Source: Thermodesulfovibrio sp.
GTDB taxonomy: Bacteria > Nitrospirota > Thermodesulfovibrionia > UBA6902
Reading direction: 5' to 3'
Assembly (NCBI GenBank): GCA_026982355.1
Contig: JALSHG010000087.1
Location: 1 to 51,858, forward strand
DNA length: 51,858 bases
Positions 1 through 51,858 of this stretch are shown one piece after another (the first letter of the stretch is position 1; every line of letters begins with the position of its first letter). A program made the translations under genes and the position numbers. The notes beneath the pieces are model-generated. The model was not told the DNA's origin. It saw nothing but the letters and a program-made list of their open reading frames with translations, and did no database searches.

Positions 1-44
1 ACCTCGAACGGAGAGAGAGGTCTTATAACTCATCGATACCAAAA

Positions 45-70
45 GATTTCTCCCTCCGGTCGAAATGACA
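45..70 (-). repeat. Possible dispersed-repeat fragment
   Basis: Read on the minus strand, this short stretch (TGTCATTTCGACCGGAGGG and onward) resembles an intergenic sequence I associate with repeats in several Nitrospirota and deltaproteobacterial genomes. Only one copy is visible here, so the call rests on memory. The rest of the first 134 bases shows no gene. Confidence 0.25.
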
Positions 71-134
71 TATGCAGGCATTTTCATACTTTTGCAAGAG
101 GCTCATGCCAATATTATTTTTCGAGTGAATAAGA

Positions 135-503
135 ATGAAGAAAACCGCATCAAAAAGGGAAAAATTAAACTGCGACGGCATTACTGAACGGTTCATGGAT
201 TTGCTTAAGCCCCTCAAAGGGAATATAAAAGAAGTTTATCTTTTCGGTTCAAGATGCCGGGATGATTGGCGTCCTGATTCCGATTATGATTTTCTGATAA
301 TTGTGGATAAAAAAGAAAGAGATGTTATCAGCAGATTATACGATGCGGTTATGGATATACTGCTTGATACGGGAAGACTGATCTCGCTTAAAGTTTTCAG
401 TCTGTCGGAATTTAACCGTCTGAAATCAATCCCTTCTCCTTTTATATGCAATGTCTTAAATGACGGGGTAAGACTTGGAAACTATTTCCAAAGAACTCAT
501 TAG
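135..503 (+). CDS. MNT-type nucleotidyltransferase antitoxin of a HEPN/MNT pair
   Basis: A 122-residue minimal nucleotidyltransferase. The family signature GS-x(n)-DxD is seen around residues 38-55: GSR, then a second motif ending in SDYDFLI, whose two Asp residues should bind metal. In HEPN/MNT (type VII) modules the MNT protein neutralises the HEPN RNase, often by adding AMP residues to it. The next gene starts at a TTG inside this one (475) and is a HEPN gene, so the pair was an operon. That partner is now broken, which leaves this antitoxin without a working toxin. The start at 135 is the first ATG; no strong Shine-Dalgarno is visible. Confidence 0.8.
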   Translation: MKKTASKREKLNCDGITERFMDLLKPLKGNIKEVYLFGSRCRDDWRPDSDYDFLIIVDKKERDVISRLYDAVMDILLDTGRLISLKVFSLSEFNRLKSIPSPFICNVLNDGVRLGNYFQRTH

Positions 504-875
504 CGGATATTTTCAGAAAGCCGTCAAGAAACTGGAAGTTGCAAAAAAACTTCTACGATCAGGTGATTATGAAGATTCTGTTTCAAGATCGTATTACGCT
601 GTATTTCATGCAGCACAGGCCCTGCTTCGGTCTTCTCTTTGTTAAGACAGGGAAATTCAGCAGGAATTATGGTAAATACCTGGCAAACCTGAAAGATGAC
701 AGGGAGAGCGGAGATTACGAGATATTTTCATATATTGACCTTAATGTTGCACAAGCCGGCATTTTTATGCCACTGTAAGGTTGATAAAGAAACTGCACGT
801 ACTGCTGTAAAGGAAGCCGGAGAGTTTATCAAGGGAAGCAAGGCGTATCTGAAGAAATCGGGACTGAAAGTCTGA
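475..875 (+). pseudogene. HEPN-domain toxin gene, broken by a deletion/frameshift and a repeat insertion
   Basis: Starting at TTG 475, the frame reads a typical HEPN start (GYFQKAVKKLEVAKKLL, then SRSYYAVFHAAQALL) and stops at TAA 643-645. The family continues in the +1 frame with FVKTGKFSRNYGKYLANLKD and DYEIFSYID. About 15 family residues are missing at the junction near 630, as if deleted. After YID a 42-bp inverted-repeat element (739-780) intrudes. The reading then resumes with DKETARTAVKEAGEFIKGS and ends at TGA 873-875. There are therefore two independent lesions. Removing the element and one TTGA restores the expected YIDKETA frame exactly. HEPN RNase activity should be lost. Confidence 0.8.
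739..780 (+). mobile_element. Short inverted-repeat element, 42 bp, with TTGA target duplication
   Basis: The element begins CCTTAATGTTGCACAAG and ends ATGCCACTGTAAGG; its ends are imperfect inverted repeats. TTGA precedes it (735-738) and follows it (781-784). Deleting the element plus one TTGA gives TATATTGATAAAGAA, the uninterrupted HEPN codons Y-I-D-K-E. It is the clearest copy of the window-wide family because the pre-insertion site can be rebuilt from protein homology. Confidence 0.85.
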
Positions 876-880
876 TAAAT

Positions 881-1023
881 AGAGTCTGTCTATAAAGTGC
901 TTTTTTATTTTCGTCATGCCCGAAGTCAGCAATCGGGCATCCGGAACATATTGAAAAGACCGGATTTCCGCTCAAAGACCTGCGGGAATGACAGCTCAAT
1001 GTTTGAGTTTATGGACAGACTCT
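881..1023. mobile_element. 143-bp element with 16-bp terminal inverted repeats (second family)
   Basis: The left end AGAGTCTGTCTATAAA (881-896) and the right end TTTATGGACAGACTCT (1008-1023) are inverted copies with one mismatch. The interior has no reading frame of note and includes CGTCATGCCCGAA and GCGGGAATGACAG, which look like further repeat sequence. It begins six bases after the broken HEPN gene. It looks like a MITE-type non-autonomous element, but only one copy is in view. Confidence 0.55.
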
Positions 1024-1033
1024 GAATAATATT

Positions 1034-1214
1034 GTAACCGTTCACGGGGTGCAGAAAGAACATGTCGGGTTCTTCTTGGATGTTTTTTTAAACCAACCAG
1101 CATGGCTGATAGTTCTTACGTCGTAGCTCTTTGTAAATATCGGTACTCAACCGTGCTGCTCTTTTCCACATATCTGAATCTTCGAACTTCATTCCGCACC
1201 CTGTGAACAGTTAC
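1034..1214. mobile_element. 181-bp inverted-repeat element (third family)
   Basis: GTAACCGTTCACGGGGTGC (1034-1052) pairs with GCACCCTGTGAACAGTTAC (1196-1214) with two mismatches, and weaker pairing continues inward. A third copy of the tip, GTAACAGTTCAC, lies at 1300-1311 in the same orientation as the left end. No coding potential is seen inside. It may be a relic of a larger insertion whose edge reached 1311. Confidence 0.45.
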
Positions 1215-1247
1215 TGACATCTTAACATTAAGGGATGGCTTTACCAT

Positions 1248-1274
1248 ATGAAAACCGCCGTCATCCATGAATGG
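1248..1274 (+). pseudogene. N-terminal remnant of a second GT4 glycosyltransferase gene
   Basis: ATG 1248 opens with MKTAVIHEW, matching the start MKIAVIHEW of the intact glycosyltransferase at 2329. The DNA match also covers bases just before the ATG. Similarity ends after about ten codons and the frame soon stops. Several differences are silent third-position changes, which suggests an old paralog rather than a fresh copy. The toxin-antitoxin operon 1321-2275 now lies between the remnant and the intact gene. Confidence 0.5.
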
Positions 1275-1320
1275 CCTGAATTCATGAACAGGACTTCATG
1301 TAACAGTTCACCTATGGAAA

Positions 1321-1482
1321 ATGCTTAACAAGAATTCAGAAGACAGGAGTGGGGAAGAACTGCTTTCTATAAAAGATGTTTCCGGATACATCTGTGAAGA
1401 ATGCGGCGAGGCTTACTATACACCGGAAGTCTCTGAAAAAATTGATAAAATCATGACAAAATTTCATGAATCCGCCTTATGA
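1321..1482 (+). CDS. Short YgiT/MqsA-type zinc-finger protein, N-terminally truncated
   Basis: 53 residues. The centre reads IKDVSGYICEECGEAYYTPE followed by VSEKIDKIM, the second half of a YgiT-type zinc finger (MqsA-like antitoxin N-domain). The usual first CxxC knuckle is missing, so only two of the four zinc ligands are present. The stop overlaps the next start as ATGA (1479-1482), so it is translationally coupled to the nucleotidyltransferase. It could be an eroded antitoxin or a leader now used only for coupling. Confidence 0.55.
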   Translation: MLNKNSEDRSGEELLSIKDVSGYICEECGEAYYTPEVSEKIDKIMTKFHESAL

Positions 1483-1814
1483 CGGAATACCTTGATCTGC
1501 TAAAAGAAAGGGAAAAAGAAAAAGAGCTTCTCAGAGAGAAGGCGCTGACAGAAGCTGAACGTCTTGCAAAACTATTAAGAGAAAAGTTTGAATTCGACAC
1601 CCTATTTCTTATAGGGTCGGTAATCAAAGAGAAAAATTTTACCCGGCGCTCTGACATAGATTTTGTAATAAAGGGGTTAAAGAAAGACTTGTTTTTTAAA
1701 GCCCTTTCCCTGCTAATGTCCAAAAGCGCTTTTAATATTGATCTTAAACCATATGAGGAATTAGATAAGGATAGCAAATTCAAAATAGAAAAGGAAGGGA
1801 GAGTACTCTATTGA
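1479..1814 (+). CDS. Nucleotidyltransferase-domain antitoxin (MNT/HepT module)
   Basis: 111 residues. An N-terminal charged helix (LKEREKEKELLREKALTEAE) precedes the nucleotidyltransferase core. LIGSV at about residues 44-48 and RRSDIDFVIKGL at about 56-67 give the GS...DxD signature, with metal-binding Asp in the SDID segment. It overlaps both neighbours (ATGA upstream, TTGA downstream), which makes a tight three-gene operon. By analogy with MntA-HepT pairs it should bind or modify the HepT-like protein encoded next. Confidence 0.8.
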   Translation: MTEYLDLLKEREKEKELLREKALTEAERLAKLLREKFEFDTLFLIGSVIKEKNFTRRSDIDFVIKGLKKDLFFKALSLLMSKSAFNIDLKPYEELDKDSKFKIEKEGRVLY

Positions 1815-2275
1815 AAGAGCGGCTTATTGAAATTATCGCTGAAATCGAATGGGAATTGGAGAACCTTCAGGGCTTGCGTTCAGAATTAAAAAGAATAAAA
1901 GCGGAAAAGGACATTATCTTTAAAAGATCAAAAGGATCCATTCTGCACGACTTTTACAACTGCTGCGAAAGAATTTTCAAAAAAATTGCCATAGAGATGA
2001 ATGGTGGATACGAGGACTCGGAAAAATGGCATAAAAACCTTCTTTACAGGATGACTATTCCATTGGAAGGATTAAGGCCGCAAATTATTTCCGAAGAGCT
2101 TGCAGCAGACCTCGATGAATTCTTGGCCTTCAGGCACCTGTTCAGAAATATATATGGATTCGAGCTAAAGGGTGACCGGATAGATTATCTTGCTGATAAA
2201 TTTGACAAAGTATCAGAAAAGTTTGCGGAGGAAGCAAGAGATTTCTTAGCACACTTGCGCAAGGAACTGGTTTAA
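1811..2275 (+). CDS. HepT-like ribonuclease-domain toxin
   Basis: 154 residues, all-helical in appearance. It starts at TTG 1811, which overlaps the upstream stop as TTGA. The segment FLAFRHLFRNIYGFEL near residues 104-119 is typical of the HepT-like family, whose catalytic residues lie in an Arg/His-containing motif. A long N-terminal helix (residues 5-35) and SILHDFYNCCERIFKKIA support the assignment. Together with 1479-1814 it forms an apparently intact toxin-antitoxin pair, in contrast to the wrecked one at 135-875. Confidence 0.7.
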   Translation: MKERLIEIIAEIEWELENLQGLRSELKRIKAEKDIIFKRSKGSILHDFYNCCERIFKKIAIEMNGGYEDSEKWHKNLLYRMTIPLEGLRPQIISEELAADLDEFLAFRHLFRNIYGFELKGDRIDYLADKFDKVSEKFAEEARDFLAHLRKELV

Positions 2276-2328
2276 AAAATATCACTATATCCTGTCGCAC
2301 TTTCCGAAGTGTTACCAGAAAATAAAAT

Positions 2329-3486
2329 ATGAAAATTGCCGTCATCCACGAGTGGCTTGTAAATTACGCAGGCTCCGAGAGGGTGCTTGAGCAGATTGTA
2401 AAGCTTTACCCCGAGGCCGATCTTTTCTGTCAGGTCGACTTCCTCGCAGATGAAGAGAGAAGTTTCATCCTCAACAAGAAGTCAAAGACATCGTTAATCC
2501 AGAATCTCCCGTTTGCAAAAAAGAAATACCGCAACTACCTCCCCCTGATGCCCTTTGCCGTTGCGCGGCTCGACGTCTCCGCCTATGATGTAATTATTTC
2601 AAACTCCCATTCGGTTGCCAAGGGAGTAAAAAAAAATCCGGGGCAGCTCCAGATCTGCTACTGCCATACGCCCATGCGTTATGCATGGGACCTGAGGGAC
2701 CAGTATCTGGATGAATCCGGGCTGAATTCCGGCATAAAGGGGGCGGTGGTAAAAACCGTTCTCAACCGGCTCAGGAAGTGGGATTATAACACGGCCCGGC
2801 GGGTCGATCACTTTATTGCAAATTCCCGTTATATAAAAAACAGGATAAAACGCTCCTACGGCAGGGAGGCGACGGTCATTTACCCGCCTGTTGATGTCAA
2901 TGCATTTCGTCTCAAGGAAAGAAAGGATGATTTTTTCCTGGCCGTTTCAAGAATGGTTCCCTATAAAAAAATGGATCTGATAGTCGAGGCATTTTCAGAA
3001 CTGGGGCTGCGGCTTGTGGTTATCGGAGACGGGCCTGATTTTGAAAAAGTCAAAAGCAGGGCAAGGCAAAATATCGAGTTTCTCGGATTCCGGGAAGGCA
3101 ATATACTGCAGGACTATATGCAAAAAGCCCGGGCATTTATATTTGCAGCGGAAGAGGACTTCGGCATAGTACCTGTTGAGGCCCAGGCGTGCGGAACGCC
3201 CGTGATAGCATTCGGCAGGGGCGGGGTGACCGAGACGGTCATACCTGCAACCAGTTCAGGGTCCGGCCACCGGGCCCCGGAGTCCGGACCGGCATCGCCG
3301 ACCGGCATATTCTTCCACGAGCAGACGCCGGAAGCACTGATCAAGGCCGTCAAGGAGTTTGAGGCTTCAGAGGACGGATTCAATCCTTCGGAGATAAGAA
3401 AAAACGCCGAGAGATTCGGCATCGAAAGATTCCGCAGAGAGTTCGGGGCGTTTGTGGATGAGAAGATTTCCAAGGCTTACGGATAA
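2329..3486 (+). CDS. Family 4 glycosyltransferase
   Basis: 385 residues with a GT-B fold. The N-terminal domain (1-190) contains YDVIISNSHSVAKGVKK and CYCHTPMRYAWDLRDQY. The C-terminal domain opens with FLAVSRMVPYKKMDLIVEAF and carries the nucleotide-sugar motif EDFGIVPVEAQACGTPVIAF (about residues 282-301), including the E-x7-E pair typical of retaining GT4 enzymes. The closest known style is mannosyl- or similar transferases of O-antigen and exopolysaccharide assembly; acceptor and donor cannot be told. It is cytoplasmic or membrane-peripheral. It stands alone here, three bases from the convergent end of rlmD. Confidence 0.88.
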   Translation: MKIAVIHEWLVNYAGSERVLEQIVKLYPEADLFCQVDFLADEERSFILNKKSKTSLIQNLPFAKKKYRNYLPLMPFAVARLDVSAYDVIISNSHSVAKGVKKNPGQLQICYCHTPMRYAWDLRDQYLDESGLNSGIKGAVVKTVLNRLRKWDYNTARRVDHFIANSRYIKNRIKRSYGREATVIYPPVDVNAFRLKERKDDFFLAVSRMVPYKKMDLIVEAFSELGLRLVVIGDGPDFEKVKSRARQNIEFLGFREGNILQDYMQKARAFIFAAEEDFGIVPVEAQACGTPVIAFGRGGVTETVIPATSSGSGHRAPESGPASPTGIFFHEQTPEALIKAVKEFEASEDGFNPSEIRKNAERFGIERFRREFGAFVDEKISKAYG

Positions 3487-3489
3487 GAT

Positions 3490-4749
3490 TCACTTCAGCC
3501 TCAGGAAAACCACTGCCTCTATGTGGAATGTCTGCGGGAAGAGGTCGGCTATCCTTACTGATTCGATCACGTATCTCACCGACAGCTTCTTCACATCCCT
3601 CGCAAGGGTTGCGGGATTGCAGGATATATAAACAATCCTTTCGGGCATTGCCGCAAGCACTTTGCTCATGGCCCGGTTTGTTAATCCCGGCCTCGGCGGA
3701 TCAAGTATTGCAATGTCAAACCGGCCCTCCGGCTGAAAATCCTCGGCGGATGAGCGGACAAAGCGGCAGTCTTTAATGTTGTTGATTTCCAGATTCCGCA
3801 CGCCGTCCTGCACGGCGTACGGATTCTCCTCGACCGCGGTTACCTCTGCATCCATTGCAAGCGGCAGTGAAAAGTTGCCGGCGCCTGCGTACAGGTCCAG
3901 TATCCTTCCGCCTCCGAGAGGCTGCAGGGTCTCCCTGATAATGCGGACAACGGCCTGGTTCAGACTCCAGTTGCTCTGAAAAAAGCTCATCGGTGATACG
4001 GTGTATCTCAGTGTTCCCAGATTCAGTGCGACAAAGCCCCTGCCGTACCGAAAGACCTCTCCGCCCGCTGTCCCGATAAGCAGTCCTGAAAACCCGGAAT
4101 CAAGGAATCGCGAGGCGAGCATGTCCCTGTCCGCGGGCGACACGGAGCGCGCCCGGGTCCTGATCAGTGCAATAACACAATCACCGCAGGTTATGTGAAT
4201 CTCCTTAACGCCGGGGCCTTTAACCAGTGTCTTTGCCTTCCGGAAGAAGGTGTTGATTTCCGGGGTCATGAGCCGGCAGCCGTCTATATCGACCGTCTCC
4301 CTCGTGCCTTCCCTGTAGAATCCCGTCCCTTCACCGGATACCTTGAACTGTCCCCTTAACCTGTAATTCCACCGTTTGTCGCTGACGACAGGCGCGGAGA
4401 GTTCCGTCTCCGTCCCCGCCAGCCTCTTCAGGCAGTCCAGGAGAATCCGTTCTTTTATTTCTATCTGCCGGTCATACGGAATGTGCTGAAAATGGCATCC
4501 CCCGCACTTCCCGAAAAATTCACACGCAGGGGATATCCTTTCCGCCGAAGGCCTGAGGATTCTTTCAACCGATGCCGAAAGATAGTCCTTCCTTTCATCT
4601 TCGACAGCCGCCTCCACGGTTTCACCCGGCAGGACGGCGCCTCTTATCATCACGACCTTTCCTTCATGCCTTCCTATGAATAACCCTCCGTATGCAGGAC
4701 CGGCGACCTCTACGGTTATTTTTCTTATCTGCCGGCCCTGATCTTCCAC
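3490..4749 (-). CDS. rlmD: 23S rRNA (uracil-5-)-methyltransferase, RumA/RlmD type
   Basis: 419 residues. An N-terminal TRAM-like domain (1-65) is followed by the iron-sulfur cysteines in [14 protein letters not shown] (about 76-90) and a Rossmann methyltransferase with [24 protein letters not shown] and the catalytic-cysteine segment [13 protein letters not shown]. The family transfers a methyl group from S-adenosylmethionine to C5 of uracil in 23S rRNA (or tRNA, for TrmA relatives). Its ATG lies 25 bases inside the end of the cysE-cysS gene, so the two are probably co-transcribed. Which uridine is modified cannot be read from the sequence. Confidence 0.88.
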
Positions 4750-6845
4750 ACTGTCCCGTCTTTCTTATCTTCAAGGATGATTCCCTGTGCGGACAGCTCG
4801 TTTCTGATCCTGTCTGCGGTCGCCCAGTCTTTTGCCTCTCTCGCCTTCTGTCTCCGGAGGATTTTCTCCTGAAGCTCTCCTTCCGAGAGACCGATATTCT
4901 TCACTTTCATCAGGGCGCTGTACCACTCCTGCGGGGTCCTGTTGAATATGTTTAAAACGGCTCCGGCCTCTGCAAGCATATCCCTTGTACGGGTGACAAG
5001 CTCCCTCGCCTTTCCGCCGGAAGGCCGGGAGTCGAGAAACCTGTTGACCTCCCTTATGAGCTCGAATATATTGCCCAGGGCCGAGGCGGTGTTGAAGTCA
5101 TCATCCATTGCATGAAGGAATCTGTCCATGAAGGAAGACAGGAGGTTCTCAAGGCCGGACGAAGGAGCAGGCCTGTCCTCCCCGCCGGAGTCCCTGATGA
5201 AGTCGTTGATCCTCATCACGGTGGTGTAGTACCTGTCGATCGACAGCTCGGCCTCGTTAAGCTGGGAGTCCGAGAACTCTATGGGACTCCTGTAATGTGC
5301 TGAAAGGAGAAAGTATCTCACAACCTCGGGGTCATATTCGGCGAGTATCTCCTTGATCGTAAAAAAGTTTCCCAGGGATTTCGACATCTTCTCTTTATCA
5401 ACCGTTATAAACCCGTTGTGCATCCAGTACCTTACGAACGTTTTGCCCGAGTATGCCTCGCTCTGCGCAATCTCGTTTTCATGGTGGGGGAAAATAAGGT
5501 CGGCCCCGCCGCCGTGGATATCAAAGCTATCGCCGAGATATTTGGACGACATGGCGGTGCATTCTATATGCCACCCCGGCCTCCCCCGGCCCCACGGGCT
5601 GTCCCACGAAGGCTCTCCCGGTTTCGAAGCCTTCCACAGGACGAAATCCAGGGGGCTCTTCTTTCTCTCATCCACGTCTATCCTCGCGCCGGCCATAAGC
5701 TCTTCGATATTCTTTTTTGAAAGCTTTCCGTAGCCGGGGAACCTGCCTACCTCGAAATAAACGTCTCCGTCGACATGGTATGCATAGCCCCTGTCAATGA
5801 GACCCTGAATGATCTCCTTCATCTCTTCTATGTGGTCCGTGGCCTTCGGCTCTATATCGGCCCTGCTCACACCGAGCAGGTCCATGTCCCTGTAATACTC
5901 CTCTGTATACTTTTTCGCGACTTCTTCCGTGGAAACATTCTCCCCGGCGGCGCGCGCAATAATCTTGTCGTCGATGTCGGTTATGTTCCTGACGTGGATT
6001 ACATCGTATCCCCTGTACCTGAGGTACCTCTTGATAATGTCAAACACAACGGCGCTCCGCGCGTGGCCGAGATGGCAGACGTCGTATGCCGTTATGCCGC
6101 ACACGTACATGCCGACTTTCCGGGGGACGAGGGGAACAAAATCCTCCTTCCTGCCGCTCATCGTGTTGTAGATCTTTATGGTCTCGCCTTTGCCTTCCAA
6201 ACTGTCGATTCTCCTTTCAAGTTCGTTGATATATGATCTAATCTCCCCGAATTTCTCTTCAAGCGGATCGGGGATATGCACGTGGTCAAGCATTTCCACC
6301 GGCCCCTCGGCGTATATTTTCACGACCCTTTTCTTGATCACCCGCCCGGGCACGCCGACGACAATGGAATTCTCCGGCACGGAATGCAGCACCACGGAGT
6401 TAGCGCCTATTTTAACATTATCGCCTATTTTTATTGCCCCGAGCACCTTGGTGCCCGCGCCGACAACCACGTTGTTGCCGATGGTGGGATGCCTCTTGCC
6501 TTTCTGCTTTCCCGTGCCCCCGAGAGTGACCCCCTGGTACAGAAGCACGTTCTCCCCTATCTCCGCCGTTTCCCCGATCACGACGCCCATGCCGTGGTCA
6601 ATGAAAAACCCTTTCCCTATGCGGGCCCCGGGGTGTATCTCGATGCCCGTGAGAAATCTCGCCACCTGCGAGAGAAAACGGGGCAGCACGGGAATCTTCA
6701 TCTTCCACAGGAGGTGATTGACCCTGTGCGCCAGGATGGCATGGAACCCCGAATAGGAAGTTATCACTTCAAGGGCGCTTCCGGCAGCCGGGTCCATCCT
6801 GAAAACGGCCCTGAAGTCATGCCTTATGTCGTCCCATAACCCCAT
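4725..6845 (-). CDS. Fused serine O-acetyltransferase / cysteinyl-tRNA synthetase
   Basis: A single 706-residue frame. Residues 1-180 are CysE: a short helical N-terminus, then left-handed beta-helix hexapeptides with [36 protein letters not shown] and [11 protein letters not shown] coiled linker follows (about 195-220). From about residue 223 (KIYNT) to the end is CysS, with CHLGHARS (HIGH box), EKMSKSLG (KMSKS) and zinc-site residues in MYVCGIT and WHIECTAMS. The usual CysS start methionine is replaced by Thr-Ile and no stop intervenes near 6177-6182. One polypeptide would make O-acetylserine for cysteine synthesis and charge cysteine to tRNA. Separate cysE and cysS genes are the norm. Confidence 0.85.
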
Positions 6846-6849
6846 CGTA

Positions 6850-7344
6850 CTACCTGTAATTCACAAACTCTATATGGATCCCGATATCCTTTTCCCTGAG
6901 CATCTTCATTACCGCCTGCAGGTCGTCTATTTTCCTGGCCCTCACACGGAGCTGCTCCTTCTGTATCTCCGCCTGGACCTTGAGTTTCGTGCCCTTTATC
7001 ATTTTTACTATTTCCCTGGCCTTTTCAGCCGGGATGCCCTGCTGGAGTGTTACAACCTGCCTGACGGTGCCTGAAAGCGCTGATTCGACCTTTCCGTAAT
7101 TCAGGGCCTTCAACGGGACCTTGCGCTTGACCAGCTTTCCATGAAGTATATCGATTACACTCTTCAGCTTATATTCATCATCGGATACAATAATCATCTC
7201 GTTTTTTCCCCTGTCAAGGTCTATGCTGGTTTTGCTGCCCCTGAAGTCAAACCGCTGGCCGATTTCCTTCATCGCCTGCTGAACGGCATTGGAGACCTCC
7301 TGAAGGTCCACCCTGCTGACAATATCAAACGAATGTTCCGCCAT
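6850..7344 (-). CDS. yajQ: YajQ-family nucleotide-binding protein
   Basis: 164 residues, full length for the family. The start [17 protein letters not shown], the [13 protein letters not shown] segment (about 31-43) and the end [12 protein letters not shown] are diagnostic. The fold is two RRM-like ferredoxin domains; YajQ proteins bind nucleic acid or cyclic di-GMP in the species studied. It lies four bases upstream of cysE-cysS, so those genes and rlmD likely form one operon read from near 7345. Confidence 0.9.
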
Positions 7345-7477
7345 GACCGCAACCTCCTCATCAATAATCTATCTACAGGCACTTAGTTTAAAGCAGCAAA
7401 TAAGGGATTATCAATACCTTTCCTCCCGGTCTGAAAGGGGCCGGCGGGGTTATCCTCAGGTCAAAGCGGCCAAGATT

Positions 7478-7526
7478 ATGATTTATATCATTGAAACTTT
7501 TCCCGCCAGACTATTTAATAGAGTAA
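7478..7526 (+). promoter_or_regulatory. CRP/FNR-family operator and promoter of hcp
   Basis: ATGAT-TTAT-ATCAT at 7478-7491 is a perfect inverted repeat close to the FNR/DNR consensus TTGAT-N4-ATCAA. An AT-rich -10-like block (TATTTAATA) lies at 7512-7520. The operator centre (7484.5) is about 41.5 bases before the implied start near 7526, the standard class II activator position. Hcp genes are commonly controlled by FNR, DNR or HcpR regulators in response to NO or anoxia. The regulator itself is not in the window. Confidence 0.6.
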
Positions 7527-7558
7527 ATTGAGTTTCATAAAAAAAGGAGGTATCACAA

Positions 7559-8845
7559 ATGTTTTGTTATCAGTGCGAACAGACCATGGAAGGCGGATGC
7601 AGCAAAAAGATCGGGGTTTGCGGAAAGAATGAAGACATCGCCAGTCTTCAGGATATTATCGTATTCGGCCTGAAGGGAGTGGCGGCTTATGCTCACCATG
7701 CAAGGGAGCTCGGCTTTACCGACCCGGAAGTCGACAGGATCACCCATGAGGCGCTTTATTCCACGCTCACAAACGTCAATTTCAACACCGGCGAAACCGT
7801 CAGGTCGGCCCTCCGGGTCGGCGATGCGACCATAAGGGCAATGGAACTCCTTGACAAAGCACACACGTCCAGACTCGGCATACCCGAGCCTGTTACCGTA
7901 TCCGAGGACAGGATCGAGGGCAAGAGCATTCTCGTTACAGGCCACAACCTGTACGCCCTTGAGGAACTGCTCAGGCAGACCGAGGGCAAGGGCATCAACG
8001 TTTACACACATTCCGAGATGCTGCCGGCCCACGGCTACCCCGGGCTTAAAAAATACAAGCATCTGAAGGGTAATGTGGGCAAGGCATGGTATGACCAGAG
8101 AAGGGTCTTCGAGGATTTCCCCGGAGCCGTCCTCGCCACAACCAACTGTGTAATGCCCATCATCAGGGGCGGCTACGCGGAGAGGATGTTCTCCTATGAT
8201 GTGGCGGGCCTTGAGGGAGTGAAAAAAATCGAGAACAACGATTTCACCCCCCTTATAGAGAAGGCCCTCTCGCTTCCCGACGCGAATGTCCCTTCGGAGA
8301 AGACGTTGACCACGGGGTTTCACCATGAAAATGTACTGAAGCTTGCACCGCAGATAATCGAGGCGGTGAAGGCCGGAAAGATAAAGAGGTTCTTCGTGAT
8401 AGCAGGCTGTGACGCGCCGGGTGAGGGAGGCGGGTATTTCAGGGAACTGGCCGGGCTCGTGCCGGAAGACTGCGTGATACTCACCACGTCATGCGGCAAG
8501 TTCAGGTTCAATGACATGGATTTCGGCGATATAGACGGCATCCCCCGTTATATAGACCTCGGGCAGTGCAACAACTCCATCTCGGCCGTCAAGATCGCCC
8601 TGGCGCTTGCAGAGGCGTTCAACTGCCAGGTGAACGAGCTGCCGTTGAGCATAGTGCTCTCATGGTTCGAGCAGAAGGCCGTGGCCATTCTCCTGGGGCT
8701 GTTCAGCCTTGGTGTAAAAAACATCCGCCTCGGGCCCAGGCCCCCTGCCTTTATAACGCCGGGTGTGCTCAAGGTGCTGCAGGACACATTCAACCTGAAG
8801 CTTACAGGCACCGCGCAGGAGGATATAAAAGCGATGACGGGATAG
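7559..8845 (+). CDS. hcp: Hybrid-cluster protein (hydroxylamine/NO reductase), short class
   Basis: 428 residues, shorter than the roughly 540-residue class I/II proteins, consistent with the class lacking part of the helical domain. N-terminal C3, C6, C14 and C21 should bind the first iron-sulfur cluster. Hybrid-cluster ligand regions are TTNCVMP, AGCDAPGEGG, TTSCGKFRFN and GQCNNSISAVK. The enzyme acts in the cytoplasm in nitrosative-stress defence; NO or hydroxylamine reduction are the known activities. AGGAGG stands eight bases before ATG 7559. A CRP/FNR-type site precedes it and two hairpins follow it. Confidence 0.95.
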   Translation: MFCYQCEQTMEGGCSKKIGVCGKNEDIASLQDIIVFGLKGVAAYAHHARELGFTDPEVDRITHEALYSTLTNVNFNTGETVRSALRVGDATIRAMELLDKAHTSRLGIPEPVTVSEDRIEGKSILVTGHNLYALEELLRQTEGKGINVYTHSEMLPAHGYPGLKKYKHLKGNVGKAWYDQRRVFEDFPGAVLATTNCVMPIIRGGYAERMFSYDVAGLEGVKKIENNDFTPLIEKALSLPDANVPSEKTLTTGFHHENVLKLAPQIIEAVKAGKIKRFFVIAGCDAPGEGGGYFRELAGLVPEDCVILTTSCGKFRFNDMDFGDIDGIPRYIDLGQCNNSISAVKIALALAEAFNCQVNELPLSIVLSWFEQKAVAILLGLFSLGVKNIRLGPRPPAFITPGVLKVLQDTFNLKLTGTAQEDIKAMTG

Positions 8846-8865
8846 ACAGCCCGTTGACAGGCGGG

Positions 8866-8917
8866 CCTGCCGGAAAAAACCTGCCGGGTTTTTTCCGGCA
8901 GGTTCAACCCGGCAGGC
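8866..8917 (+). terminator. Alternative hairpins after hcp
   Basis: CCTGCCGGAAAAAA (8866-8879) pairs perfectly with TTTTTTCCGGCAGG (8889-8902). The loop itself carries a second CCTGCCGGGTT, and a further CCCGGCAGG follows at 8909-8917. Two forward and two reverse arms can therefore pair in mutually exclusive ways. There is no U-tract immediately after, so the role may be mRNA 3' protection rather than termination. Confidence 0.45.
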
Positions 8918-8928
8918 GATGATTTCCG

Positions 8929-8955
8929 TGCAAGGCTTTATGCCTTGCATTTTTT
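8929..8955 (+). terminator. Rho-independent terminator of hcp
   Basis: TGCAAGGC (8929-8936), a 5-base loop and GCCTTGCA (8942-8949) are followed by six T (8950-8955). This is a textbook intrinsic terminator, and it separates hcp from the Usp gene. Confidence 0.8.
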
Positions 8956-9013
8956 GTGTATTCCCTATATGGTATAAAAAAAGAATTTTTATCCTTAAAT
9001 GGAGAGGTGAACA

Positions 9014-9901
9014 ATGAAGATACTGCTTGCCACGGACGGTTCGGTTTATTCCGATGAGGCGGCACGATTCCTGACAAAGCTTAATCTGTCCGCGGATGAC
9101 GAAATTGTCGTTCTGCATGCACTGAGCTGGACTCCCATACTGAGCGAATGGGAATCGCTTTATGCCGACTTCAAGGAGATAAGATACGAAATAGCCCCGA
9201 AGATACTTGATGCGACAGAGGATATTTTAAAACCCGTCGGGGCACGAATCACCAGGCTGCTGGTGGACGGTTATGCCGACAAGGTCATAATCGATACTGC
9301 CGGGGAAAAAGATGCGGACCTCGTGGTTATGGGGGCAAGGGGCCTGAGGGGCGCGACATCCCTCATCGTGGGAAGCGTAACAAAGGCGGTGGCGATCAAG
9401 TCGCCGAAGCCCGTCCTGATTATTAAAACTACTGAAAAGAAAAAGGCAGGGAACATGAAAATCCTGTTTGCCACGGACGGCTCGGTTTATTCCGACGCCA
9501 TGGGGAAAGTGCTGGCCTCGATACCGTTTCCAGCTGGCACGGAACTGTCGATCCTGAATGTTACGGGAACCTCTTTTGAAGACATTCCGGAGAGGTTTGT
9601 GATGGAAATAGACGACAGGATAAAAAAAATCGTGGCCGGCACAAGGGAGACAGAGGTGAAGCAGTCGGAAAAAATAATCGGGAAAGCCCGCGGGCACTTA
9701 AGCCGCAGGTTCTCGAATATAGAAGAGATGATCAGATTCGGAGATCCTTCCCTTGAGATACTGAATGCGGCAGAGAAATTGAATGCGGACATAATCGCCG
9801 TCGGGAGCAGCGGCATGAGGGGAATAAGGGGACTGCTGGGCAGTGTATCGAGATATATACTCAACCACGCGCCGTGTTCGGTTTTAGTCGGAAAGCACTG
9901 A
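9014..9901 (+). CDS. Tandem universal stress protein (two UspA domains)
   Basis: 295 residues made of two Usp domains, each opening with a near-identical strand (MKILLATDGSVYSD at 1, MKILFATDGSVYSD at about 148). Each has an ATP-binding G-x2-G-x9-G-(S/T) segment: GARGLRGATSLIVGSVT and GSSGMRGIRGLLGSVS. The duplication is visible in the DNA at 9014-9056 and 9455-9497. Usp proteins bind ATP and aid survival under stress; no specific target can be named. GGAGAGGTG precedes ATG 9014. Its place after hcp fits a stress context, but a terminator separates them. Confidence 0.9.
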   Translation: MKILLATDGSVYSDEAARFLTKLNLSADDEIVVLHALSWTPILSEWESLYADFKEIRYEIAPKILDATEDILKPVGARITRLLVDGYADKVIIDTAGEKDADLVVMGARGLRGATSLIVGSVTKAVAIKSPKPVLIIKTTEKKKAGNMKILFATDGSVYSDAMGKVLASIPFPAGTELSILNVTGTSFEDIPERFVMEIDDRIKKIVAGTRETEVKQSEKIIGKARGHLSRRFSNIEEMIRFGDPSLEILNAAEKLNADIIAVGSSGMRGIRGLLGSVSRYILNHAPCSVLVGKH

Positions 9902-9913
9902 AACTGAAACTGT

Positions 9914-9937
9914 ACCGCTTGACAGGCGGCCTTTTTT
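9914..9937 (+). terminator. Weak intrinsic terminator after the Usp gene
   Basis: CCGC (9914-9917) pairs with GCGG (9926-9929), with six T at 9932-9937. The stem is only four pairs, so confidence is modest. Confidence 0.4.
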
Positions 9938-9966
9938 GGCTTAATCTGGTGTTATCCTTATTTACT

Positions 9967-10052
9967 TTTAATGTTGCATAAGCCGGCAGTGGAGTCCGCC
10001 GTAAAACCTCCGGACTCCACTGCACGCGGGCGGTATTTATGGCACTGTAAGG
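9967..10052 (+). mobile_element. Medium inverted-repeat element
   Basis: It opens TTTTAATGTTGCATAAGCC and closes TATGGCACTGTAAGG. The inner arms GCAGTGGAGTCCG and CGGACTCCACTGC pair perfectly over 13 bases around CCGTAAAACCT. Orientation follows the plus-strand genes on both sides. Confidence 0.8.
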
Positions 10053-10079
10053 TGAAGGTTGATTTGAGGAGGAACGTTC

Positions 10080-10511
10080 ATGATGAGAAAGATTCCCGTA
10101 TGGATAGCGGCTCTGAGTTTGACACTTTTCATGACATCGTTTGCCCGGGCGGCGTTTGCCGCTGAAGGGGAAACCGCAGCGGATGAGCCGGTATTCACCA
10201 TTCAGCGTTTCGTTATCGCCGGGAGCGTTGAAGACAGAGAGCCTGTGGGTGTCGTCAATGCCTTCGCATTCACTACGGAGAAGGTGTACTGCTTTCTTGA
10301 GGCGGGGAATATCACAAGGGACACAACGGTGAGCTTCGTCTGGTATCACGGTGATAAAAAGATGGCGACCGTCACACTGCCGCTCCGCAAAGGCTCGAGA
10401 TGGAGGACATATTCGAGCAAGAAACTGGGTGGATTGAAAGGCGACTGGAAAGTGGAGCTGCAGGATGCCGCCGGTAATATCCTGGAGACGGTTGCGTTCT
10501 CAGTCGAGTAG
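10080..10511 (+). CDS. DUF2914-domain exported protein
   Basis: 143 residues. A signal peptide (residues 1-28, ending SFARAAFAAEG) precedes a DUF2914-like domain with AFTTEKVYCFLEAGNI, VSFVWYHGDKKMATVTLPL and GGLKGDWKVELQDAAGN. Function is unknown; family members are small periplasmic or envelope beta-rich domains. GAGGAGGAA before the ATG is a strong ribosome-binding site. Translation could also begin at 10083. Confidence 0.7.
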   Translation: MMRKIPVWIAALSLTLFMTSFARAAFAAEGETAADEPVFTIQRFVIAGSVEDREPVGVVNAFAFTTEKVYCFLEAGNITRDTTVSFVWYHGDKKMATVTLPLRKGSRWRTYSSKKLGGLKGDWKVELQDAAGNILETVAFSVE

Positions 10512-10512
10512 C

Positions 10513-10565
10513 TTAATATTGATGTTGCATAAGCCGGCGGTAGAGTCCGGCGTAAAGTCCGTAAG
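10513..10565 (+). mobile_element. Degenerate element copy supplying a start codon
   Basis: The left half (GATGTTGCATAAGCCGGCGG then AGAGTCCGGCGTAAA) matches the family. The right part is shortened, ending GTCCGTAAGG. The ATG of its left end (10522) is in frame with the following open reading frame. Confidence 0.55.
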
Positions 10566-10899
10566 GCTCGATTACGGGGAGATAGCCGAAACGGCGAAAA
10601 AAGGTTATGAGATAACCGTGTTCTGCGACCTGCAGGGCGGCATACACAAACGGGCCGGCAACGGAGCGCTTATTTATGCCGGCTCCGTAAGGCACAAGTT
10701 CAACCTCTGGATCCCGGAGGTGGACTCTCCCTCCTCACAGAAGATACTGAACCTTATAGAAAACCGTTATGCGGGCAGGGGACGCGGCTACGTCTATGTC
10801 AGCGGCAGGGCAAGCCTCTATCCGCCGAATGAATACGGAAAGCCCAAGATAGTGCTTACAAGCGCCGGCCAGCTTTCAGACTTCCCGCCCGGGACCTGA
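10522..10899 (+). CDS. Uncharacterised small protein starting inside a repeat
   Basis: 125 residues if translation starts at the repeat-derived ATG 10522; the first 14 or so residues (MLHKPAVESGVKS) are repeat sequence. The remainder has beta-rich character: YEITVFCDLQGGIHKR, RKFNL-like strands, GYVYVSGRASLYPPNE and PKIVLTSAGQLSDFPPG. The C-terminal pattern recalls OB-fold domains of exported nuclease-like proteins, but I do not recognise a named family. No clear ribosome-binding site precedes the ATG, so the gene may be 5'-truncated by the repeat. The end overlaps the convergent PEP-CTERM gene by 44 bases. Confidence 0.5.
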   Translation: MLHKPAVESGVKSVRLDYGEIAETAKKGYEITVFCDLQGGIHKRAGNGALIYAGSVRHKFNLWIPEVDSPSSQKILNLIENRYAGRGRGYVYVSGRASLYPPNEYGKPKIVLTSAGQLSDFPPGT

Positions 10900-11569
10900 A
10901 CCTGAGAACAATCAGGCCGGCCAGCCCCAGGCCGAGAAGGAGTATCGTCGAAGGTTCCGGGACCGTACTGGCGGTGATGCGCCCGAGCAGCTCGGCTGAC
11001 GCGCTTTCCCCTTCATACACATGGAATTGGTCTATCGTCGTGAAACCTGAACTTGTTGTGCTGCCGAACCCCAGGAATTCCAGTGTATAATTGATGCCGT
11101 CCGCCGTGAAATAGGTATCCGGGACCGACGCGGGGAAATAAACGATATCCGCGCTTGCAGCGGCATCGTTCGTATTCAGCGTGTTTATCAGCCCCAGGTT
11201 ATAGACAAAGTCCTTGTTTATACCCGACGGCGTGGTAAGGGAAAGCGTAACGCTGAGGTCGACTGCATCCGCCTGTGTACCGCTGTAAATGCTTCCGTTG
11301 AAAAAGGTCAGCAGGCCGAAACTGAAGACCTGGTCCGTTTCCACGGAGAACGTGACGCCGTCAAAGTCCAGCGAGCTCGGCCCGGTTACAGGGCCGTCCC
11401 CCCACGTAAAATAGTCCGTGCCCGCGCCGGTCACGACCATTGTGGACGGACCCACAGGATTTATGAATATACCGCTGCTGCTGCCCGCAATCGGAAGGGC
11501 CGCGGCATTTGAAGCAAACAGCAGGACTGTTGCTGAAACGAGGCTCAGCAAGTGTGTTCTTTTCGACAT
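10856..11569 (-). CDS. PEP-CTERM sorting-domain surface protein
   Basis: 237 residues. A signal peptide (1-24) is followed by a beta-rich domain of the choice-of-anchor type (WGDGPVTGPSSLDFDG, FSFGLLTFFNGSIYSGT). The C-terminal tripartite signal is VPEPST, a hydrophobic helix LLLGLGLAGLIVL and basic RFRSR. Exosortase cleaves such signals, and the proteins are exported with or to exopolysaccharide. No exosortase is in the window, so it must be encoded elsewhere. About eleven extra residues follow the usual basic end. A sigma-54-like site lies about 110 bases upstream. Confidence 0.85.
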   Translation of the reverse strand: MSKRTHLLSLVSATVLLFASNAAALPIAGSSSGIFINPVGPSTMVVTGAGTDYFTWGDGPVTGPSSLDFDGVTFSVETDQVFSFGLLTFFNGSIYSGTQADAVDLSVTLSLTTPSGINKDFVYNLGLINTLNTNDAAASADIVYFPASVPDTYFTADGINYTLEFLGFGSTTSSGFTTIDQFHVYEGESASAELLGRITASTVPEPSTILLLGLGLAGLIVLRFRSRAGSLKAGRRL

Positions 11570-11679
11570 GATTCTTTCTCCTTTTTATATGTTCTTCAGA
11601 TTTCCGGATAAGAATTTCACGATGTTCCGAAATACGCGAACAGCCGGGGAACACTCATGCATGGGTTAACCTGTATTAA

Positions 11680-11695
11680 GCAAATAATATGCCGG
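11680..11695 (-). promoter_or_regulatory. Sigma-54-like promoter of the PEP-CTERM gene
   Basis: On the minus strand the site reads CCGGCATATTATTTGC, with GG and GC separated by ten bases as required for -24/-12 recognition. The implied start lies about 100 bases before the coding region. PEP-CTERM genes in several bacteria are controlled by sigma-54 with the PrsK/PrsR pair, so this placement is plausible. Confidence 0.45.
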
Positions 11696-11969
11696 TTTAC
11701 CGGGAAAAAATGTATCCCTTCGGAAAAAAAGACGATTATCTCATTGCCACGGTACTCATGATTTGAAATTTAAGCATGGACACTGTAAATGTTTTTAACG
11801 GGAATATTTTCAAGTCTGGACACCCTGAAAGGTCGGGGCTATATAACTTACTGATTTCAATGGAAATTTATGGAGTCGACACAAAATTCCGATACCCATC
11901 ATGCTGTAAAAAATTTTTATTCGAGTAAGAAATTCCGACACTTCCTGAAGCGGCATGCGAGGGCCTGAA
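11696..11969 (-). other. Gene-free region with direct repeats
   Basis: No coding potential is seen. ATTCCGATAC (11886-11895) and ATTCCGACAC (11932-11941) are direct near-copies separated by an A/T-rich stretch with TGTAAAAAATTTTT. TGGACAC also occurs twice, near 11775 and 11818. These could be activator sites upstream of the sigma-54-like promoter, or remnants of an insertion. Confidence 0.3.
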
Positions 11970-12407
11970 CTATTCTGATTCAGATGCTGATAATGATCTC
12001 AGCGGCGTCCTGCAGGAAAACCGGCTGTCTTCGTTTACGACCTGTATGCCCTTCTTGTTGATGGAATTTATTACAAGCGGCCCCTGGAGGTTCGCGGTGA
12101 CATCCTTTCCTTCAACCCTCAGTATTGTCAGAATGATCACGTCCTCTTCATTTTTGATTTCGAGAAGATCACCGGTCTGATTATCGATCCTCACGGAATA
12201 ATCGGGGAAGAACTCATATGTCGGCGCCACGATGAATGCAACATCCTTTGCGTCCACGGCCTGGAGCCACTTCAGCAGGGTGTCCTTATAATCCATGAGG
12301 ACATATCTCTTCACATCCGGAAACCCTATGAGGCCGTTGGGAAAATATATAATCTTGTCCCCGGCGACATCGAGTCTGCCGAATCTTGTTGTATCAAAGG
12401 ATATCAT
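11970..12407 (-). CDS. fliW: Flagellar assembly factor FliW
   Basis: 145 residues. FGRLDVAGDKIIYFPNGLIG and GFPDVKRYVLMDY at the start, LKWLQAVDAKDVAFIVA and LQGPLVINSINKKGIQVV are typical FliW segments. FliW binds CsrA allosterically and relieves its block on flagellin translation, so that free flagellin sets CsrA activity. Its start overlaps the csrA stop as ATGA, and it ends the flagellar cluster. The C-terminus carries about ten extra Ser/Glu-rich residues. Confidence 0.92.
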   Translation of the reverse strand: MISFDTTRFGRLDVAGDKIIYFPNGLIGFPDVKRYVLMDYKDTLLKWLQAVDAKDVAFIVAPTYEFFPDYSVRIDNQTGDLLEIKNEEDVIILTILRVEGKDVTANLQGPLVINSINKKGIQVVNEDSRFSCRTPLRSLSASESE

Positions 12408-12634
12408 CTGCTCCTGAAGGCCTCCTTTATCCTGCCGAATTCATCCATGGACAATTCGGATGAGAGACGGTTTTCAGCCCGGATCTTTTCATATATCTCC
12501 TCTCTGTATATCGGAAGCTCCGCACCGGCCTCTATCCCGATCTTTACCTGCCTGCCCCTTATGTCAACTATCCTGATGGTTATTTCCTGGCCTATTCTTA
12601 CGACTTCTCCCGGCTTCCGTGTCAAGACGAGCAT
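12404..12634 (-). CDS. csrA: Carbon storage / translational regulator CsrA
   Basis: 76 residues. MLVLTRKPGEVVRIG and IRIVDIRGRQVKIGIEAG form the conserved beta strands, and LPIYREEIYEKI the C-terminal helix. CsrA dimers bind GGA motifs in mRNA leaders. Pairing with fliW immediately downstream indicates the flagellin homeostasis circuit. The tail (RLSSELSMDEFGRIKEAFRS) is somewhat longer than the 61-residue enterobacterial protein. A 72-base gap separates it from flgL. Confidence 0.95.
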   Translation of the reverse strand: MLVLTRKPGEVVRIGQEITIRIVDIRGRQVKIGIEAGAELPIYREEIYEKIRAENRLSSELSMDEFGRIKEAFRSR

Positions 12635-12706
12635 TGTAAAATTTCTCTTCCTTTGTCACCCGTCTTTAATTTCTCCCGGCAGGGAGGGAGCAGAGGGGTG
12701 CTTTAT

Positions 12707-14269
12707 TTATCTCAGAAAATCAAACAGCGACTGCGACAGGCTCTTCATCGAAGATATCCTCATTGCCTGGAGGGTGGACTGGATCTTTGTCATTGACAGC
12801 GCCACTTCCGCTATATCGGCATCCTGCAGCGCGGAAAGGCTCTGCTGGTAGGAAATGTTGTTCTCCTCCAGCCTTTTTTTCTGATCCTCCAGGTACTTCA
12901 GACGGGAACCCACATCCGCGGTCGTATTTACAACCGAGTCTATGGCGCCGTCAAGCAGGTAAATGCTTCCCCGGATGCCCGTCGTATCATTGTTCAACAG
13001 TGAATTTGCAAAGTGCTCGATAATCTTGAAAAAACTGATGGAACCGGTCAGATTGGTCGAGGTGGAAGATGCATGGTAAAGCAGCGAAAGGCCGGTGCCG
13101 TCCGTATCAGCAGCGTCTGAAAAATTGCCGTTTCCGTCTTCATCCACTGCTATGGTGAAACCCGTACCGGCCACAACAGGCGCAAAGAGCAGCCTCTTGT
13201 CGGAATCGCCGTTTATCACAAACGCCTCTATTCCCAGGGCATTGGCTGTAAGGTTTGATTTCAGGTCGGTATGAAGAAGCGCCGAGAGACCGCCGGTATC
13301 CGTATCGTTTCCGTCGCTGTCCGATACCTCGATGCTAAAGGGGGTGCCGGCTGTTGCAGGCCTGAAAAACAGCCTTACCTGCCCGGTGGTTGCATCAGTG
13401 GCGATCCGCGCATCCATGCCCGGGACATTGTTATTGATATAAGCGGCAAGGGTTGAGACAGTGGTATTGCCGTTGCCTGAATTCACTTCCACCGTTACCG
13501 CATCATCCGTCCCCACTTTAATAGTTAACGTGCCCGTACCCACCGTGCTGCCACTGCCGGAGTAGAAACCCGTCATCGGCGCATTTATGGTGTCCCTGAT
13601 CTCCTCCGGGGAGGCGCTGGTCGAGCCGTCCTTGACCGGAACATCCACGGGATTCCCTGAACCCGTTGTAATCCGGAGCGTGCCTGTGAGCGTCTGTCCC
13701 GTCAGGTCCGAAGTCACCAGTTTTGTCGGGTCGCTGAACGCCGTATCACCCGGCACGTTTATCCTGGTCTTTATCCCGTCGCTCACATAAATCTCCATCG
13801 TGTTGGAGTCTCCCTGGTACGTGCCTGAAGAGCTGAAAGACCGCGTGCCGGTTTTATATCCGGAAAATACGTACTTGTTTCTCAGCCTGGTGTTGCCGAT
13901 GTCGAGAAGCTCGCTGAACAGGTTTCGGACCTCGTAAAAGGTCATCTTCCTTGTGGCGGCGGTGGAGGTATCGCTGCTTGCGGAAACGGCAAGCTCCCTC
14001 GCCCTGCTGAGAATGTTTTCAGAAGAGCTCAGGAGGTTTTCTGTAAGACCGAGTGTGCTTAATCCTTCATCTATGTTCCTGTTGAACTGTTCTATGGCAT
14101 TGATGGAGACCTTGTAAGACATGGCGCCGCGCAGCGCTATCACGTCGTCCGAAGGCTTTGTGAGCTTCCTGCCGGAGCTCAATTGCTGCTGGACCTTCCC
14201 GAGTTCGCTGAGGTTCCTGCTCAGGGATTTGGAGAACTGGTTGTAGAGCATGAACGCGGTAATTCTCAT
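12707..14269 (-). CDS. flgL: Hook-filament junction protein FlgL, enlarged
   Basis: 520 residues, against about 300 in well-studied FlgL. The flagellin-like N-terminus (MRITAFMLYNQFSKSLSRNL, residues 1-150) and C-terminus (IAEVALSMTKIQSTLQAMR onward, about 480-520) form the D0/D1 coiled coils. About 290 residues between are an inserted, Gly/Thr/Asp-rich domain with an internal duplication: RLFFRPATAGTPFSIEV with DSDGNDTDTGGLSALLH, against RLLFAPVVAGTGFTIAV with DEDGNGNFSDAADTDG. The Asp-rich loops could bind calcium (inference). The start overlaps the flgK stop as ATGA. Confidence 0.88.
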   Translation of the reverse strand: MRITAFMLYNQFSKSLSRNLSELGKVQQQLSSGRKLTKPSDDVIALRGAMSYKVSINAIEQFNRNIDEGLSTLGLTENLLSSSENILSRARELAVSASSDTSTAATRKMTFYEVRNLFSELLDIGNTRLRNKYVFSGYKTGTRSFSSSGTYQGDSNTMEIYVSDGIKTRINVPGDTAFSDPTKLVTSDLTGQTLTGTLRITTGSGNPVDVPVKDGSTSASPEEIRDTINAPMTGFYSGSGSTVGTGTLTIKVGTDDAVTVEVNSGNGNTTVSTLAAYINNNVPGMDARIATDATTGQVRLFFRPATAGTPFSIEVSDSDGNDTDTGGLSALLHTDLKSNLTANALGIEAFVINGDSDKRLLFAPVVAGTGFTIAVDEDGNGNFSDAADTDGTGLSLLYHASSTSTNLTGSISFFKIIEHFANSLLNNDTTGIRGSIYLLDGAIDSVVNTTADVGSRLKYLEDQKKRLEENNISYQQSLSALQDADIAEVALSMTKIQSTLQAMRISSMKSLSQSLFDFLR

Positions 14270-15933
14270 ATGTTGATAATCATCTCCAGGAGCTCGTCCG
14301 TCAGTTTTATGATCCTCGCCCCCGCTTCAAATGCGCGCTGGTACCTGATAAGATTGGCCGCCTCCTCATCAAGGGACACACCCGAGAGGGACTCCCGCCT
14401 GTTTTTCAGCTCAAACAACAGGTTGTCCTCAAATTCAAGGCTGGCTGAAGCCGACTGCGAGAGCGACCCGACGGTTGAAACCGTCTCCGCGTAATAATCC
14501 TCGTACGTAACGGTTCCGAGATTGGATATCTGTGAGCTGTACTTGTCTATAATATCCAGTGCATTGGTGTTGTCACCCGGCAGTGCGGACGATGATTTCG
14601 CAGCCGCGACCTGCCTGCCGCTTGTTACGGCCACTTTGAAATTCCCGATCACGTCCTTCAGTGGGCTTATGAAAAAGCTGTCATTCACGGTAGGCGCGGA
14701 GGAGCCGTCCGTGATAACCACCCTTATCCCGTTGAAATCGATGTTGCTTCCCGAAGTATATGCGCCCTGCTTCACAAGCGCGCCCGTTTCATGATTGCGC
14801 ACCTGGTAATTCAATGTTCCGGAGACATCCGCAAATGTTATGTCATATTCATTAAGCGCCAGCACGGAGGGGTCATGGTCGTAAATCTCCGCTGATGTTA
14901 TGACCGCACCCGAGCCGCCTGTTGTATCATCACGTGTATAGATCTTCATCGCGTCGAAAAAATCCGTGCCTGCGTTACCGTCCAGGTCATAAGTGGGCCT
15001 TGAAGCGGAGCTTTTATGAAGGTAATTCGTCTCTTCAATGATTGATGCAACGAGCTTTCTCAGGCTGAGCAGCGGATTTGACTTGATGTCATCCCTGAGG
15101 GAAACATACCCGCCGAGCCTTCCGCTGTGAAAAAAAGATGTTATATCCGTTTTGCCGAGGTATACGTTTCTGTCCCCCTCAAGGGTGAGGGCCGTCGACA
15201 GCTCGTATGACTGCACACCCGCCACAATCCCCCCCCTGCCCGCAACGATCGAGACGGAACCGTCCTTGTCCTCGTACCAGTCATAATCTATGAGCTCGGC
15301 AAGCTCCTTCATCATCCGCTCCCTCTGGTCCCTGAATACGTTCGCCGTCTCGACGCCCCCTGCCTCAACCTCTATTATCTTTCCGTTTACCGTGGCGATA
15401 TTCTTTGTCAGGACATTCACCTGGTCCACTACATCCTTGATTTCGTCATTCACGAAATTCAGGGTATTCTTGAGATCGTTTTCCATCTGTCTGGCCGTGT
15501 TGACAAAGGCCTCGGCCTTTACCAGCAGCATCGACCTCTGGGCTGTTTCATGGGGATTGGCGGCGACTTCCTGCCATGCATTGAAATAATCGGTCATGGC
15601 GTTCGACAGCCCGAAGTCCTGGGCCTCATTGAAAATCTGCTCGACATGGCTCAGCCCCCGGTCAACCGAGAATGACTTTCCATAGCTCGAGCTCTGCCCG
15701 AGAATCTGGTAAAAGATGAAACCGTCGAACGCCCTTCTTATCTCGATCTTTCCAACACCCCTGCCCAGATAATTCCCGTTCAGCTCAACAGGGTTGGCTA
15801 TCTGCATTACTACGTCCTGGCGGCTGTAGCCCGGGGTGTTCACGTTTGCGATATTATTGCTTGCCACACGGAGGGCCTTCTGGTTTGCATAAATTCCGGA
15901 TCTGCCTATATCGAAAAGTCCTAAGAGGGACAT
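14266..15933 (-). CDS. flgK: Hook-filament junction protein FlgK
   Basis: 555 residues. The N-terminus has the rod/hook signature GLFDIGRSGIYANQKALRVA then SNNIANVNTPGYSRQDV, and the C-terminus ends with NLIRYQRAFEAGARIIKLTD. FlgK is exported through the flagellar type III system and forms the first ring between hook and filament, with FlgL distal to it. It starts one base after the flgN stop, in an operon from flgM to csrA. Confidence 0.95.
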   Translation of the reverse strand: MSLLGLFDIGRSGIYANQKALRVASNNIANVNTPGYSRQDVVMQIANPVELNGNYLGRGVGKIEIRRAFDGFIFYQILGQSSSYGKSFSVDRGLSHVEQIFNEAQDFGLSNAMTDYFNAWQEVAANPHETAQRSMLLVKAEAFVNTARQMENDLKNTLNFVNDEIKDVVDQVNVLTKNIATVNGKIIEVEAGGVETANVFRDQRERMMKELAELIDYDWYEDKDGSVSIVAGRGGIVAGVQSYELSTALTLEGDRNVYLGKTDITSFFHSGRLGGYVSLRDDIKSNPLLSLRKLVASIIEETNYLHKSSASRPTYDLDGNAGTDFFDAMKIYTRDDTTGGSGAVITSAEIYDHDPSVLALNEYDITFADVSGTLNYQVRNHETGALVKQGAYTSGSNIDFNGIRVVITDGSSAPTVNDSFFISPLKDVIGNFKVAVTSGRQVAAAKSSSALPGDNTNALDIIDKYSSQISNLGTVTYEDYYAETVSTVGSLSQSASASLEFEDNLLFELKNRRESLSGVSLDEEAANLIRYQRAFEAGARIIKLTDELLEMIINI

Positions 15934-15934
15934 T

Positions 15935-16390
15935 TCAAGTCTCCTTTGACAGGAGGGTCCCGCTGGTCAGGGGGACATCCTCCTTTGTAAACGGTCTGAG
16001 AAAATTCATGTTTGTCCTTATATAAGTTATGGAGCGGTCTATCAGTATCGAGTTGAACCTGTTCATCTCCTCTATGCCCTGAAGGAGAGACAACAGAGTG
16101 GAGCGCAGCTCCGAAAATACATTATTGCCCGTGATTCCGGCCAGTTCCCTGAGATTGATGTCAGCACTCACCCCCCTGTCTCCGGCAATCTCCGCCACGA
16201 GTCTCCGGCGCTCCTCTTCAAGGAGTCTCAACCTCATGACGATGGTGTCTTTCTCCTTTGATATCTCTTCGAGCTTTTCCGCGTCAATGTTGAGCAGACA
16301 CTTCCTCTCCCTCCCAAGGAGATCATGAAGTGCCCTGTAAGTATTTACCTGTTCTTTCAGAATACTTTCAACAGCCAGTTCGGATGTCAT
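15935..16390 (-). CDS. flgN: FlgN-like export chaperone for FlgK/FlgL
   Basis: 151 residues, almost wholly helical: ILKEQVNTYRALHDLLGRER, KLEEISKEKDTIVMRLRLLE and a C-terminal helix with IEEMNRFNSILIDRS. FlgN binds the C-termini of FlgK and FlgL in the cytoplasm and pilots them to the export gate. Sequence identity in this family is low, so position between flgM and flgK supports the call. Its start overlaps the flgM stop. Confidence 0.8.
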   Translation of the reverse strand: MTSELAVESILKEQVNTYRALHDLLGRERKCLLNIDAEKLEEISKEKDTIVMRLRLLEEERRRLVAEIAGDRGVSADINLRELAGITGNNVFSELRSTLLSLLQGIEEMNRFNSILIDRSITYIRTNMNFLRPFTKEDVPLTSGTLLSKET

Positions 16391-16680
16391 ATTTCTTCCA
16401 GTATTTTCTTTGCCACATTCAGCAAGTCGATATTATATGTCCCGGCATCAATCGCCTTTTTAATGGACTCAACCCTGTCAGTTCTTATCTCAGGCATCCG
16501 GTCTATAAGGCTCTTCAGTTCGTTTATCTCTTTTGCCTTACCGGAAAGAGTTATCCTGTCCCTGCTGTCATCGGCCTTGTTGGCATTGTCCTTCTGTTCC
16601 GTATCGTGATTCTTGTTGATGTCCTTGACCCTGTTGTATACGTCTTGTCCTTCAACCGGATTTGTTCCCTGTATCTTCAT
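16387..16680 (-). CDS. flgM: Anti-sigma-28 factor FlgM
   Basis: 97 residues. The N-terminal half is polar and probably disordered; the FliA-binding C-terminal half has DRITLSGKAKEINELKSLID, RTDRVESIKKAIDAGTYNID and LLNVAKKILEEI. FlgM holds FliA (22213-22944) inactive until exported through a finished hook. A strong AGGGGGG precedes the ATG. A sigma-28 site lies 190 bases upstream, giving the usual autoregulatory loop. Confidence 0.9.
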   Translation of the reverse strand: MKIQGTNPVEGQDVYNRVKDINKNHDTEQKDNANKADDSRDRITLSGKAKEINELKSLIDRMPEIRTDRVESIKKAIDAGTYNIDLLNVAKKILEEI

Positions 16681-16736
16681 GTCTTTCCCCCCTTTCTCTA
16701 ATGGATTTTACTGCCTGCATCACCGGTTATCAACCC

Positions 16737-16751
16737 GGGGCTGAAAGCCCC
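16737..16751 (-). other. Small hairpin in the flgM leader
   Basis: GGGGCT-GAA-AGCCCC forms a perfect 6-bp hairpin inside the predicted flgM leader. There is no U-tract on either strand, so it is not an intrinsic terminator. A role in translation control is only a possibility. Confidence 0.3.
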
Positions 16752-16870
16752 CTGTATCAAACCTTGTCATTTTATTTAACACCTGTTTTCAGCATTTCCA
16801 GCATGTTCCTCCCACCTGCTTGTTGTATACCTAATTGCAGTGTCAAGTTTTTTTACATTTCTTGCTTATT

Positions 16871-16898
16871 TTATCGGCCTTTCCCCGTAAAAACTTTA
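16871..16898 (-). promoter_or_regulatory. Sigma-28 (FliA) promoter of flgM-N-K-L-fliW-csrA
   Basis: On the minus strand TAAAGTTT (16898-16891), a 12-base spacer and GCCGATAA (16878-16871) match both FliA hexamer blocks perfectly; the enterobacterial spacer is 11. The -35 block overlaps the last bases of the flgJ-like gene. The implied leader before flgM is about 180 bases. Confidence 0.85.
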
Positions 16899-17201
16899 AT
16901 CCCTTCCGGTTCCTTCCCCCTTTGTCCCCGGTATTCTCTGCATCCACCTGACTATCGCTTCACTGAGGCCGAGCCCCCTGTCAGCCAGAAGCCTTGAGAC
17001 CTCCATATCAAAAAGACTCATGTACGTATCGTATCCTGGGCCCTTTTTGTCGGAAGACATGCTCTCCGCCGTCTCCCTCATCACCTTTATCAAGCGGTAT
17101 GCAAAGAGAGACTCCATCTCTTTCGCAACTTTTTTATATTCCGTTATCCTGTCCGTTCCGGCCGCCGGCCCGGCGCCGATTCCCGGTATGAGATTGATCA
17201 T
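16896..17201 (-). CDS. flgJ: Rod-binding protein, FlgJ N-domain type
   Basis: 101 residues. KVAKEMESLFAYRLIKVMRE and YDTYMSLFDMEVSRLLADRG then LGLSEAIVRWM are the Rod-binding domain. The muramidase half of enterobacterial FlgJ is absent, as in many non-gamma lineages, so the wall-cutting activity must come from another protein. It overlaps flgI (4 bases), completing the flgF-G-A-H-I-J order. Confidence 0.88.
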   Translation of the reverse strand: MINLIPGIGAGPAAGTDRITEYKKVAKEMESLFAYRLIKVMRETAESMSSDKKGPGYDTYMSLFDMEVSRLLADRGLGLSEAIVRWMQRIPGTKGEGTGRD

Positions 17202-18319
17202 ATTATCTCCAGCTCGGCCTGCAGTGCGCCTGCCGCCTTTAATGCCTGAAGTATCGAGATCAGGTCGCGCGGTGTCACGCCAAGGAGATTCAGGGCCTTT
17301 ACCACTTCACCCAGTGTAACGCCCGAGACCTCGACTAGGGAAGCCTTCTGCTCCCGGACATTGATATCCGTCCGCGGCACAACAGTGGTCTCGGCCCCTC
17401 CCGGCGCAAACGGCGGCGGCTGGGAAACCTTGGGTTGCTCTGTGATGTCAATTGCAAGGGAGCCGTGCGCGATCGCCACAGGGGAAATCGTCACATTCTT
17501 GCCGATAATCACGGTGCCCGTCCTTTCATTGATAACAATCCTTGCCGGCATATCCATCCCGACGTCCAGCATATCGACCTTTGTAATAAGGGCCACGAGG
17601 TTGTCCCTGTATTCATCGGGAATCAAAAGCCTTACAGCGGACGGATCAACGGCTGAGGCATAGTCGCCGCCGAGGGCGGCGTTTATTCTTTTTGATATCT
17701 CGTTTGCGACAGCGAAATCAGCCTTGTGCAGAAAGAGCCTTATATCCCTGCCGTTGCCGAGGGTGAAGGCAGGCTCCCTTTCTATTGTCACGCCCGCCGG
17801 GATTCTACCTGCCGTCGGATGATTCTTCTGCACCGAGGCCGCGCCGCCTTCCGCGGCAAAGCCGCCGATTGAGACGGGACCCTGGGCAAGGCCGTAAACC
17901 TTGCCGTCAGGGCCTTTGAGGGGGGTGAGAAGGAGAGTGCCGCCCTGGATGCTTTTGGCATCCCCGATTGTTGAAACAAGGGCGTCAATCTTTATACCCG
18001 GCTTTGCAAACGGCGGCAACGTGGCTGTAATCACAACCGCCGCAATGCTTTTGCTTTTAAGGTCGGCGGGGTTCAGTGTAAGCCCCATTCTTCTCAGCAT
18101 GTTCACAATGCTCTGTACCGCGGCCCGTCCCTTGTCGCCGGAACCGTCGAGCCCGACCACCACGCCGTAGCCGATGAGCTGATTATCCCTGACTCCTTCA
18201 AAACTCGCGATATCCTTGATGCGCTCGGCAAAGGAATAAGCGGAAAGTGAAAAGTGGAAAGTGAAAAGTGAAATCAGAACCACAGACAATATCGTTCTCT
18301 TCATATATCCGTTTCTCAT
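17198..18319 (-). CDS. flgI: Flagellar P-ring protein FlgI
   Basis: 373 residues from ATG 18319. A signal peptide (about 1-30) is followed by IKDIASFEGVRDNQLIGYG, VVVGLDGSGDKG and LKSKSIAAVVITATLPPFAK, all typical FlgI. It forms the periplasmic P ring around the rod. I chose ATG 18319 over ATG 18304 because AAGG stands seven bases before it; that AAGG is the outer end of the inverted-repeat element at 18327-18540. The signal peptide coding region contains four tandem heptamers (18243-18270). Confidence 0.93.
   Translation of the reverse strand: MRNGYMKRTILSVVLISLFTFHFSLSAYSFAERIKDIASFEGVRDNQLIGYGVVVGLDGSGDKGRAAVQSIVNMLRRMGLTLNPADLKSKSIAAVVITATLPPFAKPGIKIDALVSTIGDAKSIQGGTLLLTPLKGPDGKVYGLAQGPVSIGGFAAEGGAASVQKNHPTAGRIPAGVTIEREPAFTLGNGRDIRLFLHKADFAVANEISKRINAALGGDYASAVDPSAVRLLIPDEYRDNLVALITKVDMLDVGMDMPARIVINERTGTVIIGKNVTISPVAIAHGSLAIDITEQPKVSQPPPFAPGGAETTVVPRTDINVREQKASLVEVSGVTLGEVVKALNLLGVTPRDLISILQALKAAGALQAELEII
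18243..18270 (-). repeat. Four tandem heptamers in the flgI signal-peptide region
   Basis: On the plus strand GAAAGTG, AAAAGTG, GAAAGTG, AAAAGTG run without gaps (28 bases); the coding strand reads (CACTTTY)x4. The unit is not a multiple of three, so gain or loss of one unit would shift the flgI frame. Confidence 0.85.
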
Positions 18320-18323
18320 TTTT

Positions 18324-18470
18324 TTACCTTACAGTGTCATAAAAATGCCGCCCGCGGGCAGGGGAGTCCGGCGGAAAAGCTTTATCCGCGATACCTTCAG
18401 GAAGTATTCCGCACGGCATATCGACATCCTTTGGAATTTCACTCTCCGTTACGTCCTGCAATAAAGACAT
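18324..18470 (-). CDS. 48-codon open frame inside a long repeat element (uncertain gene)
   Basis: ATG 18470 opens MSLLQDVTESEIPKDVDMPC and runs 48 codons to a TAA just outside the element. The same frame is seen in the copies at 20880 and 51716, with differences biased to third codon positions. No family is recognised and no good ribosome-binding site is visible, so it may be a captured gene fragment rather than an expressed gene. Confidence 0.3.
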   Translation of the reverse strand: MSLLQDVTESEIPKDVDMPCGILPEGIADKAFPPDSPARGRHFYDTVR

Positions 18471-18540
18471 ATTTCCGATATCCCTTCGCTTTATAAAGGT
18501 TTTACGGCGGACTCCCCTGCCGGCTTGTGCAACATTAAGG
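18327..18540 (-). mobile_element. Long inverted-repeat element (214 bp)
   Basis: On the minus strand it begins CCTTAATGTTGCACAAGCC and ends TTTATGACACTGTAAGG. The inner arms GGCAGGGGAGTCC and GGACTCCCCTGCC flank about 130 bases holding the 48-codon frame. It sits between flgH and flgI, inside an operon, in the same direction as the genes. Confidence 0.85.
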
Positions 18541-18587
18541 TTAATCCTTCAATTCTTCAGCCCTGAACCGTCGAACCCGGAACTTTT

Positions 18588-19310
18588 CTAAAAAGGCCAC
18601 ACATTATCAAGAATTCTCACGAGCCATCCCGGTTTCTGCTTGTCCTGTATTACGCCGTCACCCACATAGTAAACCCTTGCATCGGCTATCTTGGTGCTTG
18701 AAACCGTATTGTCGGCATCAATATCATCAGGTCTCACCATGCCCGAAAGCACAAGTATCTGCTTTTCATTGTTAATGGTCAGTTCCTTCCTCGCCTCCAG
18801 AACAAGATTGCCGTTGGGCAGGACCTCCACTACCTTTGCCGTTATGGTCGCCATGAGCTCGCCTTCCCTGTTAGTGTCGCCCTTGCCCTTGAACCGGGAT
18901 TTCGCACTCCCCTTGACCGCCGGTTTGAATACATTGGCGTCCCTGTACAGGCCGTTCAGCAAAGCCCAGTCCTGGATATTGAAATCAGTGTTCATGCCCA
19001 GCAACTCATCGAGCCCGACGTCCAGCGATGAATCGCGGCTGGTGCTGGTGTCGGCCTTGCCGGAGCCGGACAGGCTCTCCGCTATCTTTATTGTCACAAG
19101 GTCGTTAAGCCTTCCCGCCTTCCTGTCGCCGAAAATGTTCGCCGTATCACTCCAGAGCGAATTAACCGTCCCCGCGCTCTTATGCTCCTTCATGTGGTAA
19201 ACGTATTTCGGAGGAGGAGGCGGCAGCTTTACGGAAGGTGAAGCACAGGCCGACATAAAAACCGCCGCACCGACCACACAACACGGCGCCGAAACCCGCA
19301 ACCCGAACAT
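18588..19310 (-). CDS. flgH: Flagellar L-ring lipoprotein FlgH
   Basis: 240 residues from ATG 19310, chosen because GGAG lies just before it and the flgA stop is immediately upstream; an earlier in-frame ATG at 19340 would overlap flgA. The lipoprotein signal is MFGLRVSAPCCVVGAAVFMS then AC, with the lipidated Cys near residue 22. NSLWSDTANIFGDRKAGRLN, DLVTIKIAESLSGSGKA and LVLEARKELTINNEKQIL are FlgH hallmarks. It forms the outer-membrane L ring, so the organism is diderm. Confidence 0.93.
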   Translation of the reverse strand: MFGLRVSAPCCVVGAAVFMSACASPSVKLPPPPPKYVYHMKEHKSAGTVNSLWSDTANIFGDRKAGRLNDLVTIKIAESLSGSGKADTSTSRDSSLDVGLDELLGMNTDFNIQDWALLNGLYRDANVFKPAVKGSAKSRFKGKGDTNREGELMATITAKVVEVLPNGNLVLEARKELTINNEKQILVLSGMVRPDDIDADNTVSSTKIADARVYYVGDGVIQDKQKPGWLVRILDNVWPF

Positions 19311-19311
19311 C

Positions 19312-20004
19312 CTAAAGCTCCAGCCTGACAGTGTTTTCATCTATAAGCACCCCTGTTACTTCTTTTCTTGACGACAGGTTGATTGCCTTCACCGGCATCC
19401 CCACATAGCCTTTTTCGCTGGTCCTGCCTGCGGCCGTGATATTCAGGCCGCCGTGTCTTATCAGGAGCACCACGTTCTTTCCCCTCTTCACCACGCGCGA
19501 TTTTTCGATCATGTCCTCCAGGATGGGAATATTTGCGGCGATAGACCTTCTCAGGGACTTGCCCACCACGGCATCCGCGTTTCTGACGGAGCTGTTCGGC
19601 ATCCTTCTTATATCCATTTTCGCGATATATATATCCTCTCCGGTGATGACATGCCCCTTTCTGAAGGGTCTCCTGCTTTTGACAACATTGCCGAGGGCCT
19701 TCACATCCGCCTTTACAATGACCGTCCTGTCCCGCCTGTATACAAATGCAAAAACAGCCCTGCCGAGCGGTCCTTTCCTGGTTTCTATCTTCTCCGGTGC
19801 GCCGGCTGGAAGCTTACCGAACACGCGCACATTATCAATCTCTATCTCTTTCCACGGATAATTACTCCTCAGGTGCGCGGTCAGCGCCGGTTCGGCATCC
19901 CATGCTCCGGCCACAGCCGCAGGGGCGGGCAGAAGGCAGAAGGCGGCGAGCAGCAACCTGACCGCAATTGATGCTGTATGCCTTTCAACAGCCTTTCTGT
20001 TCAT
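19312..20004 (-). CDS. flgA: P-ring assembly chaperone FlgA
   Basis: 230 residues from ATG 20004; an upstream ATG at 20016 is less likely because its own codons contain the GAGGAGG that serves the second ATG. A signal peptide precedes YPWKEIEIDNVRVFGKLPAG and a C-terminal SAF domain (RRPFRKGHVITGEDIYIAKM, GLNITAAGRTSEKGYVGMPV). FlgA acts in the periplasm to help FlgI form the P ring, consistent with its place just before flgH-flgI. Confidence 0.9.
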   Translation of the reverse strand: MNRKAVERHTASIAVRLLLAAFCLLPAPAAVAGAWDAEPALTAHLRSNYPWKEIEIDNVRVFGKLPAGAPEKIETRKGPLGRAVFAFVYRRDRTVIVKADVKALGNVVKSRRPFRKGHVITGEDIYIAKMDIRRMPNSSVRNADAVVGKSLRRSIAANIPILEDMIEKSRVVKRGKNVVLLIRHGGLNITAAGRTSEKGYVGMPVKAINLSSRKEVTGVLIDENTVRLEL

Positions 20005-20039
20005 TTTCCTCCTCATACATTTCAGGTTTCAGCCTGAGA

Positions 20040-20828
20040 TCATCTCTTTATGTTATTGGCCATGCGGAGCATTTCGTCCGATGCCTGCACCACCTTTGAA
20101 TTAAGCTCATAGGCCCTCTGACTGACGATCATGTTGACCATCTCTTCGACAATATTCACATTGCTGAGCTCGAGAAAGCCCTGGCTGAGCGTGCCGAGAC
20201 CCTCGGAGCCCGGCGCCGCGGTGGCTGCCTCACCCGAGGAGCCTGTGGGCTTGAACAGGTTTTTGCCGAGTGCCTGAAGGCCGCCGGGGTTGATGAACTG
20301 GGCCAGTTCTATCTGCCCCACTCCCACGGCCGTCGGGCTGTCGGGCTGGATGACCGACACCGTGCCGTCAGGGCTGATCGTGATATCCAGTGTATTGGCC
20401 GGGATGCTTATGGCCGGCTCAAGCGGATAGCCGTCGGAATTCACTATCCTGCCCTCGCTGTCCAGCTTGAAAGAGCCTGACCTTGTGTATGCAATATCAC
20501 CGTCCGGCATGGATATCTGGAAGAAACCGTCTCCTTCTATAACTATGTCAAGTGGATTGTTGGTGGATACGAAATCACCCTGCAAGAATATCTTCTGCAC
20601 CGCGGCAGGCTTGACGCCGAGGCCCACCTGGATTCCCGTGGGGACCTCCGTGCCCTCAGCAGATGCGGCGCCCGCGCTCTTTATGCCCTGGTACAGCAGT
20701 TCCTGGAAATCCGCCCTGCTCTTTTTGAATCCGTTTGTATTCACATTTGCGAGATTGTTGGCGATTACATCTATATTCAGTTTCTGCGCCTCCATCCCCG
20801 TCGCCGCTATAAACATTGAGCGCTGCAT
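20040..20828 (-). CDS. flgG: Distal rod protein FlgG
   Basis: 262 residues, the standard length. MQRSMFIAATGMEAQKLNID then VIANNLANVNTNGFKKSRAD at the N-terminus and SNVNIVEEMVNMIVSQRAYE near the C-terminus are diagnostic. GGAGG stands about nine bases before the ATG. FlgG builds the distal rod crossing the peptidoglycan and outer membrane. Confidence 0.96.
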   Translation of the reverse strand: MQRSMFIAATGMEAQKLNIDVIANNLANVNTNGFKKSRADFQELLYQGIKSAGAASAEGTEVPTGIQVGLGVKPAAVQKIFLQGDFVSTNNPLDIVIEGDGFFQISMPDGDIAYTRSGSFKLDSEGRIVNSDGYPLEPAISIPANTLDITISPDGTVSVIQPDSPTAVGVGQIELAQFINPGGLQALGKNLFKPTGSSGEAATAAPGSEGLGTLSQGFLELSNVNIVEEMVNMIVSQRAYELNSKVVQASDEMLRMANNIKR

Positions 20829-20852
20829 CCCTCAACACCTCCTTTTGATATC

Positions 20853-21090
20853 AAATCCTTTTCATCACAACTGCATTAACCTTACAGGGGCATAAAATTA
20901 CCGCCCGTGGGGTACAGGAGTCTGGCGGGGGAGCTTTATCCGCGATACCTTCAGGAAATATTACGCACGGCATATCCACGTCTTTTTGAACTTCACTTTC
21001 CGTTACTTCCTGCAACAATAACATATTCCGATATCCAATCGCTTTATAAAGGTTTCCCGGCAGATTCTCCTGTGTCCGTTTATGCAACAT
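20853..21090 (-). CDS. Open frame across a long repeat element (uncertain gene)
   Basis: In this copy the frame is open from the ATG of the element's left end (21090) through MLLLQEVTESEVQKDVDMPC, past the right end to near 20851. It preserves the frame also seen in the other long copies. There is no ribosome-binding site of note and no recognised family. Confidence 0.25.
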
Positions 21091-21094
21091 TACG
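20880..21094 (-). mobile_element. Long inverted-repeat element (215 bp)
   Basis: The minus-strand left end is CGTAATGTTGCATAAACGG and the right end is TTTATGCCCCTGTAAGG. The interior matches the 18327 copy closely (TATCGCGGATAAAGC and GATATGCCGTGCG are identical). It lies between flgF and flgG in gene direction. The inner arms have decayed relative to 18327. Confidence 0.85.
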
Positions 21095-21102
21095 ATTTAT
21101 TA

Positions 21103-21810
21103 TCATTTCCCCATCTGGTTCACTGTCTTTGATGATGCCTCGTCAAATGCAGTTATCATCTTCTGGTATGCCTCGAACTCCCGGAGGGAAACCATCATCC
21201 GCACCATCTCCCTGACCGCCTCGACATTCGACGCCTCCAGGTACCCCTGGCTGACCTGCGTGTCCGTCTCTGTGCCCGAGGCCCTGGTGTAAAACACCCC
21301 GCCGCTTCGTTTTTCAAGGACGTTTTTATCCGGGAAATCGACTATCTTCAATGTTCCGGCCGATACGCCGTCAACAAATATCTCCCCTGAAGCGCTCACG
21401 TCAACCCTGCCTCCCTGCACCGGCACGGGGCCGCCGCTGCCGAGAACCCTCCTGCCGTCCTGCGTAACCAGATAGCCCTCAGCGTCTATCCTGAAATTGC
21501 CGTTCCGCGTGTAGGTGTTCCCATCGAGTGCGAAAAACCCCTCCCCGTTTATCGCCAGGTCAAGGGGATTGCCGGTCCTCATCATGGCGCCCGGGGAAAA
21601 ATCGGTTACAATCTCGGACACATCGCTCATCGACCTGCCGTCCGGGGCATTGGCCGGTTTGTTGTCAACCGGGATCAGGCTGTTCATGAAGGATATCCTC
21701 TCCCTTTTATATCCGGACGTGGCTGCATTGGCCATATTCTGGGCCAGTATATCCATCTGCTTCTGTTTGAGAAGCGCCCCTGAAAGCGCTATGTAAATCC
21801 CTTTATACAT
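21103..21810 (-). CDS. flgF: Proximal rod protein FlgF
   Basis: 235 residues. MYKGIYIALSGALLKQKQMD then ILAQNMANAATSGYKRERIS is the rod-protein N-terminus, and SQGYLEASNVEAVREMVRMM the C-terminal signature. Being first after a sigma-54-like site, it probably leads the flgF-G-A-H-I-J operon. Confidence 0.93.
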   Translation of the reverse strand: MYKGIYIALSGALLKQKQMDILAQNMANAATSGYKRERISFMNSLIPVDNKPANAPDGRSMSDVSEIVTDFSPGAMMRTGNPLDLAINGEGFFALDGNTYTRNGNFRIDAEGYLVTQDGRRVLGSGGPVPVQGGRVDVSASGEIFVDGVSAGTLKIVDFPDKNVLEKRSGGVFYTRASGTETDTQVSQGYLEASNVEAVREMVRMMVSLREFEAYQKMITAFDEASSKTVNQMGK

Positions 21811-21844
21811 TATTTCCCGTCCTTAAAACTTCCACTGTTTTAAA

Positions 21845-21860
21845 GCAATCCCCGTGCCCG
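21845..21860 (-). promoter_or_regulatory. Sigma-54 promoter of the flgF operon
   Basis: The minus strand reads GGGCACGGGGATTGC, one base off the TGGCAC-N5-TTGC consensus, with GG and GC ten bases apart. The implied start is near 21833, about 23 bases before the flgF ATG. The remaining gap up to 22035 holds nothing I can name. Confidence 0.75.
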
Positions 21861-22035
21861 GAGGCCGTGGCTTCCCCCGTACTCGCCGTCCGCCGTGCCG
21901 GGTTGCATGCAACCGCCTGATAATAAAACAGTATTCAGCATTGTCCGAATGTCCGCCCGTCCCTGCAACATGCATATCCCCCTCTATCATCCGCAAGGCA
22001 CGCAGGCAATATTTTCCCGCAGGGAAAGAGATGCC

Positions 22036-22206
22036 CTATATCCTGATATCGATTCTTCCCTTCCCGGGTTTCCGTGCTTTACCGTCCTCATCCTTCCTTT
22101 CCTTCCTGCGCGCCTTATCCTTCTTTTTTCTCCGGTCAAGGCCGGGCCCCTGCTCCTTTCCGACCGGGGGCACCCCGTATATATTGTTCAGACCTTCAAC
22201 CGCCAT
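22036..22206 (-). CDS. Small basic protein between fliA and flgF
   Basis: 56 residues: MAVEGLNNIYGVPPVGKEQG, then a run rich in Lys, Arg and Asp (RRKKKDKARRKERKDED), ending KPGKGRIDIRI. AAGGAG lies 15-20 bases upstream within the end of fliA. The composition suggests a nucleic-acid-binding or disordered linker protein. I know no named family, but its place straight after fliA in the same direction suggests a flagellar accessory role. Confidence 0.5.
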   Translation of the reverse strand: MAVEGLNNIYGVPPVGKEQGPGLDRRKKKDKARRKERKDEDGKARKPGKGRIDIRI

Positions 22207-22212
22207 GACATG

Positions 22213-22944
22213 CTAACCCGACTCCTTAAGCTTTGCCTTGAGCTTTATAATGGCCTGGCTGTGTATCTGGCAGACCCTTGACTCGGTAATGCTCAGCACC
22301 TTTCCTATCTCCTGCATTGTAAGCTCTTCCCAGTAATAAAGCGCCAGCACCAGTTTTTCTTTTTCCGGCAGCGTGTCTATGAGTTCGGCAAGCTTTCTCC
22401 TGTTGTCCTTTTCCTCAAGGAGATAGAGCGGTGTCTTGGCCGAAGGGTCTGCTATGCATTCCGTGATGTTGAGATTGCTGTCCGAGAATTTATTGTTCCG
22501 GAAGTCCTCCAGGCTGATGGGATTGGCGACCGTCGCGTACTTGAGTATTTTGAAGTACTCGTCAAGCGGCATCTTCAAGGATTTCGCCACATCCGCGTCA
22601 TCAGGCATTCTGCCGAGCTTTTTCTCAAGCCTTGCGCGGGCCTTGTTGATCTCGTCAATCTTCTTCCTCATGGACCTCGGTATCCACGCCGTCGCCCTCA
22701 GCTCGTCGATCATTGCGCCCTTTATCCTTAATTCCGCATATGTCTTTAGCTTTACCTTGCCCGGCTCGAACCTGTCGACGGCATCCATCAGCCCCATAAG
22801 GCCCACGCTTATAAGGTCGTCAATGGTGATATGGGGCGGAAGCTTCCACGACAGCCTGTAGGCCGTGTACCTGATATAAGGCAGGAATTCCTTTATTATC
22901 TCCTCTTTTGTCTCTTCCTTCACCTTTGTCTTGTACTTTAACAT
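22213..22944 (-). CDS. fliA: Flagellar sigma factor FliA (sigma-28)
   Basis: 243 residues. Region 2 is seen in ISVGLMGLMDAVDRFEPGKV and LKTYAELRIKGAMIDELRA, and region 4 in LALYYWEELTMQEIGKVLSI then TESRVCQIHSQAI. It directs RNA polymerase to late flagellar promoters such as the site at 16871-16898 and is held by FlgM. Its start overlaps the end of flhG, so the sigma gene is part of the export and number-control operon. Confidence 0.95.
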   Translation of the reverse strand: MLKYKTKVKEETKEEIIKEFLPYIRYTAYRLSWKLPPHITIDDLISVGLMGLMDAVDRFEPGKVKLKTYAELRIKGAMIDELRATAWIPRSMRKKIDEINKARARLEKKLGRMPDDADVAKSLKMPLDEYFKILKYATVANPISLEDFRNNKFSDSNLNITECIADPSAKTPLYLLEEKDNRRKLAELIDTLPEKEKLVLALYYWEELTMQEIGKVLSITESRVCQIHSQAIIKLKAKLKESG

Positions 22945-23759
22945 TTCGCTTTCAAAAGACCTCCGAGAAAAAACTGAAGTGTCCCCTTTACGTTGCTGTT
23001 GCTCTCACCGGAGATTCTCCCGGCGATTTCCATCAGGCTCCTGGCCGCTTCGCTCTCGGGGTAAACATCCATCAAAGCCTTCTGCTGCCTCACGGCCCTG
23101 GGCACCGAGCTGTCATGGGGCACAAAACCTATGTAGTCAAGCGATATGCTCAGAAATCTCTCCGCTGCCGTGGAAAGCCTCTTGTAGACCTCTGTCGCCT
23201 CATGGGAGTTCTTCACATTATTGATCAGCACCCTGAAATCCTTTTCCTGGTACTTGGTAAAGAGCACCTTGATCAGCGCGTATGCATCCGTCATTGAAGT
23301 GGGCTCAGCCGATGTCACGATGATGATCTCCTGGGCGGCCATGCAGAAGAAGGAGACGTTTTCGGATATCCCGGATGACGTGTCTATCAGCAGGTAATCG
23401 AGGTTGCCGTTGTACGATTCAAACTCCTCGATAAGCCTCAACCTCTGGAACTCGTCAAGCGAAGTCAGTTCCTGTATGCCGGAGCTTGCGGGCAGTATCT
23501 TTATACCCTGGGGACCTTCCACGATAAGGTCTTCCAGCTTCTTCTCGCCCTTCAGCAGGTCCTTGATGTTGTACCTGGTGGCCAGGTTCAGTATGACATC
23601 GATGTTGCTTAATCCGAGGTCCGCATCAAAGACCATCACCTTTTTATTAAGCATGCTGAACCCGATGGCGAGGTTCGCCGTGATGTTCGTCTTACCGACC
23701 CCCCCCTTGCCGCTTGCCACGGCTATTGTCCTAACGGTCTTTCCTTCGGCGGTGTTCAT
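22938..23759 (-). CDS. flhG: Flagellar number regulator FlhG/FleN (MinD-like ATPase)
   Basis: 273 residues. The deviant Walker A is VASGKGGVGKTNITANLA (about 15-32), with switch motifs FDADLGLSNIDV and LLIDTSSGI. The C-terminus (about 240-273) is the membrane-targeting region. FlhG partners with the GTPase FlhF to set flagellar number and place, and adjacency to flhF supports this over a cell-division MinD. Polar flagellation is the usual correlate. Confidence 0.93.
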   Translation of the reverse strand: MNTAEGKTVRTIAVASGKGGVGKTNITANLAIGFSMLNKKVMVFDADLGLSNIDVILNLATRYNIKDLLKGEKKLEDLIVEGPQGIKILPASSGIQELTSLDEFQRLRLIEEFESYNGNLDYLLIDTSSGISENVSFFCMAAQEIIIVTSAEPTSMTDAYALIKVLFTKYQEKDFRVLINNVKNSHEATEVYKRLSTAAERFLSISLDYIGFVPHDSSVPRAVRQQKALMDVYPESEAARSLMEIAGRISGESNSNVKGTLQFFLGGLLKAKC

Positions 23760-24868
23760 TATGCGCTCCCAGTTCTTAAAATAAGATTTGTCAGTTGCCT
23801 CGTGTCGACAAACTCGATATTCCCCGGCACTCTCTGCCCCGTGGTTATATAGGCGACGGGCTTCCTGTAAACGCAGCAGAGGTTGTATATGGAGCCCAGT
23901 TTCACGGCCTCGTCCGTCTTTGTGAAGGCGATATAATCCACCGGGAGGGACTTGTAGTGCCTGTAGGTGCCCATGAGAAAATCACAGTCGCTCGAGGTGC
24001 TCAGCAGGAGCTGGGTCTCTATCGGCAACCCGGCCCTGTATACATCCTTGAGCCCGCTGATGTAGCCGCTGTCGCCCGGGTTCTGCCCCGTGGTGTCTAT
24101 CAATATGACATCCCTGTCGGAAAATCTCTTTATGCTGTTCTTCAGGTTCTCCGTGTTTGAAACTATGTCAAGGGGTATGCCTATCATCCTCGAATATATC
24201 CTTATCTGCTCCGCGGCCCCTATCTTGTAGGTGTCGATGCTTATCATCGCGACCTTTTTGCCCTGCTTTATCGCCCTTGATGCGAGTTTTGCGATAGTGG
24301 TTGTCTTGCCCACTCCGGTGGGCCCTATAAGCATCACTATCCTCCTGCCCGCCTGTGCCGGGATGTTGACGGAATCCGCCGCCTTGCCGTCCGGGGGCCC
24401 AGCGGTATCGATATCTCCTGACATGACCGTTTCAATGTCCTCTATGGCGGAGGCCCTCTGCACGAGCCTGAGTGCGAACTCCTCTTTTATCGATATCTCC
24501 TTCAGAAAGAAAAACATCCTTTTCCTGTCTTCCGGCAAGTTGAGCTCAAAGCCGCTGTTCTTCATGGTCTCGATGCTTCGCCTCAGGCTCTTTATCTCCT
24601 GCTTCAGCTCAAGGAACTCCCCCGGGGCCAGCCCCGCCAGCGGCTTCACCGGCAAACCGCCGTTGCCGCGCAATTCAGGCTCCGCGGGCCCGCCGTACTC
24701 CCTGTCAACAGGCTCCAGGTCGTAATCAACGGCTGCCGTAACCTCCACGTAGGGCCTGGCGCCGTTCTTATCTTCCGATGACAGAATCACGGCGTCCTTT
24801 CCCAGCTCTTTCTTGACCAGTGCAAGCGCTTCACTGAAGTTTCTTCCGCGTATCTTTTTAATTTTCAT
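23759..24868 (-). CDS. flhF: Flagellar placement GTPase FlhF (SRP family)
   Basis: 369 residues. An N-terminal basic region (MKIKKIRGRNFSEALALVKK), a helical N domain (about 90-170) and the GTPase domain with GPTGVGKTTTIAKLASRA, DTYKIGAAEQIRIYSRMIG, LIDTTGQNPGD and FTKTDEAVKLGSIYN. FlhF marks the pole for flagellar assembly and recruits FliF. Overlaps with flhA upstream and flhG downstream show tight coupling. Confidence 0.95.
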   Translation of the reverse strand: MKIKKIRGRNFSEALALVKKELGKDAVILSSEDKNGARPYVEVTAAVDYDLEPVDREYGGPAEPELRGNGGLPVKPLAGLAPGEFLELKQEIKSLRRSIETMKNSGFELNLPEDRKRMFFFLKEISIKEEFALRLVQRASAIEDIETVMSGDIDTAGPPDGKAADSVNIPAQAGRRIVMLIGPTGVGKTTTIAKLASRAIKQGKKVAMISIDTYKIGAAEQIRIYSRMIGIPLDIVSNTENLKNSIKRFSDRDVILIDTTGQNPGDSGYISGLKDVYRAGLPIETQLLLSTSSDCDFLMGTYRHYKSLPVDYIAFTKTDEAVKLGSIYNLCCVYRKPVAYITTGQRVPGNIEFVDTRQLTNLILRTGSA

Positions 24869-26891
24869 ACTTCACCATCCCCCTGATATCCAGGTTCGTG
24901 GAAGGTATGATCTCCGCGCTCGAGATGACCACGATGGAAGCGGCTATACCCTCCACGATCTTTCTCAGGTACCTTCTGACATTCGCGGAGCACAGGATGA
25001 TAAGCTGCGACCCCCTGAGCCTCCCGGATGTGAGTATTGATTCAATACTTTTTGCCAGCCTGCCGACGATCTCGGGGTTTACACTTCCTGCCTGGGCCTG
25101 TGATATCATGTTCTCGTATGCGGGATCCAGGGTAAACACCGGCAGTTTGCCGTCCTCGTTGACATACTGCTTTGTAATCATCCTTGACAGTGCCCGCCGC
25201 ACATATTCAGTGAGCGCCTCCGGGTCTTTCACATTAGGAGAGTAGTCAAGCAGTGTATCAAGGATGGTTATAATGTCCTTGATCGGGATTCTCTCTTTCA
25301 GGAGGTTCTGCAGGACCCGCTGGACGCCGCCGAGAGTGAGGTTTGCAGGGACAAGCTCCTCGACGATCTTCGGATAAGTCTTTGAAATGTTGTCCAGCAG
25401 CTTCTGGGTCTCCCCTCTTGTCAGCAGCTCCCATGCGTGTTCCCTCACGAGCTCGGTTATATGCGTGCCGATGACGGTGGCCGGGTCGACCACCATAAAG
25501 CCGGACGCCTGCGCCTTTTCCACCTGCCTTTCGTCAATCCAGTAGGCAGGAAGGCCGAAGGCCGGCTCCTTTGTGGGAATGCCCTCTATCCTCCCGGCAT
25601 CTCCCGAGGCAACGGCAAGCCAGCTCCCCATCATGACCTCTCCCCTGGCGATCTCCACCCCGCGGATCAGGAAACTGTATTCATGGGGTCTCAACTGCAG
25701 GTTGTCTTTTATATGTATCGGGGGCACAACAAAGCCGAGCTCCGCCGCGAGCTGCCTCCTCATGGCCTTTATCTTTCCGAGCAATTCACCCCCTGATTCA
25801 TCAACGAGAGGGATAAGGCCGTACCCTATCTCGAGGCTGAGCGGGTCAAGCTCAAGGAAGGATTCTATCTTCGGCTCTTCAGCCTCCGATTCCTCCGGCT
25901 CCTCGGCTGTCTCTTCCCCGGAAGGCATCCTTGTCAGTATATATCCTAATCCTCCCGACGCGGCCGCGATGAGAAAAAACGGCATGTGCGGAAGTCCGGG
26001 CACGAAACCCAGGGCCAGCAGTACGCCGGACACCGTAAACATGGCCTTGGGATTCACCAGCACCTGGCTTGTGATATCCTTTCCTATGTCGCTTTCCTTG
26101 CCCGCGCGGCTGACGACGATACCTGCGGCGGTGGATATAAGGAGCGCCGGGATCTGCGAGACGAGGCCGTCGCCTATCGTCAGTATGGTGTACGTCGTTG
26201 CGGCATCGACCACCGGCATGCCTTTCTGGAGGACACCGATAATGAGCCCGCCGATTATATTTATTGCGGTTATGACCAGGCCTGCAACGGCATCGCCCCT
26301 TACAAACTTGCTTGCACCGTCCATGGACCCGTAATAGTCCGCCTCCTGTGCGATAAGTTCCCTGCGCAGGCGGGCCTCGGCGTCGTCTATGAGCCCGGAG
26401 TTCAGGTCCGCGTCTATCGCCATCTGCTTGCCCGGCATTGCATCTAGTGTAAACCTTGCCGCGACCTCGGCTATCCTTCCCGAGCCTTTTGTTATGACCA
26501 CGAAATTAACGATAACCAGTATGAGAAAGACTATTATCCCCACCGCATAGTTGCCTCCGACCACAAAGCTTCCGAATGACTTGATAACCTGCCCTGCGGC
26601 GTCCGTGCCTTCATTGCCCTTCAGGAGTATCAGCCTCGTGGAGGCGACATTGAGCGAAAGCCTGTAAAGCGTGGCCATAAGCAGCAGCGAGGGCAGGACC
26701 GAGAAATCAAGCGGCTTTTTCACGTAAATGGCCGTTATGAGTATCGTCACGGAAAGCGAGATCGAGAGTGTCAGCAGCAGATCGAGCATGAAAGGCGGCA
26801 TGGGAAGAAGCATCACCCCGATAACCGACACCGCCATCAGGGCGACGGCCACATCCTCTCTTTCCTTCAGCAGGGACAGCAGCTTCATCAT
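24858..26891 (-). CDS. flhA: Flagellar export gate protein FlhA
   Basis: 677 residues. Eight membrane helices occupy about 1-310, with the FHIPEP-type cytoplasmic loop (RFTLDAMPGKQMAIDADLNS, GLIDDAEARLRRELIAQEAD). The cytoplasmic domain (about 330-677) contains ELVPANLTLGGVQRVLQNLL. FlhA forms the nonameric export ring that docks chaperone-substrate complexes. Its start overlaps the flhB stop as ATGA. Confidence 0.96.
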   Translation of the reverse strand: MMKLLSLLKEREDVAVALMAVSVIGVMLLPMPPFMLDLLLTLSISLSVTILITAIYVKKPLDFSVLPSLLLMATLYRLSLNVASTRLILLKGNEGTDAAGQVIKSFGSFVVGGNYAVGIIVFLILVIVNFVVITKGSGRIAEVAARFTLDAMPGKQMAIDADLNSGLIDDAEARLRRELIAQEADYYGSMDGASKFVRGDAVAGLVITAINIIGGLIIGVLQKGMPVVDAATTYTILTIGDGLVSQIPALLISTAAGIVVSRAGKESDIGKDITSQVLVNPKAMFTVSGVLLALGFVPGLPHMPFFLIAAASGGLGYILTRMPSGEETAEEPEESEAEEPKIESFLELDPLSLEIGYGLIPLVDESGGELLGKIKAMRRQLAAELGFVVPPIHIKDNLQLRPHEYSFLIRGVEIARGEVMMGSWLAVASGDAGRIEGIPTKEPAFGLPAYWIDERQVEKAQASGFMVVDPATVIGTHITELVREHAWELLTRGETQKLLDNISKTYPKIVEELVPANLTLGGVQRVLQNLLKERIPIKDIITILDTLLDYSPNVKDPEALTEYVRRALSRMITKQYVNEDGKLPVFTLDPAYENMISQAQAGSVNPEIVGRLAKSIESILTSGRLRGSQLIILCSANVRRYLRKIVEGIAASIVVISSAEIIPSTNLDIRGMVKYEN

Positions 26892-27925
26892 ATCCTGCCT
26901 TTCATCCTGTAGATATGTGCAAGTATCCTGGCAACCGCCACGTAAAGCTCCTCGGGTATGAATGAATTCAGCTCAAGCCTGAAAAGAGACCTTGCAAGGG
27001 GCTTGTCCTCAATAACCGGGACACCGTGTTCCGCCGCGATCTCCTTTATCCTTGCGGCCAGTATGCCCGCGCCCTTTGCCACGACCTTGGGGGCCGGCAT
27101 CTTTTTATCTTCGTACCTGATCGCCACTGCAAGATGCTGCGGGTTGGTGATCACCGCTGTTGCCGTGGGCACCTCCTGCATCATGCGCTTCCTTGCGGCC
27201 TCCCTCTGTATGCTCCTGATCCTCGACTTTATAAGCGGGTCGCCTTCGGACTCTTTATGCTCTTCCTTTATCTCCTGTTTCGTCATCCGGAGGCTCTTCT
27301 CAAACTGCCATTTCTCGAGCAAGGCGCTCACGACGGAGACGGCCAAGAAATAGCAGAACGCGATCAGGACCGCATCCATAACCATGCCGCCCGAGACCCG
27401 CGCAATATCCCTTATATCCATTGCGGAAAGGGCGGGGAACACTTCCAGGTCTTTCCTGACGATGTAATATACGATCCAGCATCCTATGGCGACCTTAAGG
27501 ATGCTCTTTACCAGTTCAACCAGTCCGTTTGAAGAAAATATTTTCCTGAGGCCCTTGACAGGGTCAAGCTTTTCAATATCGAATTTAAAGGGTTTTATTA
27601 CAAATCCACCCTGGGCCACGCTTGCCCCCAGGGCCAGGACAAGGGAAACGATGAAAAACGGCGCAAGCAGCATGCCGCCCTGCCGGACCGCTACAGCGGC
27701 CACATGCACGGGGTCGCTGCCGTACCTGAGGCTTAGAATCGCCCCTGTCATATCAAGCCACTTTTGAAATATATATTCCCCGCCGAAGTAAAATATCATG
27801 ATAATCCCGCCGATGACCGCCATGGAGGAAAGGTCGCGGCTCCTTGAGACCTGGCCTTTCTCCCTTGCCTTTTCGCGCTTTCGCGGCGTCGCCTGTTCCG
27901 TTTTCTCCTGAAACTCATCCGGCAT
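26888..27925 (-). CDS. flhB: Flagellar export switch protein FlhB
   Basis: 345 residues. Four membrane helices lie in about 30-215. The cytoplasmic domain contains SRIRSIQREAARKRMMQEVP, then the autocleavage site VITNPQHLAVAIRYEDKKMP and HGVPVIEDKPLARSLFRLE. The family motif is NPTH; here it reads NPQH. FlhB cleaves itself after the Asn and switches export from rod/hook to filament substrates. Asn and Pro are conserved, so cleavage may remain possible. Confidence 0.94.
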   Translation of the reverse strand: MPDEFQEKTEQATPRKREKAREKGQVSRSRDLSSMAVIGGIIMIFYFGGEYIFQKWLDMTGAILSLRYGSDPVHVAAVAVRQGGMLLAPFFIVSLVLALGASVAQGGFVIKPFKFDIEKLDPVKGLRKIFSSNGLVELVKSILKVAIGCWIVYYIVRKDLEVFPALSAMDIRDIARVSGGMVMDAVLIAFCYFLAVSVVSALLEKWQFEKSLRMTKQEIKEEHKESEGDPLIKSRIRSIQREAARKRMMQEVPTATAVITNPQHLAVAIRYEDKKMPAPKVVAKGAGILAARIKEIAAEHGVPVIEDKPLARSLFRLELNSFIPEELYVAVARILAHIYRMKGRI

Positions 27926-27951
27926 CTCCGACCCTCAACCCTTTAATTCCC

Positions 27952-28010
27952 CCCTACAGCTGCATAAAATACGGCGGCGGACCCCTCTGCTCCTTTATGC
28001 CGCATTAAGG
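27952..28010 (-). mobile_element. Short inverted-repeat element
   Basis: The plus strand begins CCCTACAGCTGCATAAAATA and ends TTTATGCCGCATTAAGG. It lies in the flhB-fliR gap in gene direction. Confidence 0.7.
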
Positions 28011-28016
28011 TTCTTC

Positions 28017-28793
28017 CTATCCCTTCGCCATCATGATAATGCGCGCCATCTCACCCCGCAGGTTGGCGAAATTCATCCCCAGCACATACTCAAACACGGG
28101 AATGCTCACCGCCATCAGCAGGAAACCCAGAAAAATGTTCAGCGGCAGTGTAATGAAAAAGATATTGAGCTGCGGCGCGACCTTGTATAAAAACCCCGAC
28201 AGTATATTGGTTATCAGGAGGCCGACAAGCACCGGGGCCGATATCTTCAGTGCAATGACAAACAGCTTGCCCATCATGGACAGCAACAGCGGCGCCAGGG
28301 CGGTGATGTCCGCGCGGCCGCCGGGCAGCAGTTCAAAACTCTTAACGAATACGTAGATAAGGTCGTGATGGGCGTTTGTCACAAGGAAAAACATCATGGT
28401 CATGATTCCGTAAACCTCGGCTATGTACGTGGATTGTCCCATCTCCGGGTTGTAGACTATCCCCATCGCCAGACCCATTGCATAGCTCACAAACAGCCCC
28501 GCCATGTTTACGGCATAGAAAACCAGCCTGACACTGAACCCGAGGGCGATGCCTATAAAGGCCTCCTTCAATACCAGCATGGCCGCATCATTCTCGGATA
28601 TCTGAAACGTGACCACAGGCGTCAGGAGGACGGCTATAAACACCGCAAATCCTATCCTGAACTGCATGGGCAACTGCCTCCCGCCTATGACCGGAAGCAG
28701 GGCCACGAATATGCTCGTCCTGAGAAGGATGAACAGGAAGCCCGTTATATAGCCGGAGAAAACGCCCAGGTTCATATCCGCATTGTTGACCAT
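28017..28793 (-). CDS. fliR: Flagellar export gate protein FliR
   Basis: 258 residues with six predicted membrane helices. FIALLPVIGGRQLPMQFRIG, GMVYNPEMGQSTYIAEVYG-like and FKVAPQLNIFFITLPL-like segments are typical. FliR joins FliP and FliQ in the export channel at the MS-ring centre. A short repeat separates it from flhB. Confidence 0.93.
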   Translation of the reverse strand: MVNNADMNLGVFSGYITGFLFILLRTSIFVALLPVIGGRQLPMQFRIGFAVFIAVLLTPVVTFQISENDAAMLVLKEAFIGIALGFSVRLVFYAVNMAGLFVSYAMGLAMGIVYNPEMGQSTYIAEVYGIMTMMFFLVTNAHHDLIYVFVKSFELLPGGRADITALAPLLLSMMGKLFVIALKISAPVLVGLLITNILSGFLYKVAPQLNIFFITLPLNIFLGFLLMAVSIPVFEYVLGMNFANLRGEMARIIMMAKG

Positions 28794-28807
28794 GAATCAG
28801 AAGTCCT

Positions 28808-29080
28808 TCATTTAATGTAAAACGGTATCTGCTGTATAAGGTTTGCGGTGAACGACAGCATCTTCTCTGACATCCACGGCATGAGCAGGAAGATACATGC
28901 AAACACCGCCAGCATTTTCGGCACGAATATCAGTGTGAATTCCTGTATCTGCGTCACCGACTGGAAAAGGCCGACGAGCAGTCCGACAACCAGGCCCACG
29001 AGAAGGGGGGGGCCTGCCACAAAAAGCACTACCTTGAACACCTGCGCGGTTATGCCGTTTATCATCTCCAGGGTCATCAA
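28808..29080 (-). CDS. fliQ: Flagellar export gate protein FliQ
   Basis: 90 residues with two membrane hairpins: [20 protein letters not shown] and [19 protein letters not shown], joined by [13 protein letters not shown]. This is the standard FliQ length and pattern. The start overlaps the fliP stop. Confidence 0.93.
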
Positions 29081-29904
29081 AAGCTCCTCATCATTGAACC
29101 GACGATCAGGTTCCAGCCGTCCACAAGCACGAACAGGAGCAGCTTGAACGGAAGCGATATCATGACAGGCGGAAGCATCATCATGCCCATGCTCAGAAGG
29201 ATGCTCGCTATCACCATGTCCACTATGAGAAAAGGCAGAAACAGCAGGAAGCCTATCTCGAAAGCGGTCTTGAGCTCGCTTATTGCAAAGGCCGGGATAA
29301 GCACGGTCATCGACAGGTCGGCGGGTGTTTCAGGGAGAGGCTTATTCGCTATACCCGAGAACAGGGCTATATCCTTTTTTCTCGTCTGTTTCAGCATGAA
29401 CTTCTTGAGCGGCGGCTGCGCCTGCTCAATGGCCTCTCCGAGGCTCAGCTCTTCCTGTATGTACGGCGTCACCGCGTTCTTGTTGATCGCATTAAGCGTC
29501 GGCGACATGACAAAGAACGTCAGAAACAGCGAAAGCCCGATTATCACGGGATTCGGCGGTATCTGCTGTCCGCCGAAGGCATGGCGCAGGAAAGACAGCA
29601 CGACGACAATCCTCGTAAACGAGGTGAACATTATCAGGATTGCGGGCAGGAAAGAAAGAAAACTTATAATGAGGAACGTCTCGATAAGCGGGCTGTTGAT
29701 ATCCTTCAGGTCAACGGCGCATGCAGTGGACGGGATCGCAGGAACGGACAGCAGGATAAGGGCGCACAATGCAGGCGGCTTCAGAAAACCGGCCGCCCTC
29801 CGGCAACCCGGAGCCGGCGCTCCAAGATTACGCCGTGACTTGTACTCCGGGGGGGCGTCGCTTTTGAAATCCGGTATCCGGTATCCGAAACCCGAAATCT
29901 TCAA
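29077..29904 (-). CDS. fliP: Flagellar export gate protein FliP
   Basis: 275 residues in the longest frame. The core from about residue 62 is Fli[41 protein letters not shown] and [20 protein letters not shown]. It is preceded by a signal-like segment ([18 protein letters not shown]). The first codon is TTG 29904, overlapping the fliO stop as TTGA; no in-frame ATG exists before the core, so internal TTG codons (for example near 29816 or 29766) are alternatives. The first 13 codons contain four tandem heptamers. Confidence 0.9.
29867..29894 (-). repeat. Four tandem heptamers at the start of fliP
   Basis: The plus strand reads AAATCCG, GTATCCG, GTATCCG, AAACCCG without gaps. This is the second heptamer array at the 5' end of an exported flagellar protein gene in this window. 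Slippage would shift frame if translation starts at TTG 29904. Confidence 0.75.
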
Positions 29905-30212
29905 TTTTCAACCCCTCCAATCCTTCTGAATTTTGCCAGCCTGTCCCGGAAACTCCCGGGCTCTTTCAGGTCGAGTTCATCATCCCTGTAAACCTTCAGC
30001 AGCCTCATATCATTAGGTGTGAGACCCAGTATCAATATGTCGTTTCCTATCTTCAACGCCGCAACCCCCTTCCTGTTCCCGAACGGCTGGTAACCGACAA
30101 TGCTCATGAGACCGAACCTGTTCTGTTTTCTCTTCAGCACATATCCCGCCGCGACGATCAGGATTATCACAAAGACAAGGGCGCCCGCCATCTGCAGATA
30201 CGTTCCGGTCAT
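29901..30212 (-). CDS. fliO: Flagellar biosynthesis protein FliO
   Basis: 103 residues: one membrane helix ([18 protein letters not shown]) and a cytoplasmic domain with [19 protein letters not shown] then [14 protein letters not shown]. FliO aids assembly of the FliP ring. It overlaps fliN and fliP by 4 bases each. Confidence 0.88.
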
Positions 30213-30574
30213 TTCAGTTGCGACAGCCTCTCCGTGGGGCTGGCGATATCAGTAAGCCTGACGCCGAATTTCTCATTTACGACCACGACCTCTCCCCTTG
30301 CAATAAGTTTATTGTTCGCCAGTATTTCCATGGGTTCGCCAGCCAGCTTTTCCAGCTCCACGACAGAGCCCTGGCCGAGCTGAAGCAGTTCCTTGATCAG
30401 CATCTTCGTGGTCCCGAGCTGGACGGTCACCTCGATGGGTATGTCAAGCAGGAACTCTATGTCCCGCGGTGCGGACCGGCTGTTTTCTTCCTTCAGGTTT
30501 TCAAATTCATGCTGCTGGACATTCTCCCGTGCCTGTGTCTTTTCCTGTTGCTGTGCCCCCTCCGGCATAACCAT
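30209..30574 (-). CDS. fliN: Flagellar switch protein FliN
   Basis: 121 residues. After a Gln/Glu-rich N-terminal stretch (1-40) comes the SpoA domain: LLDIPIEVTVQLGTTKMLIK, LLQLGQGSVVELEKLAGEP, NKLIARGEVVVVNEKFGVRL. FliN forms the C-ring base with FliM and helps dock export cargo. It lies six bases after fliM. Confidence 0.95.
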   Translation of the reverse strand: MVMPEGAQQQEKTQARENVQQHEFENLKEENSRSAPRDIEFLLDIPIEVTVQLGTTKMLIKELLQLGQGSVVELEKLAGEPMEILANNKLIARGEVVVVNEKFGVRLTDIASPTERLSQLK

Positions 30575-30580
30575 CCCCTC

Positions 30581-31555
30581 CTATTCAATGACTCCCGTCA
30601 GTTTTATCGCCTGGCTCCCCCTGCTGTAACCGGGTATGCCCCTGAATTTCGGAATTCCTTCAACCCTTACAACGAGTTCATCCGACACCGACGTGTCAAG
30701 GCCGATCACGTTGCCGACCTCGAAATCCAGCAGGTCGCCGAAGCTGATTTCCGCCCTGCCTATTTCCGCGGACAGCCGCACATAGGTCTGTTTGATGGCG
30801 CTCTTCATAACCTCGGCCCACCTGTGGTCGGTCTCGAACTTATCGCCGTGTATGCCTGAATAGAGCTTTTCCTTGATCGGCTCCACCATGGAATAGGGGA
30901 TACACAGAAAAAGCCTGCCCGTAAAATCCTCTATCTCCAGTTGCACTTCGATGTTAATCACGATCTCGCCGGGCGTGACGATTGATACAAACTGCGGATT
31001 TATCTCGGAACTGTTGAACTCCGGCTTGATCGGCGATATCGCCTTCCAGGCGGCGGCCATATCCCTCAGCGCCACATCAACCACCTTGCGGATGACCCTC
31101 TGCTCGATCTGGGTAAACGCCCTGCCCTCGGATTTTGTATACTTGGCGCTGGTGCCGCCGAAAAAGAATTCCACAAAGGCAAACACGAGCGGGGCCTCCA
31201 GCACGAGCAGGGCAAGGCCCTTGAGAGGCTCCATTGTAATGATGTTTATACTGGACGGCATGGGAATGGTCCTCATGAAATCACTGTACTTTACCGTCTC
31301 CACGTTCTGTATCGTTATATCGATATATTTCATGATGAGCGAAGAAATCGAGCTCCTGAGCAGTCTTGAATATGCGTCGTTGATCATCTCAAGCCCCGGC
31401 ATCTTGCCGCGGATAATGCGTTCCTGGCTCGTGAAATCATAGACCCTGACGCCGTTTATTATCTTTTCCTTGGCCTCTTCAGTGTCGATATCGCCGGAAG
31501 CCACGCCCTTCAGCAGGGCATCCACTTCATCCTGTGAGAGAACCTTGTCCGTCAT
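30581..31555 (-). CDS. fliM: Flagellar switch protein FliM
   Basis: 324 residues. The CheY-P binding peptide VLSQDEVDALLKG lies at the N-terminus, the middle domain contains GKMPGLEMINDAYSRLLRSS and FFGGTSAKYTK, and a SpoA domain lies at the C-terminus. It carries the switching signal from CheY to the rotor, so the cell has chemotaxis. The start overlaps the fliL stop as ATGA. Confidence 0.96.
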   Translation of the reverse strand: MTDKVLSQDEVDALLKGVASGDIDTEEAKEKIINGVRVYDFTSQERIIRGKMPGLEMINDAYSRLLRSSISSLIMKYIDITIQNVETVKYSDFMRTIPMPSSINIITMEPLKGLALLVLEAPLVFAFVEFFFGGTSAKYTKSEGRAFTQIEQRVIRKVVDVALRDMAAAWKAISPIKPEFNSSEINPQFVSIVTPGEIVINIEVQLEIEDFTGRLFLCIPYSMVEPIKEKLYSGIHGDKFETDHRWAEVMKSAIKQTYVRLSAEIGRAEISFGDLLDFEVGNVIGLDTSVSDELVVRVEGIPKFRGIPGYSRGSQAIKLTGVIE

Positions 31556-32043
31556 TGCATCACGAATTCCGTAAAATAAAGATTTATCAGCACGTCCTTA
31601 TCCAGACCCATAACCTGGTTGGCCCTGAAGAGGAGTTCGTCCTTGAGCTGAAACTTGCCCTCGGGGCTTGATATGGCATTTATGGACTTGCTGCTTATGA
31701 GGGTTATTATGGTGTCCCTGAGCTGGGGCGTTTTCTCCTTTACGAGTTCCGTATAGGTTTCATCCGATACCTCGAACTGTATGGTCACCTTCAGATACCT
31801 GCCGCGGTCGGAGAGATTCAGGACAAACGGGTCAAGGGCGACGATGGACGTGTTTTTCTTTTCCTCGCTGGCAGCGGTGTTTTCTTCACCGCCCTTGCCG
31901 GCCACGAGCTTGAAACCGACAAACCCGCCGGCGCCGAGCACGACAGCGGCTGCAATTATAATGATAAGCAGCTTTTTGCTGCTGCCTTTTTTCTTCGGCA
32001 CGTCAGGAGCGCCGTCCTGCAGTTCATTGTTTTCATCCGCCAT
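31552..32043 (-). CDS. fliL: Stator-associated protein FliL
   Basis: 163 residues from ATG 32043, chosen for GGGAGG about nine bases upstream; an earlier in-frame ATG at 32085 lacks a site. One membrane helix (LLIIIIAAAVVLGAGGFVGF) precedes a periplasmic stomatin-like domain with FVLNLSDRGRYLKVTIQFEV and LRDTIITLISSKSINAISS. FliL rings surround the stators. It leads the fliL-to-fliA part of the cluster. Confidence 0.9.
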   Translation of the reverse strand: MADENNELQDGAPDVPKKKGSSKKLLIIIIAAAVVLGAGGFVGFKLVAGKGGEENTAASEEKKNTSIVALDPFVLNLSDRGRYLKVTIQFEVSDETYTELVKEKTPQLRDTIITLISSKSINAISSPEGKFQLKDELLFRANQVMGLDKDVLINLYFTEFVMQ

Positions 32044-32148
32044 TGCAGATATCCTCCCTTTCTGTTTCTGACTGCTGAATCTCAACCGTTACCCGCCCGT
32101 GACATACGAAAACCGGACAGCCATGCAACGAATAACTTCCGCCATATA

Positions 32149-32164
32149 TACAAGTATCGTGCCT
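32149..32164 (-). promoter_or_regulatory. Sigma-54-like promoter of the fliL operon
   Basis: The minus strand reads AGGCACGATACTTGTA, matching TGGCACG-N4-TTGCA except for the first base and GT in place of GC at -12. The implied leader is about 95 bases. Confidence 0.45.
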
Positions 32165-32260
32165 GCCGTAACCCCCCGAAAATAATGAGTTGCGGAAAGC
32201 TGAACATGTCAAAATTATGACTCACGGTTATGTTTTGTTGGCTGAAATCATCAAAGAGAG

Positions 32261-32316
32261 TTATACTGTAATACGGCTGTGGAGTCCGCAGGCGGTATTC
32301 CTATGCCGCTGAAAGG
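32261..32316 (+). mobile_element. Degenerate inverted-repeat element before the MurC-like gene
   Basis: The right end TTCCTATGCCGCTGAAAGG and the inner GTGGAGTCCGC match the family; the left end is eroded. It lies just before ATG 32326, so its terminal AAAGG could help ribosome binding. Confidence 0.5.
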
Positions 32317-32325
32317 ATTAAATCA

Positions 32326-33693
32326 ATGAAGAACAGGCAGTTGAAGATATTCTTTTCAGGCATGGCCGGAAGCGGCGTATCTGCGATAGCCGGCTTCATG
32401 TCGTCCAAAGGACATATCGTCGCCGGCTCGGACAGGGTGTTTGACAAAAACCCTGATCATCCCCTTAAAAAGACTTTCATGTCCGCTGGAATCGCCATTG
32501 TGCCGCAGGACGGTCATGCTCTGGACAACAGCTTTGATCTGGCGGTCTTCAGCACCGCCGTGGAAGCCGGGATGCCGGAGGTATCAAAGGCCCGGGCGCT
32601 TGAAATCCCCGTGAGGACGCGTCCCGCCTGTCTTTGCGAAATCGCGGAATCTTTCAGGACAACTGCGGTTTCGGGAACAAGCGGCAAATCAACCGCCTCG
32701 GGACTGCTGGCCTTTCTTATGAGGGGGTTGGGTCTCAGTCCGAACTTCATAGGCGGAGGAAGGGTGAAACAGTTCAGGACATCATCAAACCCCGGTAACT
32801 TCCTGGCGGGTGAGTCGGATTATCTCGTTATAGAGGCATGCGAGTCGGACGGCAGCATTGTAAATTACAGGCCTCGGCACTCGATCCTTCTGAATCTCGC
32901 CCTTGACCATCACCCTGTTGATAAAACCGCCGCCATGTTCAGGGCGCTCATGGAGAACACCTCGGAAAAGACCATTGTAAATGCCGATGACAAAAACCTC
33001 TCTGAAATAAGAGGCAAAGATTCCGTCACGTTTTCCATACGCAACCCCTCACATTACAGGCCCGGGAATATTGAATACAGGCAGTTCAGCACTGATTTCT
33101 CGCTGCACGGGACCAGCTTCAGCCTTGCGCTGCCCGGCGAACACAACCTCTACAATGCCCTCTCGTGTATTGCCCTGCTTGCTGAAACAGGGATACCGCT
33201 TGATGACATTGCACGCCTGCTGCCGCGGTTTCAGGGCATTGAGAGGCGCTTTGACATTCACCTGAATGACGGCGAGAGACTCGTCATTGATGACTATGCC
33301 CACAATCCCCACAAGATATCATCCCTTATGAAGACGGCCGGCCGGTTTAGAGAGAGCGTGTGTTACATATTTCAGCCTCACGGATTCGCTCCCACAAGGA
33401 TGATGAAGGACGAATACATCGAGGCATTCAGGGAAAACCTCCGCGACCGGGACCATCTTGTCATCCTTCCCGTGTATTATGCGGGCGGAACAGCCGCCGG
33501 GGACATATCGAGCCACGACCTTGCGGCAGGAATAAAGGCGGGCGGCAAATCAGCGGAAGTGATGGAAAAGAGAGACGATGTCTTTAAGTTGCCGGATAAA
33601 TACCGAACCCTTGTTATCTTCGGCGCCCGTGACGAGACCCTTGCAGACCTTGCAAAGCAAATAGCCGGCATTCGATCTCAAATCAGCGTCTGA
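32326..33693 (+). CDS. Mur ligase family protein, MurC/Mpl-like
   Basis: 455 residues. The N-terminal Rossmann domain has FFSGMAGSGVSAIAGFMSSK. The ATP loop reads SGTSGKSTASG (about 117-127), where MurC and Mpl normally have GTHGKTT. Later motifs are conserved: EACESDGS, LNLALDHH, GEHNLYNALSCIALL, VIDDYAHNPHKI and IFQPHGFAPTRMM. The protein should join an amino acid or peptide to a UDP-muramyl-type substrate, but the altered loop marks a divergent subgroup, so main MurC duty is uncertain. No cell-wall cluster surrounds it. Confidence 0.75.
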   Translation: MKNRQLKIFFSGMAGSGVSAIAGFMSSKGHIVAGSDRVFDKNPDHPLKKTFMSAGIAIVPQDGHALDNSFDLAVFSTAVEAGMPEVSKARALEIPVRTRPACLCEIAESFRTTAVSGTSGKSTASGLLAFLMRGLGLSPNFIGGGRVKQFRTSSNPGNFLAGESDYLVIEACESDGSIVNYRPRHSILLNLALDHHPVDKTAAMFRALMENTSEKTIVNADDKNLSEIRGKDSVTFSIRNPSHYRPGNIEYRQFSTDFSLHGTSFSLALPGEHNLYNALSCIALLAETGIPLDDIARLLPRFQGIERRFDIHLNDGERLVIDDYAHNPHKISSLMKTAGRFRESVCYIFQPHGFAPTRMMKDEYIEAFRENLRDRDHLVILPVYYAGGTAAGDISSHDLAAGIKAGGKSAEVMEKRDDVFKLPDKYRTLVIFGARDETLADLAKQIAGIRSQISV

Positions 33694-33741
33694 TCCATCG
33701 GGTATCTCTCTTGCTTCCATTGTCTCATTCCGCCTGCACCC

Positions 33742-33787
33742 CCTAATTACAGGTAAAAAACACCGCCCGGTTTATGCAACATTAAGG
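33742..33787 (-). mobile_element. Short inverted-repeat element
   Basis: The plus strand runs CTAATTACAGGTAAAAAACA to GTTTATGCAACATTAAGG. It is the one copy here that lies against the direction of both flanking genes. Confidence 0.65.
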
Positions 33788-33848
33788 TGATTATCCGTGC
33801 ACCCTTCACACTTCTTGACTATTAATCCCATGCACGTTATATTTTTGT

Positions 33849-34793
33849 ATGTCCCTGAAATACAAGCCGCTGCTGTTTGACGGAATAAAAACCCGCAGAC
33901 TTGAGGCGAGAAAGAGCAAGGTCGGTCTCGAAAAACTCGGCAAACCCTTCATAAAAAAAGGCGGTTTTGATTGTTTTCTCAACAGCCTCCCTGATATCCT
34001 CGCTGCAAGCGATCTCAAGGCGGTTGTCAACGCCGTTGTCAGGGCACGGGAAAAAGACAGGCCGGTAATCCTCGGCATGGGGGCGCATCCGGTAAAAGTC
34101 GGCCTTACCCCGGTTATTATTAATTTAATGGAGAATAACGTGATTACGGCCGTTGCCATGAACGGCGCCTGTATTGTGCACGACTACGAGTTGAGCCTGA
34201 CTGGCCGGACATCAGAGGACGTGGATGCCGAGCTCTGCCGGGGGACCTTCGGCATGGCGGAGGAGACCGGCAGGCGGCTGAACACGGCGATTAACGATGG
34301 TGTGAAAAAAGGATACGGCATCGGCAGGGCCGTCGGAGAATATATCATGCAAAGCAATGCAGCTTACAAAGACCTGAGTATCCTGTCAGCGGCTTCAAGA
34401 CTGGATATCGCGGCAACCGTGCACGTTGCCGTGGGCACTGATATCATCCACATGCACCCTGAGGCGGACGGTTCCTGCATCGGCGAAGGGAGCATGAGGG
34501 ACTTCAGGCTTTTTTCATCGGTCGTCTCGGACCTCAGGGGCGGCGTGTATATCAACCTCGGCTCCGCCGTGATCATGCCGGAGGTTTTTCTGAAGGCGGT
34601 AGCCGTCACAAGAAACCTGAAATATAATGTCAGAGACTTCACAACCGTGAACATGGACTTTATACAACACTACAGGAGCCGTGAAAATGTCCTGAGACGC
34701 CCCGTCCTCTCCGGCGGCAGGTCATACGCCCTCACAGGCCACCATGAAATAATGTTTCCGCTCCTGGCCGCCGCGGTGATGGAGAAGATATGA
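33849..34793 (+). CDS. Deoxyhypusine-synthase-like protein
   Basis: 314 residues. GMGAHPVKVGLTPVIINLME, VTAVAMNGA-like and HDYELSLTGRTSEDVDAELC then GTFGMAEETGR, plus GTDIIHMHPEADG and YALTGHHEIMFPLLAAAV, suggest the NAD-binding fold of deoxyhypusine synthase. True substrate eIF5A/aIF5A is absent from bacteria, so the reaction here is unknown; bacterial relatives have been linked to homospermidine-type chemistry or left unassigned. It overlaps the ferredoxin gene by 4 bases, which hints at a redox partner. No good ribosome-binding site precedes ATG 33849. Confidence 0.6.
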   Translation: MSLKYKPLLFDGIKTRRLEARKSKVGLEKLGKPFIKKGGFDCFLNSLPDILAASDLKAVVNAVVRAREKDRPVILGMGAHPVKVGLTPVIINLMENNVITAVAMNGACIVHDYELSLTGRTSEDVDAELCRGTFGMAEETGRRLNTAINDGVKKGYGIGRAVGEYIMQSNAAYKDLSILSAASRLDIAATVHVAVGTDIIHMHPEADGSCIGEGSMRDFRLFSSVVSDLRGGVYINLGSAVIMPEVFLKAVAVTRNLKYNVRDFTTVNMDFIQHYRSRENVLRRPVLSGGRSYALTGHHEIMFPLLAAAVMEKI

Positions 34794-34981
34794 TCCCCGT
34801 CGTCAACCCGGACCTGTGCATAGGCTGCGGAAACTGCGAGGAGATCTGCCCGAGCGTCTTCCAGCTCATCGACGAAAAATCCGTTGTGGTCGACCCTGGA
34901 GCGTGCGATTTTTCCGAATGCTGCGAGGCAGCGGCCGAGAACTGCCCGGCAGAGGCGATAACCCTTGAGGAAGATGCATAA
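34790..34981 (+). CDS. Small ferredoxin, single [4Fe-4S] type
   Basis: 63 residues. CIGCGNCEEIC (C10, C13, C16, C20) and the distal NCP (C52) match one-cluster ferredoxins of the Desulfovibrio gigas type, in which three N-terminal Cys plus the distal Cys-Pro bind the cluster. C20 with C44 or C45 may form the extra disulfide. It overlaps the gene before (ATGA) and the penicillin-binding protein gene after. Confidence 0.88.
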   Translation: MIPVVNPDLCIGCGNCEEICPSVFQLIDEKSVVVDPGACDFSECCEAAAENCPAEAITLEEDA

Positions 34982-37319
34982 GGGATTTGCTCTCAGGGCC
35001 TTTGTTCTCATCATCGTCATAGCCACGGGCGTTGCCCTCGGCGGCTTCCTCGCCCTTACAAGGGGCGTTCCCCGCATAGAGGAGATTAAAGGCTACAGGC
35101 CGGCAAACGGCACAAAGGTCTATGCGGACGATGACACCCTTATAGGCGAGTTCAAGATCGAAAAGGGGGAATATGTCCCGCTTTCCAGGATACCGGAGAA
35201 TCTCATAAGGGCGGTGGTGGCTGTTGAAGACTCCAGGTTCTGGGTCCACGAGGGCATAGATTTTATTGCAATCGTAAGGGCGCTGACAAGGGATATACGG
35301 GCCAGGCGCATCAAGGAGGGCGCGAGCACGATCACCCAGCAACTGGCAAAGGTGGTCTTTCTCTCCCCGGAGAGGACGATCGCAAGAAAATTAAAGGAGG
35401 CCACCCTGGCCTTCAGGCTCGAAAAAAACCTGACCAAGGAAGAGATTCTTGAACTCTACCTCAACAAGATATATTTCGGCCACGGCGCCTACGGCGTCGA
35501 GTCCGCCGCCAAGGCATATTTCGGCAAGCCCGTCTCTGATGTCACGCTTGCCGAGGCCGCGCTCCTCGGCGGCCTTATCAAGGCCCCGAGCAGGTACTCC
35601 CCCTACAACAACATTCACAGGGCAAAGGAGAGGCAGCTCATTGTCCTTAAAAGGATGAAGGAGGTCGGCTACATAACCGGGGAGCAGGTGAAAGAGGCGT
35701 ACGAGCAGCCCCTTTATCTTTCCAGCGTGAGACAGGAGAAGTTTTCCCCGAATTATTTCCTCGAATACGTCAGGAAGTATCTGGAGGAGAAATACGGCAT
35801 AGAGATGATTTACAAGGGGGGTCTCAGGGTCTATACAACCCTGGACAAGGACATGCAGATCGCCGCCGTAAATTCTTTGAAGGCAGGTCTCAGGAGGCTG
35901 GACAAAAGACAGGGCTTCAGGGGGCCTATCGGCCATAAGGATATCGACGTGAAAGAGGAGATGAAGACAGGTGAATCCTTTGAAAAGGTGGTCATGAGAA
36001 AGGGCGACATCATGACCGCCACGGTGCTCCGCGTGTCCGCCTCCCAGGCCACCGTCAAGACAAGGGGCGTGATCGGCAAGCTCTTCCTGCCGGATGCGAG
36101 GTGGTGGGTCAGGAAGGTTATAGATTCGGAGGGCAGGCTGGTCAGGAAATTCAGGAGACCCAGGCTTTCGGCCATATTGAAACCCGGCGACATTATCAAT
36201 GTAAGGGTCAAGAAGACAAAGGGCAGATATCCTGTGTTCAGCCTCGACCAGGAGCCGCTTGTGCAGGGCGCGGTTGTGGCCATAGAGGGCTCCACAGGAT
36301 ACATACGGGCCATAGTGGGGGGGTATGATTTCAGGAAAAGCGAGTTCAACAGGGCGGTCTTTGCAAGGAGGCAGGCAGGCTCTGCCTTCAAGCCCGTTAT
36401 ATTTGCAGCGGCCATGGACCATGGCTATACCCCCGCAAGCATAATAATAGATGAGCCGCTGATCTATGAGAGCAAACGCTTCGGGGACTGGGAGCCGGAG
36501 AATTACGACGGGAAATACCACGGTGCCACACGGCTCAGGGAGGCCCTGGTTCACTCAAGGAATATCGTCACCGTAAAGCTCCTCGAGCAGATAGGCGTGA
36601 GCAATGTTATAAGGTTCGCCCGCAGGATCGGGATCAGGGGAGAGCTTCCGCGCAACCTGACCCTCGGTCTCGGCAGCCTGAGCATAAGCCCCCTTGAGAT
36701 GACCTCGGCCTTCAGCGTCTTTGCACAGGGCGGCATCAGGAGGGAGCCGATCGCCATCAAGTATATCATCGACTCGGACGGAAACGTGCTCGAAAACAAC
36801 GAACCGAAGGGCGTGAGGGTGATAAGCCCCCAGACGGCGTTTCTCACGACTTCGATGCTCGAGGATGTTGTGAAATACGGCACGGGCTGGCGTGCAAGGG
36901 CGCTCGGCAGGCCGGTTGCGGGCAAGACGGGCACGACCAATGAATACAGGGACGCCTGGTTCATAGGCTACACCCCGGGGCTGGTTGCAGGCGTGTGGGT
37001 GGGATTTGACGATGTCAGAACCCTCGGGGACGGAGAGACGGGTTCAAAGGCCGCGGCTCCCATATGGGTGTCTTTCATGAAAAAGGCGCTTGCCGGGGCG
37101 GGTGAAAAGAGGGACTTCAGTATCCCGGACGGTATTGTTACGGCTGTGATTGATCCGGTGACCGGGCTGCTTGCCACCAGCGAGACGGAAAAGATGGTGG
37201 AGTTTTTCAAGGAAGGCACCGTCCCGAAAGTCTACTCCACGGAATTCTACAGGGACCTGATAATGCTCCAGAAAAAAGCGCTTGAGAAAATAAAGAAAAC
37301 AGAGGATAATAATCCTTAA
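34974..37319 (+). CDS. mrcA: Class A penicillin-binding protein (PBP1A type)
   Basis: 781 residues from ATG 34974 (a TTG at 34965 is an alternative). A single N-terminal membrane helix is followed by the GT51 transglycosylase domain with AVEDSRFWVHEGIDFIAIVR, EGASTITQQLAKVVFLSPER and LELYLNKIYFGHGAYGVES, then an OB-like insert. The transpeptidase has SAFKPVIFAAAMD, SRN and GKTGTTNEYRDAWFIGYTPG. It polymerises and cross-links peptidoglycan in the periplasm. The last codons, CCT TAA, come from the inverted-repeat element at 37314, so the repeat supplies the stop. Confidence 0.94.
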   Translation: MHKGFALRAFVLIIVIATGVALGGFLALTRGVPRIEEIKGYRPANGTKVYADDDTLIGEFKIEKGEYVPLSRIPENLIRAVVAVEDSRFWVHEGIDFIAIVRALTRDIRARRIKEGASTITQQLAKVVFLSPERTIARKLKEATLAFRLEKNLTKEEILELYLNKIYFGHGAYGVESAAKAYFGKPVSDVTLAEAALLGGLIKAPSRYSPYNNIHRAKERQLIVLKRMKEVGYITGEQVKEAYEQPLYLSSVRQEKFSPNYFLEYVRKYLEEKYGIEMIYKGGLRVYTTLDKDMQIAAVNSLKAGLRRLDKRQGFRGPIGHKDIDVKEEMKTGESFEKVVMRKGDIMTATVLRVSASQATVKTRGVIGKLFLPDARWWVRKVIDSEGRLVRKFRRPRLSAILKPGDIINVRVKKTKGRYPVFSLDQEPLVQGAVVAIEGSTGYIRAIVGGYDFRKSEFNRAVFARRQAGSAFKPVIFAAAMDHGYTPASIIIDEPLIYESKRFGDWEPENYDGKYHGATRLREALVHSRNIVTVKLLEQIGVSNVIRFARRIGIRGELPRNLTLGLGSLSISPLEMTSAFSVFAQGGIRREPIAIKYIIDSDGNVLENNEPKGVRVISPQTAFLTTSMLEDVVKYGTGWRARALGRPVAGKTGTTNEYRDAWFIGYTPGLVAGVWVGFDDVRTLGDGETGSKAAAPIWVSFMKKALAGAGEKRDFSIPDGIVTAVIDPVTGLLATSETEKMVEFFKEGTVPKVYSTEFYRDLIMLQKKALEKIKKTEDNNP

Positions 37320-37407
37320 TGTTGCATAAAACCGGCAGGAGGGTCCGCCGTAAAACCTGCCGCACACCCTCCTGCCCGCTGGCGGTGTTTTTATGCCGCT
37401 GCAAGGT
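37314..37407 (+). mobile_element. Medium inverted-repeat element overlapping the PBP stop codon
   Basis: It begins CCTTAATGTTGCATAAAACC and ends TTTATGCCGCTGCAAGG. The inner arms GGCAGGAGGGT and ACCCTCCTGCC pair perfectly. The flanks TAAT and TAAC are near-matching candidates for a 4-bp target duplication. Confidence 0.85.
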
Positions 37408-37482
37408 AACGAGCAATAATGTTATTGAGTTATTGACCGGCAGATGTTATTCTTACATAATCAAATTAACGGGGAGGTTGTC

Positions 37483-37776
37483 ATGAAGGTAATAATCCTG
37501 TCTTTAACGGTCCTGATATTGTTCACATTCGTGTCTCTGTGCCCGGCCCAGGAGATCCCCCTCGAAAAGGCCTATTCACTGTATTACAAGGGGAAAAAGG
37601 ATACGGCAATAAAGATGATGGAGGACTATGTCAGGGACCATCCCGACGCGCGGGCGTTCTATTTCCTCGGGTATGCCTATTATGAAATGAAACAACTGGA
37701 CAAGGCTAGGGAGTATTTCACCAAGGCGTATAAACAGGATTCCTTTTACAGCCCCATGGCCGGGGGGAAAAAGTGA
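37483..37776 (+). CDS. Small exported TPR protein
   Basis: 97 residues from ATG 37483, preceded by GGGGAGG. A signal peptide (MKVIILSLTVLILFTFVSLC then PAQ) is followed by two tetratricopeptide repeats, ending FYFLGYAYYEMKQLDKAREY then FTKAYKQDSF. TPR units mediate protein contacts; the partner is unknown. It probably acts in the periplasm. The short gap to pyk contains a GGGGCGCCCC palindrome that might end both transcripts. Confidence 0.75.
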   Translation: MKVIILSLTVLILFTFVSLCPAQEIPLEKAYSLYYKGKKDTAIKMMEDYVRDHPDARAFYFLGYAYYEMKQLDKAREYFTKAYKQDSFYSPMAGGKK

Positions 37777-37812
37777 TGCTTCATGTCCGGAGGGGGCGCC
37801 CCGGCGGAAAAA

Positions 37813-39219
37813 TCATACCCCCACGGTGTGAAGCTTCATTATGTTTGTCTTTCCGCCGGATGCAAAGGGCGATGACGCAATAATCGCAACGGAATCACCC
37901 TTTCGCGCGATACCATGTTCAAGCAGGGCCTTTTCAGACTCTGCAATCATCTCATCCGTGTTCCCGGGAAATTTCATCACATGGGGTGTGATTCCCCAGT
38001 AGAGGTTCATTCTCCTGCGTATGTCTTCACTTACGGTAAAACCGGTAACAGGCACCCGCGGCCTGAACTTCGACACAAGAAGGGCTGTAAAACCGCTGCG
38101 GCTGAATGCGACTATCGTCTTTGCGTTTATATCCGCCGCCGAGGAGCATGCGGCCCCTGCAACGGCCCGCGCAAAGCCCTTTGAGGCGATATCCGCGGCA
38201 TGGCCGCTGATCCTGTGTTTCTCCGTGTAGCTTATAATCCTGTGCATCATCCTCAGTGCCCTGACGGGATACCTGCCGACCGCCGTCTCCGCGGAAAGCA
38301 TGAGCGCATCGGTGCCGTCAAGCACTGCGTTGGCCACATCCGCGGCCTCGGCCCTTGTGGGCCGCATGTGCGCTGTCATGGACTCCAGCATCTGCGTGGC
38401 CGTGATGACCGGTTTCAAGGCTGAATTGCATTTCTCTATCAGACGCTTCTGGATCAGCGGCACTTCCTCGGGCGGCACCTCGACGCCGAGGTCCCCCCTT
38501 GCAATCATGATGCCGTCGGAGGCCTCGATGATCCCGTCCATGTTTAAAAGGGCGTGCCTGTTTTCTATCTTTGCGATTACCGGAAGGTCGGAGCCGTTTT
38601 TCTTCAGCCATTTCTTTACTCTCAGGATGTCGCTTCCGGAACGCACAAACGAAAGCGCCGCATAATCGACACCTGTCCTTATGCCGAACGCAAGGTCCCT
38701 CTTGTCGCCTTCCGTAAAAGTCGGCGCAGAGACCCTGACACCCGGGAGGTTAACGCCCTTTTTCTCCTTAAGCAGCCCGCCCTCCGTGACTTTGGTGATC
38801 AGCCTGTCCTTTTCCCTGCGCACCACCTTCAACTGTATCAGCCCGTCGTCTATCAGTATCCTGTCGCCGGGGTTGACATCACTGAGCAAGCGGGGATACA
38901 CGACCTGGATCAATCCGGCATCGCCGGGGGTATTCCCGGGGGTAAGGGCAAGGGTGGAGCCTTCCTTGATGTGGACCGCCCCTCCTTTGACGGAGCCTAT
39001 CCTTATCTTCAGACCCTTCAGGTCCTGAAGCACGGCAACGGGCCTGTCATACCTGCGGGCAGCCGCCCTTATGAACTGCACCGCCTTTTCGTGCTCTGCA
39101 TATGTGCCGTGCGAGAAGTTAAGCCTTGCGACATCCATCCCGGACCTTACGAGCCGGCGGATCGTGCCTTCGGAACTGCTCGCCGGCCCTATCGTGCAGA
39201 CTATCTTTGCCTTGCGCAT
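37813..39219 (-). CDS. pyk: Pyruvate kinase
   Basis: 468 residues. KIVCTIGPASSSEGTIRRLV, VARLNFSHGTYAEHEKA, then the active-site signature VIAKIENRHALLNMDGI and IMIARGDLGVEVPPEEVPLI, ATQMLESMT and DGTDALMLSAETAVG. The C-terminal domain lacks a fused PEP-utilising extension. It makes pyruvate and ATP from phosphoenolpyruvate and ADP. It is transcribed towards the TPR gene; upstream lies nadB in the same direction. Confidence 0.96.
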   Translation of the reverse strand: MRKAKIVCTIGPASSSEGTIRRLVRSGMDVARLNFSHGTYAEHEKAVQFIRAAARRYDRPVAVLQDLKGLKIRIGSVKGGAVHIKEGSTLALTPGNTPGDAGLIQVVYPRLLSDVNPGDRILIDDGLIQLKVVRREKDRLITKVTEGGLLKEKKGVNLPGVRVSAPTFTEGDKRDLAFGIRTGVDYAALSFVRSGSDILRVKKWLKKNGSDLPVIAKIENRHALLNMDGIIEASDGIMIARGDLGVEVPPEEVPLIQKRLIEKCNSALKPVITATQMLESMTAHMRPTRAEAADVANAVLDGTDALMLSAETAVGRYPVRALRMMHRIISYTEKHRISGHAADIASKGFARAVAGAACSSAADINAKTIVAFSRSGFTALLVSKFRPRVPVTGFTVSEDIRRRMNLYWGITPHVMKFPGNTDEMIAESEKALLEHGIARKGDSVAIIASSPFASGGKTNIMKLHTVGV

Positions 39220-39229
39220 GAAATCACTC

Positions 39230-39278
39230 CGTTACCGGGATACAAAAGGGTGTCCCCGCGCGTTTATCCCACATTAAG
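39230..39278 (-). mobile_element. Degenerate short inverted-repeat element
   Basis: The plus-strand right end TTTATCCCACATTAAG matches the reversed family left end, and CGTTACCGGGATACAAAA resembles the other end. It is placed in gene direction between nadB and pyk. Confidence 0.45.
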
Positions 39279-39279
39279 A

Positions 39280-40869
39280 TTAACCAATCCACTTCACCCC
39301 TTCACCCATACGGCAGGCGGTGTGGCTCCGCCAGTTTTCGCCCCTTTCCCTGAAGTCGGAACGGTAGTGGGCCCCCACGCTGCCCCTTCTCAGTATGGCC
39401 GAGTCGATAATCAGGTTGGCGACGGTTATCATGTTCCTAAGCTCAGACTCCCTCCTGCCCTGAAACCGTCCCTTCATTATGTGTTCCCTCTTCATGAGCC
39501 ATCTCTTTGCGTCCACGAGCGACTTCTCACACCTTATGATACCCGCCTTGTTCCACATCAACTGCCTGAGGGATCTCCTGATCTTTTCCATTTCAACGGG
39601 CATCTCCCCGGGCGTGCTGTCCTGAGCCGCGTGTCCGTGATATGAATCAGTGTCCGTCTTACTCCCTCCGGTGCCGGCCTCCGCGTATTTCAGCGCGCCC
39701 CTGCCCGCCCTTGCGCCGAAGACCAGGCCCTCGAGCAGGCTGTTGGAGGCCAGGCGGTTTGCGCCGTGCACCCCGGTGCATGCAACCTCGCCTGCTGCAA
39801 AGAGCCCCCTGACGCCGGTTTCGCCGGCAAGGCCGGTGCTGACGCCGCCCATGATATAGTGGGCCGCGGGACAGACCGGGACCATGTCTTCGGTGATGTC
39901 GATGTCGTACTGGAGGCACGTGGTGTATATCTGCGGGAAACGTTTTTTCACAAAATCCCCGTCAAGGTGCCTGAGGTCAAGGTAGACATGCCTTGCGCCC
40001 GTCTTGACCATTTCCGATACGATAGCCCTTGCCACTGTGTCCCTGGATGCAAGCTCCGACATTTCGTGGTATCGATGCATGAACCGCTGCCCGTGGATGT
40101 TTCTCAGAACCGCCCCCTCGCCCCTCATCGCCTCGCTCAGCAGGAACTGGGGCGCACCGGGGGAATAGAGCGTTGTCGGGTGGAACTGTATGAACTCCAT
40201 GTCCGTTATCAGTGCCCCGGCCCTGTATGCGATTGCTATGCCGTCGCCGGTGGATATCACGGGGTTTGTGGTCCTGGAGTAAAGCTGTCCGGCGCCGCCC
40301 GTGGCCAGGATCACGGCCCTTGCAAAAACATTGATGATGGAGTCTCCCCTGAGCACTGTTGCGCCGATACACCTGTCCTCATCCGTAAGCAGGTCGAGGG
40401 TGAATGCGAAATCATATCTCCTGACGGACGGGAAGGAGCTGGCCTTTTTGATGAGCACGCGCTCTATCTCCTTGCCGGTCGAATCACCGTGGGAATGAAG
40501 TATCCTCTTTCTCGTGTGCGCAGCCTCTATGGTGAATGATAGTTTGCTCCCTTCTTTGTCAAAGTCGGCGCCCCATGACATGAGCTCAAGTATGCAGGCG
40601 GGACCTTCCTCGACAAGGACCTTCACGGCCTCTTCATTGCAGAGGCCGTCGCCGGCCTTCACGGTGTCTTCATAGTGGATGCATACCTCGTCTTCATCGC
40701 TCAGGGCAACGGCCACCCCGCCCTGGGCGTATCCCGTTGTGCTCTCGGTGGCCTTGTCCTTTGTCAGGACAAGCACGCTTCCCCTTGGGGCAAGCTCTAT
40801 GGCGGCCCTCAGGCCGGCGACCCCGCCGCCTATCACAAGGAAATCCACGGTCTCCGAGGAAAAGTTCAT
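39280..40869 (-). CDS. nadB: L-aspartate oxidase
   Basis: 529 residues. The FAD-binding N-terminus is FLVIGGGVAGLRAAIELA, with TTGYAQGGVAVAL, HTRKRILHSHGDSTGKEIER and the active-site region MEFIQFHPTTLYSPG. PAAHYIMGGVSTGLAGETGV and CTGVHGANRLASNSLLEGLV follow, and the helical C-terminal domain ends near RGENWRSHTACRMGEG. It oxidises aspartate to iminoaspartate, the first step of bacterial NAD synthesis. Fumarate may be the acceptor under anoxia. nadA and nadC are not in the window. Confidence 0.95.
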   Translation of the reverse strand: MNFSSETVDFLVIGGGVAGLRAAIELAPRGSVLVLTKDKATESTTGYAQGGVAVALSDEDEVCIHYEDTVKAGDGLCNEEAVKVLVEEGPACILELMSWGADFDKEGSKLSFTIEAAHTRKRILHSHGDSTGKEIERVLIKKASSFPSVRRYDFAFTLDLLTDEDRCIGATVLRGDSIINVFARAVILATGGAGQLYSRTTNPVISTGDGIAIAYRAGALITDMEFIQFHPTTLYSPGAPQFLLSEAMRGEGAVLRNIHGQRFMHRYHEMSELASRDTVARAIVSEMVKTGARHVYLDLRHLDGDFVKKRFPQIYTTCLQYDIDITEDMVPVCPAAHYIMGGVSTGLAGETGVRGLFAAGEVACTGVHGANRLASNSLLEGLVFGARAGRGALKYAEAGTGGSKTDTDSYHGHAAQDSTPGEMPVEMEKIRRSLRQLMWNKAGIIRCEKSLVDAKRWLMKREHIMKGRFQGRRESELRNMITVANLIIDSAILRRGSVGAHYRSDFRERGENWRSHTACRMGEGVKWIG

Positions 40870-41074
40870 GATTGTAGAAATATTAAAGTATGGCGTGCGG
40901 TTAAGTCAATTTTCAGTCCCCGGGGCCGCGGCGCACTTGATTTGCGCGGGGCCGCCGGGTTATGCTGAAACAGTTTGTGTGAAGGACAATTCACCCCCAC
41001 GCCGGCCATCCACCCCGTGTGCGTGTAATGCACATGCAGGCGTCAAGGGTGAGGGGGGTATATGATTTCTGCAC
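40870..41074. other. Intergenic region between nadB and the cysteine-rich protein gene
   Basis: No gene is seen. It is GC-rich in the middle, with facing runs (GGGGCCGCGGCGC and GCGCGGGGCCGCC) that can fold. It should hold the promoters of nadB (leftward) and of the 41075 gene (rightward), but I can place neither with confidence. Confidence 0.3.
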
Positions 41075-41236
41075 ATGGCCAAAGACGGCGAAGTCTGTAA
41101 CATCTGTAAAAACCCTGTGGAACGGTGCCTGTGCTGCGACGGGTGCGGGCATGTATGCAGCCTTGATTATGGAGAGCCATACTGCCCCGTGTGCCTCCCG
41201 CAGCCTGGAGCACCGGAATGCGACGATGACGACTGA
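41075..41236 (+). CDS. Small cysteine-rich (zinc-ribbon-like) protein overlapping tadA
   Basis: 53 residues with ten cysteines: VCNICKN, CLCCDGCGHVC and YCPVCLPQ, then EC and an Asp tail (DDDD). The paired knuckles suggest two zinc sites. The frame ends at TGA 41234-41236, eleven bases inside tadA, which suggests translational coupling. No ideal ribosome-binding site sits before the ATG; GAGGGGGG lies about 15-22 bases upstream. An in-frame TGA at 41063 limits extension. No family is recognised. Confidence 0.55.
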   Translation: MAKDGEVCNICKNPVERCLCCDGCGHVCSLDYGEPYCPVCLPQPGAPECDDDD

Positions 41237-41678
41237 TGAATACTTCATGCGCCTTGCCCTTGAGCAAGCCGAAAAGGCCTTTGCCGGAAATGAGATTCCC
41301 GTGGGTGCGGTGCTCGTAAGGGACAACCGGGTTGTCGCCGCATCGCACAACAGAAGGGAACAGTTCCATGATCCCACCGCGCATGCCGAGCTCGCTGTGC
41401 TGAGGGAAGGAGGGATAAAATCCGGAAACTGGCGCCTGGCCGATGCAGTGCTTTATGTCACCAAGGAGCCGTGCGTCATGTGCGCGGGAGCCATGGTCAA
41501 TGCAAGGCTGGGAAGGCTCGTTTACGGATGCAGGGATGAACGTTACGGGGCCGTGGCGAGCCGGTACCAGTTGCTCCACGACCCTGCGCTCAATCATCAG
41601 GTGAGGGTCGTGTCAGGGGTCATGGAGAATGAATGTGCAGACATTTTAAGACGGTTTTTTGTAAAATTAAGATTGTGA
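41226..41678 (+). CDS. tadA: tRNA-specific adenosine deaminase TadA
   Basis: 150 residues from ATG 41226. The open frame extends upstream, but family alignment places the start at MTTDEYFMRLALEQAEKAF. Zinc and catalytic motifs are THAELAVL-type (seen as HAELAVL) and PCVMCAGAMVNARLGRLVYG. TadA converts A34 to inosine in tRNA-Arg(ACG). A short repeat element begins two bases after its stop, followed by a tRNA gene. Confidence 0.92.
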   Translation: MTTDEYFMRLALEQAEKAFAGNEIPVGAVLVRDNRVVAASHNRREQFHDPTAHAELAVLREGGIKSGNWRLADAVLYVTKEPCVMCAGAMVNARLGRLVYGCRDERYGAVASRYQLLHDPALNHQVRVVSGVMENECADILRRFFVKLRL

Positions 41679-41679
41679 A

Positions 41680-41731
41680 CCTTAATGTTGCATAAGCAGG
41701 CGGGGGCGATGTTTTTATGCAACTGCAACGT
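41680..41731 (+). mobile_element. Short inverted-repeat element
   Basis: It begins CCTTAATGTTGCATAAGC and ends TTTTATGCAACTGCAACG, two bases after the tadA stop and in gene direction. Confidence 0.75.
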
Positions 41732-41772
41732 TGAGACGGTGAAATGTATTGATTACTGATTAGATCATACCC

Positions 41773-41863
41773 GGAGGAGTGGCCGAGCGGCTTAAGGCGG
41801 CGGTCTCGAAAACCGTTTCCCGATTCCGTCGGGACGTAGGTTCAAATCCTACCTCCTCCGCCA
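41773..41863 (+). tRNA. tRNA-Ser (anticodon CGA)
   Basis: 91 bases with encoded CCA. The acceptor stem GGAGGAG pairs with CTCCTCC, the anticodon arm GCGGT-CTCGAAA-ACCGT presents CGA, the long class II variable arm contains CCCGA/TCGGG, and the T arm is GTAGG-TTCAAAT-CCTAC. It reads UCG serine codons. Confidence 0.96.
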
Positions 41864-41886
41864 CTTAACCTGCTCCCCTTTTTCCG

Positions 41887-43368
41887 TCAGACGCCTTCGT
41901 ATTTCTTCATGCGCCAGTATTCCGCATTCAGTGTCTCAACAATATAATCCAGCCTGCGCGTCCTGATGAATTTTCTCATGGCATCCACAAATACCCACGG
42001 ATGCCTGAATAATATGCTCAGGAGAATCGAGTAGAAACTTATATTGCCTGAACTGCTGAGATAATTCCTGCGGAAAAAGGCGTTCTGCATCTCCCTGCGT
42101 ATATCCCTCAGTTCCTCTTTTCCGAAAGTTATGGACATGAGAGGAAGCTCGGGCTGCCTGTGCGCCCATATCTCGGAAAACGGCATATTCGGGTCGAGCC
42201 ATCCGTTTTCAATGGCCATGTCGTAAATCGCCGTTCCCGGATATGGCGTGAGAAAATAAAATGCGGTGTAATCAGCCGCTATCTCCTTGGCCAGATCAAA
42301 GCTCTGCCGTATGTCTTCCTTGGTCTCCTCGGGATTGCCGATTATAAAGGTCGCCAGGGTCCTGATATCAAGCTCTTTGCACAGCTTGAAGGAATGCTTG
42401 ATCTGCTCGGCCCTGTCCCCGGCGCCGCCCTTGCCCAGGACCTTCAGTATCTTCTCCGAACCGCTCTCGACGCCGAAGTCGAGCTGGACAAGCCCGGACT
42501 CCTTCATCAGTTTCATCAGTTCCCTGTCCGTCTGGTCGACCCTTGACTGGCCGGCCCACTTGATATTCAGTTTCCTCCGTTTTAATTCCTCGCAGTACTC
42601 CCTTACCCACTTCGGACTCAGTGTAAATGTATCGTCGCAGTAATAGATGCCGGTGATGCCGAATGTCTCATGCAGGTATTCTATCTCGTCGACAACGTTC
42701 TTCACGGAGCGCCTTCTCGTCTTTCTGCCGAATATATTGTGGCTGCCGCAGTATATGCACTTAAACGGGCATCCCCTGCTCGTCACAATGGTTGTCTGGT
42801 TCTTGTCGGCATGGCCCCTTATAATTCCCGGCGGCTTGAGATACGGCCTCATGTCGATAAGGTGGCGCGCGGGAAACGGAATGCTGTCCAGGTCTTTTAT
42901 CAGCTCTCGCCTGCCGTTGTCTATGATGTCGCCGTTTTTACGGTAGGTGACGCCCTTCACACCGTCAAGACCCTCGTTTTTTTCGAGTTTCCCGCATACC
43001 TCGACCATGGTGTCTTCACCTTCCCCAACCACTATGAAGTCGAGATCGAAGTCTTTCAGTGTCTCAACGGGCTTGACCGTGGTGTGCACGCCTCCGGAGC
43101 AGTATGCCACGTCGGGCAGCTCGCGCCTTAACTCTTTCAAGAAATTGGATGCCCGCTGGTAGCCGACCGTCAGGAAACTCAGTCCCACGAGGTCGGGGGC
43201 GAATTCCTTGATTTCCCTGATGATGCCTGCGTGGTACTGCGGGTCGGCGTCGAACACCTGAACCGCATGGCCCGCCTTTTCCAGAACGGCGGCGATATAC
43301 AGGAGACCCAGCGGCGGTACAACGTTATTGCCGTCCAATACCTGTGAATTAACTAAAGTGACTCTCAT
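41887..43368 (-). CDS. B12-binding-domain radical SAM protein
   Basis: 493 residues. The N-terminal cobalamin-binding-like domain (about 1-140: VPPLGLLYIAAVLEKAGHAV, GLSFLTVGYQRASNFLKEL) lacks an obvious DxHxxG. The radical SAM core has RGCPFKCIYCGS near residue 200, then GITGIYYCDDTFTLSPKWV and GLVQLDFGVESGSEKILKVL. The C-terminal helical region is typical of the BchE/P-methylase group. Substrate is unknown. It lies downstream of the radical SAM-ArsM fusion on the same strand, with a repeat between them. Confidence 0.85.
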   Translation of the reverse strand: MRVTLVNSQVLDGNNVVPPLGLLYIAAVLEKAGHAVQVFDADPQYHAGIIREIKEFAPDLVGLSFLTVGYQRASNFLKELRRELPDVAYCSGGVHTTVKPVETLKDFDLDFIVVGEGEDTMVEVCGKLEKNEGLDGVKGVTYRKNGDIIDNGRRELIKDLDSIPFPARHLIDMRPYLKPPGIIRGHADKNQTTIVTSRGCPFKCIYCGSHNIFGRKTRRRSVKNVVDEIEYLHETFGITGIYYCDDTFTLSPKWVREYCEELKRRKLNIKWAGQSRVDQTDRELMKLMKESGLVQLDFGVESGSEKILKVLGKGGAGDRAEQIKHSFKLCKELDIRTLATFIIGNPEETKEDIRQSFDLAKEIAADYTAFYFLTPYPGTAIYDMAIENGWLDPNMPFSEIWAHRQPELPLMSITFGKEELRDIRREMQNAFFRRNYLSSSGNISFYSILLSILFRHPWVFVDAMRKFIRTRRLDYIVETLNAEYWRMKKYEGV

Positions 43369-43401
43369 AATCCACTACCTCTTTTCATGTTGAATTTTAA
43401 T

Positions 43402-43489
43402 TTTATACAGTTGCATCAAAACATCGCCTGCGGGCACGGGGTCGGGAGGTTTTACGCCGGACTCTCCTGCCCGCTTATGCAACATTAAA
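43402..43489 (-). mobile_element. Medium inverted-repeat element
   Basis: The plus strand begins TATACAGTTGCATCAAAAC and ends GCTTATGCAACATTAAAG. The inner stem keeps GGGCA/TGCCC pairing with mismatches beyond. It lies between the two radical SAM genes in gene direction. Confidence 0.75.
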
Positions 43490-43500
43490 GCTTCATCTTC

Positions 43501-45918
43501 TCAGCAACAGGCATGACACCGGGAACGGACCTTCCGCGGTTTGCTGCCCCTTATCGTGATCGAATGAAACCTGATATATTCGACCTTCTTGTAAAGATAG
43601 TTCTTAGTTAATCGGATATTGGAAAATCCGGCATTCTCCGCCAGTTCCCTGAATCTCTTGTCCGTAAGCGCACCGGACAGACACGCATTCCACAGTTCCT
43701 TGTCTCTCTTCAGATAACCGGGGACGGGCTTGTCGGAGACTATATCCGAGATAATAAACCTCCCTCCCGGTTTTAATATCCGGTAAACCTCATTCAGCAC
43801 CTTGGCCTTGTCCTCCGTCAGATTGATAACGCAGTTGGATATGACGAGATCGACCGAATTGTCATCGACAGGCAGTTCCATGATGTTTCCGCTCCGGAAC
43901 TCGACGATATCATATCCCAGCGCATCACCGACCTTCCTGGCATTCTCCCTCGCCTTCTCAAGCATCTCGTCCGTCATGTCTATCCCGATCACTTTTCCCC
44001 TGCTGCCGAGTTTCCTGGCTGCTATAAAGCAGTCGATGCCCCCGCCGGCGCCCAGGTCCACGATCGTCTCTCCCTCCTTTATGTCCGCCAGCGCAGCGGG
44101 ATTGCCGCAGCCGTAGGAGACCTCGAGGACCTCATTGGGTATGTGATCCAGGTCTTTCGGGTCATAGCCTGTCGGGCAGTAATAATTGGCCACCGGATTA
44201 TAGGCGGCCTTTGAAAATTTTTTCTTCACGGTCTTTGTAACATGACCTTTTATCTCGGGCTTGCAGACCTCTTCGTCATCCTCCACATCAACCGAAAGAA
44301 CGCATGAGCAGTGGTAGCAGCCGACCTCGAAATTCCTGTCGACCTTCCTGATGCCCGCACCCAGGTGACCGGGGAGTTTCGCGTCCATGGCATTGTACAC
44401 AAGGGGCGCGAAATACCCGTTGCCTTTCTGAGGGGTGACGCCCTCTGATGCAAGCTCCCATATGATATCCTCGAACAGGGCCTTGTAGGTCGGACAGTAA
44501 GGGTCGACCGCCGTGACGGACCCCCTGCCCGTGTCAACCTCGCTTGCATAGTAACTGTGGGATGTGCATCCGCCCCCGCAGAAATATTCGAGATAGCATG
44601 ATCGGCATTCGGGCTTGTTTCGAACACTGTTCCGCCTGCCTCTTTCCATGACCTTTGAATTCAGCCAGATATCCTTCAGGGATTTCTTCCGGATGGAGCC
44701 CGCATCAAAGTGTTTGTCGCCGTTAAGGGATGCGCAGGGATAGACATGCCCGTCTGCGTTTACGCAGATTTTTTCATAACAGTTGTTGCAGAGGTCGTTC
44801 TTGCGCCCCCTCTTCGTGCGCACGCGGACCTTCAACGACTCCACGTTGTCCAGTATGATCTCCTGCTCCCTGTAGAGGCCTTTCAGTTTTTTCATGACCC
44901 CCGCAATATTCTCGGCAGGGACGAACAGTTCCTCCGCATTGCTGGCGCCCCGGCCCTTGGCATGCATCCACAGGAGATTGTGCTCCTGTATGCCGAGTTT
45001 CGACAGGAAGCGCGAGGTCTTTGCAATGTGATTCTCGTTCAGCTTGCTCACGGCTGTGGAGACGATGGGGATTATTCCGATGCCGATCAGGTTCTTTATT
45101 CCCCTGACCGCCGCATCAAAGCTGCCCTTTCCGCGGAGCCTGTCGTGAATCTCCGCATTCGGCCCTTCGAGGCTGACCTGCAGGATAAGCCTGGGGCTCA
45201 TCACCTTTTTCAGAGCCGCTATCTTCTCCTCATCAAAGAGCGTGGCGTTTGTGAGGATGATAAGCTCGCGTCTCTTCCTCTTCGTAATATACTTTATTAG
45301 ATCGAAAACACCTTCCTTTATGAAGGGCTCGCCCCCTGTAATGTAGAACCGCTTGACGCCCAGCCTGACCGCTTCGTCCACAAGCGACCTGAACTCCTCA
45401 TCGGTCAGTTCTTTTCTCAGCCCCTTCCCTGCGCTCACAAGGCAGTGCCTGCACCTGAGATTGCACGCAAGGGTGTAATATATCCAGAGTTCATCCAGTT
45501 TGTAAGGTGCAATGGCCTTGCTCCTGCCGGGATATTCGGGCTTTTCATACCTGTGGTCGGATACAAAGTCAAGCAGCTCCGCCGCCCCGAGAAACTCCGA
45601 GACATCCTGTCTGACCTTGCCCTTGATGGATGATACCCCGTATTTCCTGCACACGGCGTCCTGTATCTCCGCCAGTGTATGCTTCCCGTCACATAGACCG
45701 AGGATATACGCGCCAGTGCTGTTTACACTGATCCAGTTGGGCGACTCCGGGTCTATAAGGAGGGAGATTCCGTTTCTGCGTTTTTTGATATACGCCGGGG
45801 TGTATAGGATATCATCCGCCCTGAAATATTTGAGATCGGGGTCTTTGATTTTCCACTCTGCAGGATTATACTTTTTGATTCTTTCTTCTCTTCCCGTATC
45901 ACAGCAGCCTTTAGCCAT
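43501..45918 (-). CDS. PqqD-like / radical SAM / SPASM / ArsM-type methyltransferase fusion
   Basis: 805 residues in one frame. Residues about 50-118 resemble PqqD (NWISVNSTGAYILGLCDGKH). The radical SAM core has ACNLRCRHC (C152, C156, C159) and FYITGGEPF. A SPASM-type cysteine cluster follows (CNNCYEKICVNADGHVYPC, CRSCYLEYFCGGGC). A linker carries CYHCSC (from 534). The C-terminal 200 residues look like arsenite methyltransferase: IVDLGAGGGIDCFIAARKLG, SNCVINLTEDKAKVLNEVYR, WNACLSGAL. All three arsenic-binding Cys of ArsM have counterparts (C604, C696, C746). Extra Cys lie at both tips (GCC near the start, CHACC at the end). GGAG precedes the ATG. The likely substrate is arsenic or a thiol-bound relative; the radical step is unknown. 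Confidence 0.85.
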   Translation of the reverse strand: MAKGCCDTGREERIKKYNPAEWKIKDPDLKYFRADDILYTPAYIKKRRNGISLLIDPESPNWISVNSTGAYILGLCDGKHTLAEIQDAVCRKYGVSSIKGKVRQDVSEFLGAAELLDFVSDHRYEKPEYPGRSKAIAPYKLDELWIYYTLACNLRCRHCLVSAGKGLRKELTDEEFRSLVDEAVRLGVKRFYITGGEPFIKEGVFDLIKYITKRKRRELIILTNATLFDEEKIAALKKVMSPRLILQVSLEGPNAEIHDRLRGKGSFDAAVRGIKNLIGIGIIPIVSTAVSKLNENHIAKTSRFLSKLGIQEHNLLWMHAKGRGASNAEELFVPAENIAGVMKKLKGLYREQEIILDNVESLKVRVRTKRGRKNDLCNNCYEKICVNADGHVYPCASLNGDKHFDAGSIRKKSLKDIWLNSKVMERGRRNSVRNKPECRSCYLEYFCGGGCTSHSYYASEVDTGRGSVTAVDPYCPTYKALFEDIIWELASEGVTPQKGNGYFAPLVYNAMDAKLPGHLGAGIRKVDRNFEVGCYHCSCVLSVDVEDDEEVCKPEIKGHVTKTVKKKFSKAAYNPVANYYCPTGYDPKDLDHIPNEVLEVSYGCGNPAALADIKEGETIVDLGAGGGIDCFIAARKLGSRGKVIGIDMTDEMLEKARENARKVGDALGYDIVEFRSGNIMELPVDDNSVDLVISNCVINLTEDKAKVLNEVYRILKPGGRFIISDIVSDKPVPGYLKRDKELWNACLSGALTDKRFRELAENAGFSNIRLTKNYLYKKVEYIRFHSITIRGSKPRKVRSRCHACC

Positions 45919-45931
45919 TCCGTTGCTCCGT

Positions 45932-45969
45932 TAAATTAATTTACATCTTGAAAATAATTTATGTCAAAT
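45932..45969 (-). promoter_or_regulatory. Candidate promoter with inverted repeat for the radical SAM-ArsM gene
   Basis: On the minus strand TTGACA (45967-45962) is followed 17 bases on by a weak -10 (GTAAAT). ATTTACAT (45939-45946) and ATGTCAAAT (45961-45969) form an inverted repeat spanning both boxes, a suitable place for a repressor such as ArsR. The rest of the gap to 46232 is AT-rich and gene-free. Confidence 0.4.
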
Positions 45970-46232
45970 GCATTATATTATATAAGCACCTGTGGTTTTT
46001 GGTTTTTAATCGTCCGTTTCACATGAGGACGACTCTGATAAAACCGGTATCTTCTGACAAGACTATCGGTACCACCTATAATTATAACTTTTCAGCAGTA
46101 AATTAACAATGATTATAAAACAAGGAATCCGTAAACGGTGGAAAATCCTGTTGATATAAGGTTGCACGTGATGTTAATATTTCCGCTGGCACACGCGTAG
46201 TTCCATTATTGCTGCTCCAATGTCTTATAATA

Positions 46233-46321
46233 ACTTAATGTTGCATAAGCCGGCAGGAGAGTCCGTCGTAAAACTTCAGGACCCCCCTGCGCCCGGGTGG
46301 TATTCTTATGTCTCTGCAGAG
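46233..46321 (+). mobile_element. Medium inverted-repeat element
   Basis: It opens ACTTAATGTTGCATAAGCC and closes CTTATGTCTCTGCAGAG. The inner stem CAGGAGAGTCC/GGACCCCCCTG has mismatches. ATAA occurs on both edges (46230-46233 and 46322-46325), a possible target duplication. Confidence 0.75.
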
Positions 46322-46353
46322 ATAACAATGAGAAGTTCCGTACTTGCTGAAAT

Positions 46354-47892
46354 ATGAAATCCGCTGTGCATAAAACAAGCCTTGTGGTGCGCAAGAACAG
46401 GGAGCTTACCGCAATCCTTGAGGTAAGCAAGGTGCTCACCACTTCGTTTAACCTTGATAAAAACCTCTCTTCGGTGATGTCGACTCTCGGCAGTCTCCTT
46501 GAGATGCAGAGGGGGTGTGTCTTCCTGCTCGACCGCCTGTCAGGGGAGTTGCGCATTGTCGCCGCGCACGGGCTCGCCAAGCACAATATAGAGAGGGGGA
46601 AGTACCGGATCGGGGAAGGTATCGTTGGCCGTGTGCTTGAAAAAAAGACCCCCATGGTAATCCCGAATATAGGCAAGGAGCCCCTTTTTCTCAACAGGAC
46701 AGGGTCAAGGCCCGAAAAGGACGGCATATCTTTCCTGTGCGTGCCCATACAGTTTAAAAACGAAGTGCTCGGCGTATTGAGTGTGGACAGGATATACTCA
46801 AAAGAACTCGGCGGTGTTGATGACGACCTGAGGGTGCTGGAGATCGTTTCATCGCTGATAGCGCAGTTTGTCAAGCTGTGGGAGAGTTACGAGAAGGTGG
46901 AGAAGGAGAAGGAGAATCTGAAGAGGGAGCTGAGGGGCAAATACAGTATAGAGAACATCATCGGCCAGTCCGACAGGATGCAGGAGGTCTTCGAGGCGGT
47001 CTACCGCGTGGCCCCGTCAAAGGCAACCGTGCTCCTGCGCGGGGAGAGCGGAACCGGCAAAGAGCTTGTGGCCAAGGCAATCCACTACATGAGCCCCAGA
47101 AGCAAGGGCCCGTTCGTCAAGTTCAACTGCGCCTCGATCCCTGAGGGCCTTCTGGAGTCCGAGCTCTTCGGCCATGAGAAAGGCGCATTCACGGGCGCCG
47201 TCTCCTCAAGGAAAGGCAAGTTCGAGCTTGCCCACAAGGGCACTATCTTCCTTGACGAGATAGGCGACCTGCCGACAACGCTCCAGCCGAAGATACTGCG
47301 CGTGCTGCAGGAAAGGGAGTTTGAACGCGTGGGCAGTGAAAAGACCATCAAGGTGGATGTCAGGATCATCACTGCCACAAGCAGGAACCTGGAGCATCTC
47401 GTATCACAGGGGAAATTCAGGGAAGACCTCTATTACAGGCTCAATGTAATACCCCTCTTCCTGCCGCCTTTGCGGGAAAGGGGTGAAGACATACCCATAC
47501 TCATCGACCACTTTCTGGAGAAGTTCAACAGGGAAAACAACCGCTCTGTCGTATTCGACAAGAACGCCCTGAGGATATTCCTCAATTACAACTGGCCCGG
47601 CAACGTGAGGGAACTTGAAAACACCATCGAGAGACTGGTGATCATGTCCGCCTCGGACAAGATCACCGCCGCGGACCTGCCTGTGTCGCTCAGTATACGC
47701 CGCTTGAAGACCCCCGACAAATCAGCCTCACTGATAACCAATGTTGAGGAGATCGAAAAGGCGAACATTCTTGACGCCCTTGAAAAAACCGGCTGGGTGC
47801 AGGCAAGGGCGGCGCGCCTGCTCGGCATCACTCCAAGGCAGATAGGGTACAAGATAAAGAAGTACGAGATAGCGGAAAAGGCCGTGCAGTAA
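46354..47892 (+). CDS. nifA: NifA-like sigma-54 activator (GAF-AAA+-HTH)
   Basis: 512 residues. The GAF domain (about 25-175) starts [20 protein letters not shown]. The AAA+ domain has [15 protein letters not shown], the sigma-54 contact loop [11 protein letters not shown], and [12 protein letters not shown] as Walker B. The Fis-type helix-turn-helix ends [20 protein letters not shown], which is very NifA-like. No cysteines lie between the AAA+ and HTH domains, so it is not the oxygen-sensing CxxxxC class. No nif genes are in the window; it might instead drive other sigma-54 genes. No clear ribosome-binding site is seen at ATG 46354. Confidence 0.8.
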
Positions 47893-47930
47893 AAGCCTTC
47901 TCCCTCCATCCATATCTCCGCCGGCGGATA

Positions 47931-47981
47931 CTTCAGTGGCAAAAAACATCGGCGGCCTTGCCGGTTTATACAATGTTAAGG
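47931..47981 (-). mobile_element. Short inverted-repeat element between convergent genes
   Basis: The plus strand begins CTTCAGTGGCAAAAAACATC and ends GTTTATACAATGTTAAGG. It sits between the nifA-like and argB 3' ends. Confidence 0.65.
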
Positions 47982-47982
47982 A

Positions 47983-48864
47983 TTACTTCACTATCTCCGT
48001 CCCTATTCCTTCCTCCGTGAATATCTCCAGCAGCAGGGCGTGGGGCTTACGGCCGTCTATTATGTGCGTTTTACCGACGCCCCCCTCGAGGGCGTTCCGG
48101 CACGCATGGACCTTTGGGAGCATCCCGCCGGATATTGTGCCGTCTGAAATGAGGCCCGAGAGTTTTTTCAGGTTCAGTGTCGAGATTAACCTGCCGTTTT
48201 TCGCCTTGATGCCCTCCACGTCGGTCAGCAGTATCAGTTTTTCCGCCTTTATCGCGGATGCGACCGCTCCCGCCACGTAGTCCGCGTTGATGTTGAGAGT
48301 CCTGCTCTTTTGCCCTGCGCTTATGGGGGCGATCACCGGTATGAAACCGCCCTCGTCCATTGAGACGAGAATCCTCGGGTTGATCTTCTCCACCTCTCCC
48401 ACAAGTCCGAGGTCGATTATCTCGGGCACCCCTGTCTCGGGCGAGAGTTTCCTGATGATCTTTTTCCTGGCCTTTATGAGGTTGCCGTCCTTGCCGCTCA
48501 GGCCGACTGCAAATCCCCCGTGCCTGTTGATCCGGCTGACGATCTGCTTGTTGACAAGACCGCCGAGAACCATCTCGACAATATCGACCGTCTCTTCATC
48601 CGTGACCCGCTGCCCCTGGACAAACGTCGGTTTTTTGCCCATCTTCTCCATTATCGTGTTTATCTTCGGGCCCCCGCCGTGCACTATCACCGGTTTGATC
48701 CCGATAAAGTTCAGCAGCACTACGTCGCTGGCGAAGGTATCCTTCAGTCTGTCGTCCACCATGGCCGCTCCGCCGTATTTGATGACAAAGGTCCTGCCGG
48801 AGAACCGCCTGATATACGGCAGCGACTCAACAAGTACAGCGGCCTTTTCTATTGATTTTTTCAT
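47983..48864 (-). CDS. argB: Acetylglutamate kinase
   Basis: 293 residues. [52 protein letters not shown] and [20 protein letters not shown] are conserved substrate and ATP sites. It phosphorylates N-acetylglutamate in arginine synthesis. The length and N-terminal helix suit the arginine-inhibited hexameric type. It overlaps the trpC stop by four bases, an operon joining arginine and tryptophan steps. Confidence 0.95.
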
Positions 48865-49649
48865 TCCCGCCCCGTCAGCTCCCTGATCCCGGCTTCGATA
48901 TCCGGTGCCTTCATGATGGCGGTGCCCACAAGCACGGCATCCGTCCTTGTCGCCTCCAGCGCCTCGATATCGGCCCTTGTATTTATGCCGCTTTCGCTTA
49001 CCACGATCCTGTCATCAGGGATATCCTTCAGGAAATCAAATGTTGTCTTCAGGCTTATGTCAAGGGTGCCGAGGTCCCTGTTGTTTATCCCTATGATTCC
49101 GGCTCCGCAATAGAGGGCCGTGTCAAGCTCCTTAAGGGTGCGGATTTCCACGAGACAGTCCAGTGAAAGTTCGCATGCCAGTGCGTAGAGGTCGCTCAGT
49201 TGCGACCTTTCAAGCGCCGCGGCTATCAGGAGAACGGCGTCCGCATGGTTTGCCCTTGTCTCGTAAACCTGGTACTCGTCAAAGATAAAGTCCTTCCTTA
49301 GTACGGGCTTGAGGGTCAACCGCCTCGCCTCACCGAGATATTCAAGGCTGCCTGCGAAGAAACGCCCTTCCGTGAGAACGGATATTGCCGCCGCACTTGA
49401 CCGCTCATAAGCGGAGACAACCGCTGAAAGGTCGAAATCCTCCCTTATGATGCCCTCCGAGGGAGATGCCTTTTTCACTTCCGCTATGAGCCTTACAGGG
49501 CCTTGCCGCTCTCTTTTGACGGCGGCCCTGAAAGGCCTTACGGCATCCATGTCGCGTATCCGGGCTTTTAGGTCAGGCAGCGGTATCCTGGATTTCGTGA
49601 GTTTCAGCTCTTCCTTTTTATATCTGAGGATGTCATCAAGGATATTCAT
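48861..49649 (-). CDS. trpC: Indole-3-glycerol phosphate synthase
   Basis: 262 residues from ATG 49649 (a TTG two codons earlier is the alternative). [73 protein letters not shown] and [15 protein letters not shown] are the TIM-barrel motifs, including the catalytic Lys and Glu residues. It is a stand-alone enzyme, not fused to TrpF, and other trp genes are not nearby. Confidence 0.94.
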
Positions 49650-49747
49650 ATGCAAGATTTTAAAGGTAATGCAGGGGGAAATTCAAGCGAAATTGACTTT
49701 TAGCATGTCCCTGTCTAAAATAGGCCATTGCGAAAGCGTTTTTCATT

Positions 49748-50689
49748 ATGATGACCGAATCCATCAGGGAAGGCTTCAGTATCGCCGGCAGGAATCTGCA
49801 TCTCGTCCTTCTCCGCGTTGGCGTGACAATTATCAATGTTTCCGGTTTTTTTGTCTTCATGGCGGTCCCGGTGGCGGTCGCGGCGGCTTACATGGGCATT
49901 GACCTGACGCACGCAAGGGACCTGCTGCCCTCCCTCATTGATAACCCGTTTGAGTTTGTCTCGAGGTACCTGGGTCTCGTCCTTCTTGTCGGAACGGCGT
50001 TTGTTTTTTATCTGACATTTGCTTCCCTGCTGCTCCTGTACGCATTAAGCGGCATCCTCGGGGTATTGAAAAATGCCGCCCTCGATGTGCATTACAGGTT
50101 CAGCCTCCGGTCTTTTTTCAGTGAGGCCAACGGCAATTTCCTCCGGCTGTTGTGGCTGGCCTCCCTCCTGTTCGGATGTCTCACCGTAGCGCTTACCGTA
50201 GCCGTTGCGGCAGGGGGGATACTGGCCGCGGCCGCGCAGACCTTTTCCGGGGGGGAGAGAACCATCGAGGTCTTTCTCCGGTCGTTTGCACTGGTGTCGA
50301 TTATTGTTTTCACCATCATAATTTTTATTGCGGGCACGGTGTTCAGTGTCTACTGCATGGTCGCTTCGGTGGTGGAGAAAAAGGGGGCGGTTGATTCGGT
50401 AAAGAGTACATTCGTCTTTTTAAAGAAAAAGCCGGAGGCGTTTCTCTTTTACATAATCCTGATTGCCGGGATCGTTGCAGCGAGCCTTGTGTTTTTCATC
50501 CTGGGATTGCCCTTCCGCGTGATTCCCGTGCTTGCGCCGGTTATGAATATCGCCCTGTCGCTTATGAACATCGTGTTTCAGGCTTACCTTATGGTAGTGA
50601 TGTGGGGCTGCCTTATCGTTTATTACATAAGAGGCGCGGATCACCCTGCCCCGCCGTCTTTTTCACCGCCTGAAATTCCACTCCGCTGA
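49748..50689 (+). CDS. Multi-pass membrane protein of unknown function
   Basis: 313 residues with about six hydrophobic helices (INVSGFFVFMAVPVAVAAAY, YLGLVLLVGTAFVFYLTFAS, LLWLASLLFGCLTVALTVAV, SFALVSIIVFTIIIFIAGTV, FLFYIILIAGIVAASLVFFI, a final one near 265-290). A soluble loop VVEKKGAVDSVKSTFVFLKK recalls bacterial membrane proteins in which such a segment recurs in each half. I cannot name a family. It is divergent from trpC, and its end overlaps the 3' end of the LipM-like gene by 27 bases. Confidence 0.7.
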   Translation: MMTESIREGFSIAGRNLHLVLLRVGVTIINVSGFFVFMAVPVAVAAAYMGIDLTHARDLLPSLIDNPFEFVSRYLGLVLLVGTAFVFYLTFASLLLLYALSGILGVLKNAALDVHYRFSLRSFFSEANGNFLRLLWLASLLFGCLTVALTVAVAAGGILAAAAQTFSGGERTIEVFLRSFALVSIIVFTIIIFIAGTVFSVYCMVASVVEKKGAVDSVKSTFVFLKKKPEAFLFYIILIAGIVAASLVFFILGLPFRVIPVLAPVMNIALSLMNIVFQAYLMVVMWGCLIVYYIRGADHPAPPSFSPPEIPLR

Positions 50690-51448
50690 GGAATATTTAT
50701 CCCTCTCGAGCTCTCTTGCAAGGGCCGCCTCGAATCCTGCGGGGACGTCTGATATCATCTTTACGCCGAGTTCTCTCTCAAAGGCCGCCTTAAATGAATT
50801 TTTCAGGTCATCAACGGTTATCCCCGGGGCATAATCCCTGACCGCGCTGATTTCCCCGAGGTCATCTGCGCTGCCGTGTCCCGTTACATTGCACAGCTCA
50901 CCTGCATCGAAACTCAGCAGGACAGAGCCGTGCTGCATGAATCCGTCGGGATACCGCCTCTGGGCACTGCCTACGATTTTCCTGCCGCCTGCGGTTATCT
51001 CGCCGTAAGACAGCGCCCTGAAACACGCAGGGCTCCTGCGGCCTGCATGCCGGCGTTTTTCAAACGACGCCTCCGCATCTATGCCGTTGAGCCTGAGCAT
51101 CAGGACAAGCGCCCTGCTGATGATCGTATAGTCCTCAAGCAGGCTGCCCCTGAACAGGGGAAGGCCGTCCGGTGCCGAGAAACTGTATGTGAGCTCCGAG
51201 TCATGCAGTACCGCCCTGCCGCCGGTCAGCCGTCTTACAACCGGATAATCCATTTTCCTGCAGTAGTCGATGTCTATGTCCGAGGTCCTCTGGAAGTACC
51301 CGATGCTCAGCGACGGCCTGCTCCACTCGTACAGTCTCAGTGTGGGGGGCGAGAGCTTCCGCCTCACGGCCTCCGATATGGCCTCGTCAAGGGCCATGTT
51401 GAAGAAGGCATGGTTGGGTCCCTGGACGATGATGCGCATGAATTGCAT
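50663..51448 (-). CDS. Octanoyl/lipoyl transferase, LipM/LplA family
   Basis: 261 residues. NMALDEAISEAVR, RLYEWSRPSLSIGYFQRTSD, VVRRLTGGRAVLHDSELTYS, a candidate catalytic Cys in SPACFRALSYGEI, and GRKIVGSAQRRYPDGFMQHG then SVLL. The Cys placement favours an octanoyltransferase (LipM-like) over a lipoate ligase. It would load octanoate on carrier domains for lipoyl synthase. Start codons at 51448 or 51439 are both possible; neither has a strong ribosome-binding site. Confidence 0.82.
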   Translation of the reverse strand: MQFMRIIVQGPNHAFFNMALDEAISEAVRRKLSPPTLRLYEWSRPSLSIGYFQRTSDIDIDYCRKMDYPVVRRLTGGRAVLHDSELTYSFSAPDGLPLFRGSLLEDYTIISRALVLMLRLNGIDAEASFEKRRHAGRRSPACFRALSYGEITAGGRKIVGSAQRRYPDGFMQHGSVLLSFDAGELCNVTGHGSADDLGEISAVRDYAPGITVDDLKNSFKAAFERELGVKMISDVPAGFEAALARELERDKYSSAEWNFRR

Positions 51449-51485
51449 GTTTCGCGTTGCGGGCTGTGCGTTGAAGCCCTTGCCT

Positions 51486-51674
51486 CTATTCTTTCCTCAG
51501 AATTATCTTGTGACCGGACAGGGAAATCTCCTTTATCGAGCCTTCAAAAAGCTTCTGCTCGCCGAAGATGTTCCTCATGAGGATTTTGCCGTCTTCCGGT
51601 TTCAGCATGTCCACGTTTTCAAGGTACAGTTCTTCACTCCCGTCTTTTTCAATGTATGCATTTGTCTCACACAT
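51486..51674 (-). CDS. CooT-family small protein (nickel-binding or RNA-binding-like)
   Basis: 62 residues from ATG 51674, chosen because AGGAGGG lies nine bases upstream. MCETNAYI with the N-terminal Cys, LYLENVDMLKPEDGKILMRN, then IFGEQKLFEGSIKEISLSGH and KIILRKE match the CooT family. CooT binds nickel through its N-terminal Cys for CO dehydrogenase maturation in Rhodospirillum; many relatives are of unknown role. No CO dehydrogenase is in view. Confidence 0.8.
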   Translation of the reverse strand: MCETNAYIEKDGSEELYLENVDMLKPEDGKILMRNIFGEQKLFEGSIKEISLSGHKIILRKE

Positions 51675-51706
51675 TTTTATTAACCCTCCTTTTATCTGTA
51701 ACACTT

Positions 51707-51853
51707 TTACCTTAACCTTACAGTGGCATTAAAACATTGCCGGCGGGGCGGGAGAGGCCGCCGGAAAAGCTTTATCTGCGATACCTTGGAGAGTATACCG
51801 CACGGCATATCAACGTCTTTTGGAACTTCACTCTCCGTTATTTCCTGCAACAT
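51707..51853 (-). CDS. Open frame inside a long repeat element (uncertain gene)
   Basis: ATG 51853 opens MLQEITESEVPKDVDMPCGI and then, after a one-base deletion relative to the other copies, runs in another frame to TAA 51707-51709. The conserved first half with a shifted second half suggests decay in this copy. Confidence 0.2.
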   Translation of the reverse strand: MLQEITESEVPKDVDMPCGILSKVSQIKLFRRPLPPRRQCFNATVRLR

Positions 51854-51858
51854 AGACA
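51716..51858 (-). mobile_element. Long inverted-repeat element, cut by the window end
   Basis: The plus strand begins CCTTACAGTGGCATTAAAAC and matches the interior of the 18327 and 20880 copies (CGATACCTT, CGCACGGCATATC). The rest, including the far terminal repeat, lies outside the window. Confidence 0.8.

Follow-up and report, generated by a model that had tools for sequence, protein, structure and literature searches.

A predicted PqqD/RRE-radical SAM-SPASM-ArsM fusion protein of Thermodesulfovibrio sp. with a probable role in organoarsenical synthesis

The protein described here, which is encoded in Thermodesulfovibrio sp., probably synthesizes organoarsenic compounds along a route that is absent from the papers and family libraries searched. 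We favour, with a probability of about 0.6, the view that it is a bifunctional organoarsenical enzyme, in which an ArsM methylase is joined to a radical SAM enzyme that forms C-As bonds and acts as a non-orthologous replacement of ArsS. The domains, the conservation of the arsenic ligands, a natural split of the protein, the gene context and the absence of ArsS form the computed basis of this reading; what the radical reaction is, where the adenosyl group comes from, what C539 does, which final product results and whether the subtype studied here shares it are what we infer. Within the papers and family libraries searched, outside of which most subscription journals lie, no report of an ArsM-radical SAM fusion or of a PqqD/SPASM arsenic enzyme was found. 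The gene is located on a stretch of 51,858 nucleotides, hereafter the window (assembly GCA_026982355.1, contig JALSHG010000087.1).

The gene is an open reading frame with an ATG start on the minus strand. Sequence profiles and an AlphaFold model computed from 42 sequences (mean pLDDT 84, pTM 0.76) give the domain order PqqD/RRE, radical SAM, SPASM, linker and ArsM (Table 1). The radical SAM/SPASM/ArsM fusion with a PqqD-like front, as proposed in the initial annotation, is confirmed by the reading frame, the profiles and the confident model, and the structure prediction that it had recommended yields a CteB fold for the front and a CmArsM fold for the back. In the methyltransferase part, Pfam Methyltransf_31 matches residues 613-764, and the best NCBIfam match of the fusion is the arsenite methyltransferase model PRK11873 (residues 577-777, 262.9 bits for a cut-off of 263). 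The chain is predicted, from sequence and model, to combine two types of active site, one for radical SAM chemistry and one for SAM-dependent methylation, the latter provided with As(III) ligands.

Table 1 Features of the window discussed in the text, with positions in the window and strand
Feature	Position	Strand	Basis or remark
PqqD/RRE-radical SAM-SPASM-ArsM fusion, 805 aa	43501..45918	-	Reading frame and translation, Pfam, NCBIfam, relatives
PqqD/RRE-like domain, residues 54-112	45583..45759	-	Pfam PF05402, 46.7 bits, cut-off 23.4; CteB match from residue 41
Radical SAM core, residues 147-304	45007..45480	-	Pfam PF04055, 94.7 bits
CX3CX2C motif, C152/C156/C159	45442..45465	-	Invariant in 73 relatives
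SPASM region, full 7-Cys motif, residues 377-475	44494..44790	-	Motif check; Pfam SPASM at 377-442
CYHCSC tail of the radical SAM half, C534/C537/C539	44302..44319	-	C539 invariant; split radical protein ends just after the motif
ArsM domain, residues 578-795	43534..44187	-	phmmer to ArsM structures; fold
C604, As(III) ligand position	44107..44109	-	phmmer alignment, conservation
C696, As(III) ligand position	43831..43833	-	phmmer alignment, conservation
C746, As(III) ligand position	43681..43683	-	phmmer alignment, conservation
B12-binding radical SAM protein, 493 aa, downstream partner	41887..43368	-	Pfam B12-binding and Radical_SAM
GAF/sigma-54 activator, NifA-like, divergent from the fusion	46354..47892	+	Neighbour in part of the loci; putative role
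26-nt repeat copies	9971-9996, 10522-10547, 18510-18535, 43460-43485, 46238-46263		

A scan of GTDB contigs for relatives of the fusion identified 77 loci, which form three groups. The N group, to which the protein of the window belongs, is of the Nitrospirota/Thermodesulfovibrionia type (about 805 aa). The S group (about 850 aa) comprises Scalindua and other anammox bacteria, one acidobacterial, one deltaproteobacterial and several archaeal MAGs, and further Nitrospirota families. The D group is of the Desulfobulbales type (about 1045 aa) and exhibits a C-terminal DUF5714, which is Cys-rich (L050-L077). One Nitrospirota genome contains three S-type copies, two of which are directly followed by a PiT permease gene. 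A tree of the ArsM domain was built rapidly and does not settle how often fusion took place.

With regard to the ArsM half, residues 583-795 of the AlphaFold model match CmArsM (PDB code 4fr0) with a Z score of 27.4 and an rmsd of 1.7 over 212 residues. In phmmer alignments with the ArsM chains of the PDB, C604 corresponds to the Cys of GCGNP, C696 to that of SNCV and C746 to that of CLxGAL, and we take these residues to be equivalent to C72, C174 and C224 of CmArsM, the three As(III) ligands. Among 73 full-length relatives from three deep lineages, C604 is conserved in all, C696 in 72 and C746 in 71, the exceptions being one substitution and two alignment gaps, both gaps at C746; the lineages most distant from the query, which are about 31-35% identical to it, still keep these residues. 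C630 is invariant in the same relatives, and C581, near the first ArsM Cys, constitutes a fourth Cys. An ArsM fold with three As(III)-ligand Cys had been predicted from the sequence, and alignment, fold and conservation bear this out; loss of the three Cys in relatives, which had been named as refuting evidence, was looked for, and the residues were found to be kept. The C-terminal extension of ArsM is missing in the N subtype, and is kept by the S and D subtypes and by a stand-alone ArsM (L080).

The radical half has peptide and porphyrin enzymes as its nearest profile models, and residues 41-493 of the AlphaFold model, including the RRE domain, match the sactisynthase CteB (PDB code 5wgg) with a Z score of 30.8. 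As the nearest models are of these kinds, and as this half is not an ArsS by HMM or by tree, its chemistry is not readable from homology. An RRE fold is characteristic of peptide-maturing enzymes, and here it is accompanied by a PqqD Pfam match and, in the window's subtype, by a complete SPASM motif (CX9GX4C at 380-395, CX2CX5CX3C at 438-451, and C475). These features would suit a RiPP maturase that recognizes a leader peptide through its RRE, introduces crosslinks into a Cys-rich peptide with its radical half and uses the ArsM domain for methylation or metallation of that peptide. Nevertheless, we consider this function improbable: no open reading frame of 20-110 aa is conserved across the loci within 1.5 kb, where the matches are lineage-local or due to chance, although a peptide gene could lie farther away, and the fusion and the gene downstream are in most cases 28-46 nt apart. 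The PqqD signal falls short of the cut-off in one of two S representatives and is missing from the other and from a D representative, and the genomic context is one of glycosyltransferase and arsenosugar-type genes. Furthermore, the seven SPASM Cys are all kept in N, whereas C395 and C451 are mostly lost in S and nearly all seven are lost in D, the arsenic-binding Cys being retained. By analogy with anSME, a protein without C395 and C451 would have lost auxiliary cluster I but retained cluster II. The RiPP-like partner and the modification of a Cys-rich peptide that had been suggested earlier are thus not supported by the gene neighbourhood or by the conservation pattern.

The extra Cys clusters previously noted at both tips and in the linker are indeed present but, apart from C539, are limited to one clade or variable. 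C5-C6 and C534 are kept only by the Nitrospirota subtype (32/32), and the C-terminal CHACC (C801-C805) is variable, C801 occurring in 20/32. The sole linker Cys that is invariant across all subtypes, in the 73 relatives, is C539. As a Cys-containing tail also ends canonical ArsS, C539 is the residue of interest.

The radical half is clearly separated from ArsS. It scores 67.8 bits against the ArsS model TIGR04167 (cut-off 300), and in a tree of the radical SAM domain, 17 ArsS sequences form a single clade (100/100) with the fusions outside; four long outgroup branches fall inside the fusions, so that this tree was used only for the separation from ArsS. Most ArsS copies examined here exhibit a tail of the form CxxCTAGxG..C, for example HCYGCTAGxGSSCGGA, compared with GCYHCSCVL in the fusion. 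The 25 best-scoring models of the fusion, of which the lowest has 86.7 bits, do not include ArsL (NF040542, cut-off 450).

The distribution of the fusion was compared with that of ArsS and of TIGR04282 and TIGR04283, for which the designation "arsenosugar biosynthesis" is NCBI's family naming and was taken as given. Among 20 genomes containing the fusion, ArsS (TIGR04167) exceeds its cut-off in one, TIGR04283 is found in 19 and TIGR04282 in 18. Among 246 Nitrospirota genomes, 14 contain the fusion, 147 TIGR04282 and 126 ArsS. In those lacking ArsS, the fusion occurs in 8/25 genomes with TIGR04282 versus 1/95 without it (Fisher p 1e-5, a value that ignores kinship). All five S-type carriers of this set have TIGR04283 and none has ArsS. 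The N type behaves differently: in the nine carriers sampled, ArsS homologues are present in five and TIGR04283 is missing from six. The genome of the window itself has five ArsS-family paralogues above the TIGR04167 cut-off, spread over four contigs (two on one of them), as well as two further ArsM-like genes, one TIGR04283 and two TIGR04282, all on contigs other than that of the fusion. Several of the ArsS-family paralogues adjoin genes for ABC transporter substrate-binding proteins or permeases. With these genes elsewhere in the same genome, the link of the N type to the arsenosugar step is looser than that of the S type or the split form and, given its B12-binding radical SAM partner (Table 1), its product may differ. 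For the S type and the split form, the pattern is best fitted by the fusion standing in where ArsS is missing.

The split form emerged from an inspection of genomes that have TIGR04282 or TIGR04283 and lack both ArsS and a strong match to the fusion. In the Nitrospirota family f21, the radical half and the ArsM half are separate genes, and no ArsS above the cut-off was found in the genomes with this split form. The radical protein, with 480-482 aa in three complete copies and 41-42% identity to the fusion, ends just past YHCSCVL[TS]V, at a point close to residue 543 of the fusion in the window. Its gene shares 19 nt with the start of a TIGR04282 gene (about 203 bits, cut-off 134) in four genomes, and a gene for a GDPD-like phosphodiesterase comes next (Pfam checked in one genome). 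The separate ArsM protein has 314-320 aa in three genomes and 54-56% identity, and its gene is the first of an ArsM-TVP38-TIGR04283 operon, in which TIGR04283 scores 270 bits for a cut-off of 182. This arrangement ties the radical half itself, and not the ArsM half alone, to arsenosugar-type genes. Genome G195 also has a fusion, which fell below the first search threshold, and G151 has pieces of a fusion cut by contig ends. In one split-form genome (L193:6428-7705), a second, NirJ-like radical SAM/SPASM protein, named by eye, adjoins TIGR04283.

That the halves can stand alone in different operons might also mean that they serve unrelated steps, for example detoxification by arsenic methylation and a radical step on a lipid or glycan precursor, and that the fusion only co-regulates them. 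The B12-binding radical SAM protein encoded next to the N-type fusions, whose nearest NCBIfam models are BchE and HpnJ, would be in line with this, although both models are matched far below their cut-offs. We regard such a division of labour as very unlikely, since the two split halves lie with two glycosyltransferase families that are placed by NCBI in a single pathway, and since ArsM-ArsS fusions independently pair the same two activities. Such fusions occur in other Nitrospirota in both orders, with ArsS first at three loci and ArsM first at one (L159, ArsS 337 bits), and being distinct from the present fusion, they indicate that these activities have been joined more than once.

The link with TIGR04282 and TIGR04283 is encountered in the split form and at two fusion loci, L146 and the locus of a Hydrothermarchaeota MAG; the window itself has no adjacent copy. 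In the Hydrothermarchaeota MAG, the fusion is directly followed by TIGR04282 (179.5 bits, cut-off 134) and then by an AglJ-like GT2. The loci of the Scalindua type and related ones exhibit varying sets of genes for a PiT permease, DUF547, GT2, DUF3179, a MerA-like FAD oxidoreductase, TVP38 and an ECF sigma factor. The ArsS loci of other Nitrospirota comprise genes for TVP38, MerA-like, DUF547, ECF sigma, TIGR04282 and TIGR04283 proteins, of which the first four are shared with the S-type fusion loci, an overlap that is qualitative since the numbers per family are small. DUF547 has no match anywhere in the window's own genome and was left unused as evidence there. Most neighbours at D-type loci are housekeeping genes; mutM, rph, tgt, radA and rnhA, named by eye, reflect shared synteny and were dropped as functional evidence. 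In three Nitrospirota-type genomes, TIGR04282 adjoins a gene that appears MoeA-like by eye, which suggests that some members of this family have roles other than arsenosugar synthesis and weakens the family, taken alone, as a marker. The conserved arsenic ligands and the association of the fusion with organoarsenical genes lend good support to the organoarsenical pathway that the initial annotation had considered.

The conserved neighbour of the N-type fusions is the gene for the B12-binding radical SAM protein, located directly downstream, a partner which the search for conserved neighbours revealed and which the earlier description lacked. It adjoins the fusion in 34 of the 39 N loci; of the other five, four run into a contig end and L026 alone lacks the gene. 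At L011 and L019, genes for a DUF47 protein and a PiT phosphate permease come next. In another genome of the window's order (G258), the gene order is TIGR04282 (201.6 bits, within 6.5 kb of the fusion), a cellulose-synthase-like GT2, three genes, an AglJ-like GT2, the fusion and the B12-binding radical SAM gene, and the AglJ-like GT2 is 56% identical to that of the Hydrothermarchaeota MAG. The proposed conserved proximity to arsR was not observed: no arsR adjoins the fusion, and the ArsR/ACR3/ArsC-like genes of the host, named by eye, share a different contig with a separate ArsM. With regard to the divergent NifA-like gene, a sigma-54 promoter was looked for upstream of the fusion, and none was found in the window or in 33 relatives. 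A 26-nt repeat with the core GACTCTCCTGCCGGCTTATGCAACAT occurs five times in the window, with up to 2 mismatches, versus 0 expected. Two inverted copies flank the fusion gene just beyond its two ends, and the repeat seems to stand before open reading frames on other contigs of the same genome; it is possibly a MITE-like or regulatory element.

The conserved B12 partner, the presence of ArsS homologues and the scarcity of TIGR04283 mean that the product of the N subtype need not equal that of ArsS. The fusion could thus have the same general role, with the radical half transferring another group, such as 3-amino-3-carboxypropyl as in ArsL, or coupling arsenic to a lipid or sugar carbon, in which case the product made with the B12 partner in the N subtype would be a new organoarsenical. 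This variant seems unlikely to us: the S-type and split forms occur with TIGR04283 and TIGR04282 and without ArsS, which is best fitted by an ArsS-like step, and the B12 partner itself is far under the ArsL cut-off (58.1 versus 450 bits with NF040542).

According to the favoured mechanism, methylation followed by an ArsS-like radical step, As(III) would be bound by the ArsM domain via C604, C696 and C746 and methylated from SAM. The methylated As(III) would then be passed to the RRE-radical SAM-SPASM half, where the tail with the invariant C539 perhaps holds or hands over arsenic. This half would form a further C-As bond, most likely by transferring a SAM-derived 5'-deoxyadenosyl group onto methylated As(III), as ArsS does, and glycosyltransferases (TIGR04282, TIGR04283 or relatives) would then give a sugar-type product. 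The RRE-like domain may be a relic or a partner-binding module. We suggest more tentatively, as a possibility with less than even odds, that a SPASM/RRE enzyme was recruited from a peptide-maturase-like ancestor for the formation of C-As bonds, independently of ArsS and ArsL, and that the B12-binding radical SAM protein extends the product of the N subtype to an unseen class of organoarsenicals.

To our knowledge, few enzymes form C-As bonds by radical chemistry, namely ArsS and ArsL. If the favoured reading is correct, the fusion would represent a third, separate radical SAM subfamily with this ability, and SPASM/RRE enzymes would not be bound to peptides. As the hosts of the fusion are anammox bacteria, Nitrospirota, Desulfobulbales-type bacteria and archaeal MAGs, organoarsenical synthesis would then extend to anoxic and subsurface lineages.

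Compared with ArsM/AS3MT, as represented by CmArsM, the ArsM half is 39% identical over 212 residues and shares the fold, the three arsenic-ligand Cys and C581, but differs in its position behind a radical SAM enzyme. The NCBIfam fusions ArsM_AhpD_UU and ArsM_DUF2284_UU likewise combine ArsM with a second domain; their partner, however, is AhpD or DUF2284 and not a radical SAM enzyme, and the present fusion scores far below their cut-offs. CteB and other RRE-radical SAM-SPASM peptide maturases share the fold of residues 41-493 and the seven-Cys SPASM motif, whereas identity is only about 20%, the fusion is joined to ArsM, and no peptide gene was found nearby. In arsinothricin synthesis, ArsL and ArsM act sequentially on one arsenic atom (PMC8552651), and a radical SAM enzyme is coupled with ArsM in both cases, ArsL being of a separate family. 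ArsS works with ArsM (PMC8552651) and adenosylates arsenic by adding a 5'-deoxyadenosyl group, according to Cheng et al. 2021 as cited in PMC12159101. The fusion resembles ArsS in being a radical SAM enzyme linked to TIGR04282 and TIGR04283, in its Cys-containing tail and in its fusion to ArsM, which ArsS exhibits in some genomes; in contrast, it belongs to another radical SAM subfamily, with SPASM and RRE domains and a different tail motif.
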